NCBI RefSeq assembly: GCF_001544515.1
Contig: NZ_FCOL02000027.1
Coordinates: 1-64,000, forward strand
DNA length: 64,000 nt
Direction of reading: 5' to 3'
Source: Caballeronia terrestris
GTDB taxonomy: Bacteria > Pseudomonadota > Gammaproteobacteria > Burkholderiales > Burkholderiaceae
Under the pieces are notes generated by a model. The model made no database searches. It saw nothing but the letters and a program-made list of their open reading frames with translations, and was not told where the DNA came from. A program made the position numbers and the translations under genes. Shown in pieces: positions 1-64,000 of this stretch; position 1 is the stretch's first letter, and each line of letters opens with the position of its first letter.

Positions 1-280
1 AAACGGAGCGCATACCACTCAGAGCAAGTGCGCGTTGCCACAGTGGGTCCGCGAGCCAAGCCCAGTTCCGCCGTGAGGGCGACACTTACTCTCCAGCGCC
101 AATCCGCTTTTACGCGAGTGAGGGTTCGTTTGTACTAGCGGTTGGAAGCTGCTTTCTTTGCTTACTTTCTTTGCAGCAGCAAAGAAAGTGAGTCCCGCCC
201 CGGACAGGGGCAGAGCAAATAGACCGACACCAAAGCAAGTTCCATCGAAGCCCAGGCGCATCAAACGGTTGAAACACCCC
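1..280. repeat. Dispersed repeat, copy A (reaches window edge)
   Basis: This stretch is nearly identical to 7694-7970 (same orientation) and to the reverse complement of 7297-7538. It contains a perfect 11-bp hairpin, ACTTTCTTTGC-AGCA-GCAAAGAAAGT, at 164-189, followed by a GC-rich dyad around 'CCCGCCCCGGACAGGGGC'. Open frames across it are artefacts of the repeat. The left end is cut by the window. No transposase or target-site duplication is visible, so it is called a dispersed intergenic repeat. The 76 bases from 281 to the next start hold no recognisable promoter. Confidence 0.85.
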
Positions 281-356
281 CTACGGGCGACGCCCGATTG
301 CGCACCGCTTTTCGGCTTGATACGTTGACGAGTTGCCTCCTGGCGTTTCCCACTCG

Positions 357-1340
357 ATGACCGAAGACTTCTGCTTCCTGCTGCTGCCCGAGTTCTCGTC
401 GATCGGCTTCATGTCGGCGATCGAACCGTTGCGCGTGGCGAACCGCTTCAGCGGCGCGCTGTATCAATGGCACATTCTGAGCGCCGACGGCGGCCCCGTC
501 GCCGCGAGCAACGGCATTTCGCTCAACGCGGAAGGCTCCTTCGATACCGTGAAGGACGCGAGCGCCGTGTTCGTCGTCGCGGGCTTCGAGCCGCTTAAGT
601 GCTATACGCGCGAGATCGGCGACTGGCTGCGGCGGCTGGATCGCGCGGGCGTGACGCTCGGCGGCATCGATACGGGGAGCTTCCTGCTCGCCGAAGCGGG
701 CTTGCTCGAACACAAGCGCGCGACCGTGCACTGGGAAGCGGCGTCGGCATTCAAGGAGCGCTATCCGTCGCTGGAGGTGAGCCAGGAGTTGTTCGAAATC
801 GACGAGCGGCGCATCACGTGCGCGGGCGGCACCGCATCGATCGATCTGATGCTCGATGTGATAGCACGTCGCCATGGCGCGGAACTCGCGGCGCAGGTGT
901 CGGAGCAGTTCGTGCTCGGGCGCATCCGGCAGCGCTCGGATCATCAGCGCATGGAGATCGCCGCGCGCTACGGCATCCACAATCGCAAGCTGATTCAGGT
1001 GATCGGCGTGATGGAGCAGCACATGGAAGAGCCGCTCTCGCCCGATGAACTCGCCGAATCGATCAGCGTGACGCGGCGCCAGCTCGAACGCCTCTTCTGC
1101 TCGGCGCTGAAGGATACGCCGACGCATTTCTATCTCGGCCTGCGCTTGACGCGTGCGCGTGAATTGCTGCAGCAGACCGACATGTCGATCATGGCGGTGT
1201 GCGTCGCGTGCGGATTTGAGTCGCCGTCGCATTTTTCGCGCACGTATCGGGTGCGCTTCGGCACGAGTCCGCGGCACGACCGCAGCGCATTGCGCACGAC
1301 GGCTTCCGCGCAAGCATGGGAAGCCGCCGTTAGCGAGTAG
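357..1340 (+). CDS. GlxA-family (DJ-1/PfpI + AraC HTH) transcriptional regulator
   Basis: A 327-residue protein with an N-terminal DJ-1/PfpI-like domain (about 1-190) and a C-terminal AraC-type double helix-turn-helix (about 215-315, with 'LTRARELLQQTDMSI' and 'CGFESPSHFSRTYR'). This is the architecture of GbdR, CdhR and SouR, which sense quaternary amines in Pseudomonas. The nucleophile-elbow position reads GGIDTGSF, with Asp where the second homologue in this window (20765) has Cys, so a peptidase activity is unlikely. The ATG at 357 was chosen because the protein then begins MTEDFCFLLLP as is usual for the family; a TTG at 333 would add eight residues. It ends 3 bp before the convergent porin. 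A role in quaternary-amine control is inferred from neighbours. Confidence 0.85.
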   Translation: MTEDFCFLLLPEFSSIGFMSAIEPLRVANRFSGALYQWHILSADGGPVAASNGISLNAEGSFDTVKDASAVFVVAGFEPLKCYTREIGDWLRRLDRAGVTLGGIDTGSFLLAEAGLLEHKRATVHWEAASAFKERYPSLEVSQELFEIDERRITCAGGTASIDLMLDVIARRHGAELAAQVSEQFVLGRIRQRSDHQRMEIAARYGIHNRKLIQVIGVMEQHMEEPLSPDELAESISVTRRQLERLFCSALKDTPTHFYLGLRLTRARELLQQTDMSIMAVCVACGFESPSHFSRTYRVRFGTSPRHDRSALRTTASAQAWEAAVSE

Positions 1341-1343
1341 CGT

Positions 1344-2492
1344 TTAAAACGAATGCCGCATGCCGATCCGCACGTCGCTCTGCGTGTTCGACGACGACGG
1401 CGTGAAGCTGTAGCCGATCACCGCGTTCACGCCATCCGATGCGCGCAGGTAGTCGCCGGAGATATAGACGTCGGTGCGCTTCGACAGCAGGTAATGCAGC
1501 CCGAGCGATCCCTGATTCCAGTGATTGCCTTCGAAACGCGTGTGCTGATAGCCGCCATAGAGCGCGAGCGCCGGCGTGAAGCTGTACGACGCGCCGCCCT
1601 CATACACCTGCATGTGCGAGGTCTCGCCCAAGCCCTTGATCGTCGTGTAGGTGAAGTTGCCCGAAAGCATCAAGTCGCCGAACGAGTACGCGGCGCCGAT
1701 CGCGAACGCGCCCTGCTTGTCGACCGGAAACGCGTTGGTGCTGTACAGGTCCGTCACGGCGCCCGTCGCCGGATCGACGGAAACGGTCGGCTGGCCGAGG
1801 AACGTGCGCGTGCCGATCATCGCGTAGGGGTCGAACGCGTAGATGCCAAACGGGTTGTTCAACTGCGTATAGGCCGCGCCGATGTTGAACGTGTTGCGTG
1901 CATAGTGCGCGCCCACGCTCCACGCGCTGTTCTGATGGAAGTTGCCTGCCTGGTTGCCGAACGAATACATGCCGCCGAACGTGAAGCCGGCAAAATCGTT
2001 CGACAGGAACTTGACCGAGTTCGGCAGGCGGTCACCATTCATGCGGTCGAAATCGCCCTGGTGGATCGCGTAGCCGCTGCCCCACGCCGAGATGTTGTAG
2101 AGATAGACGAACTCCTCGGTCATGTCGAGCTGGTTGCCGAGCGAGAACGTGCCCCACGAATTCTTCAGGCCCACATACGCCTGCCGCCCGAATTCTGCGC
2201 CGCCGAACGTGTAGCGCCCGGTGCCGAGGCGAAAGCCCGATTCGAGCACGAAGACCGCTTGCAGGCCACCGCCGAGATCCTCTACGCCCTTGAAGCCGAT
2301 ACGGTTGCCGTATGAAATGCCGTCGTCGAATCTCCAGGCATGCGCGCCACCGGTGTTGTTCACATAGGTGATGCCCGCATCGATGATGCCGTATAGCGTG
2401 ACGCTGCTCTGCGCATGGACGATCGCGGGCGCGCTGGCGGCGCCAGCCGCGAGCGTGAGTCCTGCGAGCCGGGCGGCATTTCTTTTCTTCAT
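1344..2492 (-). CDS. Gram-negative general porin (OmpC/Omp38-like)
   Basis: A 382-residue outer-membrane beta-barrel porin of the Burkholderiales type. It has a signal peptide (MKKRNAARLAGLTLAAG, cleaved near AHA-QS), then the hallmark start 'QSSVTLYGIIDAGITYV' and many 'GFKGVEDLGGG'-like strands. It ends in the typical C-terminal barrel signature 'IGMRHSF' with terminal Phe. The start is at 2492, preceded by AGGGGAAAG; a longer frame upstream lacks porin features. It is convergent with the regulator at 357 (3 bp between stops). Upstream, at 2674-2701, is a direct-repeat operator shared with the betaine binding protein at 8001, suggesting the pore serves uptake of choline, betaine or related solutes (inference). 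Substrate cannot be read from sequence. Confidence 0.9.
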   Translation of the reverse strand: MKKRNAARLAGLTLAAGAASAPAIVHAQSSVTLYGIIDAGITYVNNTGGAHAWRFDDGISYGNRIGFKGVEDLGGGLQAVFVLESGFRLGTGRYTFGGAEFGRQAYVGLKNSWGTFSLGNQLDMTEEFVYLYNISAWGSGYAIHQGDFDRMNGDRLPNSVKFLSNDFAGFTFGGMYSFGNQAGNFHQNSAWSVGAHYARNTFNIGAAYTQLNNPFGIYAFDPYAMIGTRTFLGQPTVSVDPATGAVTDLYSTNAFPVDKQGAFAIGAAYSFGDLMLSGNFTYTTIKGLGETSHMQVYEGGASYSFTPALALYGGYQHTRFEGNHWNQGSLGLHYLLSKRTDVYISGDYLRASDGVNAVIGYSFTPSSSNTQSDVRIGMRHSF

Positions 2493-2673
2493 CTGGCTTT
2501 CCCCTGCTGGACCTGCGTGTTTGAATGGACGAAGCGAAAGCCGCCGCGCGACGTTGGCGGCCTTCGTCTGACGTGGGGCTTGGGGTTGCAGTGCAGCTTG
2601 AGCGACGTATTTACATTTACGCATGCGTCGATGACGTAAAAGTAAGGGTTCATATTGATGGCCGCTCGACCCA

Positions 2674-2701
2674 TTGCGACGCGAATCTGTCCAGTTGCGA
2701 C
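2674..2701 (-). promoter_or_regulatory. Direct-repeat operator TTGCGAC-N14-TTGCGAC upstream of porin
   Basis: On the + strand two TTGCGAC half-sites begin at 2674 and 2695 (21-bp period, two helical turns). The second is preceded by G and followed by NNCGCC. The same arrangement, with the same TGTC in the spacer, occurs at 8932-8959. Tandem half-sites two turns apart are typical of AraC-type binding. It lies about 180 bp upstream of the porin start and just beyond the end of choX. Confidence 0.55.
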
Positions 2702-2708
2702 TACGCCG

Positions 2709-3656
2709 CTATTTCACGCCAAGCGCCGTCTGCACCGCCTGCAGGCCGTTCGCGCCGCTCGCGGTATTCACGCCGTCGAGCCAGGTCTTGAGCAATTCCG
2801 GATGGCGCTTCAGTGCATCGGTCGCGGCCAGGTCGAGGTTCGCTTTCTTATCGAGCACTTCCGTTATGACGCCGTTCTCCAGATCCACGTTGAACGTGAG
2901 TTGCTTAAAGAGCCGCGCGACGTTCGGGCATTGCGCCTCATAACCCGAACGCGCGACCGTGTTCACAGTGGCGCCGCCGTAGTTCGGGCCGAAGTACCGG
3001 TCGCCGCCATCGAGATAGGTCAGCTTGAACTTCGTGTTCATCAAGTGCGGTTCCCACGCGAGAAATACGATCCACCTCTTGTCGCGCACGGCTCGATCGA
3101 CTTGCGTCAGCATGGCCGTCTCGCTCGACTCGACGAGCTTCCACCCGCCCATGCCGAATGCCTTGTCGTCGACCATCTTCTTGATGTTCTGGTTCGCCAG
3201 CGCGCCCGGCTCGATGCCGTAGATCTTGCTGTCGAACTTGTCGGCGTTCTTCGCGAGGTCAGCGAACGTATGGACGCCCGCCGCTGCCACATAGTCGGGA
3301 ACGGCGAGCGTGAACTTCGCGTTGCTCAAATTCGGATGCACGACTTCAATCGATTTCTCCTCGACGAACGGCTTCACGAGCGGCGCCTGCGCTGGCATCC
3401 AGTTCCCGAGGAACACGTCGATCTGCCCTTTCTTCAAGCCCTGGTAAGTGATCGGCACCGAGAGGTTCGCCACGTTCTGCTTGTAGCCGAGCGCCTTCAG
3501 CACGACGCCGGTCATTGCATTGGTGGCGTCGATGTCGGTCCAGCCTGGGCCCGCCATGCGCACTTGCGTGCAGGCTTGCGGCTCGGCAGCCGACGCGATC
3601 GTCGCCGCGCATAGCAGGACCGCGCCGAATACCGCTTGTTTGAAGGGCTTTTTCAT
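2709..3656 (-). CDS. choX: Choline ABC transporter periplasmic binding protein
   Basis: A 315-residue OpuAC-type substrate-binding protein. It has a signal peptide (residues 1-23, cleavage at ASA-AE) and the quaternary-amine pocket aromatic residues expected for ChoX: Trp39 in GPGWTD, Trp86 in LGNWMP and Trp201 in FLAWEPH, with Tyr122 a possible fourth wall. It delivers choline to an inner-membrane ABC permease. No permease or ATPase gene lies beside it, so the transporter core must be encoded elsewhere. It starts 30 bp after betC on the same strand with a good AAGGAAG ribosome site, so the two are probably co-transcribed. This links choline sulfate hydrolysis to choline capture. Confidence 0.88.
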   Translation of the reverse strand: MKKPFKQAVFGAVLLCAATIASAAEPQACTQVRMAGPGWTDIDATNAMTGVVLKALGYKQNVANLSVPITYQGLKKGQIDVFLGNWMPAQAPLVKPFVEEKSIEVVHPNLSNAKFTLAVPDYVAAAGVHTFADLAKNADKFDSKIYGIEPGALANQNIKKMVDDKAFGMGGWKLVESSETAMLTQVDRAVRDKRWIVFLAWEPHLMNTKFKLTYLDGGDRYFGPNYGGATVNTVARSGYEAQCPNVARLFKQLTFNVDLENGVITEVLDKKANLDLAATDALKRHPELLKTWLDGVNTASGANGLQAVQTALGVK

Positions 3657-3686
3657 GTCGGCTTCCTTGGTGTGGGTAGGTGGGGT

Positions 3687-5228
3687 TCAGGAATGAGCGA
3701 CGGCGGGAAAGCGAGCCATCGCCTCCAGCGCATCGAGATCGATGTGATTGCGCATATAGCGCTGGCTCGCATCGACATGCGGCTGCCAGTCCCACGATTC
3801 GATCACGCCGCGTGTGGTCGCTTCGAAGTGGAAGTGGCGGCGGCGCTGGCTCGTGATGACTTGATCGTGGAGCGCGGCAAGGTCCCAACGTTTTGCTATC
3901 TCTTCACGGAACGCGGCGGTTTCCTTTGCATGGTCCGCGTTCGATGCCAGGTTGTTGCGTTCGAGCGGATCGGCTTGAAGATCGTAGAGCTGATCGGGGT
4001 CGGCGGGCGTGTGGATGAACTTGAAGCGCCCGCGCCGCAGCATCACGATCGGCGCTATCGCACCCTCGCCGAGATATTCGCCAATGGCTTCGTCGTGCGC
4101 ATCGCGTTCGCCGCGCAGATGCGGCAAGAGGCTTTGACCATCGGGCGCATCGGGCCATGCGTCGCACGGCTTGCCTCGGCCGAGTTCGACGAGCGTCGGC
4201 AGCAAGTCCAGATGCGACACCGATTGACTCACGCGATGCGCATCGAATTGCCGCGGCGCATGCACGATGAGCGGCACGCGGCAGCCGCCTTCGAAGAACG
4301 TCATCTTGTACCAGAGGCCACGCTCGCCGAGCATCTCGCCGTGATCCGACGTGACGACGACGATCGTGTCCTTATCGAGCCCCGAGTCCTTCAGCGCTTC
4401 GAGGATCGCGCCGAACTGATCGTCGACGTAGGAGATCGCGCCATGATACGCGCGGCGTGCGTTGCGAATCTGCTGGTCGGTGGGTGGCGTGCGGTCCGTC
4501 TCACAGACGTAGCGCAGGCGCTTCGAATGCGGATCACTGGCTTCGAGCGAATCGCGATGCACGGGCATATCGATGTCTTCGTCGCGATACATATCCCAGT
4601 ACTTCTGCGGGATCGCGTACGGGTCGTGCGGATGCGTGAGCGAAGCGATCATGCAGAACGGCCGCGCGTCGCGGCCGGCGTTGCGTTCGCGCGCGATGTC
4701 GAAAAGTTTTTGACGTGTGGTGAACGTGACTTCATCGTCGAAGTCGAGCTGATTCGTGCGCACGCAGGGACCCGCGTCTATCACCGAGCTCATGTTGTGA
4801 TACCACGTCGGGCGCTTTTCGAAGTGCTCCCAGTCGGGCGTCCAGCCGAAATCGGCGGGATAGATGTCGGTGGTGAGGCGCTCCTCGAAGCCATGCAACT
4901 GATCGGCGCCGCAGAAATGCATCTTGCCCGAGAGCACCGTGCGATACCCCTCCGCGCGCAGGTAATGCGCGAACGTCAGCGTTTGCGACGGAAACTCTGC
5001 AGCGTTGTCGTATGCGCCGATTTTGGAAGGCAGCTTGCCCGACAGAAACGAGAAACGCGACGGCGCGCACAACGGGCTCGCACAATAGGCCGAATCGAAC
5101 ACGACGCCCTCTTTCGCGAGCCGATCGAGATTCGGCGTCTTCGTCAGGCGATGCCCGTAAGCGGCGAGCGCGAACGGTGTCATCTGGTCGGCCATGAGGA
5201 TAAGGATATTTTGTTTCGTGCTGAGCAT
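3687..5228 (-). CDS. betC: Choline-sulfatase
   Basis: A 513-residue arylsulfatase-superfamily enzyme that hydrolyses choline-O-sulfate to choline and sulfate. The metal-binding N-terminus 'NILILMADQM' is followed by the formylglycine motif 'CAPSR' with the modified Cys at residue 54, the same position as in rhizobial BetC. Further on are 'GKMHFCG', 'VVVTSDHGEMLGERG' and the choline-sulfatase C-terminal module ('FHFEATTRGVIESWDWQ'). The start at 5228 (MLSTKQN) gives the family's usual length; the frame extends upstream only as non-homologous sequence. It is divergent from the LysR regulator at 5353 and upstream of choX. The product choline would feed betaine synthesis; betA and betB are not in this window. 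Confidence 0.95.
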   Translation of the reverse strand: MLSTKQNILILMADQMTPFALAAYGHRLTKTPNLDRLAKEGVVFDSAYCASPLCAPSRFSFLSGKLPSKIGAYDNAAEFPSQTLTFAHYLRAEGYRTVLSGKMHFCGADQLHGFEERLTTDIYPADFGWTPDWEHFEKRPTWYHNMSSVIDAGPCVRTNQLDFDDEVTFTTRQKLFDIARERNAGRDARPFCMIASLTHPHDPYAIPQKYWDMYRDEDIDMPVHRDSLEASDPHSKRLRYVCETDRTPPTDQQIRNARRAYHGAISYVDDQFGAILEALKDSGLDKDTIVVVTSDHGEMLGERGLWYKMTFFEGGCRVPLIVHAPRQFDAHRVSQSVSHLDLLPTLVELGRGKPCDAWPDAPDGQSLLPHLRGERDAHDEAIGEYLGEGAIAPIVMLRRGRFKFIHTPADPDQLYDLQADPLERNNLASNADHAKETAAFREEIAKRWDLAALHDQVITSQRRRHFHFEATTRGVIESWDWQPHVDASQRYMRNHIDLDALEAMARFPAVAHS

Positions 5229-5291
5229 GTGAACGTGCCTCGAATAGAATCGAACAAGCGGCCGCGCGCGAGCGTGGCCATGAACGCCACT

Positions 5292-5334
5292 ATTGCCGGT
5301 CATAACCGCGCTGTGAAGACGGCAATTCGTTATG
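5292..5334. promoter_or_regulatory. Nested inverted repeats in the betC / LysR divergent promoter
   Basis: Two interleaved dyads lie in the 124-bp gap: ATTGCCG (5292-5298) with CGGCAAT (5320-5326), 21-bp spacer, and CATAAC (5301-5306) with GTTATG (5329-5334), 22-bp spacer. Their position between a LysR gene and its divergent target fits a LysR recognition/activation site that also represses the regulator's own gene. The LysR start has its own strong AGGGGGAG site immediately downstream. Confidence 0.55.
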
Positions 5335-5352
5335 TGCCCATAAGGGGGAGTT

Positions 5353-6261
5353 ATGCCGAGGCAGGACCGCTTGCCGCCGATGCAGGCGCTATCGATGTTC
5401 GAGTCCGCTGCGCGTCTCGCGAGCTTCACCGCGGCCGCGCGCGAACTCGGCTCGACGCAGCCGGCCGTCAGCCAGCGCGTCGTGCAACTCGAGGAAGCGC
5501 TCGGCGCGCCGCTCTTCGAGCGCGGCCATCGCGGCGTCACGCTGACCGAAGACGGCACGCGTCTCTTCGAAGCCGTGCGGCAGGCACTCGACACGATCCG
5601 CGTAGCCACCGCCGGTATCCGCGCGCGCCACACGCCACGCACGCTCACGCTCTCCACCGATTTCGGCTTCGCCACGTATTGGCTGATGCCGCGGCTCTCG
5701 CAGTTCAAGGCGCTGATGCCCGATGTCGACGTGAAGATCATCACGTCGCAAAACGTGTTCGATACGTCGCACGATCATGCGGATATCGCGATCGCTTTCG
5801 GCGATCTAACCGCGGACTGGGGCGCGCATGATGTCGTGAAGCTGTTTGCCGAGGAAGTCACGCCGGTGTGCAGCCCGTCGTTTCTCGCGGCCAATGCGAA
5901 GCCGCGCGTGCCCGCCGATCTCGCGACGCTCCCTTTACTGCATCTCGAACCGACCTCGCCCGCGCGCTGGCTCTCGTGGAATGGCTGGTTCGCCGCGCAC
6001 GGACTTGATGCGCCGCCCGCGCATCGCGGCATCACGTTCAACAGCTACGCGTTCGTTGCGCATGCGGCGATCATGGGGCAAGGCGTCGCGCTCGGCTGGG
6101 CGCCGCTCGTCGATGAACTGATCGCGACGGGACAACTCGTACCGCTCTTCGACGCGCCCGTCGTGACCGAGCGCGGCTATTTACTTGCCACCCAGCGCGC
6201 CCCGACTCCCACGATCACAGCGTTTCGCCAGTGGCTGCTGGACGAATGCGGCATCGAATGA
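5353..6261 (+). CDS. LysR-type regulator of choline sulfate use
   Basis: A 302-residue LysR-family protein. The N-terminal winged helix-turn-helix (about 10-65: 'MFESAARLASFTAAAREL', 'TQPAVSQRVVQLEEALG') is followed by a periplasmic-binding-like inducer domain of the GcvA type. It is transcribed divergently from betC, an arrangement seen for the choline-sulfate-utilisation regulator of Pseudomonas and Burkholderia, so betC activation by choline sulfate or choline is the likely role (inference from context and family). The ATG at 5353 follows AAGGGGGAG at ideal distance. The nested palindromes at 5292-5334 are its probable binding site. Confidence 0.85.
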   Translation: MPRQDRLPPMQALSMFESAARLASFTAAARELGSTQPAVSQRVVQLEEALGAPLFERGHRGVTLTEDGTRLFEAVRQALDTIRVATAGIRARHTPRTLTLSTDFGFATYWLMPRLSQFKALMPDVDVKIITSQNVFDTSHDHADIAIAFGDLTADWGAHDVVKLFAEEVTPVCSPSFLAANAKPRVPADLATLPLLHLEPTSPARWLSWNGWFAAHGLDAPPAHRGITFNSYAFVAHAAIMGQGVALGWAPLVDELIATGQLVPLFDAPVVTERGYLLATQRAPTPTITAFRQWLLDECGIE

Positions 6262-6385
6262 CGCTTTGACGCTCCCGTTCCAGCGTCACGGCGTTTAGCT
6301 TCTATCCGCGCGTGCCCTGCATTTGCTCTACTGCGAACATGCGCGCCGTATTCGCGGCGCGGTCCTATCCGATAGTGGAGAGCGC

Positions 6386-7258
6386 ATGTCCGCCGATTCC
6401 CGTCCTCATCAACTGGTGCTTACCGTGGCGTGTCCGAGCGCGGCGGGGCAGGTTGCCGCCGTCGTCGGCTTTCTCGACCGGCATCATTGCTACATCGACG
6501 AACTGACCGTCTTCGACGACGATCTTAGCGAGCGCTTCTTCGTGCGCTGCGTGTTTCATGGCGTCGAGCGCGACGAGACGTTGCAGATCGAGGCGCTCAA
6601 GCGCGAGTTCGAATCGATCGCGGTGCGTTTTCACATGACGTGGGCGATGCACGACGTCGGCGCGCGGCCGAAGGTGCTGATCATGGTGTCGAAGCTGGAG
6701 CATTGCCTTGCCGACCTGCTGTTCCGCTGGCGCATGGGCGAGCTGAAGATGGATATCGTCGGGATCGGGTCGAATCATCGCGATCTCGAACCACTTGCTG
6801 TGCAGCACGGTCTACCGTTCCATCACCTTCCGATCACCGCCGATACCAAGCAGCAACAGGAAGCGCGCCTTATTGACTTGTTCGAGAGTTCAGGCGCCGA
6901 GCTGATGATCCTCGCGCGCTACATGCAGATCCTTTCCGGCGAGACGAGCCGCAAGCTCGCGGCGCGCGCGATCAACATCCATCACTCGTTCCTGCCTGGC
7001 TTCAAGGGCGCGAAGCCCTATCACCAGGCGCATGCGCGCGGCGTGAAGCTGATCGGCGCGACGGCTCACTTCGTCACCGACGATCTCGACGAAGGCCCGA
7101 TCATCGAGCAGGAAGTGGAACGCGTCGATCATTCGTACAGCCCGGAGAGGCTGCTCGCGACAGGACGCGACGTGGAATGCATCACGCTCGCGCGGGCAGT
7201 GAAGGCGTTCATCGAGCGGCGGGTTTTTATCAATGGGGATCGTACGGTCGTGCTGTAG
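6386..7258 (+). CDS. purU: Formyltetrahydrofolate deformylase
   Basis: A 290-residue cytosolic enzyme that hydrolyses 10-formyl-tetrahydrofolate to formate and tetrahydrofolate. An N-terminal ACT domain (about 8-90) precedes the formyltransferase fold. Catalytic residues are present: Asn197 and His199 in 'NIHHSFLPGFKGA', and Asp235 in 'DLDEGPIIEQ'. The ATG at 6386 follows GTGGAGAG and matches the family length; an upstream frame adds unrelated residues. In pseudomonads purU accompanies sarcosine oxidase and glycine-betaine genes. Here it lies between choline sulfate and betaine genes, consistent with recycling folate loaded with methyl-derived one-carbon units. A G-rich tract and repeats follow. 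Confidence 0.95.
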   Translation: MSADSRPHQLVLTVACPSAAGQVAAVVGFLDRHHCYIDELTVFDDDLSERFFVRCVFHGVERDETLQIEALKREFESIAVRFHMTWAMHDVGARPKVLIMVSKLEHCLADLLFRWRMGELKMDIVGIGSNHRDLEPLAVQHGLPFHHLPITADTKQQQEARLIDLFESSGAELMILARYMQILSGETSRKLAARAINIHHSFLPGFKGAKPYHQAHARGVKLIGATAHFVTDDLDEGPIIEQEVERVDHSYSPERLLATGRDVECITLARAVKAFIERRVFINGDRTVVL

Positions 7259-7270
7259 GCGCTGGCGCTT

Positions 7271-7291
7271 GGGGTTGGGGTTGGGGTTGGG
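7271..7291 (+). other. G-quadruplex-capable tract after purU
   Basis: Four G runs (7271-7274, 7277-7280, 7283-7286, 7289-7291) are separated by TT, meeting the canonical G3+N1-7 pattern on the coding strand. The tract starts 12 bases after the purU stop and abuts the repeat at 7297. Confidence 0.6.
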
Positions 7292-7296
7292 TTGGT

Positions 7297-7605
7297 GTTT
7301 CAACCGTTTGATGCGCTTGGGCTTCGGTGGAACTTGCTTTCTTAGCGGTCTATTTGCTCTGCCCCTGTCCGGGGCGGGACTCACTTTCTTTGCTGCTGCA
7401 AAGAAAGTAAGCAAAGAAAGCAGCTTCCAACCGCCAAAGCTAACCAACCCTCACTCGCGTAAAAGCGGATTGGCGCTGGAGAGTAAGTGTCGCCCTCATG
7501 GCAGAACCGGGCTTGGCTCGCGGACCCACTGCGGCAACTCGCAGTACAGCGGACAGGTGCAGCAGTCATACATCCGTCCTCGCGCTACGCGCTCAGACGT
7601 GGGGT
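7297..7605. repeat. Dispersed repeat, copy B (inverted)
   Basis: Reverse-complement copy of 1-280 over 7297-7538, including the hairpin at 7383-7408. Its outer part (about 7570-7605) is an imperfect inverted match to about 7655-7692, so copies B and C form one large palindrome around a short centre near 7606-7654. Frames across it are repeat artefacts. There is no gene between purU (7258) and 8001. Confidence 0.85.
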
Positions 7606-7654
7606 GCACGACGCAGGGAATCAAGGCTCGTAGGAGCGCAAGCAAGAGATGGCT

Positions 7655-7970
7655 TTTGTGAACCCGACGTCGGAGCGAAGCGAGGACGGCGCCAAACGGA
7701 GCGCATACCACTCAGAGCAAGTGCGCGTTGACACAGTGGGTCCGCGAGCCAAGCCCGGTTCTACCGTGAGGGCGACACTTACTCTCCAGCGCCAATCCGT
7801 TCTTACGCGAGTGAGGGTTTGTTTGTACTGGCGGTTGGAAGCTGCTTTCTTTGCTTACTTTCTTTGCAGCAGCAAAGAAAGTGAGTCCCGCCCCGGACAG
7901 GGGCAGAGCAAATAGACCACTAAGAAAACAAGTTTCATAGAGGCCCAAGCGCATCAAACGGTTGAACCCC
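7655..7970. repeat. Dispersed repeat, copy C (same orientation as copy A)
   Basis: The core 7694-7970 matches 1-280 in direct orientation with scattered mismatches. The same hairpin is at 7857-7882 and it ends with the same GCATCAAACGGTTGAA tail. Copies A and C therefore bracket the regulator-porin-choX-betC-LysR-purU block as direct repeats. Confidence 0.85.
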
Positions 7971-8000
7971 TAACCCGACCCCCGAGCGCCAGCGACCCCC

Positions 8001-8858
8001 CTACTTCACCCAGCTATCCACCCGATCGCCATGCGCGCCGATCCATGCATCGGCGGCGGCCGTCGGCTTCTCGCCGTTTTGCGTCGCGAGCATCACGCTG
8101 TCGATCTCGCCCGGCTTCCACTGGAACTTCTTCAGGAACGCGACAACCGTCGGCGCCTTCTTCTCCAGCTCCGGATTCACGACGCTATCCACATGCTCGG
8201 CCTCACCAAACACCTTCTTCGGATCTTCGAGGAATTTGAGCTTGTACTTCGCGAACATCCAGTGCGGCTTCCAGCCCGTCACGATGATCGGCTTGCTCGC
8301 CGCTTCCGAACGCGCCAGTTCCGCCGTCATCGCGCTACCCGAGCTCGGCATCAACTGGTAGTCGAGCTTGTAAGCCTTGATCGCTTCGCTCGTCTTCTGC
8401 ATGACGCCCGCGCCCGCATCGATACCGACGATGCGCGAACCGAACTCCGCCTTCTTCGCCTGCAGATCGTCGAGGCTCTTCACATCGACGCTTTCCGGCA
8501 CGATCAGGCCGATCTTCGCATCATTGAAGTTCGGACCCAGGTCGACGACCTTGTCCTTGAAGTTGTTCCAGTACGCGCCGTGCGTGATCGGCAGCCACGC
8601 GGACAGCGTGGCGTCGAGGTCGCCACGCGCCACGCCCTGCCACATCACGCCGGCTGCCACCGGCACGAGCTTCACTTCGTAACCCAGGCGCTTCTCGATG
8701 ATGCGCGCCGCCACGTTCGAGGTCGCGACGCTGTCGTCCCATCCTTCCACGTAGCCGATCTTGATGGTGGGTTTCGTATCGGCCGAAACGCCGACGCTCA
8801 CTGCCGCCAGCGCCGCGCTCATTGTGCTCAAGACGAGCAGTTTCTTGATCAGTCTCAT
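8001..8858 (-). CDS. Glycine betaine/quaternary-amine ABC transporter binding protein
   Basis: A 285-residue periplasmic OpuAC/ProX-type binding protein. The signal peptide is MRLIKKLLVLSTMSAALAAV..., cleaved near VSA-DT. Betaine-cage candidates include Trp in 'YVEGWDDS', 'LSAWLPITH' and 'VTGWKPHWMF'. The start at 8858 follows GGGAGAA; the twelve residues further upstream in frame lack signal-peptide character. It is the last gene of the betaine run (124 bp after gbcB), and that gap holds a direct-repeat operator (8932-8959), so it probably also has its own promoter. It resembles the orphan binding proteins BetX/CaiX/CbcX that share one permease core in Pseudomonas. Exact ligand (betaine or carnitine) is not decidable here. 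Confidence 0.87.
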   Translation of the reverse strand: MRLIKKLLVLSTMSAALAAVSVGVSADTKPTIKIGYVEGWDDSVATSNVAARIIEKRLGYEVKLVPVAAGVMWQGVARGDLDATLSAWLPITHGAYWNNFKDKVVDLGPNFNDAKIGLIVPESVDVKSLDDLQAKKAEFGSRIVGIDAGAGVMQKTSEAIKAYKLDYQLMPSSGSAMTAELARSEAASKPIIVTGWKPHWMFAKYKLKFLEDPKKVFGEAEHVDSVVNPELEKKAPTVVAFLKKFQWKPGEIDSVMLATQNGEKPTAAADAWIGAHGDRVDSWVK

Positions 8859-8931
8859 CGTCGTTCTCCCGTTCCCGTCCGTGCCGTTGAGCACTCAGAA
8901 TCGCCAGCCAGAATTGGCGTGTAACGTTGTT

Positions 8932-8959
8932 TTGCGACGTCCAGTTGTCTTGTTGCGAC
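8932..8959 (-). promoter_or_regulatory. Direct-repeat operator TTGCGAC-N14-TTGCGAC upstream of betaine binding protein
   Basis: TTGCGAC half-sites begin at 8932 and 8953 (21-bp period). Each continues as TTGCGACGTC. The spacer TGTC, the G before the second half-site and the trailing CGCC all match the site at 2674-2701. It lies about 75 bp upstream of the start at 8858, a position suited to activation by an AraC-type regulator such as the GbdR-like protein at 20765 (inference). Confidence 0.6.
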
Positions 8960-8982
8960 GTCGCCTGTCATCAGTAATTGTC

Positions 8983-10164
8983 TTACTTGTCGACGACGAG
9001 ATCCGTCTTCGGCTTGCTACAGCACAGCAGCACCATCCCCTGATCGATTTCGCGCTGGCGGATACCGCCCGCGTGCTTCATCTCGACTTCACCCGAAACG
9101 AGCTTGACCTTGCACGTCCCGCACATGCCCTGCGTACACGATGCCGCGAGTCGCACGCCCGCTTTCTTCGCGGCATCGAGCACGTGCTGCCCGCTGCCAC
9201 ATTCGATCTCGCGATTGCTCTTCGCGAAGCTCACCTTGAACTTCGTCTCGACCGGCGCGGGCGCCGGTGCAAAGCCGACGACCTCTTCGGTCAGCGTTCC
9301 CTGCAACGCATCGGCGACATGCGCCGTCGTCAGTTGCGCGGCGACTTCCGAGATCGTTTCGAACGAGAAACTTTCTTCGTGATACTGCTTGCGATCGAAG
9401 CCGCCTTCGTCGAGCAGATCGCGCACGGCCTTCATGTACGGTGCAGGCCCGCAGGTAAAGATTTCGCGTTCAAGAAAGTCCGGCGCGATCAGCTTCAGGA
9501 GCGGCAGCGTCAGAAAGCCGGTGACGCCCGGCCAGCTCGTACGCGCCCCAACGCGCTCGCACACGAACGCCGTGCGGAAATTCGTCTGGTTCGACGCGAT
9601 CAGATCGAGCTCGCGCGCGAAGATGATGTCGTCGGGCGTGCGGGCGCTGTGCACGAACACGATGTCGCTGTCTTCGCCCAACTCGTGATGCGCACGGCTC
9701 ATCGACATCAGCGGCGTGACGCCCGATCCCGCCGAGAGAAACAGGAACTTGCGCGCCGGATGCCGCGCGCAGGTGAACTCACCCGACGGCCCGAGCACGC
9801 GGACGCTCGAACCCGGCTGCAAGTTGTCGTGCAGCCAGTTCGAGACCTTGCCGCCCGGCACGCGCTTGACCGTGATCGAGATCGTGTGCGGCCGCGTCGG
9901 CGGCGAGGAGATCGTGTAGCAGCGATTGATCGTCTCGCCGTCGATGTCGAGTTCCAGCGTGATGAACTGCCCCGGCTCGAAGACGAACGCGCGTTCGGCC
10001 GGCGCACGGAAGAAAAAGCTCTTCACGTCGTGCGTTTCCTGCCGGACATGGCAGCAGACGAGGGTGTCGTCGGTATCACTGTCCCAGCGCGCCGGCAGCG
10101 CCCCCCAGAATTGCGGCTGGGTGACACGGCTCGTACTCTGAAAGACCGCCTGATCGCGCATCAT
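8983..10164 (-). CDS. gbcB: Glycine betaine demethylase, ferredoxin-reductase subunit
   Basis: A 393-residue FAD/2Fe-2S reductase that passes electrons from NAD(P)H to the Rieske oxygenase GbcA. The flavin site is 'RCYTISSPP' (81-89), the nucleotide site 'GSGVTP' (146-151) with 'FTCGPAPYM', and the C-terminal plant-type ferredoxin cysteines are C343, C348, C351 and C381. This is the gbcB arrangement rather than a stand-alone ferredoxin. AGGAGA precedes the start; the second Met, one codon later, is equally possible. It starts 34 bp after gbcA on the same strand. Confidence 0.93.
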   Translation of the reverse strand: MMRDQAVFQSTSRVTQPQFWGALPARWDSDTDDTLVCCHVRQETHDVKSFFFRAPAERAFVFEPGQFITLELDIDGETINRCYTISSPPTRPHTISITVKRVPGGKVSNWLHDNLQPGSSVRVLGPSGEFTCARHPARKFLFLSAGSGVTPLMSMSRAHHELGEDSDIVFVHSARTPDDIIFARELDLIASNQTNFRTAFVCERVGARTSWPGVTGFLTLPLLKLIAPDFLEREIFTCGPAPYMKAVRDLLDEGGFDRKQYHEESFSFETISEVAAQLTTAHVADALQGTLTEEVVGFAPAPAPVETKFKVSFAKSNREIECGSGQHVLDAAKKAGVRLAASCTQGMCGTCKVKLVSGEVEMKHAGGIRQREIDQGMVLLCCSKPKTDLVVDK

Positions 10165-10198
10165 CTGTTTCTCCTGCTTCCTGTTTCAGGCGGCGCCT

Positions 10199-11512
10199 TT
10201 AGCGCATGAAGGACACGACTTTCTCGCCGTGCGGAGCCGTCGCTGGATCGGCTGGTTGTTGAGCTTCGGGTGCTTCGGCGTAGTCGGAGAGACGCGCGAT
10301 GTACCACTCGCAGAACTTCTCGACGAGGCCTTCGGTGAAAGGCGAATACGGGCCCGGCTCGTATGCGCTGCTCGTTGCGCCGCGCTGCGAATACTCGACG
10401 AGCGTGCGGTCCTGATCGTTCGTCGCGCGCCACACGGCCGTGAGATTGTTCACGTCGTAATCGATACCTTCGCGTGCGTCCTTGTGCACGAGCCACTTCG
10501 TGCGCACGAGCGTTCTGCCCGCCGAGAGCGGGATCACGCAGAACGTCACGATGTGGTCGCTCATGAAGTGATGCCACGAGTTCGGCTGCGTCCAGAACGA
10601 AAGCCCGCCCAGATCGGCCTGCTCGAAGCCGCCGAGCAGTTTCTTCGATGCGACCTTCGCGTCGAGCGTCTGCGATTCGCCATCGCGGTCGAGCGGCAGG
10701 CGCTGCGTGCGAAAGCCGGTGACGAGATCGGCGAGCCGTTCGATTTCCGCCGACGGCAGGTTCATCGCTTCCCACTGCGCGGTGCGGCGCGCGACGGTTT
10801 CTTCGAACGCGGCCATGCCTTCTTCGTTGGCAGGTGTGCGCTGATAACCGAAGCCGTATTCGTAGAGCGAAATCGTGAGCTCGGGATGGTTCGCGACGCA
10901 GTGATAGCACTCGCGGTTGTTCTCCATCGTGAGCTTCCAGTTGCCTTCCTCGACGATATCGATCGACGCTGCGATCTTCGTGTTGGCAAGGCCGTGCGGC
11001 AACATGTACGGTTCCATCGCGGCACGCATCACGCTGAAATCGGCAGGCGGTTCTTCGGCGAGACAGATGAAGATCAGGCCCGCGAGATTCTCCACATGCA
11101 CCTTCTTCAGGCTGTGCTTGCAGCGGTCGAACTGGTCGCCCATGTGCTCGGCGAACATCAGGTCGCCGTTCAGGTTGTAGGTCCAGCTATGGTACGGACA
11201 CACGATATTGCCGAGCGACCCCTTCTCCGAGTTGCACAGGCGCGCGCCGCGATGGCGGCAGACGTTGTGGAACGCGCGGATCTGCATGTCGTCGTCGCGC
11301 ACGATCAGGATCGAATCGTGGCCGATTTCGACGGTCGTGTAATCGCCCGGCTCGGGCACGTCCGGTTCGACCGCGACCTGGATCCAGTGGCGCCGGAAAA
11401 TGGCGTCGAGATCGAGTGCGTGGATATCTTCGCTCGTGTAGAACGGCGCTTCGAGCGTATGGCCCTTCTTGCGGCGTTCGATCATCGCGCGAACGTCTGC
11501 CGAAACTTTCAT
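10199..11512 (-). CDS. gbcA: Glycine betaine monooxygenase, Rieske oxygenase subunit
   Basis: A 437-residue Rieske non-haem iron oxygenase that demethylates glycine betaine to dimethylglycine, releasing formaldehyde. Rieske ligands are C85-x-H87 and C105-x2-H108 ('CRHRGARLC' ... 'CPYHSW'). The mononuclear iron histidines are H204 and H209 in 'ECYHCVANHPE'. Length and order with gbcB match GbcA. It starts with MKVSADVRAMIERRKKG after ACGGAGC. It lies 67 bp downstream of etfB in the same direction; that gap contains no obvious terminator, so it can belong to one long transcript with the dgc genes. In P. aeruginosa gbcAB is, from memory, divergent from dgcAB, so the co-directional arrangement differs. 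Confidence 0.95.
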   Translation of the reverse strand: MKVSADVRAMIERRKKGHTLEAPFYTSEDIHALDLDAIFRRHWIQVAVEPDVPEPGDYTTVEIGHDSILIVRDDDMQIRAFHNVCRHRGARLCNSEKGSLGNIVCPYHSWTYNLNGDLMFAEHMGDQFDRCKHSLKKVHVENLAGLIFICLAEEPPADFSVMRAAMEPYMLPHGLANTKIAASIDIVEEGNWKLTMENNRECYHCVANHPELTISLYEYGFGYQRTPANEEGMAAFEETVARRTAQWEAMNLPSAEIERLADLVTGFRTQRLPLDRDGESQTLDAKVASKKLLGGFEQADLGGLSFWTQPNSWHHFMSDHIVTFCVIPLSAGRTLVRTKWLVHKDAREGIDYDVNNLTAVWRATNDQDRTLVEYSQRGATSSAYEPGPYSPFTEGLVEKFCEWYIARLSDYAEAPEAQQPADPATAPHGEKVVSFMR

Positions 11513-11579
11513 CGTGTGCTCCGTTGTGCCTAGGTGAGCTCTCGAGCCTTCTGAAGGCCCGCTTTGTGGGTTCGAAAAA

Positions 11580-12338
11580 TCAGTAATCGACGAGTTGATG
11601 CTCGCGCAAATACGCCAGAATCACTTGTGCTTTTTCGACGGAACTCCCTTCAATTACGACGCTGCCGCCGCGGCTCTCGGTCGTCGTTGCCGAAAGCATG
11701 CGCGCATGGCCCGAGCGCTTTTCGGCGGCGGCGAGGCGCACCGGTTTTGCCGTCGCCGGCTTGACGGTCCATTGCAGGTTTTCAGCGTCGGCCGGGGCGC
11801 GTGTGACGACCGGCACGACCGTGCCTTCGCGCAAACGCGCGTAGGCGTAGCGCGGCGCAGCGTTCGCCATCGGATGGACGGCGACGAGCGCGGGGAGCGC
11901 GGCCTGCACGCGGCGGCGCAGTCCCTTCGGCATGAATTGCCGGACTTCGACGCCCGCCTCTTTCACCGATACGTCGACCGCCGAGCCCACGAGCGCGATG
12001 CCGAGCGCGTCGGCCAGGCGATAGGGCAGCATGCCGCTGTCGAAGGCGCCTTCGGCACGCGTGCCGGTCACGACGAGGTCGTAGCCTTGCAGGCGTGCGG
12101 CGAGCGCAGCGATTGCGTCACCCTCGACGTCGAGCACTTCGACGCGCGACGCGCCCAGCGCGAGATATTCCTGCAACGCGGGATTGGACGGATCGCCCGC
12201 ATGTAGCACGTCGAGCGAGGCGCGGCGTTCCTTAGCGATCGACAGGGCCATCGTCAGCGCGGCGGCGTCGTTGCGGCTGTAGCGCGCAGCGCCACTCACC
12301 GGATGGCGCCCGATCGAAACCAGTACGGCGATCTTCAT
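11580..12338 (-). CDS. etfB: Electron transfer flavoprotein beta-type subunit of the dimethylglycine demethylase cluster
   Basis: A 252-residue ETF small-subunit-like protein starting MKIAVLVSIGRHPVSG, with the ETF-beta AMP-binding style segment ('DVLHAGDPSN', 'DLVVTGTRAEG'). It overlaps the end of the larger ETF subunit by 4 bp (ATGA), indicating translational coupling. The pair sits directly after dgcB, as in the Pseudomonas dgcA-dgcB-etf order, and should carry electrons from DgcAB to the quinone pool. It is divergent from canonical FixA/EtfB, so this is a dedicated paralogue rather than the fatty-acid ETF. The start at 12338 excludes an upstream extension lying wholly within etfA. Confidence 0.85.
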   Translation of the reverse strand: MKIAVLVSIGRHPVSGAARYSRNDAAALTMALSIAKERRASLDVLHAGDPSNPALQEYLALGASRVEVLDVEGDAIAALAARLQGYDLVVTGTRAEGAFDSGMLPYRLADALGIALVGSAVDVSVKEAGVEVRQFMPKGLRRRVQAALPALVAVHPMANAAPRYAYARLREGTVVPVVTRAPADAENLQWTVKPATAKPVRLAAAEKRSGHARMLSATTTESRGGSVVIEGSSVEKAQVILAYLREHQLVDY

Positions 12339-13501
12339 GCGAGTGCTCCTTCTGCAACCGGCTTCGTGCTCAACAACGCGGCGCCCGTGCCGCGCGCGCT
12401 GCGCGCGCCGGCCGCGGCATCGGTCAGGGCGGCGATCGTTTCCTGCGCGTCCGCGATGATCGTGAGGTTCGCGCGCTTGGCGATCGGCGCGCTGGCGTCG
12501 AGGTTCACGGCGATCACATGCCGGCAATCCTTGATGCCCTGCAAGTGCTGCACCGCGCCCGAGATACCGAACGCGATGTAGACGCTCGCATCGACGGTCT
12601 TGCCGGTCGCACCGATCTGCTTGTCGCGCGTGAACTTGCCGTCGTCGACCGCGACGCGGCTCGCGCCGATCGCGGCGCCGAGCGTCTGCGCGAGGCGTTC
12701 GAACGCGGGGACGTCGCCTACGCCGTTCCCCGCCGACACGATGAAATCGGCTTCTTCGAGCGCGACCTGCGCGGCATCGATCTCTTCGATGCCGAGATCG
12801 CGATAACTATCTGCCGATGCCGCCACGCCGATCGGCTCGACGCGCTCTCCGGCGCCCAAGAACGGCAGCTTCGGATCGACGGCGTTCGGCGCGAGCAGGA
12901 TCACTTCGGGCAGCGTGCGCGAGGCGAACGCCTTGCCGCCTTGCACATACATCGCGACGTGCTTCGCATCGATTTCGACGACGTGCGTCGCGACACTCGC
13001 ATTCGCCCGCGCCGCGTAACGTCTGCCGAGGTCGCCGTCGCCGGTTGCGTTGTCGGGCAGGAATATATGCACCGGCGCATACGCGGCGACGCACGCGGCG
13101 AGCGCGTTCAGCTCGTCCCCGGGCGCGAAGCTGCGCCGGTCGAACGCGGGTAGCGCGATCAGCTTGTCGGCGCCGAGCGCGGCGGCGTCGTCGCTGAATT
13201 CGCCAAACGCTAGCAGAACCACTTCGGTTTGCGCGTCCGCGATCAACGCGGCGGCGGCGAGCGCCTGGCGTCCGTGGTCATCGAGCGCGCCGCGGTCCGT
13301 GTGCGCCGCGACCAGCAGCGTGCGCTGCGGTGCGGCGTTCGTGCGGCGCGGCTTCGCTTGCTCGCGATGGCCGCCGAACGCGGCTGCTAGATTCATCGCG
13401 CCGCCGCCCGTGCCGATTGCGCCCAGTGTGATGCGCTTGAGCCCTTCGGCCGTGATCGTGAACGGACGGCGCGGATCGATTCGTTTGATGTTGTCGTTCA
13501 T
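12335..13501 (-). CDS. etfA: Electron transfer flavoprotein alpha-type subunit of the dimethylglycine demethylase cluster
   Basis: A 388-residue ETF large-subunit homologue. The N-terminal portion (about 60-230) has the ETF fold ('RTLLVAAHTDRGALDDHGR'). The C-terminal FAD-binding domain carries 'IVSAGNGVGD', 'VDDGKFTRDKQIGATGKTV' and 'YIAFGISGAVQHLQGI'. It begins MNDNIKRIDPRRPF at 13501, 4 bp after the dgcB stop, and overlaps etfB by 4 bp. It is longer than ordinary EtfA (about 310) because of an N-terminal extension of about 60 residues containing a Gly-rich segment (LGAIGTGGGAMN). Role as FAD-bearing carrier from DgcAB is inferred from context. Confidence 0.88.
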   Translation of the reverse strand: MNDNIKRIDPRRPFTITAEGLKRITLGAIGTGGGAMNLAAAFGGHREQAKPRRTNAAPQRTLLVAAHTDRGALDDHGRQALAAAALIADAQTEVVLLAFGEFSDDAAALGADKLIALPAFDRRSFAPGDELNALAACVAAYAPVHIFLPDNATGDGDLGRRYAARANASVATHVVEIDAKHVAMYVQGGKAFASRTLPEVILLAPNAVDPKLPFLGAGERVEPIGVAASADSYRDLGIEEIDAAQVALEEADFIVSAGNGVGDVPAFERLAQTLGAAIGASRVAVDDGKFTRDKQIGATGKTVDASVYIAFGISGAVQHLQGIKDCRHVIAVNLDASAPIAKRANLTIIADAQETIAALTDAAAGARSARGTGAALLSTKPVAEGALA

Positions 13502-13505
13502 CGCG

Positions 13506-15422
13506 TTACTCCAGCGCTGCGGCAACGAGTTCGGCCACATCCAGCACTTCAGGACGCGGGCCCACGACGCCTTCCAGCATCGCCGTGCAATTCGGGCAGC
13601 CGACCGCGACGATCTCCGCGTTCACCGCGCGCGCATCGGCGATACGGATGTCGGGGATGCGCTGCTTGCCCGGGATGTCGGTGAGCGGCGCGCCGCCGCC
13701 ACCGCCGCAGCAGCGTCCGCGCATGCCGTTGCGTTCCATCTCGACGACCTTGATGCCGATCGTCTTCAGCAACTGGCGCGGCGCCTCCGTCTCGCCGTTG
13801 TATCGGCCGAGATAGCACGGATCATGGTACGTGATCTTCTTCTCAGCTAGCGCGGCGGTGGCACGCGGCGAGAGCTTGCCGCTCGCGACGATCTCCGCGA
13901 TCAGCGACGTGTGATGCTGCACCTCGTAGAACCCGCCGAGCGCGCGATATTCGTTGCGCAGGCTGTGCATGACGTGCGGATCGGCGGTGACGATCTTCCT
14001 GAACGAATACTGCGAGAGCGTATCGATCAATTGCTTCGCGCATTGCTGGAACGTGGCTTCGTCGCCGAGACGGCGCGCCGTGTCGCCCGTATCGGTTTCC
14101 ACGCCGCCGAGCACCGCATAATCGATACCGGCTTTGTTCAGCACCTTGACGAGCGCACGCAGCGTGCGTTGATAGCGCATGTCGAACGCGCCTTCGCCCG
14201 CGATCAGCAGCACGTCGACCGGACGTCCCGGCTGCGCCACCTGCACTTGCAGGTCGACGGCCCAGTCGTAGCGCGCGCCTATGTCGTAGCCGTTCGAACT
14301 GCCCGTCTCACGCAGGTTCGACAGCGTGATCGGCCCCTTGCCCGGCACGATGCCTTCGACGAGCGTCTGGTTGCGCCGCATGTCGACGATCGCATCGACA
14401 TGTTCGATCAGCATCGGGCACTCCTGCACGCAGGCGCGGCAGGTCGTGCAGGACCAGATCGTGTCCGCTTCGATCAGGCTCGAAATCAGCGGCTTGCCCG
14501 GTGCGCCGCCGTGCTTGCCGAGCGGAATGCCAGGCGTCGGGCTGCCTGCATACGCCGCATCCGTTCCGCCGACCATGCCCGTCACGAGATCCTGAATCAG
14601 CTTCTTCGGGTTCAGCGGCTGACCCGCTGCAAACGCCGGACAGGCCGCTTCACACTTGCCGCATTGCACACAAGCATCGAAGCTCAGCAACTGGTTCCAG
14701 CGGAACTCCACCGGCTTGCCGACGCCGTATTCCTTCGCGTCGAGCACGGGCATCTTGAGCGCCGTCGGCGGGACGACGTCATGTTCGTGGCTCTTGCCCG
14801 TGAAGCGCTCCTGGCGCGGATGAAACGCGAGATGCAGCAGGCCCGCCATCGCGTGCTTCATCGGACCGCCGCGCGCCGCGCCGAAGGTCATCGTGAACGC
14901 GCCCGCCGCGATCAGCAACGCGACGAGGATCGCAAGCGCACCCGACATCGCCGAAGCCGGCAGCACGATAAAGAGCGCGAGGCCGAGCGCGAACGAACCG
15001 AGCAGGAGCGGAAGGCTGTCCCACGGTCCACGCGAGAGGCGTGCAGGCACCGCTTTCGCGCCATGACGCCGGCGCCATACGAACACCGCGCCCACCAGCA
15101 TGATCAACGCCGCGAGAAAGATCAGCTTGTCGAGCCACGGCGAGTAAATCGCGAGGCCGTAGTTGAGGAACACGAGCGCCATCGCGAGGATCGCGCCGCC
15201 CGCGGTCGCGACGTGCGTCTTCGCGATATACGGATCGCGCGCGACCACGTGATGCAGGTCGACGAAATAGCGCTTGGGGATCGTGAACAGGTTGGCCCAG
15301 CCGTAAGCGCCCGCGGCGGTGGCCCGCCCTTCGCGCCAGTACGCTGCGCGCTTCACGAGCGCGAACGCGAGACCGGCCACCGATACCCACAGCAAGACGG
15401 TGATGACAAACACGGGGCTCAT
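13506..15422 (-). CDS. dgcB: Dimethylglycine demethylase, iron-sulfur membrane subunit
   Basis: A 638-residue protein whose N-terminal half holds about five hydrophobic helices (about 1-25, 70-95, 100-117, 137-155, 160-182). Then come two 4Fe-4S motifs ('CVQCGKCEAACP' at 251-262 and 'CTTCRACVQECP') and two CCG-type cysteine clusters ('DPCYLG', 'CCGGGGG', 'GCPNC') as in heterodisulfide-reductase-like subunits. This matches DgcB, partner of DgcA in converting dimethylglycine to sarcosine. It starts MSPVFVITVLLW at 15422, 2 bp after the dgcA stop, so the pair is tightly coupled. Much of the long upstream extension of this frame lies inside dgcA and is not coding. Confidence 0.92.
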   Translation of the reverse strand: MSPVFVITVLLWVSVAGLAFALVKRAAYWREGRATAAGAYGWANLFTIPKRYFVDLHHVVARDPYIAKTHVATAGGAILAMALVFLNYGLAIYSPWLDKLIFLAALIMLVGAVFVWRRRHGAKAVPARLSRGPWDSLPLLLGSFALGLALFIVLPASAMSGALAILVALLIAAGAFTMTFGAARGGPMKHAMAGLLHLAFHPRQERFTGKSHEHDVVPPTALKMPVLDAKEYGVGKPVEFRWNQLLSFDACVQCGKCEAACPAFAAGQPLNPKKLIQDLVTGMVGGTDAAYAGSPTPGIPLGKHGGAPGKPLISSLIEADTIWSCTTCRACVQECPMLIEHVDAIVDMRRNQTLVEGIVPGKGPITLSNLRETGSSNGYDIGARYDWAVDLQVQVAQPGRPVDVLLIAGEGAFDMRYQRTLRALVKVLNKAGIDYAVLGGVETDTGDTARRLGDEATFQQCAKQLIDTLSQYSFRKIVTADPHVMHSLRNEYRALGGFYEVQHHTSLIAEIVASGKLSPRATAALAEKKITYHDPCYLGRYNGETEAPRQLLKTIGIKVVEMERNGMRGRCCGGGGGAPLTDIPGKQRIPDIRIADARAVNAEIVAVGCPNCTAMLEGVVGPRPEVLDVAELVAAALE

Positions 15423-15424
15423 CG

Positions 15425-17488
15425 TCAAAAGTCCTTGCAAAGACGCAGCGCGTCGTAGATCGCGCCGTGGATGTTGTGCATGGAGATGCAGTCGCCGACG
15501 CGAAACAGCAGGAAGCGTCCGTTGCCGAGTTCTTCGGAAAGCGACGGCTGCGGCTCCGATGCGAAGAGCTTGTGCACGTCGACCTGACCGAGGTTCAGCG
15601 ACTCCGGCTTCAGCTTCCAGTAGAGTTCGTCGTTGGGCGTGCTGCCGTTCTCGATCACCACCTGATCGACCGCCCGCTCTTCCTGCTCTTCCGTGTACTC
15701 GTTGCGGATCACGGCGATCTTCTTGCCGTCTTCCTCGTACACCTTGTCGAGCCAGTAGTTCGGCGTGTGGATCACGCCCTGTGCATACAGCCTGCGGTAG
15801 AAGATCGGGAATGTAGTGCCGCCGACATCGTCCGCGACCTTCACGTCCGGCGTCACGATCTCCACGTTCGAGCCGCGGCTCGCCATGAAATCGGCGACGC
15901 CTGCGCCCGCATGCGTGCTGACACCGTCGTAGACGAGCACGTTCTTGCCCGGCTCGACCTTGCCCGAGAGCACGTCCCATGCGCTGACCGCCAGGCCCTC
16001 TTCGACACCCCACGCCGGCACCTGCTGCGTGAACGCGGAGCCACCCGTCGCGAGCACGATGATGTCCGGCTTCTCGGCCATGATCATCTTGTCGTCGGCG
16101 GCGACGCCCAGGCGCCGGTCGACGCCCAGGCGCTTCGTCTCCATGTCGAACCAGCGTACGATGCCCGCCATCTGCTCGCGCTGCGGCGCCTTCGCGGCCA
16201 GCATGATCTGACCGCCGACGTAGTCGTTCTTCTCGAACAGCACGACATCGTGCCCACGCGACTTCGCCACGCGCGCCGCTTCCAATCCGGCCGGACCCGC
16301 GCCGACGACCACGACCTTGCGCTTCGGCCCGCGCGTCTTTTCGATCACATGCGGCATCGTCTCTTCGCGCGAGGTCGCGGCGTTCTGCACGCACAGCACG
16401 TCGAGGCCGTTGTACTGCCGATCGATGCAATAGTTCGCGCCGACGCACTGCTTGATCTCGTCCTCGCGGCCATCGCGGATCTTGATGACCATGTGCGGAT
16501 CGGCGATCTGCGCGCGCGTCATGCCGACCAGATCGACCATGCCGTTCGCGAGCAGCCGCTCGGCCTGACCCGCGTCGCGGATGCTTTGCGCGTGCATCAC
16601 CGGCAGCTTCACCACCGACTTGATGCCCGCTGCGAGATGCACGAACGGTTCGGGCGGCAACGCCATCGGCGGCATGCAGTTCGCGAGGGTATTGTGCGTA
16701 TCCGCGCCCGAACCGATCACGCCGACGTAATCGATCAAGCCCGACTCCGACATTGCCTGCGCGATCTCTTTCAGTTGCTCGTGATTGAGACCGTCTTCAT
16801 GGAATTCGTCGCCGCACATGCGCAGGCCGACGCAGAAATCCGCGCCCACCGCTTCACGCACGGCGTTCAACACTTCTGTGCCAAAGCGCAGACGGTTTTC
16901 CAGTGACCCGCCCCATTCGTCCGTGCGGAAGTTGGTACGCGGGCTCCAGAACTGGTCGATCAGATGCTGGTGAGCCGCCGAAATCTCGATGCCGTCCATG
17001 CCCGCGTCCTTCACGCGCTTCGCGGCCGTGGCGAAGTCGGCGATGATGCGGCGAATCTCTTCCACTTCGATGATCTTCGCGTTCCCGCGATGCACCGGCT
17101 CGCGCACGCCCGAAGGCGACATCAGATGCGGCCAGCTCTCGCCATGCCACGCGGAACGGCGGCCCATGTGCGTCGCCTGGATCATGATCTTCGCGCCATG
17201 ACGATGCATCGCTTCGGCGAGACGCGCGAGCGGATCGATGATCTTGTCGGTCGAGAGATTGACCGACTTCCACCAGCCTTGCGGGCTGTCGATCGATACC
17301 GGGCTCGAACCGCCGCACACGGCGAGGCCGACACCGCCCTTCGCCTTCTCTTCGTAGTAACGGATATAGCGGTCGCCCGGCAGGCCGCCCGGCTCCGCAT
17401 ACACCTCAGCGTGCGCGGTACTGACAATGCGGTTGCGCAGGGTCAGCTTGTTCAGCGTGAGAGGCTTGAAAAGGTTGGGGTAACGCAT
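15425..17488 (-). CDS. dgcA: Dimethylglycine demethylase, flavin/iron-sulfur subunit
   Basis: A 687-residue member of the old-yellow-enzyme / 2,4-dienoyl-CoA reductase family. An FMN TIM barrel (about 1-350; 'HGAKIMIQATHMGRRS', 'ISAAHQHLIDQFWSP') is followed by a 4Fe-4S cysteine cluster near 353-375 ('QCVGANYCIDRQ', 'LCVQNAAT') and an FAD/NAD(P)-binding domain ('VVVVGAGPAGLEAARVA'). This is the architecture of trimethylamine-dehydrogenase-like DgcA, which oxidises dimethylglycine. It starts MRYPNLFKPLTLN after CGAGGT. It sits 35 bp after the DUF5943 gene and 2 bp before dgcB. Confidence 0.93.
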   Translation of the reverse strand: MRYPNLFKPLTLNKLTLRNRIVSTAHAEVYAEPGGLPGDRYIRYYEEKAKGGVGLAVCGGSSPVSIDSPQGWWKSVNLSTDKIIDPLARLAEAMHRHGAKIMIQATHMGRRSAWHGESWPHLMSPSGVREPVHRGNAKIIEVEEIRRIIADFATAAKRVKDAGMDGIEISAAHQHLIDQFWSPRTNFRTDEWGGSLENRLRFGTEVLNAVREAVGADFCVGLRMCGDEFHEDGLNHEQLKEIAQAMSESGLIDYVGVIGSGADTHNTLANCMPPMALPPEPFVHLAAGIKSVVKLPVMHAQSIRDAGQAERLLANGMVDLVGMTRAQIADPHMVIKIRDGREDEIKQCVGANYCIDRQYNGLDVLCVQNAATSREETMPHVIEKTRGPKRKVVVVGAGPAGLEAARVAKSRGHDVVLFEKNDYVGGQIMLAAKAPQREQMAGIVRWFDMETKRLGVDRRLGVAADDKMIMAEKPDIIVLATGGSAFTQQVPAWGVEEGLAVSAWDVLSGKVEPGKNVLVYDGVSTHAGAGVADFMASRGSNVEIVTPDVKVADDVGGTTFPIFYRRLYAQGVIHTPNYWLDKVYEEDGKKIAVIRNEYTEEQEERAVDQVVIENGSTPNDELYWKLKPESLNLGQVDVHKLFASEPQPSLSEELGNGRFLLFRVGDCISMHNIHGAIYDALRLCKDF

Positions 17489-17523
17489 CGCGATCGACCT
17501 CGGAATGGATATGCTTTACGCGC

Positions 17524-18060
17524 TTAGGACGCGAGCGGCGACACTTCGAACACGCAGTGGTCGTGCCCTTCGGCGGCGCACTGCGTTTCGATGGAATGCG
17601 AACGCGGGCCCTTCTTCGCTTCAGGCGCGGCCGTGTCGTTCACCCAGTCCATCGCGCCCGCGAACCAGCCCGCGAACATGTAGCAGAGCTTGCCCTGCTT
17701 GCCCGGCTGCGCGAGCACGAACGACGAGTTGTGCAGTTCGATGCGCGCATGCGAAGTCGAGGGATCGGATTCGACGATCGTGAAGATGCCCCAGCCGCGT
17801 TGCGACAGGCGCTTCAGGTAGTGCTCGAACACGGCCATGCCGGTCAAGCCATGCTGCTTCGCTTCCTTGTCGCACCAGTGATACGCGGACTTGTAGCCGG
17901 CCTTGTAGAGGATCTCGGCGTAGGCGTCTCGGCCGAGCGCTTCCTCGACCGCCGTGTGGTTGTTCGTGAAGAAGTGGCGCGGCACGTAGAGCATCGGCAG
18001 CGCGTCGGTGGTCCAGACGCCGGTGTTCGGATCGACGTCGATAGGCAGTTGGGGTTGCAT
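17524..18060 (-). CDS. DUF5943 / 4-vinyl-reductase-like protein of the betaine cluster
   Basis: A 178-residue soluble protein. It resembles the DUF5943 family, a relative of the V4R (4-vinyl reductase) small-ligand domain. Visible features are the C-terminal 'CAAEGHDHCVFEVSPL' cysteine/histidine cluster, typical of V4R-fold proteins, and 'HNSSFVLA' with 'MFAGWFAGAMDWV' in the core. An equivalent gene precedes dgcA in Pseudomonas (PA5397 by memory), function unknown. It lies 28 bp after the dipeptidase-like gene and 35 bp before dgcA, so it is co-transcribed. A metal or cofactor-handling or assembly role for the demethylases is only a guess. Confidence 0.8.
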   Translation of the reverse strand: MQPQLPIDVDPNTGVWTTDALPMLYVPRHFFTNNHTAVEEALGRDAYAEILYKAGYKSAYHWCDKEAKQHGLTGMAVFEHYLKRLSQRGWGIFTIVESDPSTSHARIELHNSSFVLAQPGKQGKLCYMFAGWFAGAMDWVNDTAAPEAKKGPRSHSIETQCAAEGHDHCVFEVSPLAS

Positions 18061-18088
18061 CGTGAGGGTCCTTTTTATATTGGGTCGA

Positions 18089-19060
18089 TCAGACGTTCCA
18101 GACTTCGCCGAATACGCGCAGCCAGTTCTCGCCCATCACCTTCTTGATGCGCGACTCGCTCCAGCCCGCCTTCTGCATCGCGGCGGTGAGGTTCGGGAAC
18201 TCGCCGATCGTGCGGATGCCTTCCGGATTCACGACCTTGCCGAAGTTCGTCAGACGGCGATAGCGGCCCTTGTCGTGCGTGATCCAGTCGAAGAATTCGG
18301 TGGAATAGCCTTGCGTGAAATCGGTGCCGATGCCCACCTTGTCTTCGCCGATCACATTGATCACATAGTCGATGGCTTCGAGGTAGTCGTCGACATTCGC
18401 ATCGGCGCCGCGCTTCAGGAACGGCGAGAACATCGTCACGCCGACGAAGCCGTTCGCATCGGCGATCTCCTTGAGCTGTTCATCCGACTTGTTGCGCGGA
18501 TGCTCCTTCAAACCTGACGGGCAGCAGTGCGAGTACGTGACCGGCACCTTCGAACAGGCGATCGCGTCCGACGACGTCTTCGCGCCAACGTGCGACAGAT
18601 CGACGAGAATGCCGACGCGGTTCATCTCCTGAATCACTTCGCGGCCATAGCCGGAGAGGCCGCCATCCGCTTCATAACAGCCGGTGCCGACGAGATTCTG
18701 CGTGTTGTAGCAAAGCTGCACCACGTTCACGCCGAGTTCCTTGAACACTTCGATATAGCCGAGGTTGTCCTCGAACGCATACGAGTTCTGGAAGCCGAAG
18801 ATGATGCCGGTCTTGTTTTCCTTCTTCGCGCGCAGGATGTCGTCGGCGGTGCGCACGAGCGTGAGGATCTCGCTGTACTCGCGGATCTGCTGCTTCATTT
18901 CAGCGATGTTGTCGATGGTCTTCTGAAAGTCTTCCCAGACCGACACCGTGCAGTTCACCGCCGTCACGCCGCCCTTTCTCATGTCCTCGAACACCGAGCG
19001 CTCGAACTTCGAAATGTTCAGGCCGTCGATGATGATGCTGTCGTCGTGCAGGTTGCTCAT
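18089..19060 (-). CDS. Peptidase M19 (membrane dipeptidase)-like protein with altered zinc site
   Basis: A 323-residue TIM-barrel protein of the renal dipeptidase family. The His ligands equivalent to human H198 and H219 are kept (H157 in VDLSHVG, H178 in VTYSHCC), as is the catalytic Asp in 'GIGTDFTQ'. The HxD pair is Leu14/Ile16 in DGLNISKFE, and the bridging Glu is Gln91 in GFQNSYAF. Three of five canonical dizinc ligands are thus replaced, so ordinary dipeptide hydrolysis is doubtful. Starts at 19060 after GGAG. It sits 17 bp behind glyA and before the DUF5943 gene, as a similarly placed gene does in Pseudomonas betaine clusters. True substrate unknown; perhaps an amidohydrolase step or structural role. 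Confidence 0.85.
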   Translation of the reverse strand: MSNLHDDSIIIDGLNISKFERSVFEDMRKGGVTAVNCTVSVWEDFQKTIDNIAEMKQQIREYSEILTLVRTADDILRAKKENKTGIIFGFQNSYAFEDNLGYIEVFKELGVNVVQLCYNTQNLVGTGCYEADGGLSGYGREVIQEMNRVGILVDLSHVGAKTSSDAIACSKVPVTYSHCCPSGLKEHPRNKSDEQLKEIADANGFVGVTMFSPFLKRGADANVDDYLEAIDYVINVIGEDKVGIGTDFTQGYSTEFFDWITHDKGRYRRLTNFGKVVNPEGIRTIGEFPNLTAAMQKAGWSESRIKKVMGENWLRVFGEVWNV

Positions 19061-19077
19061 CTGTAGCTCCAGAGTTC

Positions 19078-20352
19078 TCAGTAGATGGGGAAGCGTTCGC
19101 ACAGCGCGAAGATTTCGCGGCGCACGCGTTGTTCTGTAGCGGCGTGGCCCTCGGGATGGTCACGCAGCGAATCGAAGACTTCGACGATCAGGCGCCCGAT
19201 GTCGCGGAACTCGTTCACGCCGAAGCCGCGCGTCGTGCCAGCGGGCGTGCCCAGGCGAACGCCGGACGTGACGGTCGGCTTCTCGGTATCGAACGGAATG
19301 CCGTTCTTGTTGCAGGTGATGCCCGCGCGTTCCAGCGCCTGCTCCACCTGATTGCCCTTCAGGCCCTTCGGACGCAGATCGACGAGCAGCAAATGGTTGT
19401 CGGTGCCGCCCGTCACGAGATCGGCGCCGCCTTGTTTCAGCACGTCGCCGAGTGCCTGCGCGTTGGCAAGCACGTTATCGATGTAAGTCTTGAAGCCCGG
19501 CTGCAGCGCTTCGCCGAACGCGACGGCCTTGCCCGCGATCACATGCATCAGCGGACCGCCTTGCAGACCGGGGAACACGGCCGAGTTGATCTTCTTCGCG
19601 ATGTCTTCGTCGTTGGTGAGCACGAAGCCGCCGCGCGGGCCACGCAAAGTCTTGTGCGTGGTCGACGTCACGACGTGCGCATGCTCGACCGGATTCTGAT
19701 GGCGCCCCGCAGCGATGATCCCGGCGATGTGCGCCATGTCGACCATCAGCCTCGCGCCGGCGTTGTCGGCGATCTGGCGCAGGCGCGCGAAGTCGAGCTT
19801 GCGCGGATAGGCGGAGAATCCCGCGATTAACAGCGACGGCTTGTGCTGTTGCGCGAGTTCCTCGATCTGGTCGTAGTCGATCAGCATCGTGTCGCGGTTC
19901 ACGCCGTACTGCACCGCGTTGAACCACTTGCCGGAAAGCGCGGGCTTCGCACCGTGCGTCAGATGCCCGCCCGCATCGAGCGACATTCCGAGAATAGTGT
20001 CGCCCGGCTTGGCAAGCGCGAGCATCACGGCGCCGTTCGCCTGCGCGCCCGAATGCGGCTGCACGTTCGCAAACTTCGCGTCGAAGAGCTGCTTGATACG
20101 ATCGATCGCGAGCGTTTCGACTTCATCGACGAATTCGCAGCCGCCGTAATAGCGCTTGCCCGGATAGCCTTCCGCATATTTGTTCGTCAGCACCGAACCC
20201 TGAGCTTCGAGCACCGCGCGCGACACGATGTTTTCCGACGCGATCAATTCGACTTGCGACTGCTGGCGTTCGAGTTCCTTCAGCACGGCGCCGCGTACCG
20301 AGGCGTCGCGCGTCGCCAGAGACTCTTCAAAAAAAGGATTCGGATTCGACAT
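19078..20352 (-). CDS. glyA: Serine hydroxymethyltransferase (betaine-cluster copy)
   Basis: A 424-residue PLP enzyme interconverting glycine + 5,10-methylene-THF and serine + THF. Family signatures are '[17 protein letters not shown]', the PLP-lysine motif '[16 protein letters not shown]' and '[10 protein letters not shown]'-type '[12 protein letters not shown]'. It is the first gene of the betaine run and ends 17 bp before the dipeptidase-like gene. It would turn glycine and one-carbon units from sarcosine into serine, as glyA1 does in pseudomonads. A second, housekeeping glyA is expected elsewhere in the genome (inference). The ATG at 20352 is preceded by GGAGG/GAGG. Confidence 0.95.
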
Positions 20353-20764
20353 GAGGGAGGTCCGTGGTCAGGAAAATGGATCGTTTCCGAGGCGCCGGTC
20401 GTGGCCTTGAAGGCCTTTCGTTACCGCGCTTCGATTGCGTCTATTCTTGATCCACGCCCCGCGCGTCAATTTACGAATTCAGACGCGTTCTTGGCCTTTT
20501 CCGACATGGGCGTCTGTTTTCGACAAGTGGCGTGCCGCGATTTGAGGTATCGGCAATGTGTTTGAAACGCGCACTGCACTGCGGCGGAGCGTGCGTGCTT
20601 TTAAAACGTGCGTTCTCTATTTCGTTGCCCCAGAGCCGGGCGCGCTTGACCCGGCGGCTCAGGGTTTAGCCTTATGGCACGCTAGTTGCAATCGTCATCA
20701 AATGCGTAATCCGCTGCTCCCCACGGCGGACTCCAACTATAGATTCCAAGGAATCACGGCCCCC
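20353..20764. promoter_or_regulatory. Divergent control region between glyA operon and GbdR-type regulator
   Basis: A 412-bp gap without a convincing gene. It contains an approximate direct repeat, TTTTCCGACATGGGCG (from 20497) and TTTTCGACAAGTGGCG (from 20517), placed for control of glyA; it is only loosely like the TTGCGAC boxes and the period is 19-20 bp. A perfect dyad, GATTCC-AA-GGAATC (20742-20755), stands 9 bases before the regulator's ATG and overlaps its AAGGA ribosome site. A possible alternative start for the regulator is the ATG at 20702. Confidence 0.45.
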
Positions 20765-21772
20765 ATGTCCCCCGATCGCACGGCGTCGCTGTCGCATTTC
20801 GCTTTCATGCCGCTACCCAACTTCACGATGATCGCGTTCACCAACGCCATCGAAGTGCTGCGCATGGCGAACTATCTGACAGGGCAGCCGCTGTATCGAT
20901 GGTCGATCGTCAGTCCCGAAGGCGGACCGGTCACGGCGAGCAACGGCTTGTCCGTCGATACCGGCCCGGTCGATTGCGTCGGACAGCCGGATATCGTGTT
21001 CGTGGTGGGCGGCATCGACGTGCAGCGGGAGACCACGCCCGCGCACCTCGTGGCGCTGCGCCGCTTCGCGCGGACGGGCAGCGTGCTCGGCAGTCTTTGC
21101 ACCGGAACGTATGCGCTCGCGCGCGCCGGCTTGCTCGCGGGCTACGCGTGCGCGATCCATTGGGAGAACATGTCGGCGCTCAAGGAAGAGTTTCCGGACA
21201 CGCGTTTTCTGAAGGAGTTGTTCGTCGTCGATCGCGACCGGGTGACTTGTACCGGCGGCGTCGCGCCGCTCGACATGATGCTGAACCTGATTGCCGCGCG
21301 CGTCGGCACGGCGCGGGTAACGCAGATCGCGGAGCAGTTCATCGTCGAACACGTTCGCGATACCAGCGCGCAGCAGCGCATGCCGCTCGTCGCACGCTTG
21401 GGATCGGCGAACAAGTCGCTATTCGAAGTGATCTCGCTGATGGAGAACAACATCGAAGAGCCGCTTTCGCGCGAAGAACTCGCGCGGCTCGCGGGGATGT
21501 CGCAGCGGCAGTTGCAGCGGATCTTCCGGGAGCATCTCGGCATGACGCCTACTCATTATTACCTGACATTGCGTTTGCGCCGTGCGCGCGAACTGCTGCT
21601 GCAAACCGATATGTCGATCATGCATATCACGATGGCTTGCGGCTTTCAGTCGGCTTGCCACTTCTCGAAGAGCTATCGCGATGCGTTCGGTACGGCGCCT
21701 ACCCGCGAGCGCAGGAAGCAGGCGCCATCGCTTGCTTCGGTGCCTGCGGGCGGCGGTCTGCGCGTCGCCTGA
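20765..21772 (+). CDS. gbdR: GbdR-type GlxA-family activator of betaine catabolism
   Basis: A 335-residue DJ-1/PfpI-AraC regulator. The N-terminal ligand domain includes 'FVVGGIDVQ' and the elbow 'GSLCTGTYALARAGLL' with Cys. The C-terminal AraC domain includes 'LSREELARLAGMSQRQLQRI', 'LRLRRARELLLQ' and 'CGFQSACHFSKSYR'. Its place, divergent from glyA and the gbc/dgc genes, matches GbdR, which responds to glycine betaine and dimethylglycine in Pseudomonas. The ATG at 20765 gives the usual family length; an in-frame ATG at 20702 would add 21 residues. Candidate targets are the glyA run, the binding protein at 8001 and the porin at 1344. Convergent with hpnB (10 bp apart). Confidence 0.85.
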   Translation: MSPDRTASLSHFAFMPLPNFTMIAFTNAIEVLRMANYLTGQPLYRWSIVSPEGGPVTASNGLSVDTGPVDCVGQPDIVFVVGGIDVQRETTPAHLVALRRFARTGSVLGSLCTGTYALARAGLLAGYACAIHWENMSALKEEFPDTRFLKELFVVDRDRVTCTGGVAPLDMMLNLIAARVGTARVTQIAEQFIVEHVRDTSAQQRMPLVARLGSANKSLFEVISLMENNIEEPLSREELARLAGMSQRQLQRIFREHLGMTPTHYYLTLRLRRARELLLQTDMSIMHITMACGFQSACHFSKSYRDAFGTAPTRERRKQAPSLASVPAGGGLRVA

Positions 21773-21782
21773 AGCGCACGCT

Positions 21783-22985
21783 TCAGGAGCCTTCCCGCGT
21801 CGGCGCCTGCACGCGCGCCTTCCACTGACCGCCCTTGCCGCGCCAATAACGCACGGCCGAGCCGATCGTCGCGCTGACGTAGAACAGCGCCACGAGCGGC
21901 AACAGCGGCGCCCACAGCAACGAACGGCGGTAGTAGCGCAGCATCGGCGCATAGACAATGCACATCAGCGCCCACGCGACGCATGCGGGCCACGCGCGGC
22001 CGCCGAGCCACAGGGCGAGCACCGGCGGCACGAGATAGATCAGCACCATCCCGGCAACGGTCCCCGCGAGCAGCCACGACGAGTAGCGCAACTGCGTGAA
22101 CGCCGTGCGCGCGATCATGTTCCAGATCTCGCGCCAGTCGTCATAGGGGCGCAGCGACTCGCTGCGCCCGGCGAGATCGAGCCGGATCGGCCGGGCATCG
22201 CCGCGTCCGTCGCGATGCTTGAGACGCGCGGCGAGACTGCAATCGTCGATGAGTTCGCCCCGGATCGATTCGATGCCGCCCGCCTCTTCCAGCGCCGAGC
22301 GCCGCACCATCATGCAGCCGCCGGCGGCGCCCGCGGTCGGCTTCTTCACGTCGCCGACCCACGAGAACGGATAGAGCTTGGCGAAGAAGAACACGAACGC
22401 GGGAATCAGCGCCTTCTCCCACAGCGAATCGCAACGCAGCCGCACCATCAGCGAGACGAGGTCGCGATCCTCGAGAATCGCGCGCGCGACGAGTTGCGTC
22501 GCGGCATCGGCGGGATGGTGGATGTCGGCGTCGGTGAGCAGCAGGAAGTCGGCGGGAATGCCGAGCTTCTCGATCGCGCCGATGCCTTGCGACTGCGCCC
22601 ACACCTTGCCCGACCAGCCGGGCGGCAGCGGCTCGGCGGCGAGCACAGTCAGGCGGTCTTCGAGGCCGAGCGCGCGCGCGGCGGACTGGGCGGCGTCGGC
22701 GGTGCCGTCGGTGCTGTGGTCGTCGACGACGACCACGCGGAACGATCCCGCGTAGTCCTGCTTCAGCAGCGAGCCGACCGCCCGGCCGATCGCGTCGGCT
22801 TCGTTGCGCGCGGGCACGACGGCGACGAGCGCCGGCCACGCGCCGCGGCGCGCGATCTCGGCTTGACCGACGGCGTGCAGGGTGGTGTCGGAGAGCGGCG
22901 CGGCGGGCTGCACGCGCCAGAAGCCGCCGCGCGCGAACACAAGCACGAGCCAGATGAGAAGCGAAAGCCAGGCGATCAATAACAT
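21783..22985 (-). CDS. hpnB: Hopene-associated glycosyltransferase HpnB
   Basis: A 400-residue inner-membrane family-2 glycosyltransferase. An N-terminal hydrophobic helix (MLLIAWLSLLIWLVLVFA) precedes the GT-A domain with 'VVPARNEADAIGRAVGSLL', 'VVVDDHSTDGTAD' and the DxD-like 'LLTDADIHHP'. C-terminal membrane helices lie about 300-385. This is the HpnB pattern found in hopanoid loci. Start at 22985 excludes a basic upstream extension; the ribosome site there is weak. It is divergent from ispH-hpnH. The sugar acceptor is presumed to be a hopanoid tail intermediate, but the reaction of HpnB is not firmly established. Confidence 0.88.
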   Translation of the reverse strand: MLLIAWLSLLIWLVLVFARGGFWRVQPAAPLSDTTLHAVGQAEIARRGAWPALVAVVPARNEADAIGRAVGSLLKQDYAGSFRVVVVDDHSTDGTADAAQSAARALGLEDRLTVLAAEPLPPGWSGKVWAQSQGIGAIEKLGIPADFLLLTDADIHHPADAATQLVARAILEDRDLVSLMVRLRCDSLWEKALIPAFVFFFAKLYPFSWVGDVKKPTAGAAGGCMMVRRSALEEAGGIESIRGELIDDCSLAARLKHRDGRGDARPIRLDLAGRSESLRPYDDWREIWNMIARTAFTQLRYSSWLLAGTVAGMVLIYLVPPVLALWLGGRAWPACVAWALMCIVYAPMLRYYRRSLLWAPLLPLVALFYVSATIGSAVRYWRGKGGQWKARVQAPTREGS

Positions 22986-23215
22986 GATGGATGGGTCTTC
23001 GACTAAACGGGGTTGTACGGCGATTACGATTCGCGCGGACGGAGTTTGGACCGCCGCAACGCAGCAAAAGGGCCACTCCGGGCCGGAACGCCGCACAGTC
23101 TACCGGTTTATTGCACTTTTCCGCTTTGGAGGAAATTGTCTCAAACCCCGCTCTGCGGCCCGCCCAGCACGCCCTTCCAAGCATCCTAAAAGCGAACGAG
23201 TTAGAATACGCGGTC

Positions 23216-23307
23216 AACTTCGACGCGAAGTTTGAACGATTCATTTCTTAATTACCGAACGTTTCCGTGAGTCCGTCAATCGCCCTACAAGTTGACGTGA
23301 CGGACTC
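23216..23307 (+). promoter_or_regulatory. Structured leader / operator upstream of ispH
   Basis: In the 384-bp hpnB-ispH gap, one hairpin is AACTTCG-ACG-CGAAGTT (23216-23232). A second, stronger dyad is GAGTCCGTCA (23269-23278) with TGACGGACTC (23298-23307), a perfect 10-bp inverted repeat with a 19-base spacer. A competing dyad, CGTCAA (23274-23279) with TTGACG (23292-23297), shares its left arm. The larger repeat ends 62 bases before the ispH ATG. Alternative RNA folding or a dimer-binding operator are both possible. The rest of the gap shows nothing definite. Confidence 0.5.
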
Positions 23308-23369
23308 GACGGCCTGACGCGATGCGTCGGGTCCACTCGAAACCCGCGCCAGTCGGAGTTCGCCCGAAT

Positions 23370-24332
23370 ATGCGTATCATCCTTGCTCAACCCCGCGGCT
23401 TTTGTGCGGGCGTAGTCCGCGCGATCGAAATCGTCGATCGCGCGCTCGAACGGCATGGCGCGCCCGTCTACGTGCGCCATGAGATCGTTCACAACCGGCA
23501 CGTCGTCGATAACTTGCGGAACAAGGGCGCACGTTTCGTCGAAGAACTCGACGAAGTGCCGCACGGCGCGGTCGCGATCTTCAGCGCGCACGGCGTCGCG
23601 CAGACGGTCGAGGCGGACGCCCAGGCGCGCGGACTCGACGTGCTCGATGCCACCTGCCCGCTCGTGACGAAGGTTCACGTGCAGGGGCGCCAGTATGTGT
23701 CGCAAGGGCGCACGCTGATTTTGATCGGCCACGCGGGGCATCCGGAAGTGGAAGGCACGATCGGCCAGATTCCCGGCAAGGTCGTGCTCGTACAGAGCGA
23801 GGCCGAAGTCGCAACGCTCGAACTGCCGGTCGATACGCCCGTCGCGTACGTCACGCAAACCACGCTTTCCGTCGACGACACGCGCGGCATCATCGACGCG
23901 CTGCAGCGCCGCTTCACCGATATCGTCGGCCCCGATACGCGCGACATCTGCTACGCGACGCAAAACCGCCAGGCCGCCGTGCGCGAGCTGTCGACCCAGG
24001 TGCAAGTGCTGCTCGTCGTCGGCGCCACCAACAGTTCCAACTCGAATCGCTTGCGCGAGATCGGTGCCGAAAGCGGCGTGCCGAGCTACCTCGTCGCGGA
24101 CGGCTCGGAAGTGAAGCCGGAGTGGTTTGCGAACGCGCAGACCGTCGGCATTACCGCGGGCGCATCGGCGCCCGAGGAAATGGTCAACCATGTCATCGAC
24201 GCCCTGCGCGCGTTCGGCCACGTCGAAGTCTCGACGATGGACGGCCGCGAAGAGAAGGTCGAATTCAAATTGCCCGCGAAGCTGACGCAACCGCTTGCCG
24301 CGGTCGATGCCACAGCCGCACGCCAAGAATAA
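23370..24332 (+). CDS. ispH: 4-hydroxy-3-methylbut-2-enyl diphosphate reductase (hopanoid-locus copy)
   Basis: A 320-residue 4Fe-4S enzyme making IPP and DMAPP in the MEP pathway. Cluster cysteines are C12 (GFCAGV), C95 (DATCPLV) and C193 (DICYATQ), with the conserved 'SAHGV' and 'TNSSNSNRL' segments. The ATG at 23370 ([15 protein letters not shown]) is the family start; sixteen in-frame residues upstream are not conserved. It is followed 11 bp later by hpnH, so it is the isoprenoid-supply copy tied to hopanoids; a housekeeping ispH is expected elsewhere (inference). The leader holds the hairpins at 23216-23307. Confidence 0.95.
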
Positions 24333-24343
24333 GGAGCACGCAC

Positions 24344-25501
24344 TTGTCTATTCCGATGCTGCAAAAAGTCCGGGTTGGCGCGTATATCGCGCGCCAGCAT
24401 TTCACGCGCAACAAGCGTTATCCGCTCGCACTGATGCTGGAGCCGCTGTTCCGCTGCAATCTCGCCTGCAACGGCTGCGGCAAGATCGACTATCCGGATC
24501 CGATCCTTAACCAGCGTCTGTCGCTGGAGGAATGCTTAGGCGCCGTCGATGAATGCGGCGCGCCGGTCGTCTCGATCGCGGGCGGCGAGCCCTTGCTGCA
24601 CAAGGAAATGCCGCAGGTCGTGAAGGGCATCATCGCGCGCAAGAAGTTCGTGTATCTCTGCACGAACGCGCTGCTGATGGAAAAGAAGATGGACGACTAC
24701 GAGCCGAGCCCATACTTCGTGTGGTCCGTCCACCTCGACGGCGACCAGGCGACGCACGACCATTCGGTCTCGCAGGAAGGCGTCTACGACAAGGCGGTGA
24801 AAGCGATTAAGGAAGCGAAGCGCCGCGGTTTCCGCGTGAACATCAACTGCACGCTCTTCAACGATGCGAATCCGGAGCGCGTCGCCGCGTTCTTCGACAC
24901 GCTCGGGCCGATGGGCGTCGATGGCATCACGGTGTCGCCGGGCTACGCGTACGAACGTGCGCCGGACCAGCAGCACTTCCTGAACCGCGACAAGACCAAG
25001 ACGCTGTTCCGCGAAATCTTCAAGCGCGGCAACAACGGCAAGAACTGGTCGTTCAGCCAGTCTGCGATGTTCCTCGATTTCCTGGCCGGCAACCAGACGT
25101 ACCAATGCACGCCGTGGGGCAACCCGGCGCGCACAGTGTTCGGCTGGCAGCGTCCGTGCTACCTGCTCGGCGAAGGGTATGCGAAGACCTTCAAGGAACT
25201 GATGGAAACCACCGACTGGGATAAGTACGGCACGGGCAACTATGAGAAGTGCGCCGACTGCATGGTGCACAGCGGCTTCGAAGCGACGGCGGTGATGGAT
25301 ACCGTCGCGCATCCGCTGAAGGCGCTGGGCGTGTCGATGCGCGGCCCGCGCACGGAAGGCGCGTACGCGAAGGACCTGCCGATCGACAAGCAGCGTCCGG
25401 CGGAATATGTGTTCTCGAAGCACGTCGAGATCAAGCTGGAAGAGATCGGCCGCGCGAAGAACAACAAGGGCGCCAAGCCGACGGCTGCGGCCGCGCACTG
25501 A
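24344..25501 (+). CDS. hpnH: Radical SAM adenosyl-hopane synthase HpnH
   Basis: A 385-residue radical SAM enzyme that joins the 5'-deoxyadenosyl group to hopene, the first step of hopanoid tail building. The CxxxCxxC cluster is C38, C42 and C45 ('CNLACNGC'), and the C-terminal Cys-rich region includes 'CADCMVHSGFEA'. The start is TTG at 24344 (read MSIPMLQKVRVGAY): AAGGAG lies 7 bases upstream, and family members begin MSIP. The ATG at 24356 is 19 bases from that site and would trim a conserved N-terminus. Directly downstream of ispH. Its product is the substrate of HpnG at 42661. Confidence 0.93.
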   Translation: MSIPMLQKVRVGAYIARQHFTRNKRYPLALMLEPLFRCNLACNGCGKIDYPDPILNQRLSLEECLGAVDECGAPVVSIAGGEPLLHKEMPQVVKGIIARKKFVYLCTNALLMEKKMDDYEPSPYFVWSVHLDGDQATHDHSVSQEGVYDKAVKAIKEAKRRGFRVNINCTLFNDANPERVAAFFDTLGPMGVDGITVSPGYAYERAPDQQHFLNRDKTKTLFREIFKRGNNGKNWSFSQSAMFLDFLAGNQTYQCTPWGNPARTVFGWQRPCYLLGEGYAKTFKELMETTDWDKYGTGNYEKCADCMVHSGFEATAVMDTVAHPLKALGVSMRGPRTEGAYAKDLPIDKQRPAEYVFSKHVEIKLEEIGRAKNNKGAKPTAAAAH

Positions 25502-25519
25502 ACGGCATCTGATTGGTGG

Positions 25520-25569
25520 CGGGCAGGTGATGTCGCTCAGCGGGCGATACATCTGCCCGTTTGCTTTTT
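25520..25569 (+). terminator. Rho-independent terminator after hpnH
   Basis: CGGGCAG (25520-25526) pairs with CTGCCCG (25553-25559), extended by an imperfect stem TGATGTCGC/GCGATACA. It is followed by TTTGCTTTTT. Confidence 0.65.
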
Positions 25570-25672
25570 GGCTCGTCGGATTTCGTGCTTTTTTGTCGAT
25601 GCGCAGGGTTGGCGCGCATCGACCGTCGTACGATTCGCGGCTCTTCGACAGGACGCGCAGGAAGTCTTACTC

Positions 25673-25924
25673 ATGGCTCAATTCAACGTACTCATCAATC
25701 TCGGCAAAGCCGATCTCGACGACTATTCGCTGCTCGGCAGGACGTTGCGCAAGCTCGGCTTCAGCGAGACGAAGGCGGCGCAGGTCGGCGGGGATTTTCG
25801 CTTGCTGCCGGCGAGTTACCGGTATTCGAGCGAGGTCGAAGATATGACAGCGGTGAGGGATAAGGCGCTGCGGTCGGCGAAGAGTGTGTCGTCGACGGCG
25901 GTGGTGCTGGTTTCGGAGGTTTGA
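25673..25924 (+). CDS. Small hypothetical protein, possibly DUF2622-like
   Basis: An 83-residue soluble protein (MAQFNVLINLGKADLDDYSLLG...). ATG at 25673 follows AGGAAG; the frame reaches 35 codons further upstream but without homology-like features. The layout (short beta strand, 'DDYSLLGRTLRKLGF', then a basic stretch and a helix ending 'SSTAVVLVSEV') recalls the DUF2622 family of about 90-residue proteins. Some members of that group are annotated as GhoS-like antitoxin relatives, but I see no toxin partner. It is separated from hpnH by a terminator, so it has its own promoter. Function unknown. Confidence 0.7.
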   Translation: MAQFNVLINLGKADLDDYSLLGRTLRKLGFSETKAAQVGGDFRLLPASYRYSSEVEDMTAVRDKALRSAKSVSSTAVVLVSEV

Positions 25925-26243
25925 GGGCGGTTCTGCGCGGCTTCTTGATGCGCATAAAGCGTTACGGAAAGTTCACGCGTCGCTGGAGGCTTCCCAATCT
26001 TCCTCGGCTACCGGTTCCGTCGGTTTTCCGTAACGAATGCCGAGCCGCGTAGCAGGCTCAACTGATCTCCATGAGCAAGTTTCGCGGGTTCGAACAAGTC
26101 GGCCGCGCGCTCAATTGGCAAGTCACTTTTCTGTTGCATCCTCAAATTCTCTACACAATCTGTCGGGCAACCGGCCCGATTCAAAAAAAGCGCGACAGCC
26201 TCCGCCATCGCGCTTTTTTCACGCCTAAGAAGGCCCTAAGCCC
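25925..26243. other. Intergenic stretch with a shared terminator, no gene seen
   Basis: 319 bases between the small protein and ybdD-like gene. Short frames here have no start signals or family features. Apart from the bidirectional terminator at 26183-26219 nothing is recognisable. Confidence 0.6.
26183..26219. terminator. Bidirectional terminator
   Basis: A-tract/GC stem/T-tract: AAAAAAAGCGCGA (26183-26195) and TCGCGCTTTTTT (26208-26219) form a stem with a 12-base loop. It serves transcripts arriving from both sides, in particular the cstA-ybdD transcript. Confidence 0.8.
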
Positions 26244-26438
26244 TCAACAACACTTCCCCGCCCCCGACCCATACCTCGCTTCCTGCCGTTCGCGGAAAAA
26301 TTCCTCATACGTCATCACATGCCGGTCGGGGTGCGTCGCCTGCATGTGCGACACGTAATTATCGTAGTCGGGCAGGCCGACCATCAGGCGCATCGCCTGC
26401 CCGAGATACCGTCCGGCTTGCCGAAGATCGGTGAACAT
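26244..26438 (-). CDS. YbdD/YjiX-family small protein (CstA partner)
   Basis: A 64-residue protein of the YbdD/YjiX (DUF466, KCU-star) family. It has '[17 protein letters not shown]', '[16 protein letters not shown]' and the terminal Cys-Cys (GAGKCC) seen in YbdD. These small proteins are encoded next to CstA/BtsT pyruvate transporters, as here (75 bp after cstA, same strand). The ATG at 26438 has GGAGG six bases upstream; eleven upstream residues in frame are not part of the family. Exact role with the transporter is not known. Confidence 0.9.
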
Positions 26439-26513
26439 GATGTCCTCCAGTTGCTCGCACCGGAGCCGCAACCAGGTTAAAACCCGTCACGGCCCCAGCC
26501 GATGGTCAATGCA

Positions 26514-28604
26514 TCAATGCCCCGAGCGAATCGCCGCGCCCGTCGGCGTACCGACCGGCATGGCTTCGAACGGCGTTTCGCGCACGGTCGGACGCGTTTC
26601 GCGACGGGCGCGAATCACAGCCAGCACGCCATAGATCACGATACTCACGACGACGAAGATGAACAACCCCGCCAGCGCGGCATCGATATAGTCGTTGAAA
26701 ATGACGCGGTCCATCTGTTCCAGCGACTTCGCCGGCGCCACGATCTTGCCCGCATCGCGCGCCTGGCTCAGCACCGACGCATGCGACAGGAAGCCGATCT
26801 TCGGGTTCGAGTGGAAAATCTTCTGCCAGCCCGCCGTCATCGTGCAGATCAGGAGCCACACGGTCGGCACGGCCGTCACCCAGGCGTAGCGTTCGCGCTT
26901 CATCTTGAACAGCACGACCGTGCCGAGCGTCAGCGCGATCCCCGCCAGCATCTGGTTCGAGATACCAAAGAGCGGCCAGAGCGTATTGATGCCGCCGAGC
27001 GGATCGACCACGCCCTGATACAGGAAGTAGCCCCAGGCCGCCACGCACAGCGCCGTCGCGATCAAATTCGCCGGCAGCGAATCCGTGCGACGCAGCGCCG
27101 GCGCGAACGTGCCAAGCAAATCCTGCAGCATGAAACGTCCGGCGCGCGTACCCGCATCGACCGCCGTCAGGATGAAGAGCGCCTCGAAGAGAATCGCGAA
27201 GTGGTACCAGAACGCCATCATCGCCGGGCCGCCGATCACCTGATGCAGAATCTGCGCCATGCCCACGGCCAGCGTCGGCGCGCCGCCCGCCCGCGCGACG
27301 ATCGTCGTCTCGCCGACCGCTTTGGCCGTCGACGTCAGCATGTCGGGCGTGAGCAGGAAGCCCCAGCTCGACACCGTCTGCGCGACCGCTTCAGGCGTCG
27401 TGCCGAGCACGGCGGCCGGGCTGTTCATCGCGAAATAGACGCCCGGCTCGATCACCGAGGCGGCCACTAGCGCCATGATCGCGACGAACGATTCCATCAG
27501 CATTGCGCCATAGCCGATGAAGCGCATGTTGGCTTCGTTGTCGATCAGCTTGGGCGTCGTGCCCGACGAGATCAGCGCGTGAAAGCCCGACACCGCACCG
27601 CACGCGATCGTGATGAACAGGAACGGGAAGAGGCTGCCCGCCCAGACCGGGCCGCTGCCGTCGATGAACTTCGTGAACTGCGGCATCTTCAGCTCGGGCG
27701 CGACGATCAGGATGCCGATCGCGAGGCCCATGATCGTGCCGATCTTCAGGAACGTCGACAGATAATCGCGCGGCGCGAGCAGCAGCCACACCGGCAGCAC
27801 CGAAGCGATGAAGCCGTAGCCGATCAGGATCCACGTGAGCTGCGTGCCGGTGAACGTGAAGTAGGGCGCGAGGGTCGCCGATTCGGCCACATGCTGGCCG
27901 TACACGATCGCGAGCATCAGGCCGATGAAGCCGATCACCGACACCTCGCCGATCTTGCCCGGCCGGATGTAGCGCGTGTAGATGCCCATGAAGATCGCGA
28001 CCGGAATCGTCGCGCCGACGGTGAACGTGCCCCACGGCGAGCCGGTCAGCGCCTTCACGACGATCAGCGCGAGCACCGCGAGAATGATCACCATGATCAG
28101 GAACGCGCCGAACAGCGCGATCACGCCCGGCACGAGGCCGAGTTCCATCTTGACGAGGTCGCCGAGCGAGCGGCCGTCGCGGCGCGTCGAGATGAAGAGC
28201 ACCACGAAGTCCTGCACCGCGCCCGCGAACACGACGCCCGCGAGAATCCACAGCATGCCGGGCGTGTAGCCCATTTGCGCGGCGAGCACCGGGCCGACGA
28301 GCGGACCCGCGCCCGCGATCGCTGCGAAATGGTGGCCGAACAGCACGTACTTGTTGGTCGGGACGTAGTCGAGGCCGTCGTTGTGACGTACGGCCGGCGT
28401 GGCGCGCAGGCCGTCGAGCTGAAGCACCTTGCTCGCGATGAAGCGTGAATAGAAGCGGTACGCGATCAAATACACGCAAACCGCGGCGATGACGACCCAA
28501 AGCGCGCTGATGCGCTCTCCATGCGCGAGTGCAATTGTTCCGAATGCGAACGCGCCGAGTAGCGCGACCGCGATCCAGACCAGGAATCCGGAAGCCCGAT
28601 TCAT
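26514..28604 (-). CDS. cstA: CstA-family carbon starvation protein / pyruvate transporter
   Basis: A 696-residue inner-membrane protein with about 16 hydrophobic helices. CstA signatures are 'NKYVLFGHHFAAIAGAGPLVGPVLAAQMGY' (82-111, shown in part: GHHFAAIAGAGP), 'SGFHALISSGTTPKLI' and 'WPLFGISNQMLAGIAL'. CstA/BtsT proteins import pyruvate and sometimes peptides with protons. Start at 28604 is preceded by AGGAGA. It is divergent from a cache-domain sensor kinase and response regulator, an arrangement that suggests nutrient-controlled expression, as for btsT under BtsSR in E. coli. Substrate is family inference. Confidence 0.93.
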   Translation of the reverse strand: MNRASGFLVWIAVALLGAFAFGTIALAHGERISALWVVIAAVCVYLIAYRFYSRFIASKVLQLDGLRATPAVRHNDGLDYVPTNKYVLFGHHFAAIAGAGPLVGPVLAAQMGYTPGMLWILAGVVFAGAVQDFVVLFISTRRDGRSLGDLVKMELGLVPGVIALFGAFLIMVIILAVLALIVVKALTGSPWGTFTVGATIPVAIFMGIYTRYIRPGKIGEVSVIGFIGLMLAIVYGQHVAESATLAPYFTFTGTQLTWILIGYGFIASVLPVWLLLAPRDYLSTFLKIGTIMGLAIGILIVAPELKMPQFTKFIDGSGPVWAGSLFPFLFITIACGAVSGFHALISSGTTPKLIDNEANMRFIGYGAMLMESFVAIMALVAASVIEPGVYFAMNSPAAVLGTTPEAVAQTVSSWGFLLTPDMLTSTAKAVGETTIVARAGGAPTLAVGMAQILHQVIGGPAMMAFWYHFAILFEALFILTAVDAGTRAGRFMLQDLLGTFAPALRRTDSLPANLIATALCVAAWGYFLYQGVVDPLGGINTLWPLFGISNQMLAGIALTLGTVVLFKMKRERYAWVTAVPTVWLLICTMTAGWQKIFHSNPKIGFLSHASVLSQARDAGKIVAPAKSLEQMDRVIFNDYIDAALAGLFIFVVVSIVIYGVLAVIRARRETRPTVRETPFEAMPVGTPTGAAIRSGH

Positions 28605-28729
28605 GGTGTCTCCTGTCTTTTAGTTTGAAATACCCGCCGCGGTCTGATTGACAAAAGCGGGAGCATGGCGTCAAGGACGCTATGGGCGTGTAGTATTCGC
28701 CTTCGCCGCAGGCCTTACAAGCGGACAAC

Positions 28730-28758
28730 TACGTAACCGCTCTACGTAGAATTACGTA
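28730..28758. promoter_or_regulatory. Triple TACGTA motif in the cstA / sensor kinase divergent region
   Basis: TACGTA palindromes start at 28730, 28743 and 28753; the first and third continue as TACGTAACC. They sit 20-48 bases upstream of the kinase start and about 125 bases from the cstA start. Clustered short palindromes are typical binding sites of NarL-type regulators such as the one encoded at 30204. Confidence 0.55.
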
Positions 28759-28777
28759 ACCACCGCCTTTTGCCGTC

Positions 28778-30214
28778 ATGAAGTTCGACATGAATCTCAA
28801 AGCGAAGATTTTCTTGCTGGCGATCGTGCCGTTCGCCGTCGCGATCGGCGGGATCGAATACGGGGTTCACCAGCAGGCGACCACGCTCGCCGAATCGCAG
28901 CACGCGACGACGCAGGCCGCGTACCTCTCAAGCAAGGAAATCGAGCTGCGGCATTACGTCGAACTGGCGCAGAGCACGGTCGCGCCGTACTACGACGCCC
29001 CCACCGGCACCCCCGACGAAGAAGAAGCGCGCAAGAAGCAGGCGCTCGATGCGCTGCAGCGTCTCGACTTCGGCGCGGACGGCTATTTTTTCGTCTACAC
29101 GATGCACGGCACGTCGTTGATGCATCCGCGCCAGCCGGATCTCGTCGGCCGCGACCTGTGGCTGATGCGCGACCCCGCCGGCGCGCTGACCCTCCAGAAG
29201 CTGATCACCGAGGCGTCGCGCGGCGGCGGCTACGTGCGCTACGTGTGGCGGCGTCCGTCGACGGGCAAGCTCGCGCCGAAGCTCGGCTACGTCGTGCCGC
29301 TGCCGCGCTGGGGCTGGATGATCGGCACCGGTATTTATATGGAGGATGTCGAGACGACGCTCGCGCGCATCGACGCGCAAGCGCACGCGAACATCGATCG
29401 CACGATGGCGTGGATCGGCGCGATCGCGCTGGCGGCGCTCGGCGTGATCGCCGTGTGCACGGCCGTGCTGAACATCAGCGAGCATCGCAGTTCCGACGCC
29501 AAGCTGAAGCGCCTCGCGCGGCAGGTCGTCGATTCGCAGGAGCAGGAACGCGCGCGCCTCTCGCGCGAACTGCACGACGGCATCAGCCAGATGCTGGTTT
29601 CCGTGAAATTGCTGCTGGAATCGGCGCTTGCACGCTTCGAGCGCGCCGAAACGCGCGAACCCGCCGCCGAAGCCGCGCTTGCCACCGGGCTCGGGCGCCT
29701 CGCCGGCACGCTGCGCGAAGTGCGCCGCATCTCGCATGCGCTGCGCCCCGCGATGCTCGACGACCTCGGGCTCGCCGCCGCGCTCGACCAACTCGCGCGC
29801 GAGCTGAGCGAACAGGGCGTGCTCGACGTACGCTTCGAATCGGTGACGAAAGACGCGCCGCCGGGCTTGCGCGCGGCGCTCCCCGATCCGGTCAACACCG
29901 TGCTTTTTCGCATCGCGCAGGAAGCGCTGACCAACATCGTCCGCCACTCGAAGGCGACGCGCGCCGCGCTCACGCTCGAGCTCGCGCCGCACGCCGTTTC
30001 GCTCACGATCGCGGACAATGGCGAAGGCTTCGACGTGAGCGCCGCGCTCGCCGATCCGAAGAGCGGCGTCGGCCTGCGCAACATGCGCGAGCGGCTCGAC
30101 GGGCTCGGCGCGACGCTCCAGATCGTGTCGCAGGTCGGGCGCACGGTGGTCGCCGCCACGGTGCCGCTGCCGCTCGCCGCCCCCACCCTGCAAGGACTGA
30201 CCGATGACTTCTGA
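28778..30214 (+). CDS. Cache-domain sensor histidine kinase (HisKA_3 type)
   Basis: A 478-residue membrane kinase: TM1 (about 10-28), periplasmic single-cache domain (about 35-200, 'GADGYFFVYTMHGTSLMHP', 'PLPRWGWMIGTGIYMED'), and TM2 (about 212-232). The HisKA_3 dimerisation box has phospho-acceptor His266 ('RELHDGISQMLV'), and the HATPase domain has 'QEALTNIVRHSKAT', 'IADNGEGFD' and 'GVGLRNMRERL'. It overlaps the response regulator gene by 11 bp. The cache family binds small carboxylates, so pyruvate or a related acid is a plausible cue for the divergent cstA (inference). Ribosome site before 28778 is weak; Met5 is an alternative start. Confidence 0.9.
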   Translation: MKFDMNLKAKIFLLAIVPFAVAIGGIEYGVHQQATTLAESQHATTQAAYLSSKEIELRHYVELAQSTVAPYYDAPTGTPDEEEARKKQALDALQRLDFGADGYFFVYTMHGTSLMHPRQPDLVGRDLWLMRDPAGALTLQKLITEASRGGGYVRYVWRRPSTGKLAPKLGYVVPLPRWGWMIGTGIYMEDVETTLARIDAQAHANIDRTMAWIGAIALAALGVIAVCTAVLNISEHRSSDAKLKRLARQVVDSQEQERARLSRELHDGISQMLVSVKLLLESALARFERAETREPAAEAALATGLGRLAGTLREVRRISHALRPAMLDDLGLAAALDQLARELSEQGVLDVRFESVTKDAPPGLRAALPDPVNTVLFRIAQEALTNIVRHSKATRAALTLELAPHAVSLTIADNGEGFDVSAALADPKSGVGLRNMRERLDGLGATLQIVSQVGRTVVAATVPLPLAAPTLQGLTDDF

Positions 30215-30842
30215 ACCCGCGCGACTCGTCCTGATCGACGACCACCCGCTCGTGCGCGACGGCCTGCGCGCCCGGCTGGACGCCGCGCCGCACCTGCGCG
30301 TGATCGGCGAGGCGGGCAACGCGGCCGAAGCGCTCGCGCTCGCCGCCGACGAAGCCAATCCGCCCGACCTCGCGCTGATGGACGTCGGCATGTCGGGGAT
30401 GAGCGGCATCGAGCTGGCCGCGCTCTTTCACGAGCGTTTTCCGGGGATTCGCGTGCTGATGCTGTCGATGCACGACAACATCGAATATGTCGCGCAGGCC
30501 GTGCGGGCGGGCGCGAGCGGCTATGTGCTGAAGGATTCGCCGGCGACGGAAATCATCCACGCGATCGACGCGGTGCTCGCCGGCAAGACTTTTTTCAGCG
30601 CGGGACTGGCGATGCGGATGATCCAGGCGCAATCGATGCAGACGCCGTTGGAACGCCTGACACCGCGTGAGCGCGACATTCTGGACGCGCTCGCGCTCGG
30701 GCTGTCGAGCAAGCAGATTGCGCTGCAGCATGGGTTGTCGGTGCGCACGGTGGAAACGCACCGATTGAATCTGAAGCGGAAACTCGATATCGACGGTCAG
30801 GCCGAGCTGATCAAGTACGCGGTGGAGCACCGCCGCACCTGA
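30204..30842 (+). CDS. NarL/FixJ-family response regulator
   Basis: A 212-residue two-domain regulator. The receiver domain has phospho-acceptor Asp60 (ALMDVGMSG), acidic pair 'IDDHP' and conserved Lys in 'YVLKDSP'. The LuxR-type helix-turn-helix has 'LTPRERDILDALALGLSSKQIA' (150-171, key residues TPRE and SSKQIA) and 'SVRTVETHRLNLKRKL'. It overlaps the kinase gene and forms its partner. Likely targets are the cstA-kinase intergenic TACGTA sites. It ends 15 bp before the convergent hpnM. Confidence 0.92.
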   Translation: MTSEPARLVLIDDHPLVRDGLRARLDAAPHLRVIGEAGNAAEALALAADEANPPDLALMDVGMSGMSGIELAALFHERFPGIRVLMLSMHDNIEYVAQAVRAGASGYVLKDSPATEIIHAIDAVLAGKTFFSAGLAMRMIQAQSMQTPLERLTPRERDILDALALGLSSKQIALQHGLSVRTVETHRLNLKRKLDIDGQAELIKYAVEHRRT

Positions 30843-30857
30843 CCGTCGCAGAAGGGA

Positions 30858-31475
30858 TCAACCGGCCGTGCGCGCGTTGTGCTCGGTCAGGAACTTGATG
30901 AGGCCATCGACGCCACCGGACGAGAGCTGACCCGCGAACTGTTGCTGATAGACCTGGATGAGCCAGGCGCCCATCATGTCGATGTCGTAGATTTTCCAGC
31001 CCTGCGCCGACTTGCTGAGGCGATAGCGCACGGGGTTGTCGCCGCCGGTCGAGATTACATGCGACTCGACGACGACGTCCTTTGTGCTCGCATCGACCTT
31101 CGGGCTGTCGAAGACGAACTTGACGTCCTGGTCGCGCAATTGCAGCAGCGACGAAGCGTAAGTGCGCACGAAGAGCTTCTGGAACTGCTCGTAGAGCTGC
31201 TTCTGCTGCTCGGGCGTCGCCGTGGCCCACGCCTTGCCGACCGCGATGCGCGTCATGCGCTCGAAGTCGGTGGCGGGCACGAAGCGCGTCTCGACGAGCT
31301 GCGTGATCTTCGACATGTCGCCGCCGCGCGCTTGCGGGTCGGCCTTCATCGCGGCGACGGTGCCTTCGACGGCGTTTTTCACCACCGCATCGGGGCTCGC
31401 CTGGGCGAAGGCGTTGCCCGAAACGAACAACGCGGCGACGAGGAAGGTGAAGCAAAGGGACAAATAGCGTTTCAT
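30858..31475 (-). CDS. hpnM: MlaC/Ttg2D-family periplasmic lipid-binding protein (hopanoid-associated HpnM)
   Basis: A 205-residue exported protein (signal MKRYLSLCFTFLVAALFVSG, cleavage near AFA-QA) of the MlaC family, which carries lipids across the periplasm. Recognisable segments: 'FVPATDFERMTRIAVGKAW', 'LYEQFQKLFVRTYASSL' and 'WKIYDIDMMGAWLIQVYQQQF'. Its place divergent from hpnN and near mlaA marks it as the hopanoid-locus member HpnM. Start at 31475; a longer frame to 31604 is not exported-protein-like. The ribosome site is weak. Probably delivers hopanoids or phospholipids between inner membrane HpnN and the outer membrane. Confidence 0.87.
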   Translation of the reverse strand: MKRYLSLCFTFLVAALFVSGNAFAQASPDAVVKNAVEGTVAAMKADPQARGGDMSKITQLVETRFVPATDFERMTRIAVGKAWATATPEQQKQLYEQFQKLFVRTYASSLLQLRDQDVKFVFDSPKVDASTKDVVVESHVISTGGDNPVRYRLSKSAQGWKIYDIDMMGAWLIQVYQQQFAGQLSSGGVDGLIKFLTEHNARTAG

Positions 31476-31702
31476 GGAACCCGTTCTCTGTATGGTATGG
31501 AAGCTGATCGCGCGGATTTGATGGGTTTTCAAACCGGCGGCAAGCCAGTATATCGACTCGCCGATGCGCTGACAGTTCAAGGAAGCGGCCGCGCCTTGGA
31601 GCACGGCCCCGGTATACTTGCGCGATCCCCGGCTGTGGACTTCCCCCGGTTTTGTCCTCTACAGCCCGCACTCAAAACAGGACCTCGACGGTACTCGTCT
31701 TC

Positions 31703-34363
31703 ATGCTGACGTCCCACCTTACCCGCCTCGTCACCGTTGCCATCCGCCGGCCGGCGTGGATCATCGCCGTCTCGCTGCTGCTCGCCTTGCTGAGCTCGAT
31801 CTACGTCGTCCATCACTTCAAGATCAGCACCGACGTGAGCCAGCTAATCGAGACGGAGCCGGAATGGGCTGCCCGAAGTCACGCGATGGACGAAGCCTTC
31901 CCGCAACGCGGCTCGACGCTTCTGGTCGTAGTCGAGGCGCAGGCGCCCGAATTCGCCGATGCCGCCGCGAGCGAACTCGCCGCCGCGCTCGCGAAGCACC
32001 CGGACCGGTTCAAATCGGTGACGCAGCCATCGGGCGGTGAATTCTTCGAGCATAACGGCCTGCTCTATCTTTCTTCCGACAAAGTCGCGCAAACCACGCA
32101 GCAACTCGTGCAGGCGCGCCCGCTGATCAACACGCTCGCCCACGATCCCACGCTCACCGGCCTTGCGCAGACGCTCAATACGAGCCTGAACCTGCCGCTG
32201 CAACTCGGGCAGGTGACGCTCGGGCAGATGTCGAAACTGCTGAATCAGAGCGCGAACGTGCTCGACCGCGTGCTCGCGAACGAGCCGGCGGCGTTCTCGT
32301 GGCGCAATCTCGCCGATCCGTCGCCGACGGGCGGCCCCGCGCGCGCGTTCGTCACGGTTCAGCCGGTGCTCGATTTCAACGCGCTCGAAGCCGGCGCCGG
32401 CGCCTCCGACGCCATCCGCGCGACCGCCAAAGAACTCGGCCTCGCGCAGAAATACGGCGCGGCCGTGCGGCTGACGGGCGCCCAGCCGCTCGCCGACGAG
32501 GAATTCGCCTCCGTCAAGGACGGCGCCGAGGTGAACGGCATCGCGACCTTCATCGTCGTGCTCGTGATCCTGTGGCTCGCGTTGCGCTCGGGGAAGATGA
32601 TCCTCGCGGTGTTCATCACGCTGTTCGTCGGGCTCGCGATCACGGCCGCGCTCGGCCTGATGATGGTTCACGCGCTGAACATGATTTCGGTCGCGTTCAT
32701 GGTGCTGTTCGTCGGGCTGGGGGTCGATTTCGGGATTCAGTTCGGCGTCCGGTATCGCGAGGAGCGTCACCGGCACCGGCGGCTCGACGTCGCGCTCGCC
32801 GAAACCGCGCGGCACGTCGCCGTGCCGCTCACGCTCGCCGCCGCCGCGACCGCCGCGAGCTTCTTCTCGTTCCTGCCGACCGCCTATCGCGGCGTGTCGG
32901 AACTGGGGCTGATCGCGGGCGTAGGCATGATCATCGCGTACGTGACGAACATGACGCTGCTGCCCGCGCTGCTGAAGGTGTTCGCGCCGCCCGGCGAGCC
33001 GAGCTCGCCCGGTTTTCCCGCGCTCGCACCCGTCGACGAATACCTCGATCGCAACCGCAAGCCCGTCCTGATCGGCACGCTGATCATCGTGATCGGCGCG
33101 CTGCCGCTGCTCCTGAACCTGCGTTTCGACTTCAATCCGCTGCATCTGAAGGACCCGCACACCGAGTCGATGGCGACGTTGCTTGCGCTGAAAGACGCGC
33201 CGGAAGCGGCCATCAACAATGTGTCGGTGCTCGCGCCGTCGCTTGCCGACGCAGAACGCATCGAGGCGCGTTTGGCAAAGCTGCCCGAAGTCGGCCGCGT
33301 GACGACGCTCGCCTCGCTGATTCCCGCCGATCAGCCGAAGAAGCTCGAACTGATCGCCGCGGCCGCCGCGCAATTGCTGCCGGCGCTGAACCAGACGGTG
33401 GCTTCTCCCGTGACGGATGCGGTGAGGGTCGCGACTTTGAAACGCCTGTCGAACCAGCTCGCGCTCGCCGCCGACGAACACCCGGGCCCCGGCGACGCCG
33501 AAGCGAAGCATTTGTCGCAGACGCTCGCGAAGCTCGCCCAGGCCGATGCCGCCGCCCGCGACCGCGCCGAGGTCGCGATGGCCGAGCCGCTGCGCCTCGC
33601 ACTCGCCCGTCTGCGCGCACTTTTACAGCCGTCGGAGATCACGCGCTCGACGCTGCCGCAATCGATGGTCGACAACTGGGTGACGCCCGATGGCAAGGCG
33701 CTCGTCGAGGTGTCGCCGAAGGTGCCGCCGGGCGTCGACCAGAACGACGACCGCCTGCTCGCCCGCTTCGCCGACGCTGTCCAGAAATCCGAGCCGGACG
33801 CGATCGGCGGACCGATCTCGATTCGCCATTCGGCCGAGACGATCATCAAGGCGTTCCAGCAGGCCGCGGCGCTTTCGCTGATCGCGATCGCGATCCTTTT
33901 GTGGATCACGCTGCGCCGTCTTGGCGACGTTTTAAGAACTTTGATACCTTTGCTCGTTTCCGCGATCGTCACGCTCGAGGTGTGTGTTGTGTTCGACATG
34001 CCTCTCAATTTCGCGAACATCATCGCGTTGCCGCTGATGCTGGGCGTCGGCGTGGCCTTCAAGATTTATTTCGTGATGGCGTGGCGCTCGGGACAGACGC
34101 GGCTTTTGCAGTCGAGCCTCACGCACGCCGTGATGTTCAGCGCCGCGACGACGGCGACCGCTTTCGGCAGCCTGTGGTTTTCGCATCATCCGGGGACGTC
34201 GAGCATGGGGCGGCTGCTCGCGCTATCGCTCTTTTGCACGCTGATCGGCGCGGTCGTGTTCCAGCCGGTGCTGATGGGCAAGCCGCGCAAGGTGCAAGCG
34301 GCCGAGCGCGCGCGGCTGCGGGCGGCGCGGCGGCACGATAACTTAAGAGGAATTGAAGAATGA
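31703..34363 (+). CDS. hpnN: Hopanoid transporter HpnN (RND/MMPL family)
   Basis: An 886-residue RND-type inner-membrane protein with two sets of helices: TM1 (about 15-40), then a periplasmic loop, five to six helices near 290-430 ('[21 protein letters not shown]'; key GVDFGIQ), a second loop, and a last set from about 715 to 870. HpnN moves hopanoids to the outer membrane in Rhodopseudomonas and Burkholderia. ATG at 31703 ([19 protein letters not shown]) is the family start although no strong ribosome site precedes it. A TATACT -10-like hexamer is at 31613-31618. It overlaps mlaA by 4 bp (ATGA). Confidence 0.92.
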
Positions 34364-35265
34364 GAAGGGCTTTGGCCGCCGGACGTGTCCGGACGCTCGG
34401 GGTGAGTTTTGCCGTGGCAGGCGTGCTGGCGACCGCCGGCTGCGCGACCGGGCCGGATCGCCGGCCGGGCGATCCGCTGGAACCGATGAACCGCGCCATC
34501 TTCAAGTTCAACGACGGCCTCGACACCTATATCGCCCGGCCGGTCGCGCAGTTCTACGTCGACTGGACGCCGAGCCCGTTTCGCACGGCGGTCAGCAACT
34601 TCTTTTCGAACCTCGGCGACGTCGGCAATTTCGCGAACAATCTGGTGCAGTTGAAGATCACCGATGCCGCGCAGGATCTGGTGCGCTTCGCGTTCAATTC
34701 GACGTTCGGCATAGGCGGTTTGATCGATATCGCCTCGCAGGCCGGGCTGCCGAAGCACCACCAGGATTTCGGGCTGACGCTCGGGCATTACGGTGTGCCG
34801 TCGGGGCCGTATCTGGTGCTGCCGGTGTTCGGGCCGAGTTCCGTGCGTGACGCGACGAACTGGCTGGTGGCGTATCGGCTCGACCCGGTCAGCTACACCG
34901 ATCCGGCCGTGCGCAATATTCTCTTCGGCGTGAATTTCGTGAGCTCGCGGGCGGATCTGCTCGGCGCGACCGATATTCTGTCGCAGGCGGCGCTGGACAA
35001 ATACGCGTTCGTGCGCGACGCGTACACGCAGCGGCGGCAGTATCTGCTCACGGGCGGCACCGGCGCGGCGCTGCCCGATTACGGCGACGAGCCCGATGCA
35101 GCTGCGCCCGACGGCGCGAGCGCGACGCCGCCGGGCGGCGCGGGCGGCGGCAGCAAGGAGCAGGGTTTGCCGACTTATGATGATCCTGCGTCTTCATCCG
35201 GTTCGAGCGGCGGCAAGGACGTGCCGAAGTATGAAGATCCCGGTGCGGCGCCGGCTAGCAAGTAG
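34360..35265 (+). CDS. mlaA: MlaA/VacJ-family outer-membrane lipoprotein
   Basis: A 301-residue lipoprotein with lipobox LATAGC (Cys28). The MlaA core is '[15 protein letters not shown]', '[15 protein letters not shown]', '[24 protein letters not shown]' (in parts: FGLTLGHYG) and '[15 protein letters not shown]'. MlaA removes or passes lipids at the outer membrane; here it is coupled to hpnN by an ATGA overlap, so it likely works in the same trafficking route with HpnM. The C-terminal 60 residues are low-complexity (Gly, Ala, Ser, Pro with two 'PxYDDP/PKYEDP' repeats), longer than in E. coli MlaA. Followed by a terminator. Confidence 0.92.
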
Positions 35266-35286
35266 GCGGCTGTCCCTTTCAAGATT

Positions 35287-35322
35287 AAAAAGCCCGACCG
35301 GCCTGCGCCAGTCGGGCTTTTT
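35287..35322. terminator. Bidirectional terminator between mlaA and thioesterase
   Basis: AAAAAGCCCGAC (35287-35298) pairs perfectly with GTCGGGCTTTTT (35311-35322), with a 12-base loop. A/T tracts on both sides serve the convergent mlaA and thioesterase transcripts. Confidence 0.9.
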
Positions 35323-35340
35323 GTCGCGCCACGCGGTGTA

Positions 35341-35799
35341 TCAGTGCATCAATTCTTCTAACCGCGCTTCGTCTTCCGAAGCCGTCGGCGCCTCGACCTT
35401 GCCGCGCCGATACGCTTCGAAAAGCTCGTCGGCGTAGCGAATCTGCGTGCGGCCGTGCAGTGCGGGCTCGCCGTTCTCGTCGAGATTCACAAACACCATC
35501 TTCTCGACCGTGAGAATGCTCTTACGCGTGATCTTATTGCGCACTTCCGCGCGCAGCGTTAGCGACGTGCGGCCGAAATGCGTCGCCGTCATGCCGAGTT
35601 CGATCACGTCGCCCTGACGCGCCGAACTGACGAAGTTGATCTCCGACATGAACTTCGTCACGACGCGCTGATTGTCCAACTGGCTGATCGCGTAGATGGC
35701 GGCTTCTTCGTCGATCCAGCGCAGCAAACTGCCGCCAAACAGCGTGCCGTTGGGGTTCAGGTCTTCGGGCTTGACCCATTTGCGGGTGTGAAAATTCAT
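35341..35799 (-). CDS. Acyl-CoA thioesterase (hotdog fold)
   Basis: A 152-residue cytosolic thioesterase of the YciA/BFIT type, hydrolysing acyl-CoA to free acid and CoA. The hotdog helix motif 'LNPNGTLFGGSLLRWIDEEAA' (key: NPNGTLFGG, W, DEEA) is followed by 'INFVSSARQGDVIELGMTA' and 'VNLDENGEPALHG'. The ATG at 35799 follows GAGAGAGG; the frame upstream crosses the promoter. Its promoter region contains a TATAAT box overlapped by palindromes (35852-35891). Acyl preference is not readable. It is convergent with mlaA and divergent from the fae remnant. Confidence 0.9.
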   Translation of the reverse strand: MNFHTRKWVKPEDLNPNGTLFGGSLLRWIDEEAAIYAISQLDNQRVVTKFMSEINFVSSARQGDVIELGMTATHFGRTSLTLRAEVRNKITRKSILTVEKMVFVNLDENGEPALHGRTQIRYADELFEAYRRGKVEAPTASEDEARLEELMH

Positions 35800-35851
35800 T
35801 TCGATACCTCTCTCTGCCGGTGGACGCGCGTTTTTCGGCGCGCATCTCGAA

Positions 35852-35891
35852 TAAGGGTTTTCCCTTATTATACAGACATAGGGGTTAACCC
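35852..35891 (-). promoter_or_regulatory. Thioesterase promoter with two palindromes
   Basis: On the minus strand a TATAAT -10 box lies at 35872-35867. It abuts TAAGGG-TTTT-CCCTTA (35852-35867). A perfect GGGTTAACCC palindrome (35882-35891) covers the spacer/-35 area. Two dyads bracketing a consensus -10 suggest repressor control. Confidence 0.5.
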
Positions 35892-36039
35892 GCAGAAAGC
35901 AAGTTCTCCCCTCGCCTAAGGGCAAATCCGGACATTACGTTTGCTCATATCCGTGTTGAGAAATCATCGATTCAGCCTGCGTCGCGCGTTCTCGCACAAT
36001 CGGTTCGTCGTTCACTTTTAAACGAAACCGGAACTCGCG

Positions 36040-36553
36040 ATGCAAGCAAATCTCTTTATCGGCGAGGGCTTCGAGGGCCCTGGCGTCAACCTCGCTCACA
36101 TCAACGTGCTCGTCGGCCCGCGCAGCGGCCCGGCGGGTCAGGCGTTCGCCACCGCGCTCGCGACGCCAACGGCGGGACATGCTCCGTTCGTCGTGATCGC
36201 GCGGCCCGGCGTGCCCGCCAAAACCGCTCACTTTGTATGTGAATAAAGCGCAAATCGAAGGCGAATTCCACGGCAACGCCACTTGGGGCGCGTCGCAGGC
36301 GGGGATTGCGAAGGCGGTTGTCGAGTCGCTCGAGGATGGCACGCTGCCGCCGGAAGCTGAGAACGAGTGGGTGGTCGTCTCGGCGAACTGGGTCAATCCC
36401 AAGACCGACGACCTCGACACCGTCTACCGGAACAACTATCGCGCGGCGAAACACGCCATTCAGGCCGCGATGCTCGGCTTGCCCGGCAAGGAAGAGGTAT
36501 TCGCCGCCTCGCGAGACGTCTCGAACCCCTTCTACACGCCGAATCAGCGCTAA
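36040..36553 (+). pseudogene. fae: Formaldehyde-activating enzyme (Fae-like), frameshifted
   Basis: Two overlapping frames together encode one 170-residue Fae homologue. The first (from 36040) has the active-site region 'VNLAHINVLVGPRSGPAG' with the catalytic-type His. The second (to 36553) carries 'LYVNKAQIEGEFHGNATWG' and the family C-terminus. Removing one A from the AAAA run at 36220-36223 restores a continuous frame (...VPAKPLTLYVNKA...), so a single-base insertion, or a sequence error, breaks it. As read, the first frame stops at 36246. Fae condenses formaldehyde with a pterin cofactor. The neighbours (aldo/keto reductase, aldehyde dehydrogenase, MFS) suggest an aldehyde or one-carbon detoxification cassette. 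Confidence 0.82.
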
Positions 36554-36595
36554 ATCACAACGCGCCGGACCGCGCGTCCGGCCAGGAGATCGACA

Positions 36596-37633
36596 ATGGA
36601 ATACGTTCGCCTCGGCCAATCCGGCCTGAAGGTGTCGCGCTTGTGCCTGGGCACGATGAACATGGGGACGCCGCAATGGAAACCCTGGATCTTCGATGAA
36701 CGGCAAAGCGAACCGATCGTGCGCCACGCGCTGGAAGCGGGCGTCAACTTCATCGACCTCGCGGATTTCTATTCGACGGGTGTCGGGGAGGAAGTCGTCG
36801 GCCGGATTCTCGGGAGGCTCGCGCGCCGCGAGGAAATCGTCGTCACGACGAAGGTCGGCTACGACATGGGCGCGTATCAGAACGCAGGCGGCCATTCGCG
36901 CAAGCACATCATGGACGGCATCGACGGGTCGCTGATGCGGCTCGGCATGGATTACGTCGATATCTACATGCTGCATTACTTCGACGTGAACACGCCGGTC
37001 GAGGAAACCATGGGCGCGCTCGACGACGTCGTGCGTTCGGGCAAGGCGCGCTACATCGGCGTCTCGACGATGTACACGTGGCAATTGGCGAAGATCATGC
37101 AGGCGTGCGAGCGCCACGGCTGGCACAGGCCGATCAACATGCAGTTGCAGTTGAACCTCGCCTATCGCGAGGAAGAGCGCGAAATGATGCCGTATTGCGC
37201 CGACCAGGGGCTCGGGGTTTCCGTGTTCAGTCCGCTGGCGCGCGGTCTTCTCACCTGCGACGCGGCATCCGCACGCAATCAAACCGACTTCTTCACTGCG
37301 CAGATGTACGGCGATCCGGCTTCGCGGCAGATCGCGGCATCGGTCGCTCGGGTCGCCGCGCGGCGCAATGTGAGCGCGGCGCAGATCGCACAGGCGTGGG
37401 TGCTGCAGAAGAGCGGCGTGGCGAGCATGCTCGTCGGCGCGGATTCGCCGGCGCAGTTCGACAGCGCGCTGGCCGCGCTCGACACGCCACTCGACGCCGA
37501 CGAACTCCACGAACTCGAGCGCAACTACACGCCCTGCGATCTCATCAACGACTACACGGCAGGCCGCCGGATCGCGCGCGAACCGCGCCCGACGCGCGGC
37601 GCGTTCTGCGACGCACTGGAGCAGGCGGCATGA
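36596..37633 (+). CDS. Aldo/keto reductase
   Basis: A 345-residue NADPH-dependent oxidoreductase of the AKR family (YghZ/Gre-like). The catalytic tetrad is visible: Asp54, Tyr59, Lys86 (TTKVG) and His127 (YMLHYFD). Cofactor-site segments include 'VFSPLARGLL' and 'SMLVGADSPAQFDSAL'. AGGAG precedes the ATG. It overlaps the aldehyde dehydrogenase gene by 4 bp (ATGA), so the two steps are probably coupled on one substrate, with the reductase/dehydrogenase acting on a carbonyl compound. Substrate not determinable. Confidence 0.9.
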   Translation: MEYVRLGQSGLKVSRLCLGTMNMGTPQWKPWIFDERQSEPIVRHALEAGVNFIDLADFYSTGVGEEVVGRILGRLARREEIVVTTKVGYDMGAYQNAGGHSRKHIMDGIDGSLMRLGMDYVDIYMLHYFDVNTPVEETMGALDDVVRSGKARYIGVSTMYTWQLAKIMQACERHGWHRPINMQLQLNLAYREEEREMMPYCADQGLGVSVFSPLARGLLTCDAASARNQTDFFTAQMYGDPASRQIAASVARVAARRNVSAAQIAQAWVLQKSGVASMLVGADSPAQFDSALAALDTPLDADELHELERNYTPCDLINDYTAGRRIAREPRPTRGAFCDALEQAA

Positions 37634-39066
37634 GCTTCTTGCGCAACGGTTATTACATCGACGGCGTCTGGCACGCGGGCAAAGGGACCTATCCGGTCCG
37701 CAATCCGGCGACGGGGGAAGTCATCACGGAGGTCGCGAAGGCCGGCGCGCGTGAAACACAGCGCGCCATCGACGCCGCCGAACTCGCCTTCCCCGTTTGG
37801 CGTGCATTGACGGCGAAGGAACGCAGCGCGCGTGTGAAGCGCTGGGGCGAACTGATGCTCGCCCACCGCGACGCCCTCGCCGAACTACTCACGCGCGAGC
37901 AGGGCAAGCCGCTTGCCGAAGCCAAAGGCGAAGTCGCGTATGCGGCGAGCTTCCTCGAATGGTTTGCTGAGGAAGCCAAACGCAGCTACGGCGACGTGAT
38001 TCCGAACCCGAAACCCGATTCAAAGATCGTGGTGACGCGCGAACCGGTAGGCGTCGTTGCCGCGATCACGCCGTGGAACTTCCCGCTTGCGATGATCACG
38101 CGCAAGGCCGGCCCCGCGCTCGCGGCCGGTTGCACGATGGTGCTGAAGCCATCGGAGGAAACGCCGCTTTCCGCGTTCGCGCTCGCCGTGCTTGCGGAAG
38201 AGGCCGGTATTCCGCCGGGCGTGTTCAACATAGTGTCGGGCGATGCCGTCGCGATCGGCGAGACGCTCACGTCGTCGCCGGTTGTGCGCAAACTGTCGTT
38301 CACCGGCTCGACGCGCGTCGGGAAGCTGCTTGCCGCGCAATCGGCTGCGACGCTCAAGAAGCTCTCGCTTGAACTCGGCGGCAACGCGCCGTTCATTGTC
38401 TTCGACGACGCCGATCTCGAAGCCGCCGTCCAGGGCGCGATGGCCTCGAAATTCCGCAACACCGGACAGACCTGCGTGTGCGTGAACCGCTTCTATGTAC
38501 AGAACGGCATCTACGACGCGTTCACGCGGCGCCTGGCGGAAGCCGTCGGCAAACTGCGCGTCGGCGATGCGTTGAAGTTCGAGGTCGACCAGGGACCGCT
38601 GATCAACGAAGCCGCGCTGAACAAGGTGCAACGTCACGTCGACGACGCGTTGGGGCACGGTGCGACGGTGCTGACAGGCGGACGGCCGCATCTGCTTGGT
38701 GGGACGTTCTACGAGCCGACGGTATTAACCGACGCGAGCGAGGACATGCTCGTCGCGCAGGAAGAGACTTTCGGCCCGGTCGCCGCGTGCTTTCGGTTCG
38801 TCACGGAAGCGGAGGCAATTTACCGCGCCAACGACACGCCGTTTGGCCTCTCCGCGTACTTCTACACGCGCGATCTGGGCCGCGCGTGGCGCGTCGCGGA
38901 TGCGCTCGAAACCGGCATGGTCGGTATCAACGAAGGAATCATTTCGACGGAGGTCGCGCCGTTCGGCGGGGTCAAGCAATCGGGACTGGGCCGCGAAGGC
39001 TCGAAGTACGGGCTCGATGAATACGTCGAACTGAAATACATGATGATGAGCGGCCTCGGCCGTTGA
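37630..39066 (+). CDS. NAD(P)-dependent aldehyde dehydrogenase (succinate-semialdehyde dehydrogenase-like)
   Basis: A 478-residue ALDH-superfamily enzyme. 'TPWNFPLAMITRKAGPALAAG' holds the oxyanion Asn (N150) and Lys173 lies in VLKPSEETP. The NAD-fold motif is 'FTGSTRVGK', the general base Glu248 is in 'LELGGNAP', and the nucleophile region is 'GQTCVCVNR' with C282/C284. The double cysteine is typical of GabD-type enzymes with a redox switch. ATG at 37630 overlaps the aldo/keto reductase stop. The assignment to succinate semialdehyde is by motif only; context with fae suggests another aldehyde could be used. Confidence 0.9.
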   Translation: MSFLRNGYYIDGVWHAGKGTYPVRNPATGEVITEVAKAGARETQRAIDAAELAFPVWRALTAKERSARVKRWGELMLAHRDALAELLTREQGKPLAEAKGEVAYAASFLEWFAEEAKRSYGDVIPNPKPDSKIVVTREPVGVVAAITPWNFPLAMITRKAGPALAAGCTMVLKPSEETPLSAFALAVLAEEAGIPPGVFNIVSGDAVAIGETLTSSPVVRKLSFTGSTRVGKLLAAQSAATLKKLSLELGGNAPFIVFDDADLEAAVQGAMASKFRNTGQTCVCVNRFYVQNGIYDAFTRRLAEAVGKLRVGDALKFEVDQGPLINEAALNKVQRHVDDALGHGATVLTGGRPHLLGGTFYEPTVLTDASEDMLVAQEETFGPVAACFRFVTEAEAIYRANDTPFGLSAYFYTRDLGRAWRVADALETGMVGINEGIISTEVAPFGGVKQSGLGREGSKYGLDEYVELKYMMMSGLGR

Positions 39067-39131
39067 TTTGCCCGCCGAGGACGCTGCGCGGCGCGTGGCG
39101 TCCTTGGCGATCTAAAAAAAATGAGACGCCG

Positions 39132-40526
39132 ATGACCCAACACGACATACAAACCGCCCCGCCGGGATTGATCGCACAGCCTGCAATCGCAACAGATCAA
39201 CCGCACCACCCGCCACACCCCGTCGCCCTTGACGACATTCCGCTCAACCGCTTTCACGTCAAGATCGCGGGCCTGACTTTCGGCGCGCATTTCACCGAAG
39301 GCTATGCGCTGGGCACCGTCGGCTATGCGCTATCGTCGCTGGACCGGCAGATTCCGCTCGATTCGTTCTGGATGGGCGCGCTCGGCAGTTCCGCGCTTAT
39401 CGGCATCTTCCTCGGCAGCCTGTTTTTCGGCTGGCTGTCGGACCGGCTGGGCCGCCAGCGGATCTTTCTGACGAGTTTCGTGATCATCACCGTCGCGGCA
39501 TTCATGCAATTCTTCGCGACCTCGCCGCTCGAACTGTTTCTGCTGCGCGTGTTGATCGGCATCGGAATGGGCGGCGACTTCACGGTCGGCCACGCGATTC
39601 TCGCGGAGTTCTCGCCGCGCAAACATCGCGGCGCGTTGCTCGGCTCGTTCAGCGTCGTATGGACGATCGGCTACGTGGCCGCGAACGTGCTCGGCCTACA
39701 CTACGGCGATACGGTTCCGGACGCCTGGCGTTGGCTCCTGGCGTCGGCGAGCGTGCCCGCGCTGATCGTGCTGCTGCTGCGCATCGGCACGCCGGAGTCG
39801 CCGCGCTGGCTCCTCGGAAAAGGGCGCGCCGCCGAAGCGCACGCGATCGTCCGCAAGCACTTCGGGCCGCACGTCGCGCTTGATGCAGACGGCGCAACGA
39901 ACGAACACGGCAGCAAAGGCGGCTATGCGCGGCTCTTCTGCCCCGACCTGATCCGGCGCACGCTGTTCAACTGCGCGTTCTTCGTCTGCCTCGTCATTCC
40001 CTACTTTGCCATCTATACGTTTCTGCCGGACATTCTCAAGATCGTCGGATTGAACGACGGCTTCGGCGCCGATCTGCTGTTGAACGCGTTTCTGGTCATC
40101 GGCGCGGTGATCGGCATCGGGCTCACGATCAAGTTGCCGCGCCGGAGTTTCCTAATCGGCTCGTTCGCTGTCACGTGCGCGATGCTGCTTGCGCTGAGCG
40201 TGCTGCCCTCGTCGGCGACGCTTGCGATGATCCTCGCGTTCGCCGTCTTCACGCTGACGATGTCGGCGTTCAGCAATCTCGTCGGCGTGTTTCCGCCTGA
40301 GTGCTTCCCGACCGACGTGCGCGCCTGCGGCGTCGGACTCGCGATCGCGTGCAGCCGGCTCGGATCGGCGCTCGGCACGTTCTTGCTGCCGGTCGGCATC
40401 GCGCGATTCGGCTTCCCCACGACGATGATTGCGCTCGCAGGCGTTCTGCTGATCGGCATGATCGTCTCGATCGCCTGGGCGCCGGAGACGAAAAACCTCA
40501 CGCTGCGCGAAGCGAGCGGCGCCTGA
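39132..40526 (+). CDS. MFS transporter (sugar-porter/aromatic-acid type)
   Basis: A 464-residue major-facilitator permease with twelve predicted helices. The loop 2-3 motif is 'GWLSDRLGRQRIF', and motif 4/5 segments are 'IGMGGDFTVGHAILAEFSPRKHRG' (key: GMGGDF, EF, RKHRG) and 'PESPRWLLGKGRAAEA'. It resembles inner-membrane organic-acid/metabolite symporters. The ATG at 39132 (MTQHDIQTAPPG) is the first plausible start, with a weak ribosome site. It follows the aldehyde dehydrogenase by 65 bp in the same direction, so it likely imports the pathway's substrate. It abuts the convergent LysR gene (stops adjacent). Confidence 0.9.
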   Translation: MTQHDIQTAPPGLIAQPAIATDQPHHPPHPVALDDIPLNRFHVKIAGLTFGAHFTEGYALGTVGYALSSLDRQIPLDSFWMGALGSSALIGIFLGSLFFGWLSDRLGRQRIFLTSFVIITVAAFMQFFATSPLELFLLRVLIGIGMGGDFTVGHAILAEFSPRKHRGALLGSFSVVWTIGYVAANVLGLHYGDTVPDAWRWLLASASVPALIVLLLRIGTPESPRWLLGKGRAAEAHAIVRKHFGPHVALDADGATNEHGSKGGYARLFCPDLIRRTLFNCAFFVCLVIPYFAIYTFLPDILKIVGLNDGFGADLLLNAFLVIGAVIGIGLTIKLPRRSFLIGSFAVTCAMLLALSVLPSSATLAMILAFAVFTLTMSAFSNLVGVFPPECFPTDVRACGVGLAIACSRLGSALGTFLLPVGIARFGFPTTMIALAGVLLIGMIVSIAWAPETKNLTLREASGA

Positions 40527-41408
40527 TCACGCATAGTGAGGACGCGCGCCGGCCACTTCCGACAGCAGCCACGCGGCCAACGCGCTCACATGCCTGGACT
40601 CGACGTGCCTCTCCGGCACGTCGAGCCAGTATCCGTAAGGGCCGATAACCTCCACGTCCGACATCTTCACGAGGACGCCGTCCGCAAGTTCGTCAGCGAT
40701 CATGTTCAGGTCCACGACCGCGAGACCTACGCCGCGCCGGGCCGCGTGAATGGCCAGCTCAAGACTCGAGAATTCGATGCCGTCGTCGGCGAAACGTTGC
40801 GGCAGGCGCGCGGCGGCGAGCCAGTTGGGCCAGAGATCGAGGCGGATGTCGTCGTGCAGCACGTGCAGCGCCGGCAGGCGTTCAAGAAGCGGCGCGATGT
40901 CCTGGCCCTCCAGCGTCGCCGCACCGACGAGCGCATGGCGCTCCGTCATCAGCAGTTCCGAATACCCCTGCGCGAGCGGTTCACGGCCGAAGCGTATCGC
41001 GCAGTGGCAGGCGTCGTTCGGTTGCGTGCGCAGCGAGAGTTCGACGCCGGGCAACCCGACCGCTAAGGCGTTCAGGCGCGAAGACAGCCATTGTGTAGCG
41101 AAGGTCGGTGGCAAACAGACGATGAGCCTCTCGCGACGGGGGACGCCTTCCAACTGACGCGTGCCGCGCTCGATCAGATCGAAAGCTCCGGAGACGCACG
41201 GCATCAGCACGGCGCCCGCTGGCGTGAGGCGAATGCCCTTGTGGTCGCGCTCGAACAGCTTCACTTTGAGCGATTCCTCCAGCGCCTTGATCTGCCGGCT
41301 GACGGCGCCTTGCGTGACGCAAAGCGTCCGGGCCGCACGGTTGAAACTGAGATGACGCGCTGTTTCCTCGAAAAAACGCAATGCAATCAATGATGGCAAT
41401 CGCCGCAT
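40527..41408 (-). CDS. LysR-family regulator (GcvA-like) of the aldehyde cassette
   Basis: A 293-residue LysR protein. The N-terminal helix-turn-helix 'FFEETARHLSFNRAARTL' / 'VTQGAVSRQIKALEESL' is followed by a GcvA-type effector domain ('LIVCLPPTFATQWLSSRLNAL'). It is convergent with the MFS gene, with stop codons directly abutting, so it does not share a promoter with the cassette. Regulation of the preceding fae-AKR-ALDH-MFS genes is assumed only from proximity. ATG at 41408 begins MRRLPSLIALRFFEE. Confidence 0.88.
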   Translation of the reverse strand: MRRLPSLIALRFFEETARHLSFNRAARTLCVTQGAVSRQIKALEESLKVKLFERDHKGIRLTPAGAVLMPCVSGAFDLIERGTRQLEGVPRRERLIVCLPPTFATQWLSSRLNALAVGLPGVELSLRTQPNDACHCAIRFGREPLAQGYSELLMTERHALVGAATLEGQDIAPLLERLPALHVLHDDIRLDLWPNWLAAARLPQRFADDGIEFSSLELAIHAARRGVGLAVVDLNMIADELADGVLVKMSDVEVIGPYGYWLDVPERHVESRHVSALAAWLLSEVAGARPHYA

Positions 41409-42660
41409 GTCCGACCCTCGCTTGCCAGAACGTATCGCTCAATCCGGACCGTTAGTCCTATGGGATGAGCTTCGCATGGCTCAGCTTTGTTGTCGCCTCG
41501 GCTGAATGGTATGCGGGATGGGGGGAAATGTGGCGGGGTTTTGTGAATCGGGATTCGAGATTCGAATGCTTTTGAAGGGAGTTGGCCGTTGGTGGGCTGA
41601 AGCTGTTTGAGCCGCTTGGACCACTTGTGTCCTCAGATTGTTCGGGTCGCACGAGTTACCTCAAACACTCGCACTCCCGATCCATCTAAAGCTCGACCGT
41701 TATCGATCTTGCATTTGCTGACCACTCAGAGTTTTGTATGCATGCAGTGAGCAGAAGGAAACGCTTGATGCGCTGCTGTATAGACACAAAAAGCCGTGAC
41801 GGATTCAACCGGTCAACGCATCACGCAAGTTTTCCGCAAAAGTCTCGGTGGTGTCAAAAGAATCCGCCTACCCGCTCCTGCAGCCGAATTATATTCGCGC
41901 CAATTGTGGAGTGCCCGTTCCTTCATTCTATTTTGCCTAAGCCGTTGCGCCGCGGCCAAACTCCTCAGTCAAATCTTCGCTTTACTCTTGAGATAATGAA
42001 ACGCGTCTGTATCCGGTAAGGACCGCAGTGTCGCGTTAATGAATTCCCGGGTTACATCCGGGCTCCAAGTCGCTACCTCTGCGGTGTCGATAAGCCCCAA
42101 CCAGCCTGATCTGTTCAAACCCGTTATCTGAATTTAAAGATTTTGCTTAACTTGGCTAGAGAACGAGGCAAAGCATCGGCTTCATTTATCAACGAAGTAC
42201 GGGTCCAGCCCCGACGATTTGTTTTGGGTGACATTCCTGAAGGCAATGACGCTAGACTCTTCAATAGCGTCCAGGGGAGATATGGCTGAGGTGGTGAATA
42301 TAGCCTGCTTCTGCTCAAAACTGCTGCGTGCCTGCTGAGATCTTTCACGATCACTATCCGCGACGTCTTTTCGGGCGATCAGGCACAGCGCGATGTCGCC
42401 AACTAAAGCCTCTATCGCGGCAGCACAAAGAATCACGCACGCGACGCCTGCCCTCGTTTTGCATTCTTTCTCGGCCAAGTCGAACATGAAGCTCGAGTGA
42501 AAGTACAAACGATTGTTTCGGGCGTGCTGTCATGGGTTGTATGCTCCGCTACGCGATTAAGAGTCGAGGGATGCGCGTCGGGCATATTTTGAAGACGAAG
42601 TTTTCCTCCGCTTCCTAACTTGGAACAGCGGTGTTGTATCAACCAGTTGTATCCGAAGTC
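41409..42660. other. AT-richer gap with degraded sequence
   Basis: About 1.25 kb with noticeably lower GC than its surroundings. Frames at 41738-42019 (+) and 41796-41996 (+) have no convincing start signals, composition or family features. A fragment at 42182-42508 (-) looks protein-like. I see no tRNA, integrase, insertion-sequence ends or direct repeats. Most likely the scar of a decayed insertion between the aldehyde cassette and the hopanoid genes. Confidence 0.6.
42182..42508 (-). pseudogene. Fragment of a hypothetical protein
   Basis: A 108-codon frame beginning YFHSSFMFDLAEKECKTRAG and continuing 'VILCAAAIEALVGDIA', a helical pattern like that of HEPN-type or related hypothetical proteins in which a conserved core is preceded by a longer N-terminus. 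It opens just after an in-frame TGA and only with TTG. Another frame (42124-42354) overlaps its end. The low GC and absence of a ribosome site suggest a truncated or frameshifted remnant. No function assignable. Confidence 0.4.
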
Positions 42661-43353
42661 TCAATCAAACGCCAGCGCCCCAGCAGCACCCATCGCCTGC
42701 CGCGCCTGCACGAGCGACGTCCGCGCCGCGCGCGCATCACCAGCGAGCCGCAGCAACGCGCCCAACTGCGACGGTTGCCGCAACAACTCGCGAAGAATAG
42801 GCGCGATAGCCGTATGCCCATCGTCACGCAAACCGGCGGTCGCAGCAGTCGGCAAAGTCCGCCAAGCCGGATCGACGATTGCGCGACAGACCGCAAACGG
42901 CAAGCCACGCGCGGAAGCAATCGCCCCCGCAATATGCGACTCCATATCGACAGCAAGCGCTCCCGTCGACTGAAACAACGACCATTTCTCCTGCTCGCTT
43001 GTAACCGGCGCCGTCACCCCAGCCATCACCCCGCGCAGCATCCGGAAGCCAACAGGCAAAGCACCGGCGATACGATTCGACCAAGTCACATCGGTAGCAA
43101 TCCGACCCAACGGTCCAACCACCGCATCCGCCACGATCAACGTCCCTGCTTCGAGATCCGGCGCTAGCCCCCCCGCCGTCCCGAAACTGACGATGCCCGA
43201 ACACCCGCGCGCCACCGCTTCGCTCAGCGCGCGTTCGAGCCAGTCGGCGCGCGCGGCGAACACGACATCGATGCCGCGTCCGCGAACGATTTTCGCCTCG
43301 AACGCCATGCCGGTAACGGCGAGCACGGGCACGCCCGTCCGCGCATCGCTCAC
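42661..43353 (-). CDS. hpnG: Hopanoid-associated nucleoside phosphorylase HpnG
   Basis: A 230-residue member of the purine nucleoside phosphorylase/MTA nucleosidase fold. 'GIVSFGTAGGLAPDLEAGTLIVAD' (key: SFGTAGGL) and the nucleoside site 'ALAVDMESHIAG' are visible. HpnG removes adenine from adenosylhopane, made by HpnH, to give ribosylhopane. The start is GTG at 43353, overlapping the shc stop by 4 bases (GTGA); no ATG is suitably placed, and the frame further upstream lies within shc. Last gene of the hpnD-hpnE-shc-hpnG run. Confidence 0.9.
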   Translation of the reverse strand: MSDARTGVPVLAVTGMAFEAKIVRGRGIDVVFAARADWLERALSEAVARGCSGIVSFGTAGGLAPDLEAGTLIVADAVVGPLGRIATDVTWSNRIAGALPVGFRMLRGVMAGVTAPVTSEQEKWSLFQSTGALAVDMESHIAGAIASARGLPFAVCRAIVDPAWRTLPTAATAGLRDDGHTAIAPILRELLRQPSQLGALLRLAGDARAARTSLVQARQAMGAAGALAFD

Positions 43354-45341
43354 ATCGCCGCCGTCACGCGCGATAAACCTTCGCGCGTCATATACCGATA
43401 ACGCGTCAGCGCCCACAGCGGGAAAAACTTGCGATACCCGTGATAACGCAGATAGAAAACCCGCGGAAAACCCGTCGCGGTGAACCGCGTTTCGTCCCAC
43501 AGACCGTGCTCGCGCTGCGTCGCTTGCAGATACGCGACGCCGCGCGCCACCGCCGGGTGATCGATCTCGCCCGCCGCCATCAAACCGAGCAAGGCCCACG
43601 CGGTCTGCGACGCGGTACTTGGCGCCGCTTCGAATCCGCGATAGTCGAGCTTGTAGCTTTCGCCGTCCTCGCCCCAGCCGCCATCGGCGTTCTGGATGCC
43701 GATCAGCCATTCGGCCGCGCGCCGAACGCGCGAATCGGTCGGCGTAAGACCCGCCGCGTTCAGCGCGCAAAGCGCCGACCACGTCCCGTAGACGTAGTTC
43801 ATGCCCCAGCGGCCGTACCAGCTTCCGTCGCTTTCCTGCGCGCGCAGGATGTAGTCGAGCGCGCGGCGGGCCGGCTCACTGTTCGCGGGCGTTTCGCCGA
43901 GTTCGGCGAGCATCGACAAACAGCGCGCCGAGACGTCGACGGTCGGCGGATCGAGCAGCGCGCCGTGGTCCGAAAACGGGATGTTGTTCAGGTACAACTG
44001 CGTGTTTTCGGGTTCGAATGCGCCCCAGCCGCCGTCGCTGCTCTGCATCCCGACGACCCATTCACGCGCCCGGGCGATCGCGTTTCCATAAAGCGCGGTG
44101 CCGTTTTCGCGGTCAGCGCGCTGCATCGCCATCACGACGACGGCCGTATCGTCGACATCGGGGTAATGCGGGTTCGCGAACTGGAACGCCCAGCCGCCGG
44201 GCCGAACGTCCGGCCGGCGCGAGATCCAGTCACCGCGCACATCCAGAATCTGCAGCGGACGCAGCCATTCCAGCCCGCGCGCTACCGCCGCCCGCGCCTT
44301 CGGCATACCAGTTTCGAGCAGCGCATGCGCCGCAAGCGACGTATCCCAGACAGGCGAAAGACACGGCTGGCAATACGCCTCCCCTTCCGGCGCTTCGTCG
44401 ATGACGAGCAGTTTCTCCAACGATCGTCGGGCAATCGCGCGATTCGGATGATCTTCCGGATAGCCGAGCACGTCATACATCATCACGGAATTAGCCATCG
44501 CGGGATAAATCGCGCCGAGACCGTCCTCGCCGTTCAGCCTCTCGTCGACGAATTCGACTGCCTTGCGAATCGCCCGCTCGCGCGTCGTGCGCGGAAACAG
44601 GCCGTCCACGGTGCGCAGCACTTCATCGACGACACGAAAAAACGCAAACCATCCCTTGCTCTGGTGCGGCGCGCGCTTCAGCAAGCCCACATTTACTGGC
44701 GCCTCGTGAAACAACTCATCGATCCGCACGCCGCGCGGATTGCGCGCGAGCGGTCGCTTCGCGTTCAGCACGATCATCGGGACGATCACCGTGCGCGCCC
44801 AGTACGACACCTTCGTCAAATGGAACGGGAACCACTGCGGCAGCAGCATCATTTCGACGGGCATCATCGGCACCGCGCGCCACGGCAGCGCGCCGTACAG
44901 CGCGAGTTGCAAACGCGTGAACACGTTGGACTGCTCTGCGCCGCCCGCAGCCAGGATCGCGCGTCGGGCGCGCCGCATGTGCTCGGCATCGGGCGAATCG
45001 CCGATCATCTTCAGCGCGAAATACGCCTTGACGCTCGCGCTGATGTTCATCGCACCCTCGGCGAAAAGCGGCCATCCTCCGTCATCGAGCTGAATACGTC
45101 GCAGATAACGGCCGATCTTTGCTTCGAGTTCGAGGTTCGGCGTCTCGCCGAGGTAATGCACGAGCAGCACGTACTCGGCGGGAATCGTGGCGTCGGCTTC
45201 GAGTTCGTAGAGCCAGTAGCCGTCGGCGAATTGGGCGTCGAGCAGCGTGTCCGTCGCTTTCGCGACCGCTGCGTCGAGCCGGGCCCCCTGCGAGGCAACA
45301 GGAGCGAGCCGCTCGAGGCCCGGCATGGTGGTGTCGTTCAT
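43350..45341 (-). CDS. shc: Squalene-hopene cyclase
   Basis: A 663-residue monotopic membrane terpenoid cyclase that folds squalene into hopene/hopanol. The catalytic DxDD is D395-V-D397-D398 in 'YPDVDDTAVV', with D397 the expected proton donor. Several QW repeats are present ('QLDDGGWPLF', 'QSSDGGWGAFEPENT', 'QESDGSWYGRWG', 'QNADGGWGED'). Also visible are the 'AEYVLLVHYLG' N-terminal segment and 'SPVWDTSLAAHALLE'. It overlaps hpnE by 4 bp (ATGA) and hpnG by 4 bp (GTGA), so the run is translationally coupled. Full length for the family. Confidence 0.97.
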   Translation of the reverse strand: MNDTTMPGLERLAPVASQGARLDAAVAKATDTLLDAQFADGYWLYELEADATIPAEYVLLVHYLGETPNLELEAKIGRYLRRIQLDDGGWPLFAEGAMNISASVKAYFALKMIGDSPDAEHMRRARRAILAAGGAEQSNVFTRLQLALYGALPWRAVPMMPVEMMLLPQWFPFHLTKVSYWARTVIVPMIVLNAKRPLARNPRGVRIDELFHEAPVNVGLLKRAPHQSKGWFAFFRVVDEVLRTVDGLFPRTTRERAIRKAVEFVDERLNGEDGLGAIYPAMANSVMMYDVLGYPEDHPNRAIARRSLEKLLVIDEAPEGEAYCQPCLSPVWDTSLAAHALLETGMPKARAAVARGLEWLRPLQILDVRGDWISRRPDVRPGGWAFQFANPHYPDVDDTAVVVMAMQRADRENGTALYGNAIARAREWVVGMQSSDGGWGAFEPENTQLYLNNIPFSDHGALLDPPTVDVSARCLSMLAELGETPANSEPARRALDYILRAQESDGSWYGRWGMNYVYGTWSALCALNAAGLTPTDSRVRRAAEWLIGIQNADGGWGEDGESYKLDYRGFEAAPSTASQTAWALLGLMAAGEIDHPAVARGVAYLQATQREHGLWDETRFTATGFPRVFYLRYHGYRKFFPLWALTRYRYMTREGLSRVTAAM

Positions 45342-46612
45342 GATCTTTCCATCGATGGGTTCATCAGCGCATCCGCGGCCTGCTGTCCGGAGCGGATCGA
45401 GCCCTCAATTGTGGCGGGCAGGCCGGTGGCGGTCCAGTCGCCCGCCAGCATCAGATTGGGCCAGCGCGTGCGCGTCGCGGGGCGCAGGCTTTCCTGGCTT
45501 GGGATGGCGGCGAAAGTCGCGCTCCGTTCAATGACAATTTGCGACAACGGCATCGGCGCGGCGGGCAATCCGGCGACGGCCACCACCTCGCGCCAGAGCA
45601 TTTTGGCGAGTTCGTCGTGCGGCGTGTCGATCAAACGGTCGGCGCTGCTGACCGTCATCGACATCCGGCCGTCGTAGGCGAAAAGCCAGTGGCCGACGCC
45701 GTTCAGCACGCACGTCATCGGCGGGAAGCCATGCGGCGGATCGACCGCGAAATGTGCTACCAGAATCGCGCGGAATTCATTCGGCGCCGTCAGTTCCGGC
45801 ACGAGCGTCTGCGCGACGTCCGGCGGCACGGCGAGCACGACGCCGTCGCTCGCCGCGACCGCGAGCGGCCCGCTGCCGAAATCGAGCGAACTCACGCGCG
45901 GCTGAGAATCGCTGCCGGTAAAGCCGATGCCTTCGAGCCGCGCGCCGAGCCGGATATCGGCGCCGCCGTATTGCAGAAGCCTCAGCGCCGGTTCGACGAA
46001 CGCGCGGCCCAAGGCAGCCTTCGCCGTTAGCGGCCGGCACGCCTGCCCACCCGCCGCGAGCGTTTCGCGCAGCACTTGCGCGGCGAGCAGCGCACTCGCC
46101 TCGGCGGGCTCGGCGTTCATCGCCGCGCGCAGGAACGGCCGCGCGAGCGCGTCCCAGACACGGCCCTGCGCGCGCATCGACTCCGCGACCGTGCGGCCTG
46201 GCTTCGCCCACAACAGCGACGCGAGCGGCAGATAGTCGGCCGGCTGCGTGCCGGGCACGCGCGCTTGCGGGTCGAAGATCCACTTCGGCAGACGGCCGGA
46301 CGACAGACGCAGCGTCCAGCGCGCGCTGTCCTTCAAATCGAAGAACGGATAGTCGGGCTGCGTCGGGCCGACCAGTTCTTCGGCCGCGCCGATCGCGCGC
46401 GCATACGCGAGCGTCGCGTAATTACCGGACACGATGAAGTGGTTGCCGTTGTCGATCGTGGCGTTGAGCGTCGCGTCGAAATACGACCGGCAGCGCCCGC
46501 CCGCGTGCGGCGCGGCTTCGTGCAGCACGACGCGCGCGCCGCGCCGCTGCAATTGGACCGCTGCGGCGAGGCCCGACAGGCCGGCGCCGATCACGTGCAC
46601 GAGTCGGGACAT
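45338..46612 (-). CDS. hpnE: Hydroxysqualene dehydroxylase HpnE
   Basis: A 424-residue FAD-dependent amine-oxidase/phytoene-desaturase-like enzyme that reduces hydroxysqualene to squalene. The dinucleotide fold is 'VIGAGLSGLAAAVQLQRRG' (8-26), followed by 'HEAAPHAGGRCRSYFD' and the C-terminal FAD motif 'NLMLAGDWTATGLPATIEGS' (key: GDWT, LPATIEG). Its start codon overlaps the hpnD stop (TGATG, one base shared), and its stop overlaps shc. HpnE needs HpnC's product; no hpnC is in this window. Confidence 0.94.
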   Translation of the reverse strand: MSRLVHVIGAGLSGLAAAVQLQRRGARVVLHEAAPHAGGRCRSYFDATLNATIDNGNHFIVSGNYATLAYARAIGAAEELVGPTQPDYPFFDLKDSARWTLRLSSGRLPKWIFDPQARVPGTQPADYLPLASLLWAKPGRTVAESMRAQGRVWDALARPFLRAAMNAEPAEASALLAAQVLRETLAAGGQACRPLTAKAALGRAFVEPALRLLQYGGADIRLGARLEGIGFTGSDSQPRVSSLDFGSGPLAVAASDGVVLAVPPDVAQTLVPELTAPNEFRAILVAHFAVDPPHGFPPMTCVLNGVGHWLFAYDGRMSMTVSSADRLIDTPHDELAKMLWREVVAVAGLPAAPMPLSQIVIERSATFAAIPSQESLRPATRTRWPNLMLAGDWTATGLPATIEGSIRSGQQAADALMNPSMERS

Positions 46613-47460
46613 CAGAAAACGTTACGCGCGACGATCCACAACAGGCGCGAACGCGGCGTACGGACTTTCGTGCGCGGCAGGTCGAAGCCGCGCTTGAGAT
46701 TGGCGTCGAGCACGCACCGGTACGCGCCCGCCATGATGCGCGGCGCGCGCACCTGGGCGCGGGGCGACGCGGCCATGATCGCGTTCGATTGCGTGAAGTG
46801 CCCGCGAGCGCGTTCGGCGAGAAGCGCGCAGACGGCCGGCAAGCGCGCATCGGCGATGATCGATGCGGGATCGGTCGTCGAGATGCCTTCGCGCGACAGC
46901 AGTTCGCGCGGCAAATACACGCGGCCGATGCCGGCGTCTTCGTCGATATCGCGCAGGATGTTGGTCAGTTGCAGCGCGCGGCCGAGATGATGCGCCAGGC
47001 GCCGGCCGGCGTCTTCGTGCATCCCGAATATCCTCACCGACAGCCGCCCGACCGCACTCGCGACGCGATCGCAATACACGTCGAGCGTGGCTTCGTCGGG
47101 CGCGACGATATCGCCGGCGGCGTCCATCGCCATGCCGTCGATCACGGCGTGGAAGTCGTCGCGGGAAAGCTGGAAGGCGTGGATGTGGCGCGTGAGCGCT
47201 TCGAGCGACTTCTTAGGCGTGCCGGTATAGCAGGCGTCGATGTCGGCGCGCCAGCGGTCGAGCGCGACCGCGCGCTCGCGGCGGGGCAGCGTGCCTTCGT
47301 CGGCGATATCGTCGACTGCGCGGCAGAACGCGTAGATCTGGTACATCGCGTCCCGCTGCGCAGCCGGCAGGATGCGCATCGCGAGATAGAACGAGCTGCC
47401 CGTGCTCACCTTGGCGGCATCAGGGGCGGCATCGTCGACGCTCAGATTGGAAACGGCCAA
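46612..47460 (-). CDS. hpnD: Presqualene diphosphate synthase HpnD
   Basis: A 282-residue squalene/phytoene-synthase-family enzyme that joins two farnesyl diphosphates into presqualene diphosphate. Aspartate-rich motifs: 'RAVDDIADE' (D50, D51, D54) and 'LTNILRDIDEDAGIGRVYLP' (key: NILRD-DED). It starts with TTG at 47460 (MAVSNLSVDD), supported by CGGAG six to seven bases upstream; the next Met (residue 28) would cut the conserved helix. First gene of the hopanoid run. The separate hydroxysqualene synthase HpnC is missing here. Confidence 0.93.
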   Translation of the reverse strand: MAVSNLSVDDAAPDAAKVSTGSSFYLAMRILPAAQRDAMYQIYAFCRAVDDIADEGTLPRRERAVALDRWRADIDACYTGTPKKSLEALTRHIHAFQLSRDDFHAVIDGMAMDAAGDIVAPDEATLDVYCDRVASAVGRLSVRIFGMHEDAGRRLAHHLGRALQLTNILRDIDEDAGIGRVYLPRELLSREGISTTDPASIIADARLPAVCALLAERARGHFTQSNAIMAASPRAQVRAPRIMAGAYRCVLDANLKRGFDLPRTKVRTPRSRLLWIVARNVF

Positions 47461-47663
47461 GTCGAACTCCGCTGTGGCGCCCCCACGGGCAATTTAAGGG
47501 ATCGCGCGCTGCGCTCACGCGTCCCGAAGGCGGGGGCAAATTGCCGAAAGCGAACAGATAGACCAGCGCGCGCCGGTCCGCACAGCACCGGAAGCGGCGA
47601 AAAGTATAGCAATAATCGGCCCTTTTCGCGCTCATCCGGCCGGTGCTTCGGCCGCGCGCGCAA

Positions 47664-48605
47664 TCAGACGAATCCGACGCTGCGGTTGCGTCCCTGCCGT
47701 TTCGCGCTGTAGAGCGCGGCATCGGCTTCGTTGATGAGCGCCTCGTAGGACGAGGTCGCGTCCTTTCTCGCCTGCGTGCCGCCGAAACTCGCCGACACGG
47801 TCACGCGCGTGCCGTGCACGTCGATTGGCGTCTCGCAGATCGCGCGCCGCACTTTCTCGGCGACGAACATCGCGTCGTCGAAGCCGGTGCACGGCAAGAG
47901 CAGCGCGAATTCCTCGCCGCCGAAGCGGCCGAACACGTCCTGCACGCGCACCGTCTGCGCGACGCGCCCGGCCATCACGCGCAGCACGGTGTCGCCGACC
48001 AGATGGCCGTGTTCGTCGTTGATGCGCTTGAAATGGTCGATGTCGAAGAGCAGCAGCGACAGCTCGCCGCCGTAGCGATGCCAGCGCGCGAATTCGTCGG
48101 CAAGACGCAGCTCGAAATAGCGGCGGTTCGCGATGCCCGTCAGGCCGTCGCGATCGGCGTATTCCTGGAGTTTCGCGACCGCTTCGTCACGGGCGCGCTG
48201 CATCATGCTCGCGTGCGTGGCATCGGAAATCGTGACGCAGACCGCCACCACGTCGCGCTCGCGCGTGAGCGGCATGAACGTGCAGTCCTGCTGCATGAAG
48301 TCGACGCCGCCCGTAATCGGCCGGTCGTGGTCGAATTTGAAGAGATACGGCCGCTGCTCCCACGAGCTGAACGCGAAACTGCCGAGCTGGAACACGCTTT
48401 CGACCTTGCGCGTGAGCCACACGCGCGGAAGCTCGGGAAAGCTCGCGAAAATCGATTTGCCGATCACCTGCTCGGCCGTCTTGCCGCTGTGGTCCTGCAT
48501 GAAACGGTTCCACATCACGACGTTCAGGTCGCGATCGAGCACGAAAATCCCGAATCCGACCCGCTCGACGACCAGTTCGCTCAGCACGAGCCGCAGTTCG
48601 TTCAT
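47664..48605 (-). CDS. PAS-diguanylate cyclase
   Basis: A 313-residue cytosolic protein: a PAS domain (about 10-130: 'GFGIFVLDRDLNVVMWNRF', 'SGKTAEQVIGKS'), then a GGDEF domain (about 145-310). The active loop reads GGEEF (229-233), a catalytically competent variant; the inhibitory I-site R220-V-Q-D223 lies five residues before it, and 'DIDHFKRINDEHGH' provides metal ligands. It should make c-di-GMP under feedback control. Its ATG at 48605 overlaps the CheC-like gene's stop (ATGA). A long in-frame extension upstream lies within that gene and is not used. Confidence 0.92.
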   Translation of the reverse strand: MNELRLVLSELVVERVGFGIFVLDRDLNVVMWNRFMQDHSGKTAEQVIGKSIFASFPELPRVWLTRKVESVFQLGSFAFSSWEQRPYLFKFDHDRPITGGVDFMQQDCTFMPLTRERDVVAVCVTISDATHASMMQRARDEAVAKLQEYADRDGLTGIANRRYFELRLADEFARWHRYGGELSLLLFDIDHFKRINDEHGHLVGDTVLRVMAGRVAQTVRVQDVFGRFGGEEFALLLPCTGFDDAMFVAEKVRRAICETPIDVHGTRVTVSASFGGTQARKDATSSYEALINEADAALYSAKRQGRNRSVGFV

Positions 48606-49225
48606 AAGCTGGAAAGAAGCGCGTCGAGCGCTTCGTTCATGCGCTGGATCGCGTCTTCGGCCATCAGCATGACGAGGTGCGCGCGGAAGCTGTGATCCTC
48701 CAGCGCGAAATTCACTTCCAGCAGCAGCGCGGTTTTCCAGGCGAGCATGTCGGGCTGGAAGACGTCGTCGAGGGCGAGATCGGTGCCGAGCATGCCCGGC
48801 GGCGAAAAGATCGGCGCGCGGCCGAGCCGGTCGAAGATGCACGACACGCAGGCGCCCATCAGCACGTTGGCGACGTCGAAGATCAGCTCGGTCTGCGAGG
48901 TCGTCTCGTAGGTCGACTTGGCGTACGGATCGTCGACGAGCGCGCACAGTTGCTCGACGCTGCCGCTCTTGCACAGCACGATCGCCTCGCCCTTGATGTC
49001 GGAGCGAAAGCCCTGACGCACGGCGGTGACGGTTCCGGTGATGCCGGTCATCGCGCGCAACGCCGCCGACGCCTCGGCGACGCTCACCACGCGCACCCGC
49101 GGCACCGACAGTTCGATGAAGGTGCCGAGCAGTTTCGACAGACGCGTCGCCGCCTGGCCCATCGCCATGTTGGCGACTTCCTGCAGCGCGTCGCGCTGGT
49201 CTTCGTTCATGGCTGGATCAGGCAT
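48602..49225 (-). CDS. CheC/CheX-type chemotaxis phosphatase-like protein
   Basis: A 207-residue protein with two pseudo-symmetric CheC motifs: 'LQEVANMAMGQAATRLS' (E-x2-N near 16-19) and 'IFDVANVLMGACVSCIF' (D-x2-N). CheC proteins dephosphorylate CheY-type receivers. It overlaps the receiver gene (49218) by 8 bp and the cyclase gene by 4 bp, so receiver, phosphatase and cyclase form one unit. Start at 49225 (MPDPAMNEDQ) has AAGGAG ten bases upstream; MNEDQ five codons later is an alternative. The acidic residue in the second motif is Asp instead of Glu, so that site may be weaker. Confidence 0.87.
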   Translation of the reverse strand: MPDPAMNEDQRDALQEVANMAMGQAATRLSKLLGTFIELSVPRVRVVSVAEASAALRAMTGITGTVTAVRQGFRSDIKGEAIVLCKSGSVEQLCALVDDPYAKSTYETTSQTELIFDVANVLMGACVSCIFDRLGRAPIFSPPGMLGTDLALDDVFQPDMLAWKTALLLEVNFALEDHSFRAHLVMLMAEDAIQRMNEALDALLSSL

Positions 49226-49586
49226 GGAGACCGAACTCCTTCAGGACGGGGCGCAACGCCTCGGGCGTCACGGGCTTCGGCAAGAACGCGACCGCGCCGA
49301 GCGCGCGCACGCGTTCCTGCGCGAGCGGCTGCACATCCGCCGACACGACGATCACGAACGTGTTCAGGTCCTCGTGCTGGAGGGCGTCGAGCACCTGATA
49401 GCCCGTCATGTCGGGCATCGTGAGGTCGAGAAACATGACCGCCGCGCGGCCCGCGCGATAGTGGTCGAGCGCTTCGCGGCCGTTGGTGGCGTAGGAGATC
49501 TCGACGTCCCAGTCCTCGGGCAGCGCGCGCGTCAATACCTTGCGGGCGAGCAGGGAATCGTCGGCAATAACAATCGGCAAGGGCAT
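49218..49586 (-). CDS. CheY-like single-domain response regulator
   Basis: A 122-residue receiver with acidic pocket 'IADDSLLAR', phospho-acceptor Asp54 (MFLDLTMPDMTG), the switch Ser/Thr in 'IVVSADVQ' and Lys in 'FLPKPVTPE'. No output domain. Being first in a three-gene unit with a CheC-like phosphatase and a diguanylate cyclase, it probably relays a kinase signal into c-di-GMP synthesis. The kinase could be the hybrid kinase at 50502 (inference from proximity; the genes diverge). Confidence 0.9.
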   Translation of the reverse strand: MPLPIVIADDSLLARKVLTRALPEDWDVEISYATNGREALDHYRAGRAAVMFLDLTMPDMTGYQVLDALQHEDLNTFVIVVSADVQPLAQERVRALGAVAFLPKPVTPEALRPVLKEFGLHA

Positions 49587-50501
49587 GGTCGGCGGGATCG
49601 ATAAAACGGTTTATTTGGCCGTGCGCATTCATTGAGTGCGTGCGACGCGCATACGGAGACGTTTACGGCGGCACTCGGTGCGGTCTTTATGAAACGCCCG
49701 GAAATTGCGTAGATGAAATCGTCTAGAAATGCGCGGGAAATGCGCACAAAGCCCGCTCGTGACGATTCGGCCGATTTTCCAGGGCGCTTTTCGGCGCGCT
49801 TGAAATGATCGGACGCTGTCGGCGGCGCGTGCCGGCGGCAGCCGGCAAGGTGCGGCGCAGGTGCGCGTAGGCACGCCAGGCGGCGATGGTGCGCGGCGTG
49901 GTCGGCGCGCGCGCAATAAGGGTGTCGTTCGGCATCATGAAGCCAGCCCCGTGCAGGATTCGCGCCAATCGGCCGAATCGTTCTTGGTTTTGCCTTTGTA
50001 CAGTCGTGGCGCTGGCGGCTCGTGGCCGCTTTGCCCGTGTCTTCCCCGGAAGAACGCTGCGCAAAGGTCCTTGGTCTGCGGCTGCGCTCTTTAGGGCGCG
50101 AGTCCATCAGACGATTGGATTGTCCGATCAATGAGATATCAAAGCAACTCACCAAAACCCCGACATTACGCAATTTTTACGTTTTTTTACGTCAAACGAG
50201 AAAATACTTCTCAGTTTTTTTATGAGTGATATTCTTCATTCTTTTGTGTACGTTTGCGCTTATGGAAATCTCGCTGATTTCGATTTGTTGCGGAGGGGAA
50301 GCAATCGGAAATAATCACCGCTCTTGAATCGGCAGCCGATTATCTTTCGGCATGTTTTATGCGGCGGTCAGGGATTCGGCGTGGTTAAATCGCGTTATTC
50401 ATTCGATATACCGCGCCAAACGTTTGCAGTAAGGGCACGCCAATTCTTTTAACTCCAGATGACCGCTTTCTGCCCGTTAAAAATTTCAAAACGTTCTTTC
50501 C
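49587..50501. promoter_or_regulatory. Long divergent control region, partly AT-rich
   Basis: 915 bases between the receiver operon and the hybrid kinase. The left half is GC-rich with only artefactual frames; from about 50110 to 50500 it turns AT-rich with T-tracts. A 15-bp palindrome AATCGGC-A-GCCGATT lies at 50327-50341. No gene is convincing. It probably holds promoters for both directions. Confidence 0.5.
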
Positions 50502-52790
50502 ATGACGTCGCTACGTGAGGAGCCCGACGGCGGGCCTGCCGCCGAGCAATGGCAGGACGAGCCGCCGTTCCCGGTCGTGCCCGAGCCCAACTTCGCCGCC
50601 CAGCGGCTGACGCTTTACGCGCTGCTGGTCGCGGCGATCGTGCTGCCGTTCATCTACGTCGCGTTCACGTCGTTCTTCGACTACCGCTCGCGCGTTGCCG
50701 CCGCCACCGACCTCGCCACGCGCAACGCGCGCGTCGCCGAGGAACACGCGCTCAAGGTCTTCGACATGAACGTGATGCTCAACGAGCGCGCGGTCGATCT
50801 CGTCGATGGCCTCGACGACGTCGCCATCCGCCGCGACGACCTCACGATCTACAAGAAGCTCAAGGCGATGGGCGGCAGCTATCCGCAGGTCGCGTCGGTG
50901 TCGATCTTCGGCGCCGACGGCACGCTCCTCGCGACGAGCCGCGCCTATCCGACGCCGTCCGTCTCCGTCGCCGACCGCCCGGATTTCGCCGGTTTGAAGG
51001 GCGGCGAGACGCTCGAGCAGGTGTCGCGCGTGATGACAGGGCGCGTCGCGGGCGAGCAGGTATTCAATACGGCGGTCACGCGCTTCAAAAGCGGCGGCGG
51101 ATTCGGCGGCATGGTGTCAATCGCGCTGCGGCCCGCGTACTTCAATGCGTTCTACCGCGAGCTCATCGGCGACCAGCCGACCGTCTCGCTCGGCCTGTCG
51201 CGCTCGGACGGCGAAGTGCTCGCGTGGTATCCGCCGCGCCCGCCCGACCGGATGAGTCTCGCGCCGCATTCGCCGCTGCGTGCGGCGTACCGCGAAGGCA
51301 CGCGAAGCGGCACCGTCGAAATGCGCTCGGGGCTCGATAACGAGATGAAGATCGTCGCGTTCCGGCGGGTCGGCAAATATCCGGTGTACGTGTCGAGCGG
51401 CTATCCGATCTCGACGATCTGGGCCGAATGGTATCGACATCTGACCGTGCTCGCGGTGTCGCTGTTCGCGCCGTGCATCGTGCTGTGGGGCGTGATCGGG
51501 CTGTCGCTCCGGCGTTTGGCGACCGAGGAGGAAGCGTGGGAGCGCTGGCGGGCGGAGGCGTCGATGCGGCGCTCGATTGAATCCGCGTACCGGCAGGCGC
51601 GCAAGATGGAAGCGCTCGGCAACCTGGTGGGCAACGTCGCGCACGACTTCAACAATCTGCTGATGATCGTGTCCACCAACGTGCAGATCGCCCGCCGGCG
51701 CGGCGCGCTCGGCCTCGACCGCGAGCTTTCCGCGATGGAACGCGCGCTGAAGGGCGGCCAGTCGCTCACGCGGCAATTGCTCGGCGTCGCGCGGAAGCAA
51801 CCGTTGCGCAGCGAGACGATCGCTCCGGCCAAGTGGATCACGGCCGCGCGCGAGTTGCTCCGCGCGTCGCTCGGGGCGAAGGTCGCGCTGAGCGTCGAAG
51901 TGCGGCCCGACGCCTGGCCGATCCGCGTCGATCCCGCCGAACTGGAGCTCGCGCTCATCAACGTCGCGGTGAACGCGCGCGACGCGATGCCCAACGGCGG
52001 CACCTTCACCGTGCTCGCCGACAACATCACCTTCCGGCAAGAGGACGGCTTTCCGCTCGTCGGCGAGTTCGTGCAACTGACGCTCGAGGACACTGGCGCC
52101 GGCATGAGTTCCGACGTGCTCGGCCGCGCGTTCGAGCCGCTTTTCACGACCAAGCCGAAAGGCATGGGCACGGGCCTCGGTCTGCCGCAGGTGTTCGCGT
52201 TCTGCGAGCGCGCGGGCGGGCTCGCCACGATCGACAGCGCGATCGGCGCGGGCACGTCGGTGCGACTCTACCTGCCGCGCGCGGGCGCGGTGAATCCGCC
52301 GAGCGTGGCCGTCGAGGAGGAACCGGCGGCGCGCGTCGAAACGCACGGGCTGAACGTGCTGCTCGTCGAAGACAACGAGGAGGTCGCGGCGGGCACCGAG
52401 GCGCTCCTCGCGATGATGGGCCACCGCGTGACGTGCGTCTTCAACGCCGATGCCGCGCTCGTCCTGCTCGAAGCCGCGCGAGACGCCGATCCGCCCGCCG
52501 ACGCATTTCCGTTCGATGTCGTGCTCTCGGACATCCACATGCCGGGGCGGCTGAACGGTATCGATCTCGCTGAAATCTTGCAGACGTTCGCGCCGCCCGT
52601 GCCGACGATCCTCGTCACCGGCTATGCGGAAGAGCTCGACCGCGCGCGCCAGGTCGATGCACGCGTGCTGTCGAAGCCGTTCGACATCGCACTGCTCGAC
52701 TCGCTCCTGCAGGCGATCCGGGAAGGCGGCGAGGCGGCCCGCCGCGCAACGCGTTCCGCCGATCGCGCGACCGGCGACGCGGCTCATTGA
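50502..52790 (+). CDS. Hybrid sensor histidine kinase with cache domain and receiver
   Basis: A 762-residue membrane kinase: TM1 (about 36-58), periplasmic dCache-like region (about 60-310, 'YPQVASVSIFGADGTLLATS'), and TM2 (about 312-336). The phospho-acceptor box has His381 ('VGNVAHDFNNLLMIV'). The HATPase domain has 'INVAVNARDAMPNGG', 'LEDTGAGMS', 'PLFTTKPKGMGTGLGL'. A C-terminal receiver has Asp677 ('VVLSDIHMPG'). The HDFNNLL box marks the NtrB-like HisKA subgroup. No DNA-binding output. It may phosphorylate the neighbouring CheY-like protein. No clear ribosome site precedes 50502. Confidence 0.92.
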   Translation: MTSLREEPDGGPAAEQWQDEPPFPVVPEPNFAAQRLTLYALLVAAIVLPFIYVAFTSFFDYRSRVAAATDLATRNARVAEEHALKVFDMNVMLNERAVDLVDGLDDVAIRRDDLTIYKKLKAMGGSYPQVASVSIFGADGTLLATSRAYPTPSVSVADRPDFAGLKGGETLEQVSRVMTGRVAGEQVFNTAVTRFKSGGGFGGMVSIALRPAYFNAFYRELIGDQPTVSLGLSRSDGEVLAWYPPRPPDRMSLAPHSPLRAAYREGTRSGTVEMRSGLDNEMKIVAFRRVGKYPVYVSSGYPISTIWAEWYRHLTVLAVSLFAPCIVLWGVIGLSLRRLATEEEAWERWRAEASMRRSIESAYRQARKMEALGNLVGNVAHDFNNLLMIVSTNVQIARRRGALGLDRELSAMERALKGGQSLTRQLLGVARKQPLRSETIAPAKWITAARELLRASLGAKVALSVEVRPDAWPIRVDPAELELALINVAVNARDAMPNGGTFTVLADNITFRQEDGFPLVGEFVQLTLEDTGAGMSSDVLGRAFEPLFTTKPKGMGTGLGLPQVFAFCERAGGLATIDSAIGAGTSVRLYLPRAGAVNPPSVAVEEEPAARVETHGLNVLLVEDNEEVAAGTEALLAMMGHRVTCVFNADAALVLLEAARDADPPADAFPFDVVLSDIHMPGRLNGIDLAEILQTFAPPVPTILVTGYAEELDRARQVDARVLSKPFDIALLDSLLQAIREGGEAARRATRSADRATGDAAH

Positions 52791-52976
52791 AGCCGATCGT
52801 GGAAGTCGCTTCGTTTCTACCGATTTTGTAAAAAAAGCGCGCCGCCGATACCGCACGCCGCGCGCGTCGATCGCCGGGCGGCATCCGGCACGCGAGTTGC
52901 GTGAGGGTTGTGACATGCGCCGCACCGGTTTCGCGTGTGCCGCGTCCAGAGACCACATCCCTTTGCAGGAGGCATC

Positions 52977-54413
52977 ATGCGACACACCGTCATCGGCGTT
53001 TTCGACACTTACGGCCAGGCCGATAACGCGCGTTCGGCCCTGACGGCCGCCGGCTTCTCGCACGGCGACATCGAATTGCAGGCTAACCCGCAGCGCGACG
53101 ATGCAGCCGAACCGTCGCTCGCACCCGACGCCGAAACACACGCCGAACCGGGCGTGCTCGCGAACATCGAGCGCTTCTTCTCGATGCTGTTCGGCGGGCG
53201 CGACCAGCCGCCGGAAGTCGCGCATTATTCGGAAGCGGTTCGGCGCGGGGCGGTCCTTGTCGCCGTCGATACCGACAGCGAAGCGCAGGCCGACATCGCC
53301 CGCACGACGCTCGCCGACCAGGGCGCGATTGACATCGACGAACGCGCCGCCAGTTGGGGCACGCTCGGCCATTCGCCATCGGCGCCAGCATCGGATACCC
53401 GCGATCATTCGCTGCTCGACGAACTTGGCCTCGGTAGCGGCAGCGCCGTGCCGGGGACTCGGCCGGTGGATGAGGATTCCGTGTATCGCACGTCGTCGGA
53501 GGTGAATCGCGCGCGGGCGTATCCGCGCGCGGACGTCGGCGATCCGTCGGTCGCAGCGGCGCAGCCGGTGCTCGATCCGCTCGCCGATCCGCTCGGCAAC
53601 CCGTTGCGTGCGCAGGACCCCGCGACCCTCGCGCCGCGTGACACCTTCACCGAAAGCCCCGCCGCCGATCCGCTCGGACCGCTCGACATGCCCGCGACGC
53701 GCGAAGATTCACTCGCTCGCGGCGCGCCCGCCGGACGCGATCCGCTGACGGCGAGCGACATCGGCTCGCCCGCCCAGCGCGATCCGCTTGGGGCCGATTC
53801 CGTCTCTGAACGCGATGCGCTCGCCGGCCACGGTGCGCTCGGCGCGAGCCCGGCGGGATCGGCGGTGCGCGACGCCATCGCCGATAGCGATGCGCTCGGC
53901 GGGCGCGATGCGACGTATGAGTACGATCCGGAAAAGAATCGCGACGCAGCCGCAGCAGCCGCCCGCGATCCGCTGCCCGGCACGCGTAGCGATACGGCGG
54001 CCGACTGGCGCCCGGTGAACGCGCTCGACGGCACCGACGCCGCCGCCAACGATTCCTTCGCGACGCGCGGTGCAGTGCCCTCTGCAACGCCGGTCGGTGC
54101 GCCGGGAGCGCTCGGCCCGCAAACCGTCCCCGACGAGTACATGGAATACGAGGGCGATTTCCGCACGCACTATGACTCGAAGTACGCGGAGTCGGGCTTG
54201 CCGTACGAGGATTACGAAGGCGCGTATCGCTACGGCGCGACACTCGGCAACGACGATCGTTTCCGCAACCGCCAGTGGGACGACCAGATGGAATACGAGC
54301 TGCAACGCGACTGGGAAGGCCGCCATCCGGATGGCGGCGGCGATACGTGGGAGCGCTTCAAGGCTGCAGTACGTCATGGCTGGGACCGCGTGACGGGGCA
54401 TCACCACGTTTGA
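52977..54413 (+). CDS. Stress-protein-like N-terminus with DPL-repeat linker and conserved acidic/aromatic C-terminus
   Basis: A 478-residue protein; ATG at 52977 follows GCAGGAGG. Residues 1-115 resemble the YflT/general-stress 17M domain (MRHTVIGVFDTYGQADNA...). Residues about 180-370 form a low-complexity linker with many RDPL/ADPL/RDAL repeats. The last 90 residues carry a conserved block ('YEDYEGAYRYGATLGND', 'EYELQRDWEGRHPDGG', 'WERFKAAVRHGWDRVTG') found in hypothetical stress proteins often encoded with YsnF-type domains. No signal peptide or membrane helix. Probably a stress-induced structural protein; function unknown. A strong terminator follows. Confidence 0.85.
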   Translation: MRHTVIGVFDTYGQADNARSALTAAGFSHGDIELQANPQRDDAAEPSLAPDAETHAEPGVLANIERFFSMLFGGRDQPPEVAHYSEAVRRGAVLVAVDTDSEAQADIARTTLADQGAIDIDERAASWGTLGHSPSAPASDTRDHSLLDELGLGSGSAVPGTRPVDEDSVYRTSSEVNRARAYPRADVGDPSVAAAQPVLDPLADPLGNPLRAQDPATLAPRDTFTESPAADPLGPLDMPATREDSLARGAPAGRDPLTASDIGSPAQRDPLGADSVSERDALAGHGALGASPAGSAVRDAIADSDALGGRDATYEYDPEKNRDAAAAAARDPLPGTRSDTAADWRPVNALDGTDAAANDSFATRGAVPSATPVGAPGALGPQTVPDEYMEYEGDFRTHYDSKYAESGLPYEDYEGAYRYGATLGNDDRFRNRQWDDQMEYELQRDWEGRHPDGGGDTWERFKAAVRHGWDRVTGHHHV

Positions 54414-54439
54414 CGTCGGAAGCAAGCTCACAATGAACG

Positions 54440-54466
54440 ACGGCCCGCTAGTGCGGGCCGTTTTTT
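54440..54466 (+). terminator. Rho-independent terminator
   Basis: ACGGCCCGC (54440-54448), loop TAGT, GCGGGCCGT (54453-54461), followed by T6 to 54466. Confidence 0.9.
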
Positions 54467-54485
54467 CTGAGATGCGTTGAGCGGA

Positions 54486-55040
54486 TCAAACGTTCGCGTG
54501 ATCCTTCACCCACGCGACGTATTTATCCATGAACCCCTGCAGATACTTGCGCGTGTCCTCACTCACGATGTTTCCGTTCGCATCGATGCGCGTCTCGTCG
54601 TGCTTGATGAACATCTCCGGCTGTCCCAGCAGCGCGACATCGAGATAAGCGCAGACGTTGCGCAGATGCGATTGCGCGAGCGCCGTCCCGATCGCCCCGA
54701 CCGAAGTCCCGATCACCGCGCCCGGCTTCCCGCCCCAAGCGCTTTGTCCCCACGGCCGCGAGCCCCAGTCGATCGCGTTCTTCAGCACGCCCGGAATCGA
54801 GCGGTTGTATTCCGGCGTGACGAACAGCAGCGCGTTCGCCTCGGTGAGCTTCTGCTTGAGCGTGCGCGCGGCTTCGGGGAAATCGGCGTCGTAGTCCTGG
54901 CTGTAGAGCGGCAGGTTGCCGATATCGAGGAACTCGAACGTGAAATCGCCCGGCGCAAGCGAGACGAGCGCGTGCGCGAGCTGCTTGTTGAACGACTCAC
55001 GACGCAGGCTTCCGACGACCACCGCAACTTTGTAGGGCAT
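54486..55040 (-). CDS. NAD(P)H-dependent FMN reductase (ChrR/YieF-like)
   Basis: A 184-residue flavodoxin-fold enzyme. The FMN-phosphate loop is 'VVVGSLRRESFNKQLA' (8-23), flavin-ring contacts are 'FVTPEYNRSIPGVLKNAIDW' (key: PEYN, PGxLKNAIDW), and 'GAIGTALAQSHLRN' follows. Related enzymes reduce quinones, azo dyes or chromate and protect from oxidative stress. Start at 55040 (MPYKVAVVVGSLR) after AGGAAA; a much longer frame upstream is spurious. Converges on the terminator at 54440-54466. Confidence 0.92.
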   Translation of the reverse strand: MPYKVAVVVGSLRRESFNKQLAHALVSLAPGDFTFEFLDIGNLPLYSQDYDADFPEAARTLKQKLTEANALLFVTPEYNRSIPGVLKNAIDWGSRPWGQSAWGGKPGAVIGTSVGAIGTALAQSHLRNVCAYLDVALLGQPEMFIKHDETRIDANGNIVSEDTRKYLQGFMDKYVAWVKDHANV

Positions 55041-55392
55041 GACTTGGTTTCCTGTGAATGAGTGAACAAAGACATCGGGCGGCGGCGGATATCGACGAAC
55101 GCTTCGGCACATCTCGCCGCATGAGGCCGCCGACGAACCGCTTATACGACTGCTTATCATAGGCGCCGGATTGCGAACCTGCATGCGCGCCAAGTGTGCA
55201 GTGCGCAATAGCGGTGCAACCCGGGCGATGGCGCATGCCCTCGCCCTTCCGACCGCGATTTCCACAAAGTTATGCACAGAAAATGTGGATAAGTTGAGGA
55301 GATGGTGGCATCACGTTTAGTTTTGAAACGGTAAACGTGGAAAGAGCGCCCTCGGGCGCTCTTTCTGGTCAAACGCGGCCAACTCGTCGCGC
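55041..55392. other. Intergenic, terminator only
   Basis: 352 bases upstream of the FMN reductase and downstream of the 44-residue peptide gene. It probably holds the reductase promoter, but no clear -35/-10 pair is seen. The terminator at 55341-55364 is the only defined element. Confidence 0.5.
55341..55364 (-). terminator. Terminator of the small secreted peptide gene
   Basis: AAAGAGCGCC (55341-55350), loop CTCG, GGCGCTCTTT (55355-55364). A perfect 10-bp stem, 28 bases downstream of the peptide's stop. Confidence 0.75.
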
Positions 55393-55527
55393 TTACTGTC
55401 CGAAAAATACGTTGCATTGCGATGCCGGGCCCTGGCACGACGTCGACGATGCATCGGCGGCTTGCGCGGCGCCCGCGGCGGCCAGCAGAGCGACAGAAGC
55501 GATGAGTGCGGAGAGGATGCGTTTCAT
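55393..55527 (-). CDS. 44-residue exported peptide with two cysteines
   Basis: A very short gene: ATG at 55527, GAAGGTG six bases upstream, TAA at 55393, own terminator. The protein is MKRILSALIASVALLAAAG (1-19), AAQAADAS, then 'SCQGPASQCNVFFGQ'. Residues 1-23 form a classical signal peptide (cleavage AQA-AD). The mature part is only about 21 residues with two Cys seven apart, which could form a disulfide. Similar tiny exported peptides occur as hypothetical proteins in Burkholderia genomes (recollection). Function unknown; secreted structural, signalling or antimicrobial roles are possible. Confidence 0.75.
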   Translation of the reverse strand: MKRILSALIASVALLAAAGAAQAADASSTSCQGPASQCNVFFGQ

Positions 55528-55821
55528 GAGACACCTTCGGGAAGTTCGTTGAAACGATCGGAATCGATCGAGTGGAACGAAGCTTAACTATGGAGCGTTC
55601 GCAGAAAAATCCCGATACCGCCAACTAATTCTTACTGAATTCACAATAATTAGAACGATCGGACGCTCGCGCACCAAAGCGCTGCATGCCAGCATTTCCA
55701 CGATTAACGACAACAATGTGTTGGTTCAATCGATATTAATGTCCGATAGCTTTTCTCCTAGACTGCATTCAACCGATGCACTTCCTCTGCATGGGACTGC
55801 ATGGGCCAAAGGAGACTCTTG

Positions 55822-56079
55822 ATGAAACGCACTCTGATCAAAGCATTGCTGATTTCCACCGCTCTCGTCGCCACCGCGCCCGCGTTTGCCGCCGAATACG
55901 TGCAAGCGCAAGCGACCGCCGATGGCGCCAAAACGCGCGCCGAAGTGAAGGCCGAATTGGCCACCGCCCGCCGCAATGGCGACCTCGACGCCGTCAACAT
56001 CAGTACGTACCCGCAATTGCTGCCGTATCAGCAGCGCCATGCGCAGACCGTCGCGATGCGTGCGCAACGCACGCAGTGA
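55822..56079 (+). CDS. DUF4148 small periplasmic protein
   Basis: An 85-residue exported protein with signal peptide MKRTLIKALLISTALVATA (cleavage near AFA-AE). It is followed by the DUF4148 pattern 'KTRAEVKAELATARRNGDLD' ending in a Gln/Arg-rich tail. This family is abundant in Burkholderiales, often stress-responsive, with unknown function. ATG at 55822 follows AAAGGAG; an upstream in-frame ATG at 55801 overlaps that site and is not used. Followed by a terminator. Confidence 0.9.
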   Translation: MKRTLIKALLISTALVATAPAFAAEYVQAQATADGAKTRAEVKAELATARRNGDLDAVNISTYPQLLPYQQRHAQTVAMRAQRTQ

Positions 56080-56136
56080 CCTGAAGCCTTAGCGCGAAGA
56101 ACAGGCCTCCTCCACCCATCAGTCAGATGGTGGTTT

Positions 56137-56171
56137 CGCCCGGCGTCTCATCCCCGCCGGGCGCTTTTTTT
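56137..56171 (+). terminator. Rho-independent terminator after DUF4148 gene
   Basis: CGCCCGGCG (56137-56145) pairs with CGCCGGGCG (56155-56163), followed by CTTTTTTT to 56171. Confidence 0.9.
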
Positions 56172-56177
56172 GCGTTT

Positions 56178-57125
56178 TCACGCAAGCATCGCCGCGAGAC
56201 AAAGCGTGACCGTGACCAGCGAGACGAGCGTCGAAAAAAGAATCGCCGTCGATGTCACCGCCGCCTCCCGTCGATAAAACTCCGCGAGCATGAAGGGGCC
56301 CGTGCCCGTCGGCAGCGCGCTCAGGAGCACGGCCGTCTTCGCCCACATCGGCGGCAGCGTGAATACATGGAACGCGAGCCACCACGTCAGCAAAGGCTGC
56401 GCGACGAGTTTCGCCGCGACCAGCGCGCTCGCCGTCCTGGCATCGCGTGCGTGAGATTTCTCTCCAAGGAAAAGTCCGAGCGCGACCAGCGCGCAGGGAC
56501 TCGCCGCACCGCCGAGCAGTTTTAGAAACGCCTGCGCGCCGCCCGACACATGCAAACCCGCCCCACTCCACAACGCGCCCGCGAGCGGCGCGATCAACAG
56601 CGGATTCAGCATCAACGATCTGGCGACGCGCCGCATCGTCGCGCCGATGTGACGCTCGCTCTGCAAGCCGAGTTCGATCATCACGATCGCGACGGCGAAC
56701 AGCACGCACACGGTCATGATCGTCGCGATGACGGCGGGCGCGAGGCTCGGCTGTCCGAACGCGAGCAGGCAGAGCGGCAGGCCGATGTAGCCGGTGTTGG
56801 GATAGGCGGCGTTGAGGCCGTCGAGGCTTGCGTCGGCGAGATGGCGCGACTGCTTCAGCCGCACGAACACCGTCGCGGCAAAGACGACACCCGAGCCGAT
56901 TCCGAACACCGCGATGAACGACGGCTCGTCGAGCATGCTCCACGGCGTCTTCGCCATGATGTCGAAGAGCAGCGCGGGCAGCGCGAGATACACGACGAAG
57001 CGGTTCAGTTCCGACGACGCATGCGGCCCGAGCCAGTTCAGCTTGCGGCATGCATAGCCCGCGAAGATCAGGCCGAAGATCGGCAGGATGATCGTAACGA
57101 GCGGCGTGAAGAACGATGACAGCAT
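56178..57125 (-). CDS. AEC-family permease
   Basis: A 315-residue inner-membrane protein with about ten helices of the auxin-efflux-carrier/malonate (MdcF-like) family. It has the conserved 'YPNTGYIGLPLCLLAFG', a discontinuous-helix region, and 'LLSALPTGTGPFMLAEFY' near the end. Members move organic acids or amino-acid-like anions. The ATG at 57125 (MLSSFFTPLVTIILPIF) is chosen because the frame upstream is charged and non-membrane; the ribosome site is weak. Substrate unknown. Confidence 0.88.
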   Translation of the reverse strand: MLSSFFTPLVTIILPIFGLIFAGYACRKLNWLGPHASSELNRFVVYLALPALLFDIMAKTPWSMLDEPSFIAVFGIGSGVVFAATVFVRLKQSRHLADASLDGLNAAYPNTGYIGLPLCLLAFGQPSLAPAVIATIMTVCVLFAVAIVMIELGLQSERHIGATMRRVARSLMLNPLLIAPLAGALWSGAGLHVSGGAQAFLKLLGGAASPCALVALGLFLGEKSHARDARTASALVAAKLVAQPLLTWWLAFHVFTLPPMWAKTAVLLSALPTGTGPFMLAEFYRREAAVTSTAILFSTLVSLVTVTLCLAAMLA

Positions 57126-57648
57126 GTAGACGGATCGCGCTAATGGTTGGATGAGGCGCGCAAAGCATAGCCTGTCGAGACGCAAAGGTGAGACATTGCG
57201 GGAGCCGGTGAAGGGTGAGTCGCGATGGACCGTCGAAGCTCACGATTGCCCGATTACCAGTATTTCTAAGCATCGTTCGTCTTCAATGAGCATTCTCAAC
57301 GAAAGCTTGCAAAGCCTTGTTTCATATAGCTTTGCGCGGTTTATCGGGATGCGCTGATGAAGCTGGAGAGTAGATCGTTGCATACGCAACAGATGATTGC
57401 GCACACAATTCCCGTTCGTTCCCATGCCGCTCAGGTGAGCGAATACGGGACCCGCGAAAAGGTCTCTGGAGAAGCTCGACACCGGCGCATCAGCCTTTTG
57501 TATAAACGCAATTGCATCAATGGCTTGCATCATGGATTCGAAGTGCTTTCCTCATTGTGCGTTTGAAACCAAACGTCCTAAAGGTGAGCGCTTTCGGGAC
57601 CAAGGCTTGCTCTCTCGCTTGGCTCCAACATCACGGAACGGCACATCG
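57126..57648. other. Intergenic stretch, no gene seen
   Basis: 523 bases between the divergent AEC permease and lipocalin genes. Short frames lack ribosome sites and family features. A small dyad GTTGC-ATAC-GCAAC (near 57375) and a tandem TTGCATCAATGG/TTGCATCATGG (near 57511-57535) are the only patterns. It must hold promoters for both genes. Confidence 0.5.
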
Positions 57649-58212
57649 ATGACCATCAAACGACCCTGGATCTATGGTGCCGCCGCACTGCTCGCCGTCG
57701 GCGGAATCGGGCTGATCGCCGCCTGCGCGACGCAAGGCAAGAGCGGCAACGCAAACGTGCCGCAGCCGGCGAAAGCCGTCGACCTCGATCGCTACCTTGG
57801 CCGCTGGTATGAGTTCGCGCGCTATGAGAACCGCTTCGAGCGCGATTGCGAAGCCGTCACCGCCGACTACAACACGCGAGACGACGGCCTCATCTCCGTC
57901 GTCAACGCATGCCGCGCGGGCGGGCTAACCGGGCCGTACAAATCGGCGGAGGGGCGCGCGAAGATTGTCCCGGAATCGGGTAACGCGAAGCTGAAGGTAT
58001 CTTTCTTCGGGCCGTTCTATGTGGGCGACTACTGGGTGCTCGATCACGCCGACGACTACACCTGGTCGATCGTCGGCGAGCCGAGCGGCTGCTATCTCTG
58101 GATACTGACGCGCGAGGCGAAGCCTGCGGCGGCGGCGCGCACGGCGTTGGTGGAACGGGTGCGCGCGCTCGGCTACGACGTCACGATGCTGCGCGAGACG
58201 CAGCACGAATAG
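57649..58212 (+). CDS. blc: Outer-membrane lipocalin lipoprotein
   Basis: A 187-residue bacterial lipocalin. The lipobox 'LIAAC' places the lipid on Cys26, and the lipocalin signature GxW is 'YLGRWYEFARYENRFE' (47-62). Further motifs are 'VTADYNTRDDG' and the later 'YWVLDHADDYTWSIVGEPS' (key: DY-WVLD). Blc binds lysophospholipids or fatty acids and is induced in stationary phase or stress in E. coli. ATG at 57649 gives the natural lipoprotein signal; upstream frame residues are unrelated. It converges with the H-NS gene with one base between stops. Confidence 0.93.
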   Translation: MTIKRPWIYGAAALLAVGGIGLIAACATQGKSGNANVPQPAKAVDLDRYLGRWYEFARYENRFERDCEAVTADYNTRDDGLISVVNACRAGGLTGPYKSAEGRAKIVPESGNAKLKVSFFGPFYVGDYWVLDHADDYTWSIVGEPSGCYLWILTREAKPAAAARTALVERVRALGYDVTMLRETQHE

Positions 58213-58213
58213 G

Positions 58214-58513
58214 TCACTCGATCAGGAAACGCTCTTTGTTCTTGCCGGTGAGCCACGCGGGCGCGCGGCCGCGTCCGCTCCACGTTTCGCCCGTCTTTGG
58301 ATTGCGGTATTTCGGCGGCAGCGGCGGCCGCTTGATGGCAGCGGCGCCCTTGACGCGCACGTTGCGAAAGCCGAGTTCCTCGGCGGTCAGTCCGTACTCG
58401 GCGATCTTTTGCTTGATCTCGACGATGGCGTCGGCGACTTCCTTCTCGCGCGCCGCCACCACTTCGGCCTGCAGCTTTTCGAGTTGCGCGGTGAGTTGCT
58501 TGTAGGTGGGCAT
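58214..58513 (-). CDS. H-NS-family nucleoid protein
   Basis: A 99-residue H-NS/BpH3-like protein. The N-terminal coiled-coil oligomerisation region (about 1-45, 'TAQLEKLQAEVVAAREKEV') is joined by a basic linker to the C-terminal AT-hook-like DNA-binding domain 'KYRNPKTGETWSGRGRAPAWL'. It binds AT-rich DNA and silences acquired genes. Start at 58513 after GGAGG. Burkholderia genomes carry many such paralogues, and the short form here is typical. Confidence 0.93.
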   Translation of the reverse strand: MPTYKQLTAQLEKLQAEVVAAREKEVADAIVEIKQKIAEYGLTAEELGFRNVRVKGAAAIKRPPLPPKYRNPKTGETWSGRGRAPAWLTGKNKERFLIE

Positions 58514-58577
58514 CGAGCGCCTCCGTAGTGATTCCTCACACAAGAGACCTCGAAAACGGAAAAAAGTGCCGCTAAAG

Positions 58578-59801
58578 CTAATCGTCGATGGCGTCGTACA
58601 GCAGACGCTCGAATTCCTGCGCGATCGGGAACGGATCCTCCGCGCGCCGCTGGATCATGAAGAGCCCGATCATGTCCTCGACGGGATCGGCGAACCAGCT
58701 CGTACCGAGCGCGCCCGGCCAGCCGAATGTCCCCGCCGACCGATAGCCGCCACGCAATTGCCGCGCGGCATCGTCGACGATGGAGAGGCCGAGGCCAAAG
58801 CCCTGGCTCGCCCACACCGGATAGCCGAACGCCGGAATGCGGCGCTGCTCGGCGGTCAGGAAGTTCGAGCGCATTAAATCGACCGATTTGTGCGACAGAA
58901 GGCGCGGACCGTTCATGCGCTCGGCGGCAGCGCCTTGCAAGCGGCCCCGGCCGAGCAGCACGCGCGCGAATCGCAGATAGTCGTCGACCGTGGAGACGAG
59001 TCCGCCGCCGCCGCTTTGAAAGCGTTCCGGCTTGATCCAGCGGCTCGTCACCGGATGATCCTCGACGACGAGCCGCTTGCTCGCGGAATCGACGGCGTAG
59101 GACGTCGAGAGCCGCGCCGCCTTCTCCGGCGGCACGACGAAGCCGGTATCCGGCATGCCGAGCTGCTCGAAGATGCGCGTGCGGAAAAACTCGCCGAGCG
59201 GCATGCCCGATACGCGATGGATCAGCGCGCCGAGCACGTCGGTCGTGATGCCGTAATGCCAGCGCGTGCCGGGCTGGAACATCAGCGGCAACTCGGCGAC
59301 GTGGTCGAGCCAGACGCCCGGATCGACCATCATGTCGAAGCCGTTGAACACGCGCTCGTAGGCTTCGGACAGCGCGCCGAGCGCCGTGAAGTGATACGCG
59401 AAACCCGCGCGATGCGTCAGCAGGTCGAGCAGCGTAATCGGCGTGTTGAGCGGTTCGGTGAGGTCGAGCGGACCGTCGGGCGAGGCGAGCACGGCGAGGT
59501 TCGCGAGCTCGGGCAGCCACTTCGACACGGGCGTCTGGAAATCGAGCCGCCCTTCCTCGACCAGCATCAGCGCGGCGACGCTCGTCACCGGCTTGGTCAT
59601 CGACGCGATGCGGAACAGCGTGTCGCGGGTCATCGGCTGGCGCGATTCGAGATCGCGGACGCCGAGCGCATCGATGTGGCCGATCTCGCCGTGCCGCCAC
59701 ACCAGCGTGACGATGCCGGCGACGTCACCCGCATCGACGTAGCGCTGCATTGCTTGGCTCAGGCGGGCGAGGCGGTCTGGATCAAAGCCGGCTGCGTGCA
59801 T
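58578..59801 (-). CDS. Serine hydrolase, class C beta-lactamase/esterase (EstB-like)
   Basis: A 407-residue cytosolic-looking hydrolase without signal peptide. SxxK is S67-M-T-K70 ('FRIASMTKPVTS'). The Tyr motif is 'WHYGITTDVLGALI' (YxG rather than YxN) and the third box 'GTFGWPGALGTSWF' replaces KTG, as in EstB-type carboxylesterases from Burkholderia. Esterase activity is therefore more likely than beta-lactam resistance. The lipoprotein gene lies 27 bp upstream on the same strand and could be co-transcribed. Confidence 0.9.
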   Translation of the reverse strand: MHAAGFDPDRLARLSQAMQRYVDAGDVAGIVTLVWRHGEIGHIDALGVRDLESRQPMTRDTLFRIASMTKPVTSVAALMLVEEGRLDFQTPVSKWLPELANLAVLASPDGPLDLTEPLNTPITLLDLLTHRAGFAYHFTALGALSEAYERVFNGFDMMVDPGVWLDHVAELPLMFQPGTRWHYGITTDVLGALIHRVSGMPLGEFFRTRIFEQLGMPDTGFVVPPEKAARLSTSYAVDSASKRLVVEDHPVTSRWIKPERFQSGGGGLVSTVDDYLRFARVLLGRGRLQGAAAERMNGPRLLSHKSVDLMRSNFLTAEQRRIPAFGYPVWASQGFGLGLSIVDDAARQLRGGYRSAGTFGWPGALGTSWFADPVEDMIGLFMIQRRAEDPFPIAQEFERLLYDAIDD

Positions 59802-59828
59802 CGGTTCTCCTTGTTCTTGCCACGCCTT

Positions 59829-60083
59829 TCATTGCGTTTTGCAGGCGATCAGCAGGCCGTTCTGGCCATTGTCGGTGGATTGTTCCAGCACGTCGTAGCT
59901 CGCGCCCTGGCAGGTGGCGCGCGCGTTCTGCTGGCAAAGGGTCCAGCCGCCGTACGCGGGGCACTGGATCAGCGTGGTCGGGCGGCCGTCGGAGGAAAAA
60001 AGCGGCGGCGCGCTGCTGCAGCCGGTGAGCGCCGACACTGTTGCCGCGAAAGAAATAGAAAGGCTGAGTGCTCGTCCGATCAT
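59829..60083 (-). CDS. Small Cys-rich lipoprotein
   Basis: An 84-residue lipoprotein: signal MIGRALSLSISFAATVSALTGC with lipobox Cys22, then a mature part with four more cysteines ('LIQCPAYGGWTLCQQNARATC', 'LLIACKTQ'). AAGGGG precedes the ATG at 60083; sixteen upstream codons in frame are rich in Lys/Gln and not signal-like. It lies between the sigma-54 activator and the serine hydrolase, same strand. No known function; likely an envelope protein stabilised by disulfides. Confidence 0.83.
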   Translation of the reverse strand: MIGRALSLSISFAATVSALTGCSSAPPLFSSDGRPTTLIQCPAYGGWTLCQQNARATCQGASYDVLEQSTDNGQNGLLIACKTQ

Positions 60084-60144
60084 CCTAACCCCTTGTTCAC
60101 GTTGTTTTTTTTGATGTTTGGAGTATGCCATGCAGGCGTGCGCT

Positions 60145-61587
60145 TCATACGTCGATGCCGAGCGCCACGATCTTTTTGTAAAGCGTCGCGCGCCCCATGC
60201 CGATGCGTTTCGCCGCTTCGGTCACGCGTCCGCCGCATGCGGCGAGCGCATCGGCCAAAAAGGATTTCTCGAAGGCGGCCATTGCGTGGGCGTAGGACGT
60301 CACCGGTTCGTCCGCGTTTGGCTGCAAGTCCGACGGCGCCTGCACCCGTGCCGAGCCGATGAACGGCGCGAGCGCGCGGGCATCGATATGTTCGCTGTCT
60401 GAAAGCATCAGCGCCCGTTCGAGCGTGTTGCGCAACTCGCGGACGTTGCCCGGCCACGGATACGCGCAGAGGAGCCGCAGCGCGTCGTCCTGCAGGACGA
60501 CGTGGCCGGCGTCGCCGGGACGCGCCTGCGTCGCCAGGTCTTCGAGGATCGCGTAGGCGAGCGCCTCGATGTCGGCCAAACGATCGCGCAGCGGCGGCGC
60601 GTGGATCGTCAGCACGTTCAGCCGATAGAACAAATCCGCGCGAAAACGCCCCGCCGCGACGAGCGCGGGCAGATCGGCGGAGGTCGCCGCGATGATCCGC
60701 ACGTCCGCGCGCACGATACGGTTCGACCCGAGCGGCTCGAACTCCTTGTCCTGCAAAACGCGCAGGAGCTTGCCCTGGAGCGGCAGCGGCATGTCGCCGA
60801 TTTCATCGAGAAAGAGCGTGCCGCCGTCCGCGAGTTCGAATTTGCCGACGCGTCCCTTGCGATCCGCGCCCGTATAGGCGCCCGGCGCCGCGCCGAAGAA
60901 CTCGACTTCGAGCAGCGTATCGGGGATCGCCGCGACATTCACCGTGACGAGCGGCTTCGCGGCGCGCGTCGACGTGCCGTGGATCGCGTGCGCGAGCAGT
61001 TCCTTGCCGGTGCCGGTTTCGCCGAGCAAGAGCACCGGCGACTCGACTTGCGCCGCCCGCCGTGCCTGACGCTTCACTTCAAGGCTCGCCGCGCTCGTGC
61101 CGACGAAGCTCGCGAACGTGTATTTCGCGCGCCGCGCCTGCGCGAGCGACTGGCGCGTCGCGATTAGTTCCTGCTGCACGCGCGAGTAATGCGCGAAAAG
61201 CGGTGTGAGCGCCTTCATTTCGTCGAAAAGCGCGAAGCCGATGGCGCCGACGGTCGCGCCGTGGTCGTCCTTCAGCGGCAGGCGCGTGACGACGAGCGGC
61301 TCGCGGTCGGTTTCGAGCACGTCGAGCAGGATCGGCTTGCCGGTCATGACGACTTCGCGCATCAGGCTGTGCGGGATCACGGCTTCGCAGTCGCGGCCGA
61401 TCGCGTCTTCCGGGTCGGAAAAGCCGAAGCGCGCCGCGTAGCGCTTGTTGATCCACACGACGCGCGCGTCCGCATCGACGATGAAGGTGCCTTCGCTCAG
61501 GTTCTCGAAGGTCTTGAAGAGCGACTCCATCGCGCGGCGAAGGACATCGCTGTAGTTGGCGGGTACGGTTGTCCAGTCGTTGTGCAT
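60145..61587 (-). CDS. Sigma-54-dependent activator with PAS sensor and Fis domain
   Basis: A 480-residue enhancer-binding protein: N-terminal PAS (about 20-130, 'GTFIVDADARVVWINKRYA'), AAA+ domain (about 160-390: Walker A 'GETGTGKE', sigma-54 loop 'GAYTGADRKG' in the GAFTGA position, Walker B 'GGTLFLDEIGDMP') and C-terminal Fis-type helix-turn-helix ('VTEAAKRIGMGRATLYKKI'). The ATG at 61587 follows AGGAGA; a GTG one codon earlier is possible. It is divergent from a GntP permease whose leader carries a -24/-12 promoter and TCTCAT/GAGAC dyads, so it very likely activates that gene in response to a PAS-sensed cue. Confidence 0.93.
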   Translation of the reverse strand: MHNDWTTVPANYSDVLRRAMESLFKTFENLSEGTFIVDADARVVWINKRYAARFGFSDPEDAIGRDCEAVIPHSLMREVVMTGKPILLDVLETDREPLVVTRLPLKDDHGATVGAIGFALFDEMKALTPLFAHYSRVQQELIATRQSLAQARRAKYTFASFVGTSAASLEVKRQARRAAQVESPVLLLGETGTGKELLAHAIHGTSTRAAKPLVTVNVAAIPDTLLEVEFFGAAPGAYTGADRKGRVGKFELADGGTLFLDEIGDMPLPLQGKLLRVLQDKEFEPLGSNRIVRADVRIIAATSADLPALVAAGRFRADLFYRLNVLTIHAPPLRDRLADIEALAYAILEDLATQARPGDAGHVVLQDDALRLLCAYPWPGNVRELRNTLERALMLSDSEHIDARALAPFIGSARVQAPSDLQPNADEPVTSYAHAMAAFEKSFLADALAACGGRVTEAAKRIGMGRATLYKKIVALGIDV

Positions 61588-61658
61588 CACGTCTCCTGTC
61601 GACCAGAGTTGGCGCTTTTGCGCTTAACTCTGGCTCCATGCAACGAAGTTGCGCCTTG

Positions 61659-61696
61659 GTCTCTTTATTGAGACAGAATATCTCATAAATGAGACA
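61659..61696. promoter_or_regulatory. Upstream activating sites for the sigma-54 activator
   Basis: Repeated GAGAC dyads: GTCTC (61659-61663) with GAGAC (61670-61674), and TCTCAT (61681-61686) with ATGAGA (61689-61694) continuing as GAGACA. They lie about 155-190 bases upstream of the -24 element at 61851, the right distance for enhancer binding and looping. They also overlap the activator's own leader, allowing autoregulation. Confidence 0.65.
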
Positions 61697-61850
61697 GCCC
61701 GCAACGCCCCGTTCATTCTATGCAGCGAGCATTGAAGAGTGAGATTTAGTGCTCGAAGGGTGTCTCTCGCGGTAGACGTTTCTGTACAATTTCGCGTCAA
61801 AGCGTTCGATCTCGGCGGCCCAGCTGGCGGGAGGCCTTTAAAACCGGTGC

Positions 61851-61865
61851 TGGCACGAAACCTGC
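61851..61865 (+). promoter_or_regulatory. Sigma-54 (-24/-12) promoter of the GntP permease gene
   Basis: TGGCACG-AAAC-CTGC matches the consensus TGGCACG-N4-TTGC except one base. GG (61852-61853) and GC (61864-61865) have the required 12-bp period. It lies about 87 bases upstream of the permease ATG. Confidence 0.85.
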
Positions 61866-61951
61866 GTTTCGCCACGCCCGTCGCGTCATCGTTTCGCGCA
61901 CGTCCGGCTTTCACGAGAAGCCTGCCTCACAAAAACATCAACGGAGACTCA

Positions 61952-63352
61952 ATGTCCTTCATCATCGTGCTCGCCGCCCTGGCGTTCCTGATGCTGGCCG
62001 CTTATCGCGGCTACAGCGTCATCCTGTTCGCGCCGATCGCCGCGCTCGGCGCCGTCCTCCTCACCGATCCCGCCGCCGTCGCGCCCGTCTTCTCCGGCAT
62101 CTTCATGGAGAAAATGGTCGGCTTCGTAAAGCTGTATTTCCCCGTGTTCCTGCTGGGCGCCGTGTTCGGCAAGGTGATCGAACTCTCGGGCTTCTCCGAG
62201 TCGATCGTCGCCGCCGCGATCCGCTACATCGGCAAGTCACGCGTGAATGCGGTGATCGTCGCGGTGTGCGCGCTGCTCACCTATGGCGGCGTGTCGCTGT
62301 TCGTGGTCGTGTTCGCGGTGTATCCGTTCGCGGCCGAGATGTATCGCCAGAGCAATATCCCGAAGCGGCTGATGCCCGGCGCAATCGCGCTCGGCGCGTT
62401 CTCGTTCACCATGGATTCGCTGCCCGGCACGCCGCAGATCCAGAACATCATCCCGACGACGTTCTTCAAGACCACCGGCTGGGCCGCGCCGTGGCTGGGC
62501 GTGATCGGCTCGGCGTTCATCATCGTGGTCGGGCTGACGTTCCTCGAAGTGCGCCGCCGCCGCGCGATGGCGACGGGCGAAGGCTACGGCACGTCGCTCG
62601 TGAACGAGCCGGAGCGCGTCGAGGCGAAATCGCTGCCGAATCCGCTGCTCGCGATCGCGCCGCTGATTCTCGTCGGCGTGGCGAACTTCGCGCTGACGAA
62701 GTGGATTCCGACGTGGTACGGCGCGAGCTACACGGTCGCGCCTGAAATCCTGCCGGGCGTCCACGCGCCGGTGACGACGGCGGTGAAGACGGTCGTCGCG
62801 ATCTGGGCGGTCGAGGGCGCGCTGCTGCTCGGCATCGTGCTCGTGCTGCTGACGGCGTTCAGCCGCGTGAAGGAGCGGTTCGCGACGGGGACGCGCGTCG
62901 CGGTCGCGGGCGCGCTGCTCGCGGCGATGAACACGGCGTCGGAATACGGCTTCGGCGGTGTGATCGCGGCGTTGCCGGGGTTCATCGTCGTCAGCGATGC
63001 GCTGAAGAGCATCCCGAATCCGCTGGTGAACGCGGCGGTGTCGGTGAGTTCGCTCGCGGGGATCACGGGGTCGGCGTCGGGCGGGATGAGCATTGCGCTC
63101 GCGGCGATGTCCGATACGTTCATCAAGGGCGCCGAGGCCGCGCACATTCCGCTGGAAGTGCTGCATCGCGTGGTCGCGATGGCGAGCGGCGGCATGGACA
63201 CGCTGCCGCATAACGGCGCCGTGATCACGCTGCTCGCGGTGACGGGGCTGACACACCGCCAGTCCTATCGCGATATTTTCGCCGTCACGATTATCAAGAC
63301 GCTGGCCGTGTTTTTCGTGATCGGCGTGTATTACGTCACTGGACTGGTTTGA
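61952..63352 (+). CDS. GntP-family permease
   Basis: A 466-residue inner-membrane transporter with about twelve helices. GntP-family segments are 'KLYFPVFLLGAVFGKVIELSG' (key: FLLGAVFGK), 'FSFTMDSLPGTPQIQNIIPT' (key: PGTPQIQN) and 'SASGGMSIALAAMSDTFI'. Family members carry gluconate, citrate-like acids or 3-hydroxybutyrate. ATG at 61952 (MSFIIVLAALAFL) follows ACGGAG; upstream frame sequence overlaps the promoter. Expression should depend on sigma-54 and the divergent activator, pointing to a substrate used under particular nutrient states. Its end overlaps the convergent partial gene by about 17 bases. Confidence 0.92.
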   Translation: MSFIIVLAALAFLMLAAYRGYSVILFAPIAALGAVLLTDPAAVAPVFSGIFMEKMVGFVKLYFPVFLLGAVFGKVIELSGFSESIVAAAIRYIGKSRVNAVIVAVCALLTYGGVSLFVVVFAVYPFAAEMYRQSNIPKRLMPGAIALGAFSFTMDSLPGTPQIQNIIPTTFFKTTGWAAPWLGVIGSAFIIVVGLTFLEVRRRRAMATGEGYGTSLVNEPERVEAKSLPNPLLAIAPLILVGVANFALTKWIPTWYGASYTVAPEILPGVHAPVTTAVKTVVAIWAVEGALLLGIVLVLLTAFSRVKERFATGTRVAVAGALLAAMNTASEYGFGGVIAALPGFIVVSDALKSIPNPLVNAAVSVSSLAGITGSASGGMSIALAAMSDTFIKGAEAAHIPLEVLHRVVAMASGGMDTLPHNGAVITLLAVTGLTHRQSYRDIFAVTIIKTLAVFFVIGVYYVTGLV

Positions 63353-64000
63353 GGATGGGCGGCATCGGCGGCGTCGTACGTACCGGCGCCGCCGTTGCGC
63401 TGTTCGATACCGTCGCCCAGCGCAGCCGCGTCGTTGCGAGCGAGAGCATCACGTGCGATTCCGCGTTGCCCGTATCGATCGATTGGGCGCGCGCGGCATT
63501 CTGCGCCATGCACGTCCAGTCCTTGCCTTCCTCGCACCAGTGGGCACGCTGCAAGGCGGCATCGCGTTCACGTTCCCGGCGCGTCAGCTCGTTCGAAAGC
63601 TGACGAAACTCTCCTTGAGACTGCGCGTTCGCAGGCAGCCGACGCAGTTGCGCACGGGCTTCCGTTATATCGGACTTCCTTAGTGCCGTGCGCGCGCTGT
63701 CGAGGATGCTTTTCTCCTGCGCAGAAATCACGTTTTTCACAGGCGGCGGGGCTTCGGGCTTCGGAGCGACGGCAACAGCAGCGGCAGGCGGTTGAGCCGG
63801 CATGACCGCATCGCTGCGCGCGGTGGTGTCAACAGGCGGCGGTTCGATCTTCGCAACAGGCGCGGGAGCAGGTGCGGGCACGGGAGTCGGCTTGGGTGCA
63901 ACGCGCGGTGTCACCGCGACGACCGATCCCGCATCCGACGCACGCTCTTCGAGCTCCGGCTTCTGCGGCTGCCCGGCGTAATGAAAGACGGCGACGAGCG
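63336..64000 (-). CDS. Proline/alanine-rich hypothetical protein (partial, runs off the right edge)
   Basis: The 3' part of a gene whose start lies beyond the window; the frame stays open to the edge. Visible protein: a short hydrophobic end ('LVAVFHYAG'), an acidic patch, then a Pro/Ala linker ('KPTPVPAPAPAPVAK', 'APKPEAPPPVKN'). A helical repeat-like domain follows ('AQEKSILDSARTALRKSD', 'HWCEEGKDWTCMAQNAARAQ'), reminiscent of TPR-type counting of helices with two Cys. Probably a single-pass inner-membrane protein with a periplasmic region. It overlaps the gntP stop region convergently. Function unknown. Confidence 0.75.
   Translation of the reverse strand, partial: LVAVFHYAGQPQKPELEERASDAGSVVAVTPRVAPKPTPVPAPAPAPVAKIEPPPVDTTARSDAVMPAQPPAAAVAVAPKPEAPPPVKNVISAQEKSILDSARTALRKSDITEARAQLRRLPANAQSQGEFRQLSNELTRRERERDAALQRAHWCEEGKDWTCMAQNAARAQSIDTGNAESHVMLSLATTRLRWATVSNSATAAPVRTTPPMPPILKPVQ

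Follow-up and report, generated by a model that had tools for sequence, protein, structure and literature searches.

Choline and betaine genes are reportedly controlled by several regulators of the GATR class of GATase1-containing AraC activators, as in the GbdR regulon of Pseudomonas aeruginosa and under gbdR1, gbdR2 and souR in Burkholderia thailandensis. At caiX in P. aeruginosa, the CdhR site has been defined as GGTCGC-N15-GGTCGC within a 34-bp footprint, and GbdR binds a site that overlaps it; in PAO1, the same study reports only two identical intergenic sites, in caiX-cdhR and cbcX-sdaB (PMC5806209). The ARG box of Pseudomonas ArgR is described as TGTCGC-N6-G-N-AA repeated with 5 bp between the copies, i.e. 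with a period of 21 (PMC10963909), and ArgR is listed in a review as controlling the porin gene oprD in P. aeruginosa (PMC11599538). Similarly, P. aeruginosa SphR is described as raising expression of the predicted porin gene sphA, for its own substrate, from direct-repeat sites (PMC3900636).

Here, we analysed a window of 64,000 nucleotides from Caballeronia terrestris, for which a sequence-only reading had proposed that two identical repeats with a 21-bp period place a porin and a betaine-binding protein under one undescribed AraC-type regulator. The repeat TTGCGAC-N14-TTGCGAC is exact at 2674-2701 and at 8932-8959 and, as that reading had it, both copies face a minus-strand gene in the same orientation. 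Read toward the genes, it becomes GTCGC-N16-GTCGC, i.e. two direct half-sites with a GTCGC core and a period of 21 bp, and both copies appear to be predicted activator sites of the known GATR type, in line with the suggestion of AraC-type direct-repeat operators (Table 1). TGTC at an equal position in the spacer, G before the second half-site and CGCC two bases past it, all of which had been pointed out, are present in both copies; however, CGCC falls outside the element because conservation does not extend into the 40 bp beyond this distal end (0.30 and 0.27 bits per column vs 1.76 and 1.64 in the site; the rows were registered by their best-scoring site, a procedure biased in favour of the half-site columns). 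The motif is not common at random, as the exact repeat occurs twice in the 8.2 Mb genome, only at 2674 and 8932, vs approximately 0.06 copies per genome and 0.0005 per 64 kb expected from base composition. A refined 28-bp pattern has three exact matches in the genome vs 0.17 expected, i.e. at the porin, the binding-protein gene SBP2 and the genome's own caiX; because this pattern was chosen after inspection of the caiX sites of relatives, this test is only partly blind.

Table 1. Coordinates of genes and predicted regulatory elements in the window.
Feature	Positions	Strand	Remarks
GATase1/AraC regulator, CdhR orthologue	333..1340	+	convergent with porin
Gram-negative porin, PF13609 Porin_4	1344..2492	-	domain match
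Putative -10 TACTTT, porin promoter	2639..2644	-	offset 58-63 from operator start; inferred from conserved TAnTnT
CdhR-type operator of porin, predicted	2667..2701	-	GTCGC-N5-GNC at offsets 1 and 22, 35 bp
choX, choline-binding protein	2709..3656	-	upstream of porin operator
ABC-type glycine betaine/choline substrate-binding protein SBP2, PF04069 OpuAC	8001..8858	-	domain match
Putative -10 GATTCT, binding-protein promoter	8897..8902	-	offset 58-63
-35-like GTTACA, binding-protein promoter	8920..8925	-	assignment inferred
GATR-type operator of betaine-binding protein, predicted	8932..8959	-	73 bp from gene start
Weaker GATR-like site	20478..20505	-	one mismatch to refined pattern; conserved block upstream of glyA-to-gbcB genes
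GATase1/AraC regulator, GbdR-like	20765..21772	+	divergent from glyA cluster

At E 1e-150, 46 of the 58 genomes of the genus contain a match to the porin, and in all 46 the 35-bp form of the operator faces it (41 exact, five with one mismatch); in the window the operator spans positions 175-209 bp ahead of the start of the porin gene. Conservation before orthologous porins and binding proteins, which the sequence-only reading had set as a test, was found in 30 of 30 fetched loci for each gene. In these loci the porin operators score 12-14 of 14 half-site positions, and the controls, scored in the same way, reach at most 10 of 14 (choX in 30 loci; betC barring the two rows L235 and L243, which, like L198 for SBP2 and L244 for the porin, are artefacts of cuts at the locus edge). 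In the relatives, choX has no such site of its own. Of 33 named porin loci, only 24 have strict GTCGC in the proximal half-site, in counts that include L180, the porin row of which is misregistered with its operator approximately 859 bp upstream, and L202, which is 21 bases out of register. The porins of G015 and G052 contain stops and that of G047 is in pieces, in a sequence check that left out G041.

The same 35-bp pattern is found 76-151 bp before the start of the carnitine-binding gene caiX in 39 of 40 fetched candidates and before a caiX remnant and cdhC in the remaining one. In C. terrestris itself, caiX lies on another contig than the window and has a 35-bp-type site that reads exactly GGTCGC-N15-GGTCGC. 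Allowing at most one mismatch, the pattern gives 122 matches in the genus vs 31 for a reversed control. Among the 85 exact matches 84 are porin- or caiX-type, 81 of them confirmed by position, and the 37 matches with one mismatch, being near control level, are counted only where position supports them (the position check of caiX left out six one-mismatch caiX-type sites, in G001, G015, G026, G041, G050 and G053). The looser pattern GTCG-N6-GACA-N7-GTCG was dropped as too noisy (223 matches with at most one mismatch vs 99 for the reversed control).

Downstream of the operator, too, the promoters of porin and caiX resemble each other, sharing GTCG at offset 32, TATG at 48-51 and TAnnnT at 58-63; at offset 35-40 the porin promoter has no recognisable -35. 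Over offsets 29-66 their identity within genomes is 0.57 (27 loci; null 0.25, sd 0.07). The corresponding value for porin and SBP2 is 0.37, which 2.5% of null stretches reach and which is also above the null mean, so that the split between porin and caiX on the one hand and SBP2 on the other is one of degree. Because the 35-bp form is found regularly at the porin and at caiX, and because the porin has both operator and promoter in common with this target, the porin looks like a member of the CdhR regulon. Counting against this reading, the porin operator does not match GGTCGC-N15-GGTCGC exactly, its halves being AGTCGC and CGTCGC, each 5/6 to the GGTCGC of CdhR; the G and the T that matter in the P. 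aeruginosa CdhR site are kept.

Both candidate regulators have DJ-1/PfpI and AraC HTH domains. The suggestion of two flanking AraC-type regulators thus holds, also as to the subfamily, but the label GlxA-type does not, as one gene encodes a CdhR orthologue and the other a GbdR-like protein. In the tree, the product of 333-1340 groups (100/99) with Pseudomonas GATRs that adjoin a caiX-like gene, these rows being named CdhR by gene order and not by a curated model, and apart from the Pseudomonas GbdR group; in C. arationis its orthologue is divergent from caiX-like, BKACE-type and L-carnitine dehydrogenase genes, i.e. from caiX-cdhCA. The product of 20765-21772 scores 376 bits against the NCBIfam GbdR equivalog NF052371, below its cut-off of 480, and pairs with its own genome's C30 paralogue (99/97), and the tree places it no closer to the GbdR group than to the CdhR group. 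The recognition-helix residues do not clearly separate the regulators. At the weaker site upstream of glyA, the promoter geometry differs by eye.

At E 1e-60, matches to SBP2 are present in 49 of the 58 genomes. GTCGCAA in both halves of its operator is found within the genus only here and in G027, and outside it in Paraburkholderia sp. C35; the other 28 fetched loci of the genus have GTCG-N6-[GA]ACA-N7-GTCG with 10-12 of 14 half-site matches. Because 15 of the 30 loci score exactly 10/14 and so do not exceed the maximum reached by choX and betC, the case for this operator rests on its fixed position and on column conservation. The fifth half-site base in Caballeronia is strict in porin and caiX and free in SBP2; in Paraburkholderia it is strict at SBP2 but not at several of the porin sites, and the fifth base was rejected as a discriminator. 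By eye, the SBP2 promoter has no sigma-54 spacing. The SBP2 operator is a cousin site, probably read by a sister regulator.

Combining the observed conservation, orientation and geometry of the sites with the match to the caiX promoter and the orthology of the regulator, we consider it probable that both repeats are GATR operators, that of the porin in the CdhR (carnitine) regulon and that of SBP2 more likely belonging to another GATR. From these data we infer binding proteins, ligands and activation as follows. In the presence of carnitine, a CdhR dimer encoded by 333-1340 would bind the porin operator, occupying two head-to-tail GTCGC-N5-GNC half-sites 21 bp apart, the downstream one of which would abut the -35 region, and would activate the porin along with caiX-cdhCA, so that entry through the outer membrane, capture in the periplasm and catabolism would rise in concert. 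The operator at 8932 would more likely be read by another GATR, the GbdR-like protein of 20765 being the first candidate, and CdhR might perhaps cross-bind it.

An unlikely alternative is that one GbdR-type regulator (20765) activates the porin, SBP2 and glyA-gbc on betaine and that CdhR is a mere neighbour. The GbdR-like gene has a match in 50 of the 58 genomes, covering all 49 with SBP2 (two matches are only 71-73% identical), which fits this alternative, as do the GATR-like site in the conserved block upstream of glyA and the overlap of the GbdR and CdhR sites in P. aeruginosa (PMC5806209); yet the porin promoter is closer to that of caiX than to that of SBP2, and the exact 35-bp matches in the genus are with one exception porin- or caiX-type. 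The distribution of the genes points both ways: G004, with a split CdhR frame, and G030, with no CdhR match above 48% identity, both drafts, keep porin and operator, whereas G041 and G047, both small genomes, keep partial CdhR matches and a porin-type site and have no GbdR-like gene. In G010, G037 and G043 porin and CdhR are both lost, which may reflect one block deletion. Overall, the tie between the porin and the GATR class of regulators appears to stand.

That CdhR alone governs porin and SBP2, as in the earlier idea of a single regulator, we regard as improbable. In the window, GTCGCAA is repeated exactly in both operators, both spacers contain GACA and the -10-like elements lie at the same distance, as this idea would have it, but three genomes that have no CdhR still carry the SBP2 operator, the fifth base of this operator varies freely in most fetched relatives of the genus, and the SBP2 promoter lacks most of the downstream elements of caiX and porin. 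A single undescribed regulator for both genes is rejected on these grounds and on the pairing of the porin promoter with that of caiX. Very improbable is that the repeats reflect chance or conserved non-regulatory DNA: with up to three mismatches the window holds 17 repeats vs 16.3 expected, i.e. no excess, and the further near-matches at 5745, 11633 and 20233 were rejected since all lie within predicted genes; against this stand the two exact copies, the 1.6-1.8 bits in the site columns vs 0.3 beyond the distal end and, speaking strongly, the operator in every genome with the porin.

In summary, we give slightly better than even weight to a scheme in which, throughout Caballeronia and more weakly in Paraburkholderia, Trinickia and Burkholderia, CdhR controls a dedicated porin by means of the caiX architecture and betaine capture is controlled by a sister GATR through an almost identical operator, the half-sites being the same in this lineage. 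If so, the outer membrane is a point of control for the uptake of quaternary amines, and sister regulators can have a common operator architecture and yet be distinguished by promoter context. Porin_4-family porins are usually regarded as general pores; a carnitine-type promoter in 46/46 genomes with the porin suggests that this pore is tuned to quaternary amines, and predicts that carnitine induces the porin through CdhR. In five loci of other genera (L196, L198, L232, L235 and L243) the porin adjoins choX and lies kilobases from cdhR; the substrate may thus be choline or choline sulfate. A search of open-access literature, mostly at record level, yielded no publication in which CdhR is connected with a porin.

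Choline and betaine genes under several GATRs would be common to this locus and, reportedly, to the GbdR and gbdR1/gbdR2/souR systems. The operator class is not new, and the description of the repeats as undescribed therefore fails as to operator type, as period-21 GTCGC repeats have been published for CdhR and ArgR; what is new is this operator type before a porin. The ARG box has the period-21 repeat in common with the present sites, but it serves an arginine regulator and its G comes one base after the position that the conserved G has in the present operators (as given in PMC10963909). ArgR and oprD, as summarized in PMC11599538, likewise represent a CdhR-related regulator acting on an outer-membrane channel, with oprD and arginine instead of a Porin_4 porin and quaternary amines. 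SphR and sphA, as described in PMC3900636, resemble this locus in the AraC-family regulator, the direct repeats and the predicted porin, and differ in ligand (sphingosine) and half-site. The closest parallel is the P. aeruginosa CdhR operator as reported in PMC5806209, with which the present operators have in common the GTCGC direct repeat, the period of 21, a GATase1/AraC regulator and the caiX target: its 34-bp footprint compares with the 35-bp conserved operator, and its sequence is exactly that of the caiX site of C. terrestris. Unlike the CdhR sites reported there, the operator type described here also precedes a porin.

The direct repeat that the sequence-only reading had placed upstream of the porin gene and of the gene for the betaine-binding protein SBP2 is present exactly as described and reads, in the sense of these minus-strand genes, GTCGCAA-N14-GTCGCAA. 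By its nearest named relatives the window belongs to the genus Caballeronia. In the genome-wide motif search the exact repeat was not common, occurring at these two places alone in 8.2 Mb (~0.06 expected from base composition); in the window, matches with up to three mismatches were not in excess over shuffles (17 vs 16.3). A refined 28-bp pattern has three exact matches in the genome (0.17 expected), i.e. the porin site, the SBP2 site and a site at C36:57010 on another contig, 87 bp from caiX; this test is partly blind, given that the pattern was fixed after the caiX sites of relatives were known. With up to one mismatch there are 28 matches vs 8 for the reversed control, and one of the 28 lies within a conserved block upstream of glyA. 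This long block, extending from glyA to a regulator gene, contains TGTCG-type half-sites ~19-21 bp apart.

Features of the window; gene names are from NCBIfam matches (some under cut-off) or from gene order
Feature	Coordinates	Strand	Domains or remarks
Regulator, named CdhR	333-1340		DJ-1/PfpI, AraC
Porin	1344-2492	-	Porin_4
Direct repeat, porin	2674-2701
choX	2709-3656	-
Choline sulfatase betC	3687-5744	-	ORF
SBP2, betaine-binding protein	8001-8858	-	OpuAC
Short direct repeat, SBP2 promoter	8896-8916	-	ATTCTGG then GATTCTG
Direct repeat, SBP2	8932-8959
gbcB, gbcA, etf genes, OYE-type enzyme, glyA		-
Conserved block, glyA to GbdR-like gene	20353-20776
Refined-pattern match, up to one mismatch	20478-20505
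Regulator, GbdR-like	20765-21772		DJ-1/PfpI, AraC

The conservation search began from the proteins and not from the motif; of the 47 places listed for the porin it covered 30, and of the 50 listed for SBP2 likewise 30. Conservation upstream of both sets of orthologues was borne out: a site matching 12-14 of the 14 half-site positions lies upstream of the porin in all 30 loci, and each of the 30 SBP2 loci has one at a distance of 97-114 bp from the start, with a score of 10 in 15 loci, 11 in eight, 12 in five and 14 in two. By the same score the controls reached at most 10 of 14 (choX, 30 loci) and 10 (betC, save two rows cut at the locus edge). By score alone, half of the SBP2 sites therefore do not exceed the control ceiling, and the case for these putative sites rests on their fixed position and column conservation. 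Site columns carry 1.76 bits (porin) and 1.64 bits (SBP2), values in which half-site columns are favoured by alignment of the rows on the site; the 32 columns that follow on the gene side carry 1.48 and 1.56 bits, and the 40 bp past the distal end 0.30 and 0.27 bits. The operator remains close to the porin gene in many loci in which choX was not found adjoining it. In the opposite case (G032, L107), the operator adjoins choX and lies 859 bp before the porin start, ~600 bp beyond the usual distance, perhaps reflecting an insertion between operator and porin gene.

The full half-sites, GTCGC-N5-GNC at offsets 1 and 22, give an operator of 35 bp. In a search of 58 genomes of the genus, every one of the 46 that had a porin match carried this pattern upstream of the porin, 41 without a mismatch and five with one. 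Of the 40 caiX candidates fetched, 39 have it upstream of caiX, and the remaining one is a remnant of caiX that precedes cdhC. Exact matches number 85, spread over 49 genomes, where ~0.3 would be expected at a mean genome size of 7 Mb: (i) 43 are of the porin type, comprising 41 confirmed by position, one in G047, whose porin is in pieces, and a presumed one in G041, (ii) 41 are caiX-type, i.e. the 39 fetched, that of the window's own genome and the remnant, and (iii) one precedes a lipase/esterase-like gene in G033. Similar genes are preceded by the pattern with one mismatch in G020 and G008. Allowing one mismatch gives 122 matches vs 31 for the reversed control. CdhR-type operators precede a hormone-sensitive-lipase-like esterase gene at L420 2017-2051, L421 1763-1797 and L422 1858-1892 (one genome has an exact copy, the other two a copy with a single mismatch). 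As the P. aeruginosa caiX operon includes an acylcarnitine hydrolase, according to passages of PMC5806209, this gene (~205 bits, under the 350-bit cut-off) is possibly an acylcarnitine esterase.

Among 80 named loci around CdhR relatives, Caballeronia included, strict GTCGC is found in both halves at caiX (57/57 scored), in the distal half in 31/33 and the proximal half in 24/33 at the porin, and in 21/21 and 9/21, respectively, at SBP2. The porins of Burkholderia and Trinickia (L235, L239, L243) have the form GTCGCA...GTCGC. Porin and caiX promoters share a further GTCG at 32, TATG at 48-51 and TAnnnT at 58-63. Over 27 loci with both genes their identity across offsets 29-66 is 57%, whereas random stretches from the same loci give 25% (sd 7). 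Porin and SBP2 promoters are 37% identical over 21 loci, a level reached by 2.5% of random stretches. The SBP2 promoter has GTTACA at offset 35-40 and GATTCT at 58-63; at offset 35-40 of the porin promoter (GAGCGG) there is no recognisable -35. The geometry would fit an activator with its proximal half-site abutting the -35. A conserved short direct repeat is also present in the SBP2 promoter, downstream of the operator.

Because both regulators of the window combine DJ-1/PfpI and AraC domains, they are GATRs (GATase1-containing AraC regulators). A 24-row tree joins the regulator beside the porin to Pseudomonas GATRs (100/99) and sets it apart from the GbdR group. Its counterpart in Pseudomonas kilonensis (L246) adjoins a choX-like and a BKACE-type gene, ~6 kb from a GbdR of 654 bits (above cut-off), and in C. 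arationis (L180) is divergent from choX-like, BKACE-type and L-carnitine dehydrogenase genes (the last 644 bits, cut-off 414). On the basis of this grouping and these neighbours we name it CdhR. The contig starts 332 bp before cdhR and C36 stops ~165 bp beyond the caiX operator; an assembly gap has probably interrupted the caiX-cdhR region. The second regulator is labelled GbdR-like from its score of 376 bits, under the 480 bits required for GbdR, and its position heading the betaine genes. It pairs (99/97) with a paralogue on contig C30 that adjoins choWV-like genes, and by the tree this pair may be nearer to either GbdR or CdhR. The genome has six GATRs of at least 280 bits, so other regulators are possible readers of the operators.

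The sequence-only reading had suggested one regulator for porin and SBP2. At E 1e-120, 13 of the 58 genomes gave no CdhR match. In three genomes (G010, G037, G043) the best remaining CdhR matches are at most 48% identical, no porin was found at E 1e-150, and neither betC, choX nor porin was found in the 18.5-19 kb around SBP2; the SBP2 operator is kept in all three (L077, L087, L086) and, therefore, CdhR is not needed for its maintenance. In the genus, GTCGCAA occupies both SBP2 halves only here and in G027; outside it, Paraburkholderia sp. C35 (L218) has this form too. A clean split is countered by the porin operator being kept in G004, where the CdhR frame is split, and in G030, where no CdhR was found, and by several Paraburkholderia with strict GTCGC SBP2 halves and a weaker porin site. 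In G004, cdhR is present as two overlapping frames (L323 9586-10526), by either a frameshift or an assembly error, and porin and operator are intact. The window sites form a real, conserved pair of predicted GATR operators; the porin is most likely a member of the carnitine regulon, and SBP2 has a sister site of the porin operator, with more than one GATR as candidate reader.

In the accessible text of the open-access literature we found no paper linking a porin to CdhR; the one in which CdhR, porin and carnitine appear together, PMC3900636, employs CdhR as a control protein and describes SphA, a predicted porin controlled by SphR, which is an AraC-family regulator. Action of ArgR on oprD, as excerpted from a review (PMC11599538), is a further precedent for a regulator of the GATR kind and a porin. 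The operator type itself is not new. The P. aeruginosa CdhR site is given in PMC5806209 as GGTCGC-N15-GGTCGC with a 34-bp footprint, and is said there to closely resemble GbdR, SouR and ArgR sites; caiX-cdhR regions of Pseudomonas have GTCGC-N16-GTCGC toward caiX in 5/5 inspected. The ArgR box is TGTCGCN6GNAA, repeated with 5 bp between copies (PMC10963909). The CdhR site and the ArgR box have a period of 21 in common, and the window element has the same architecture.
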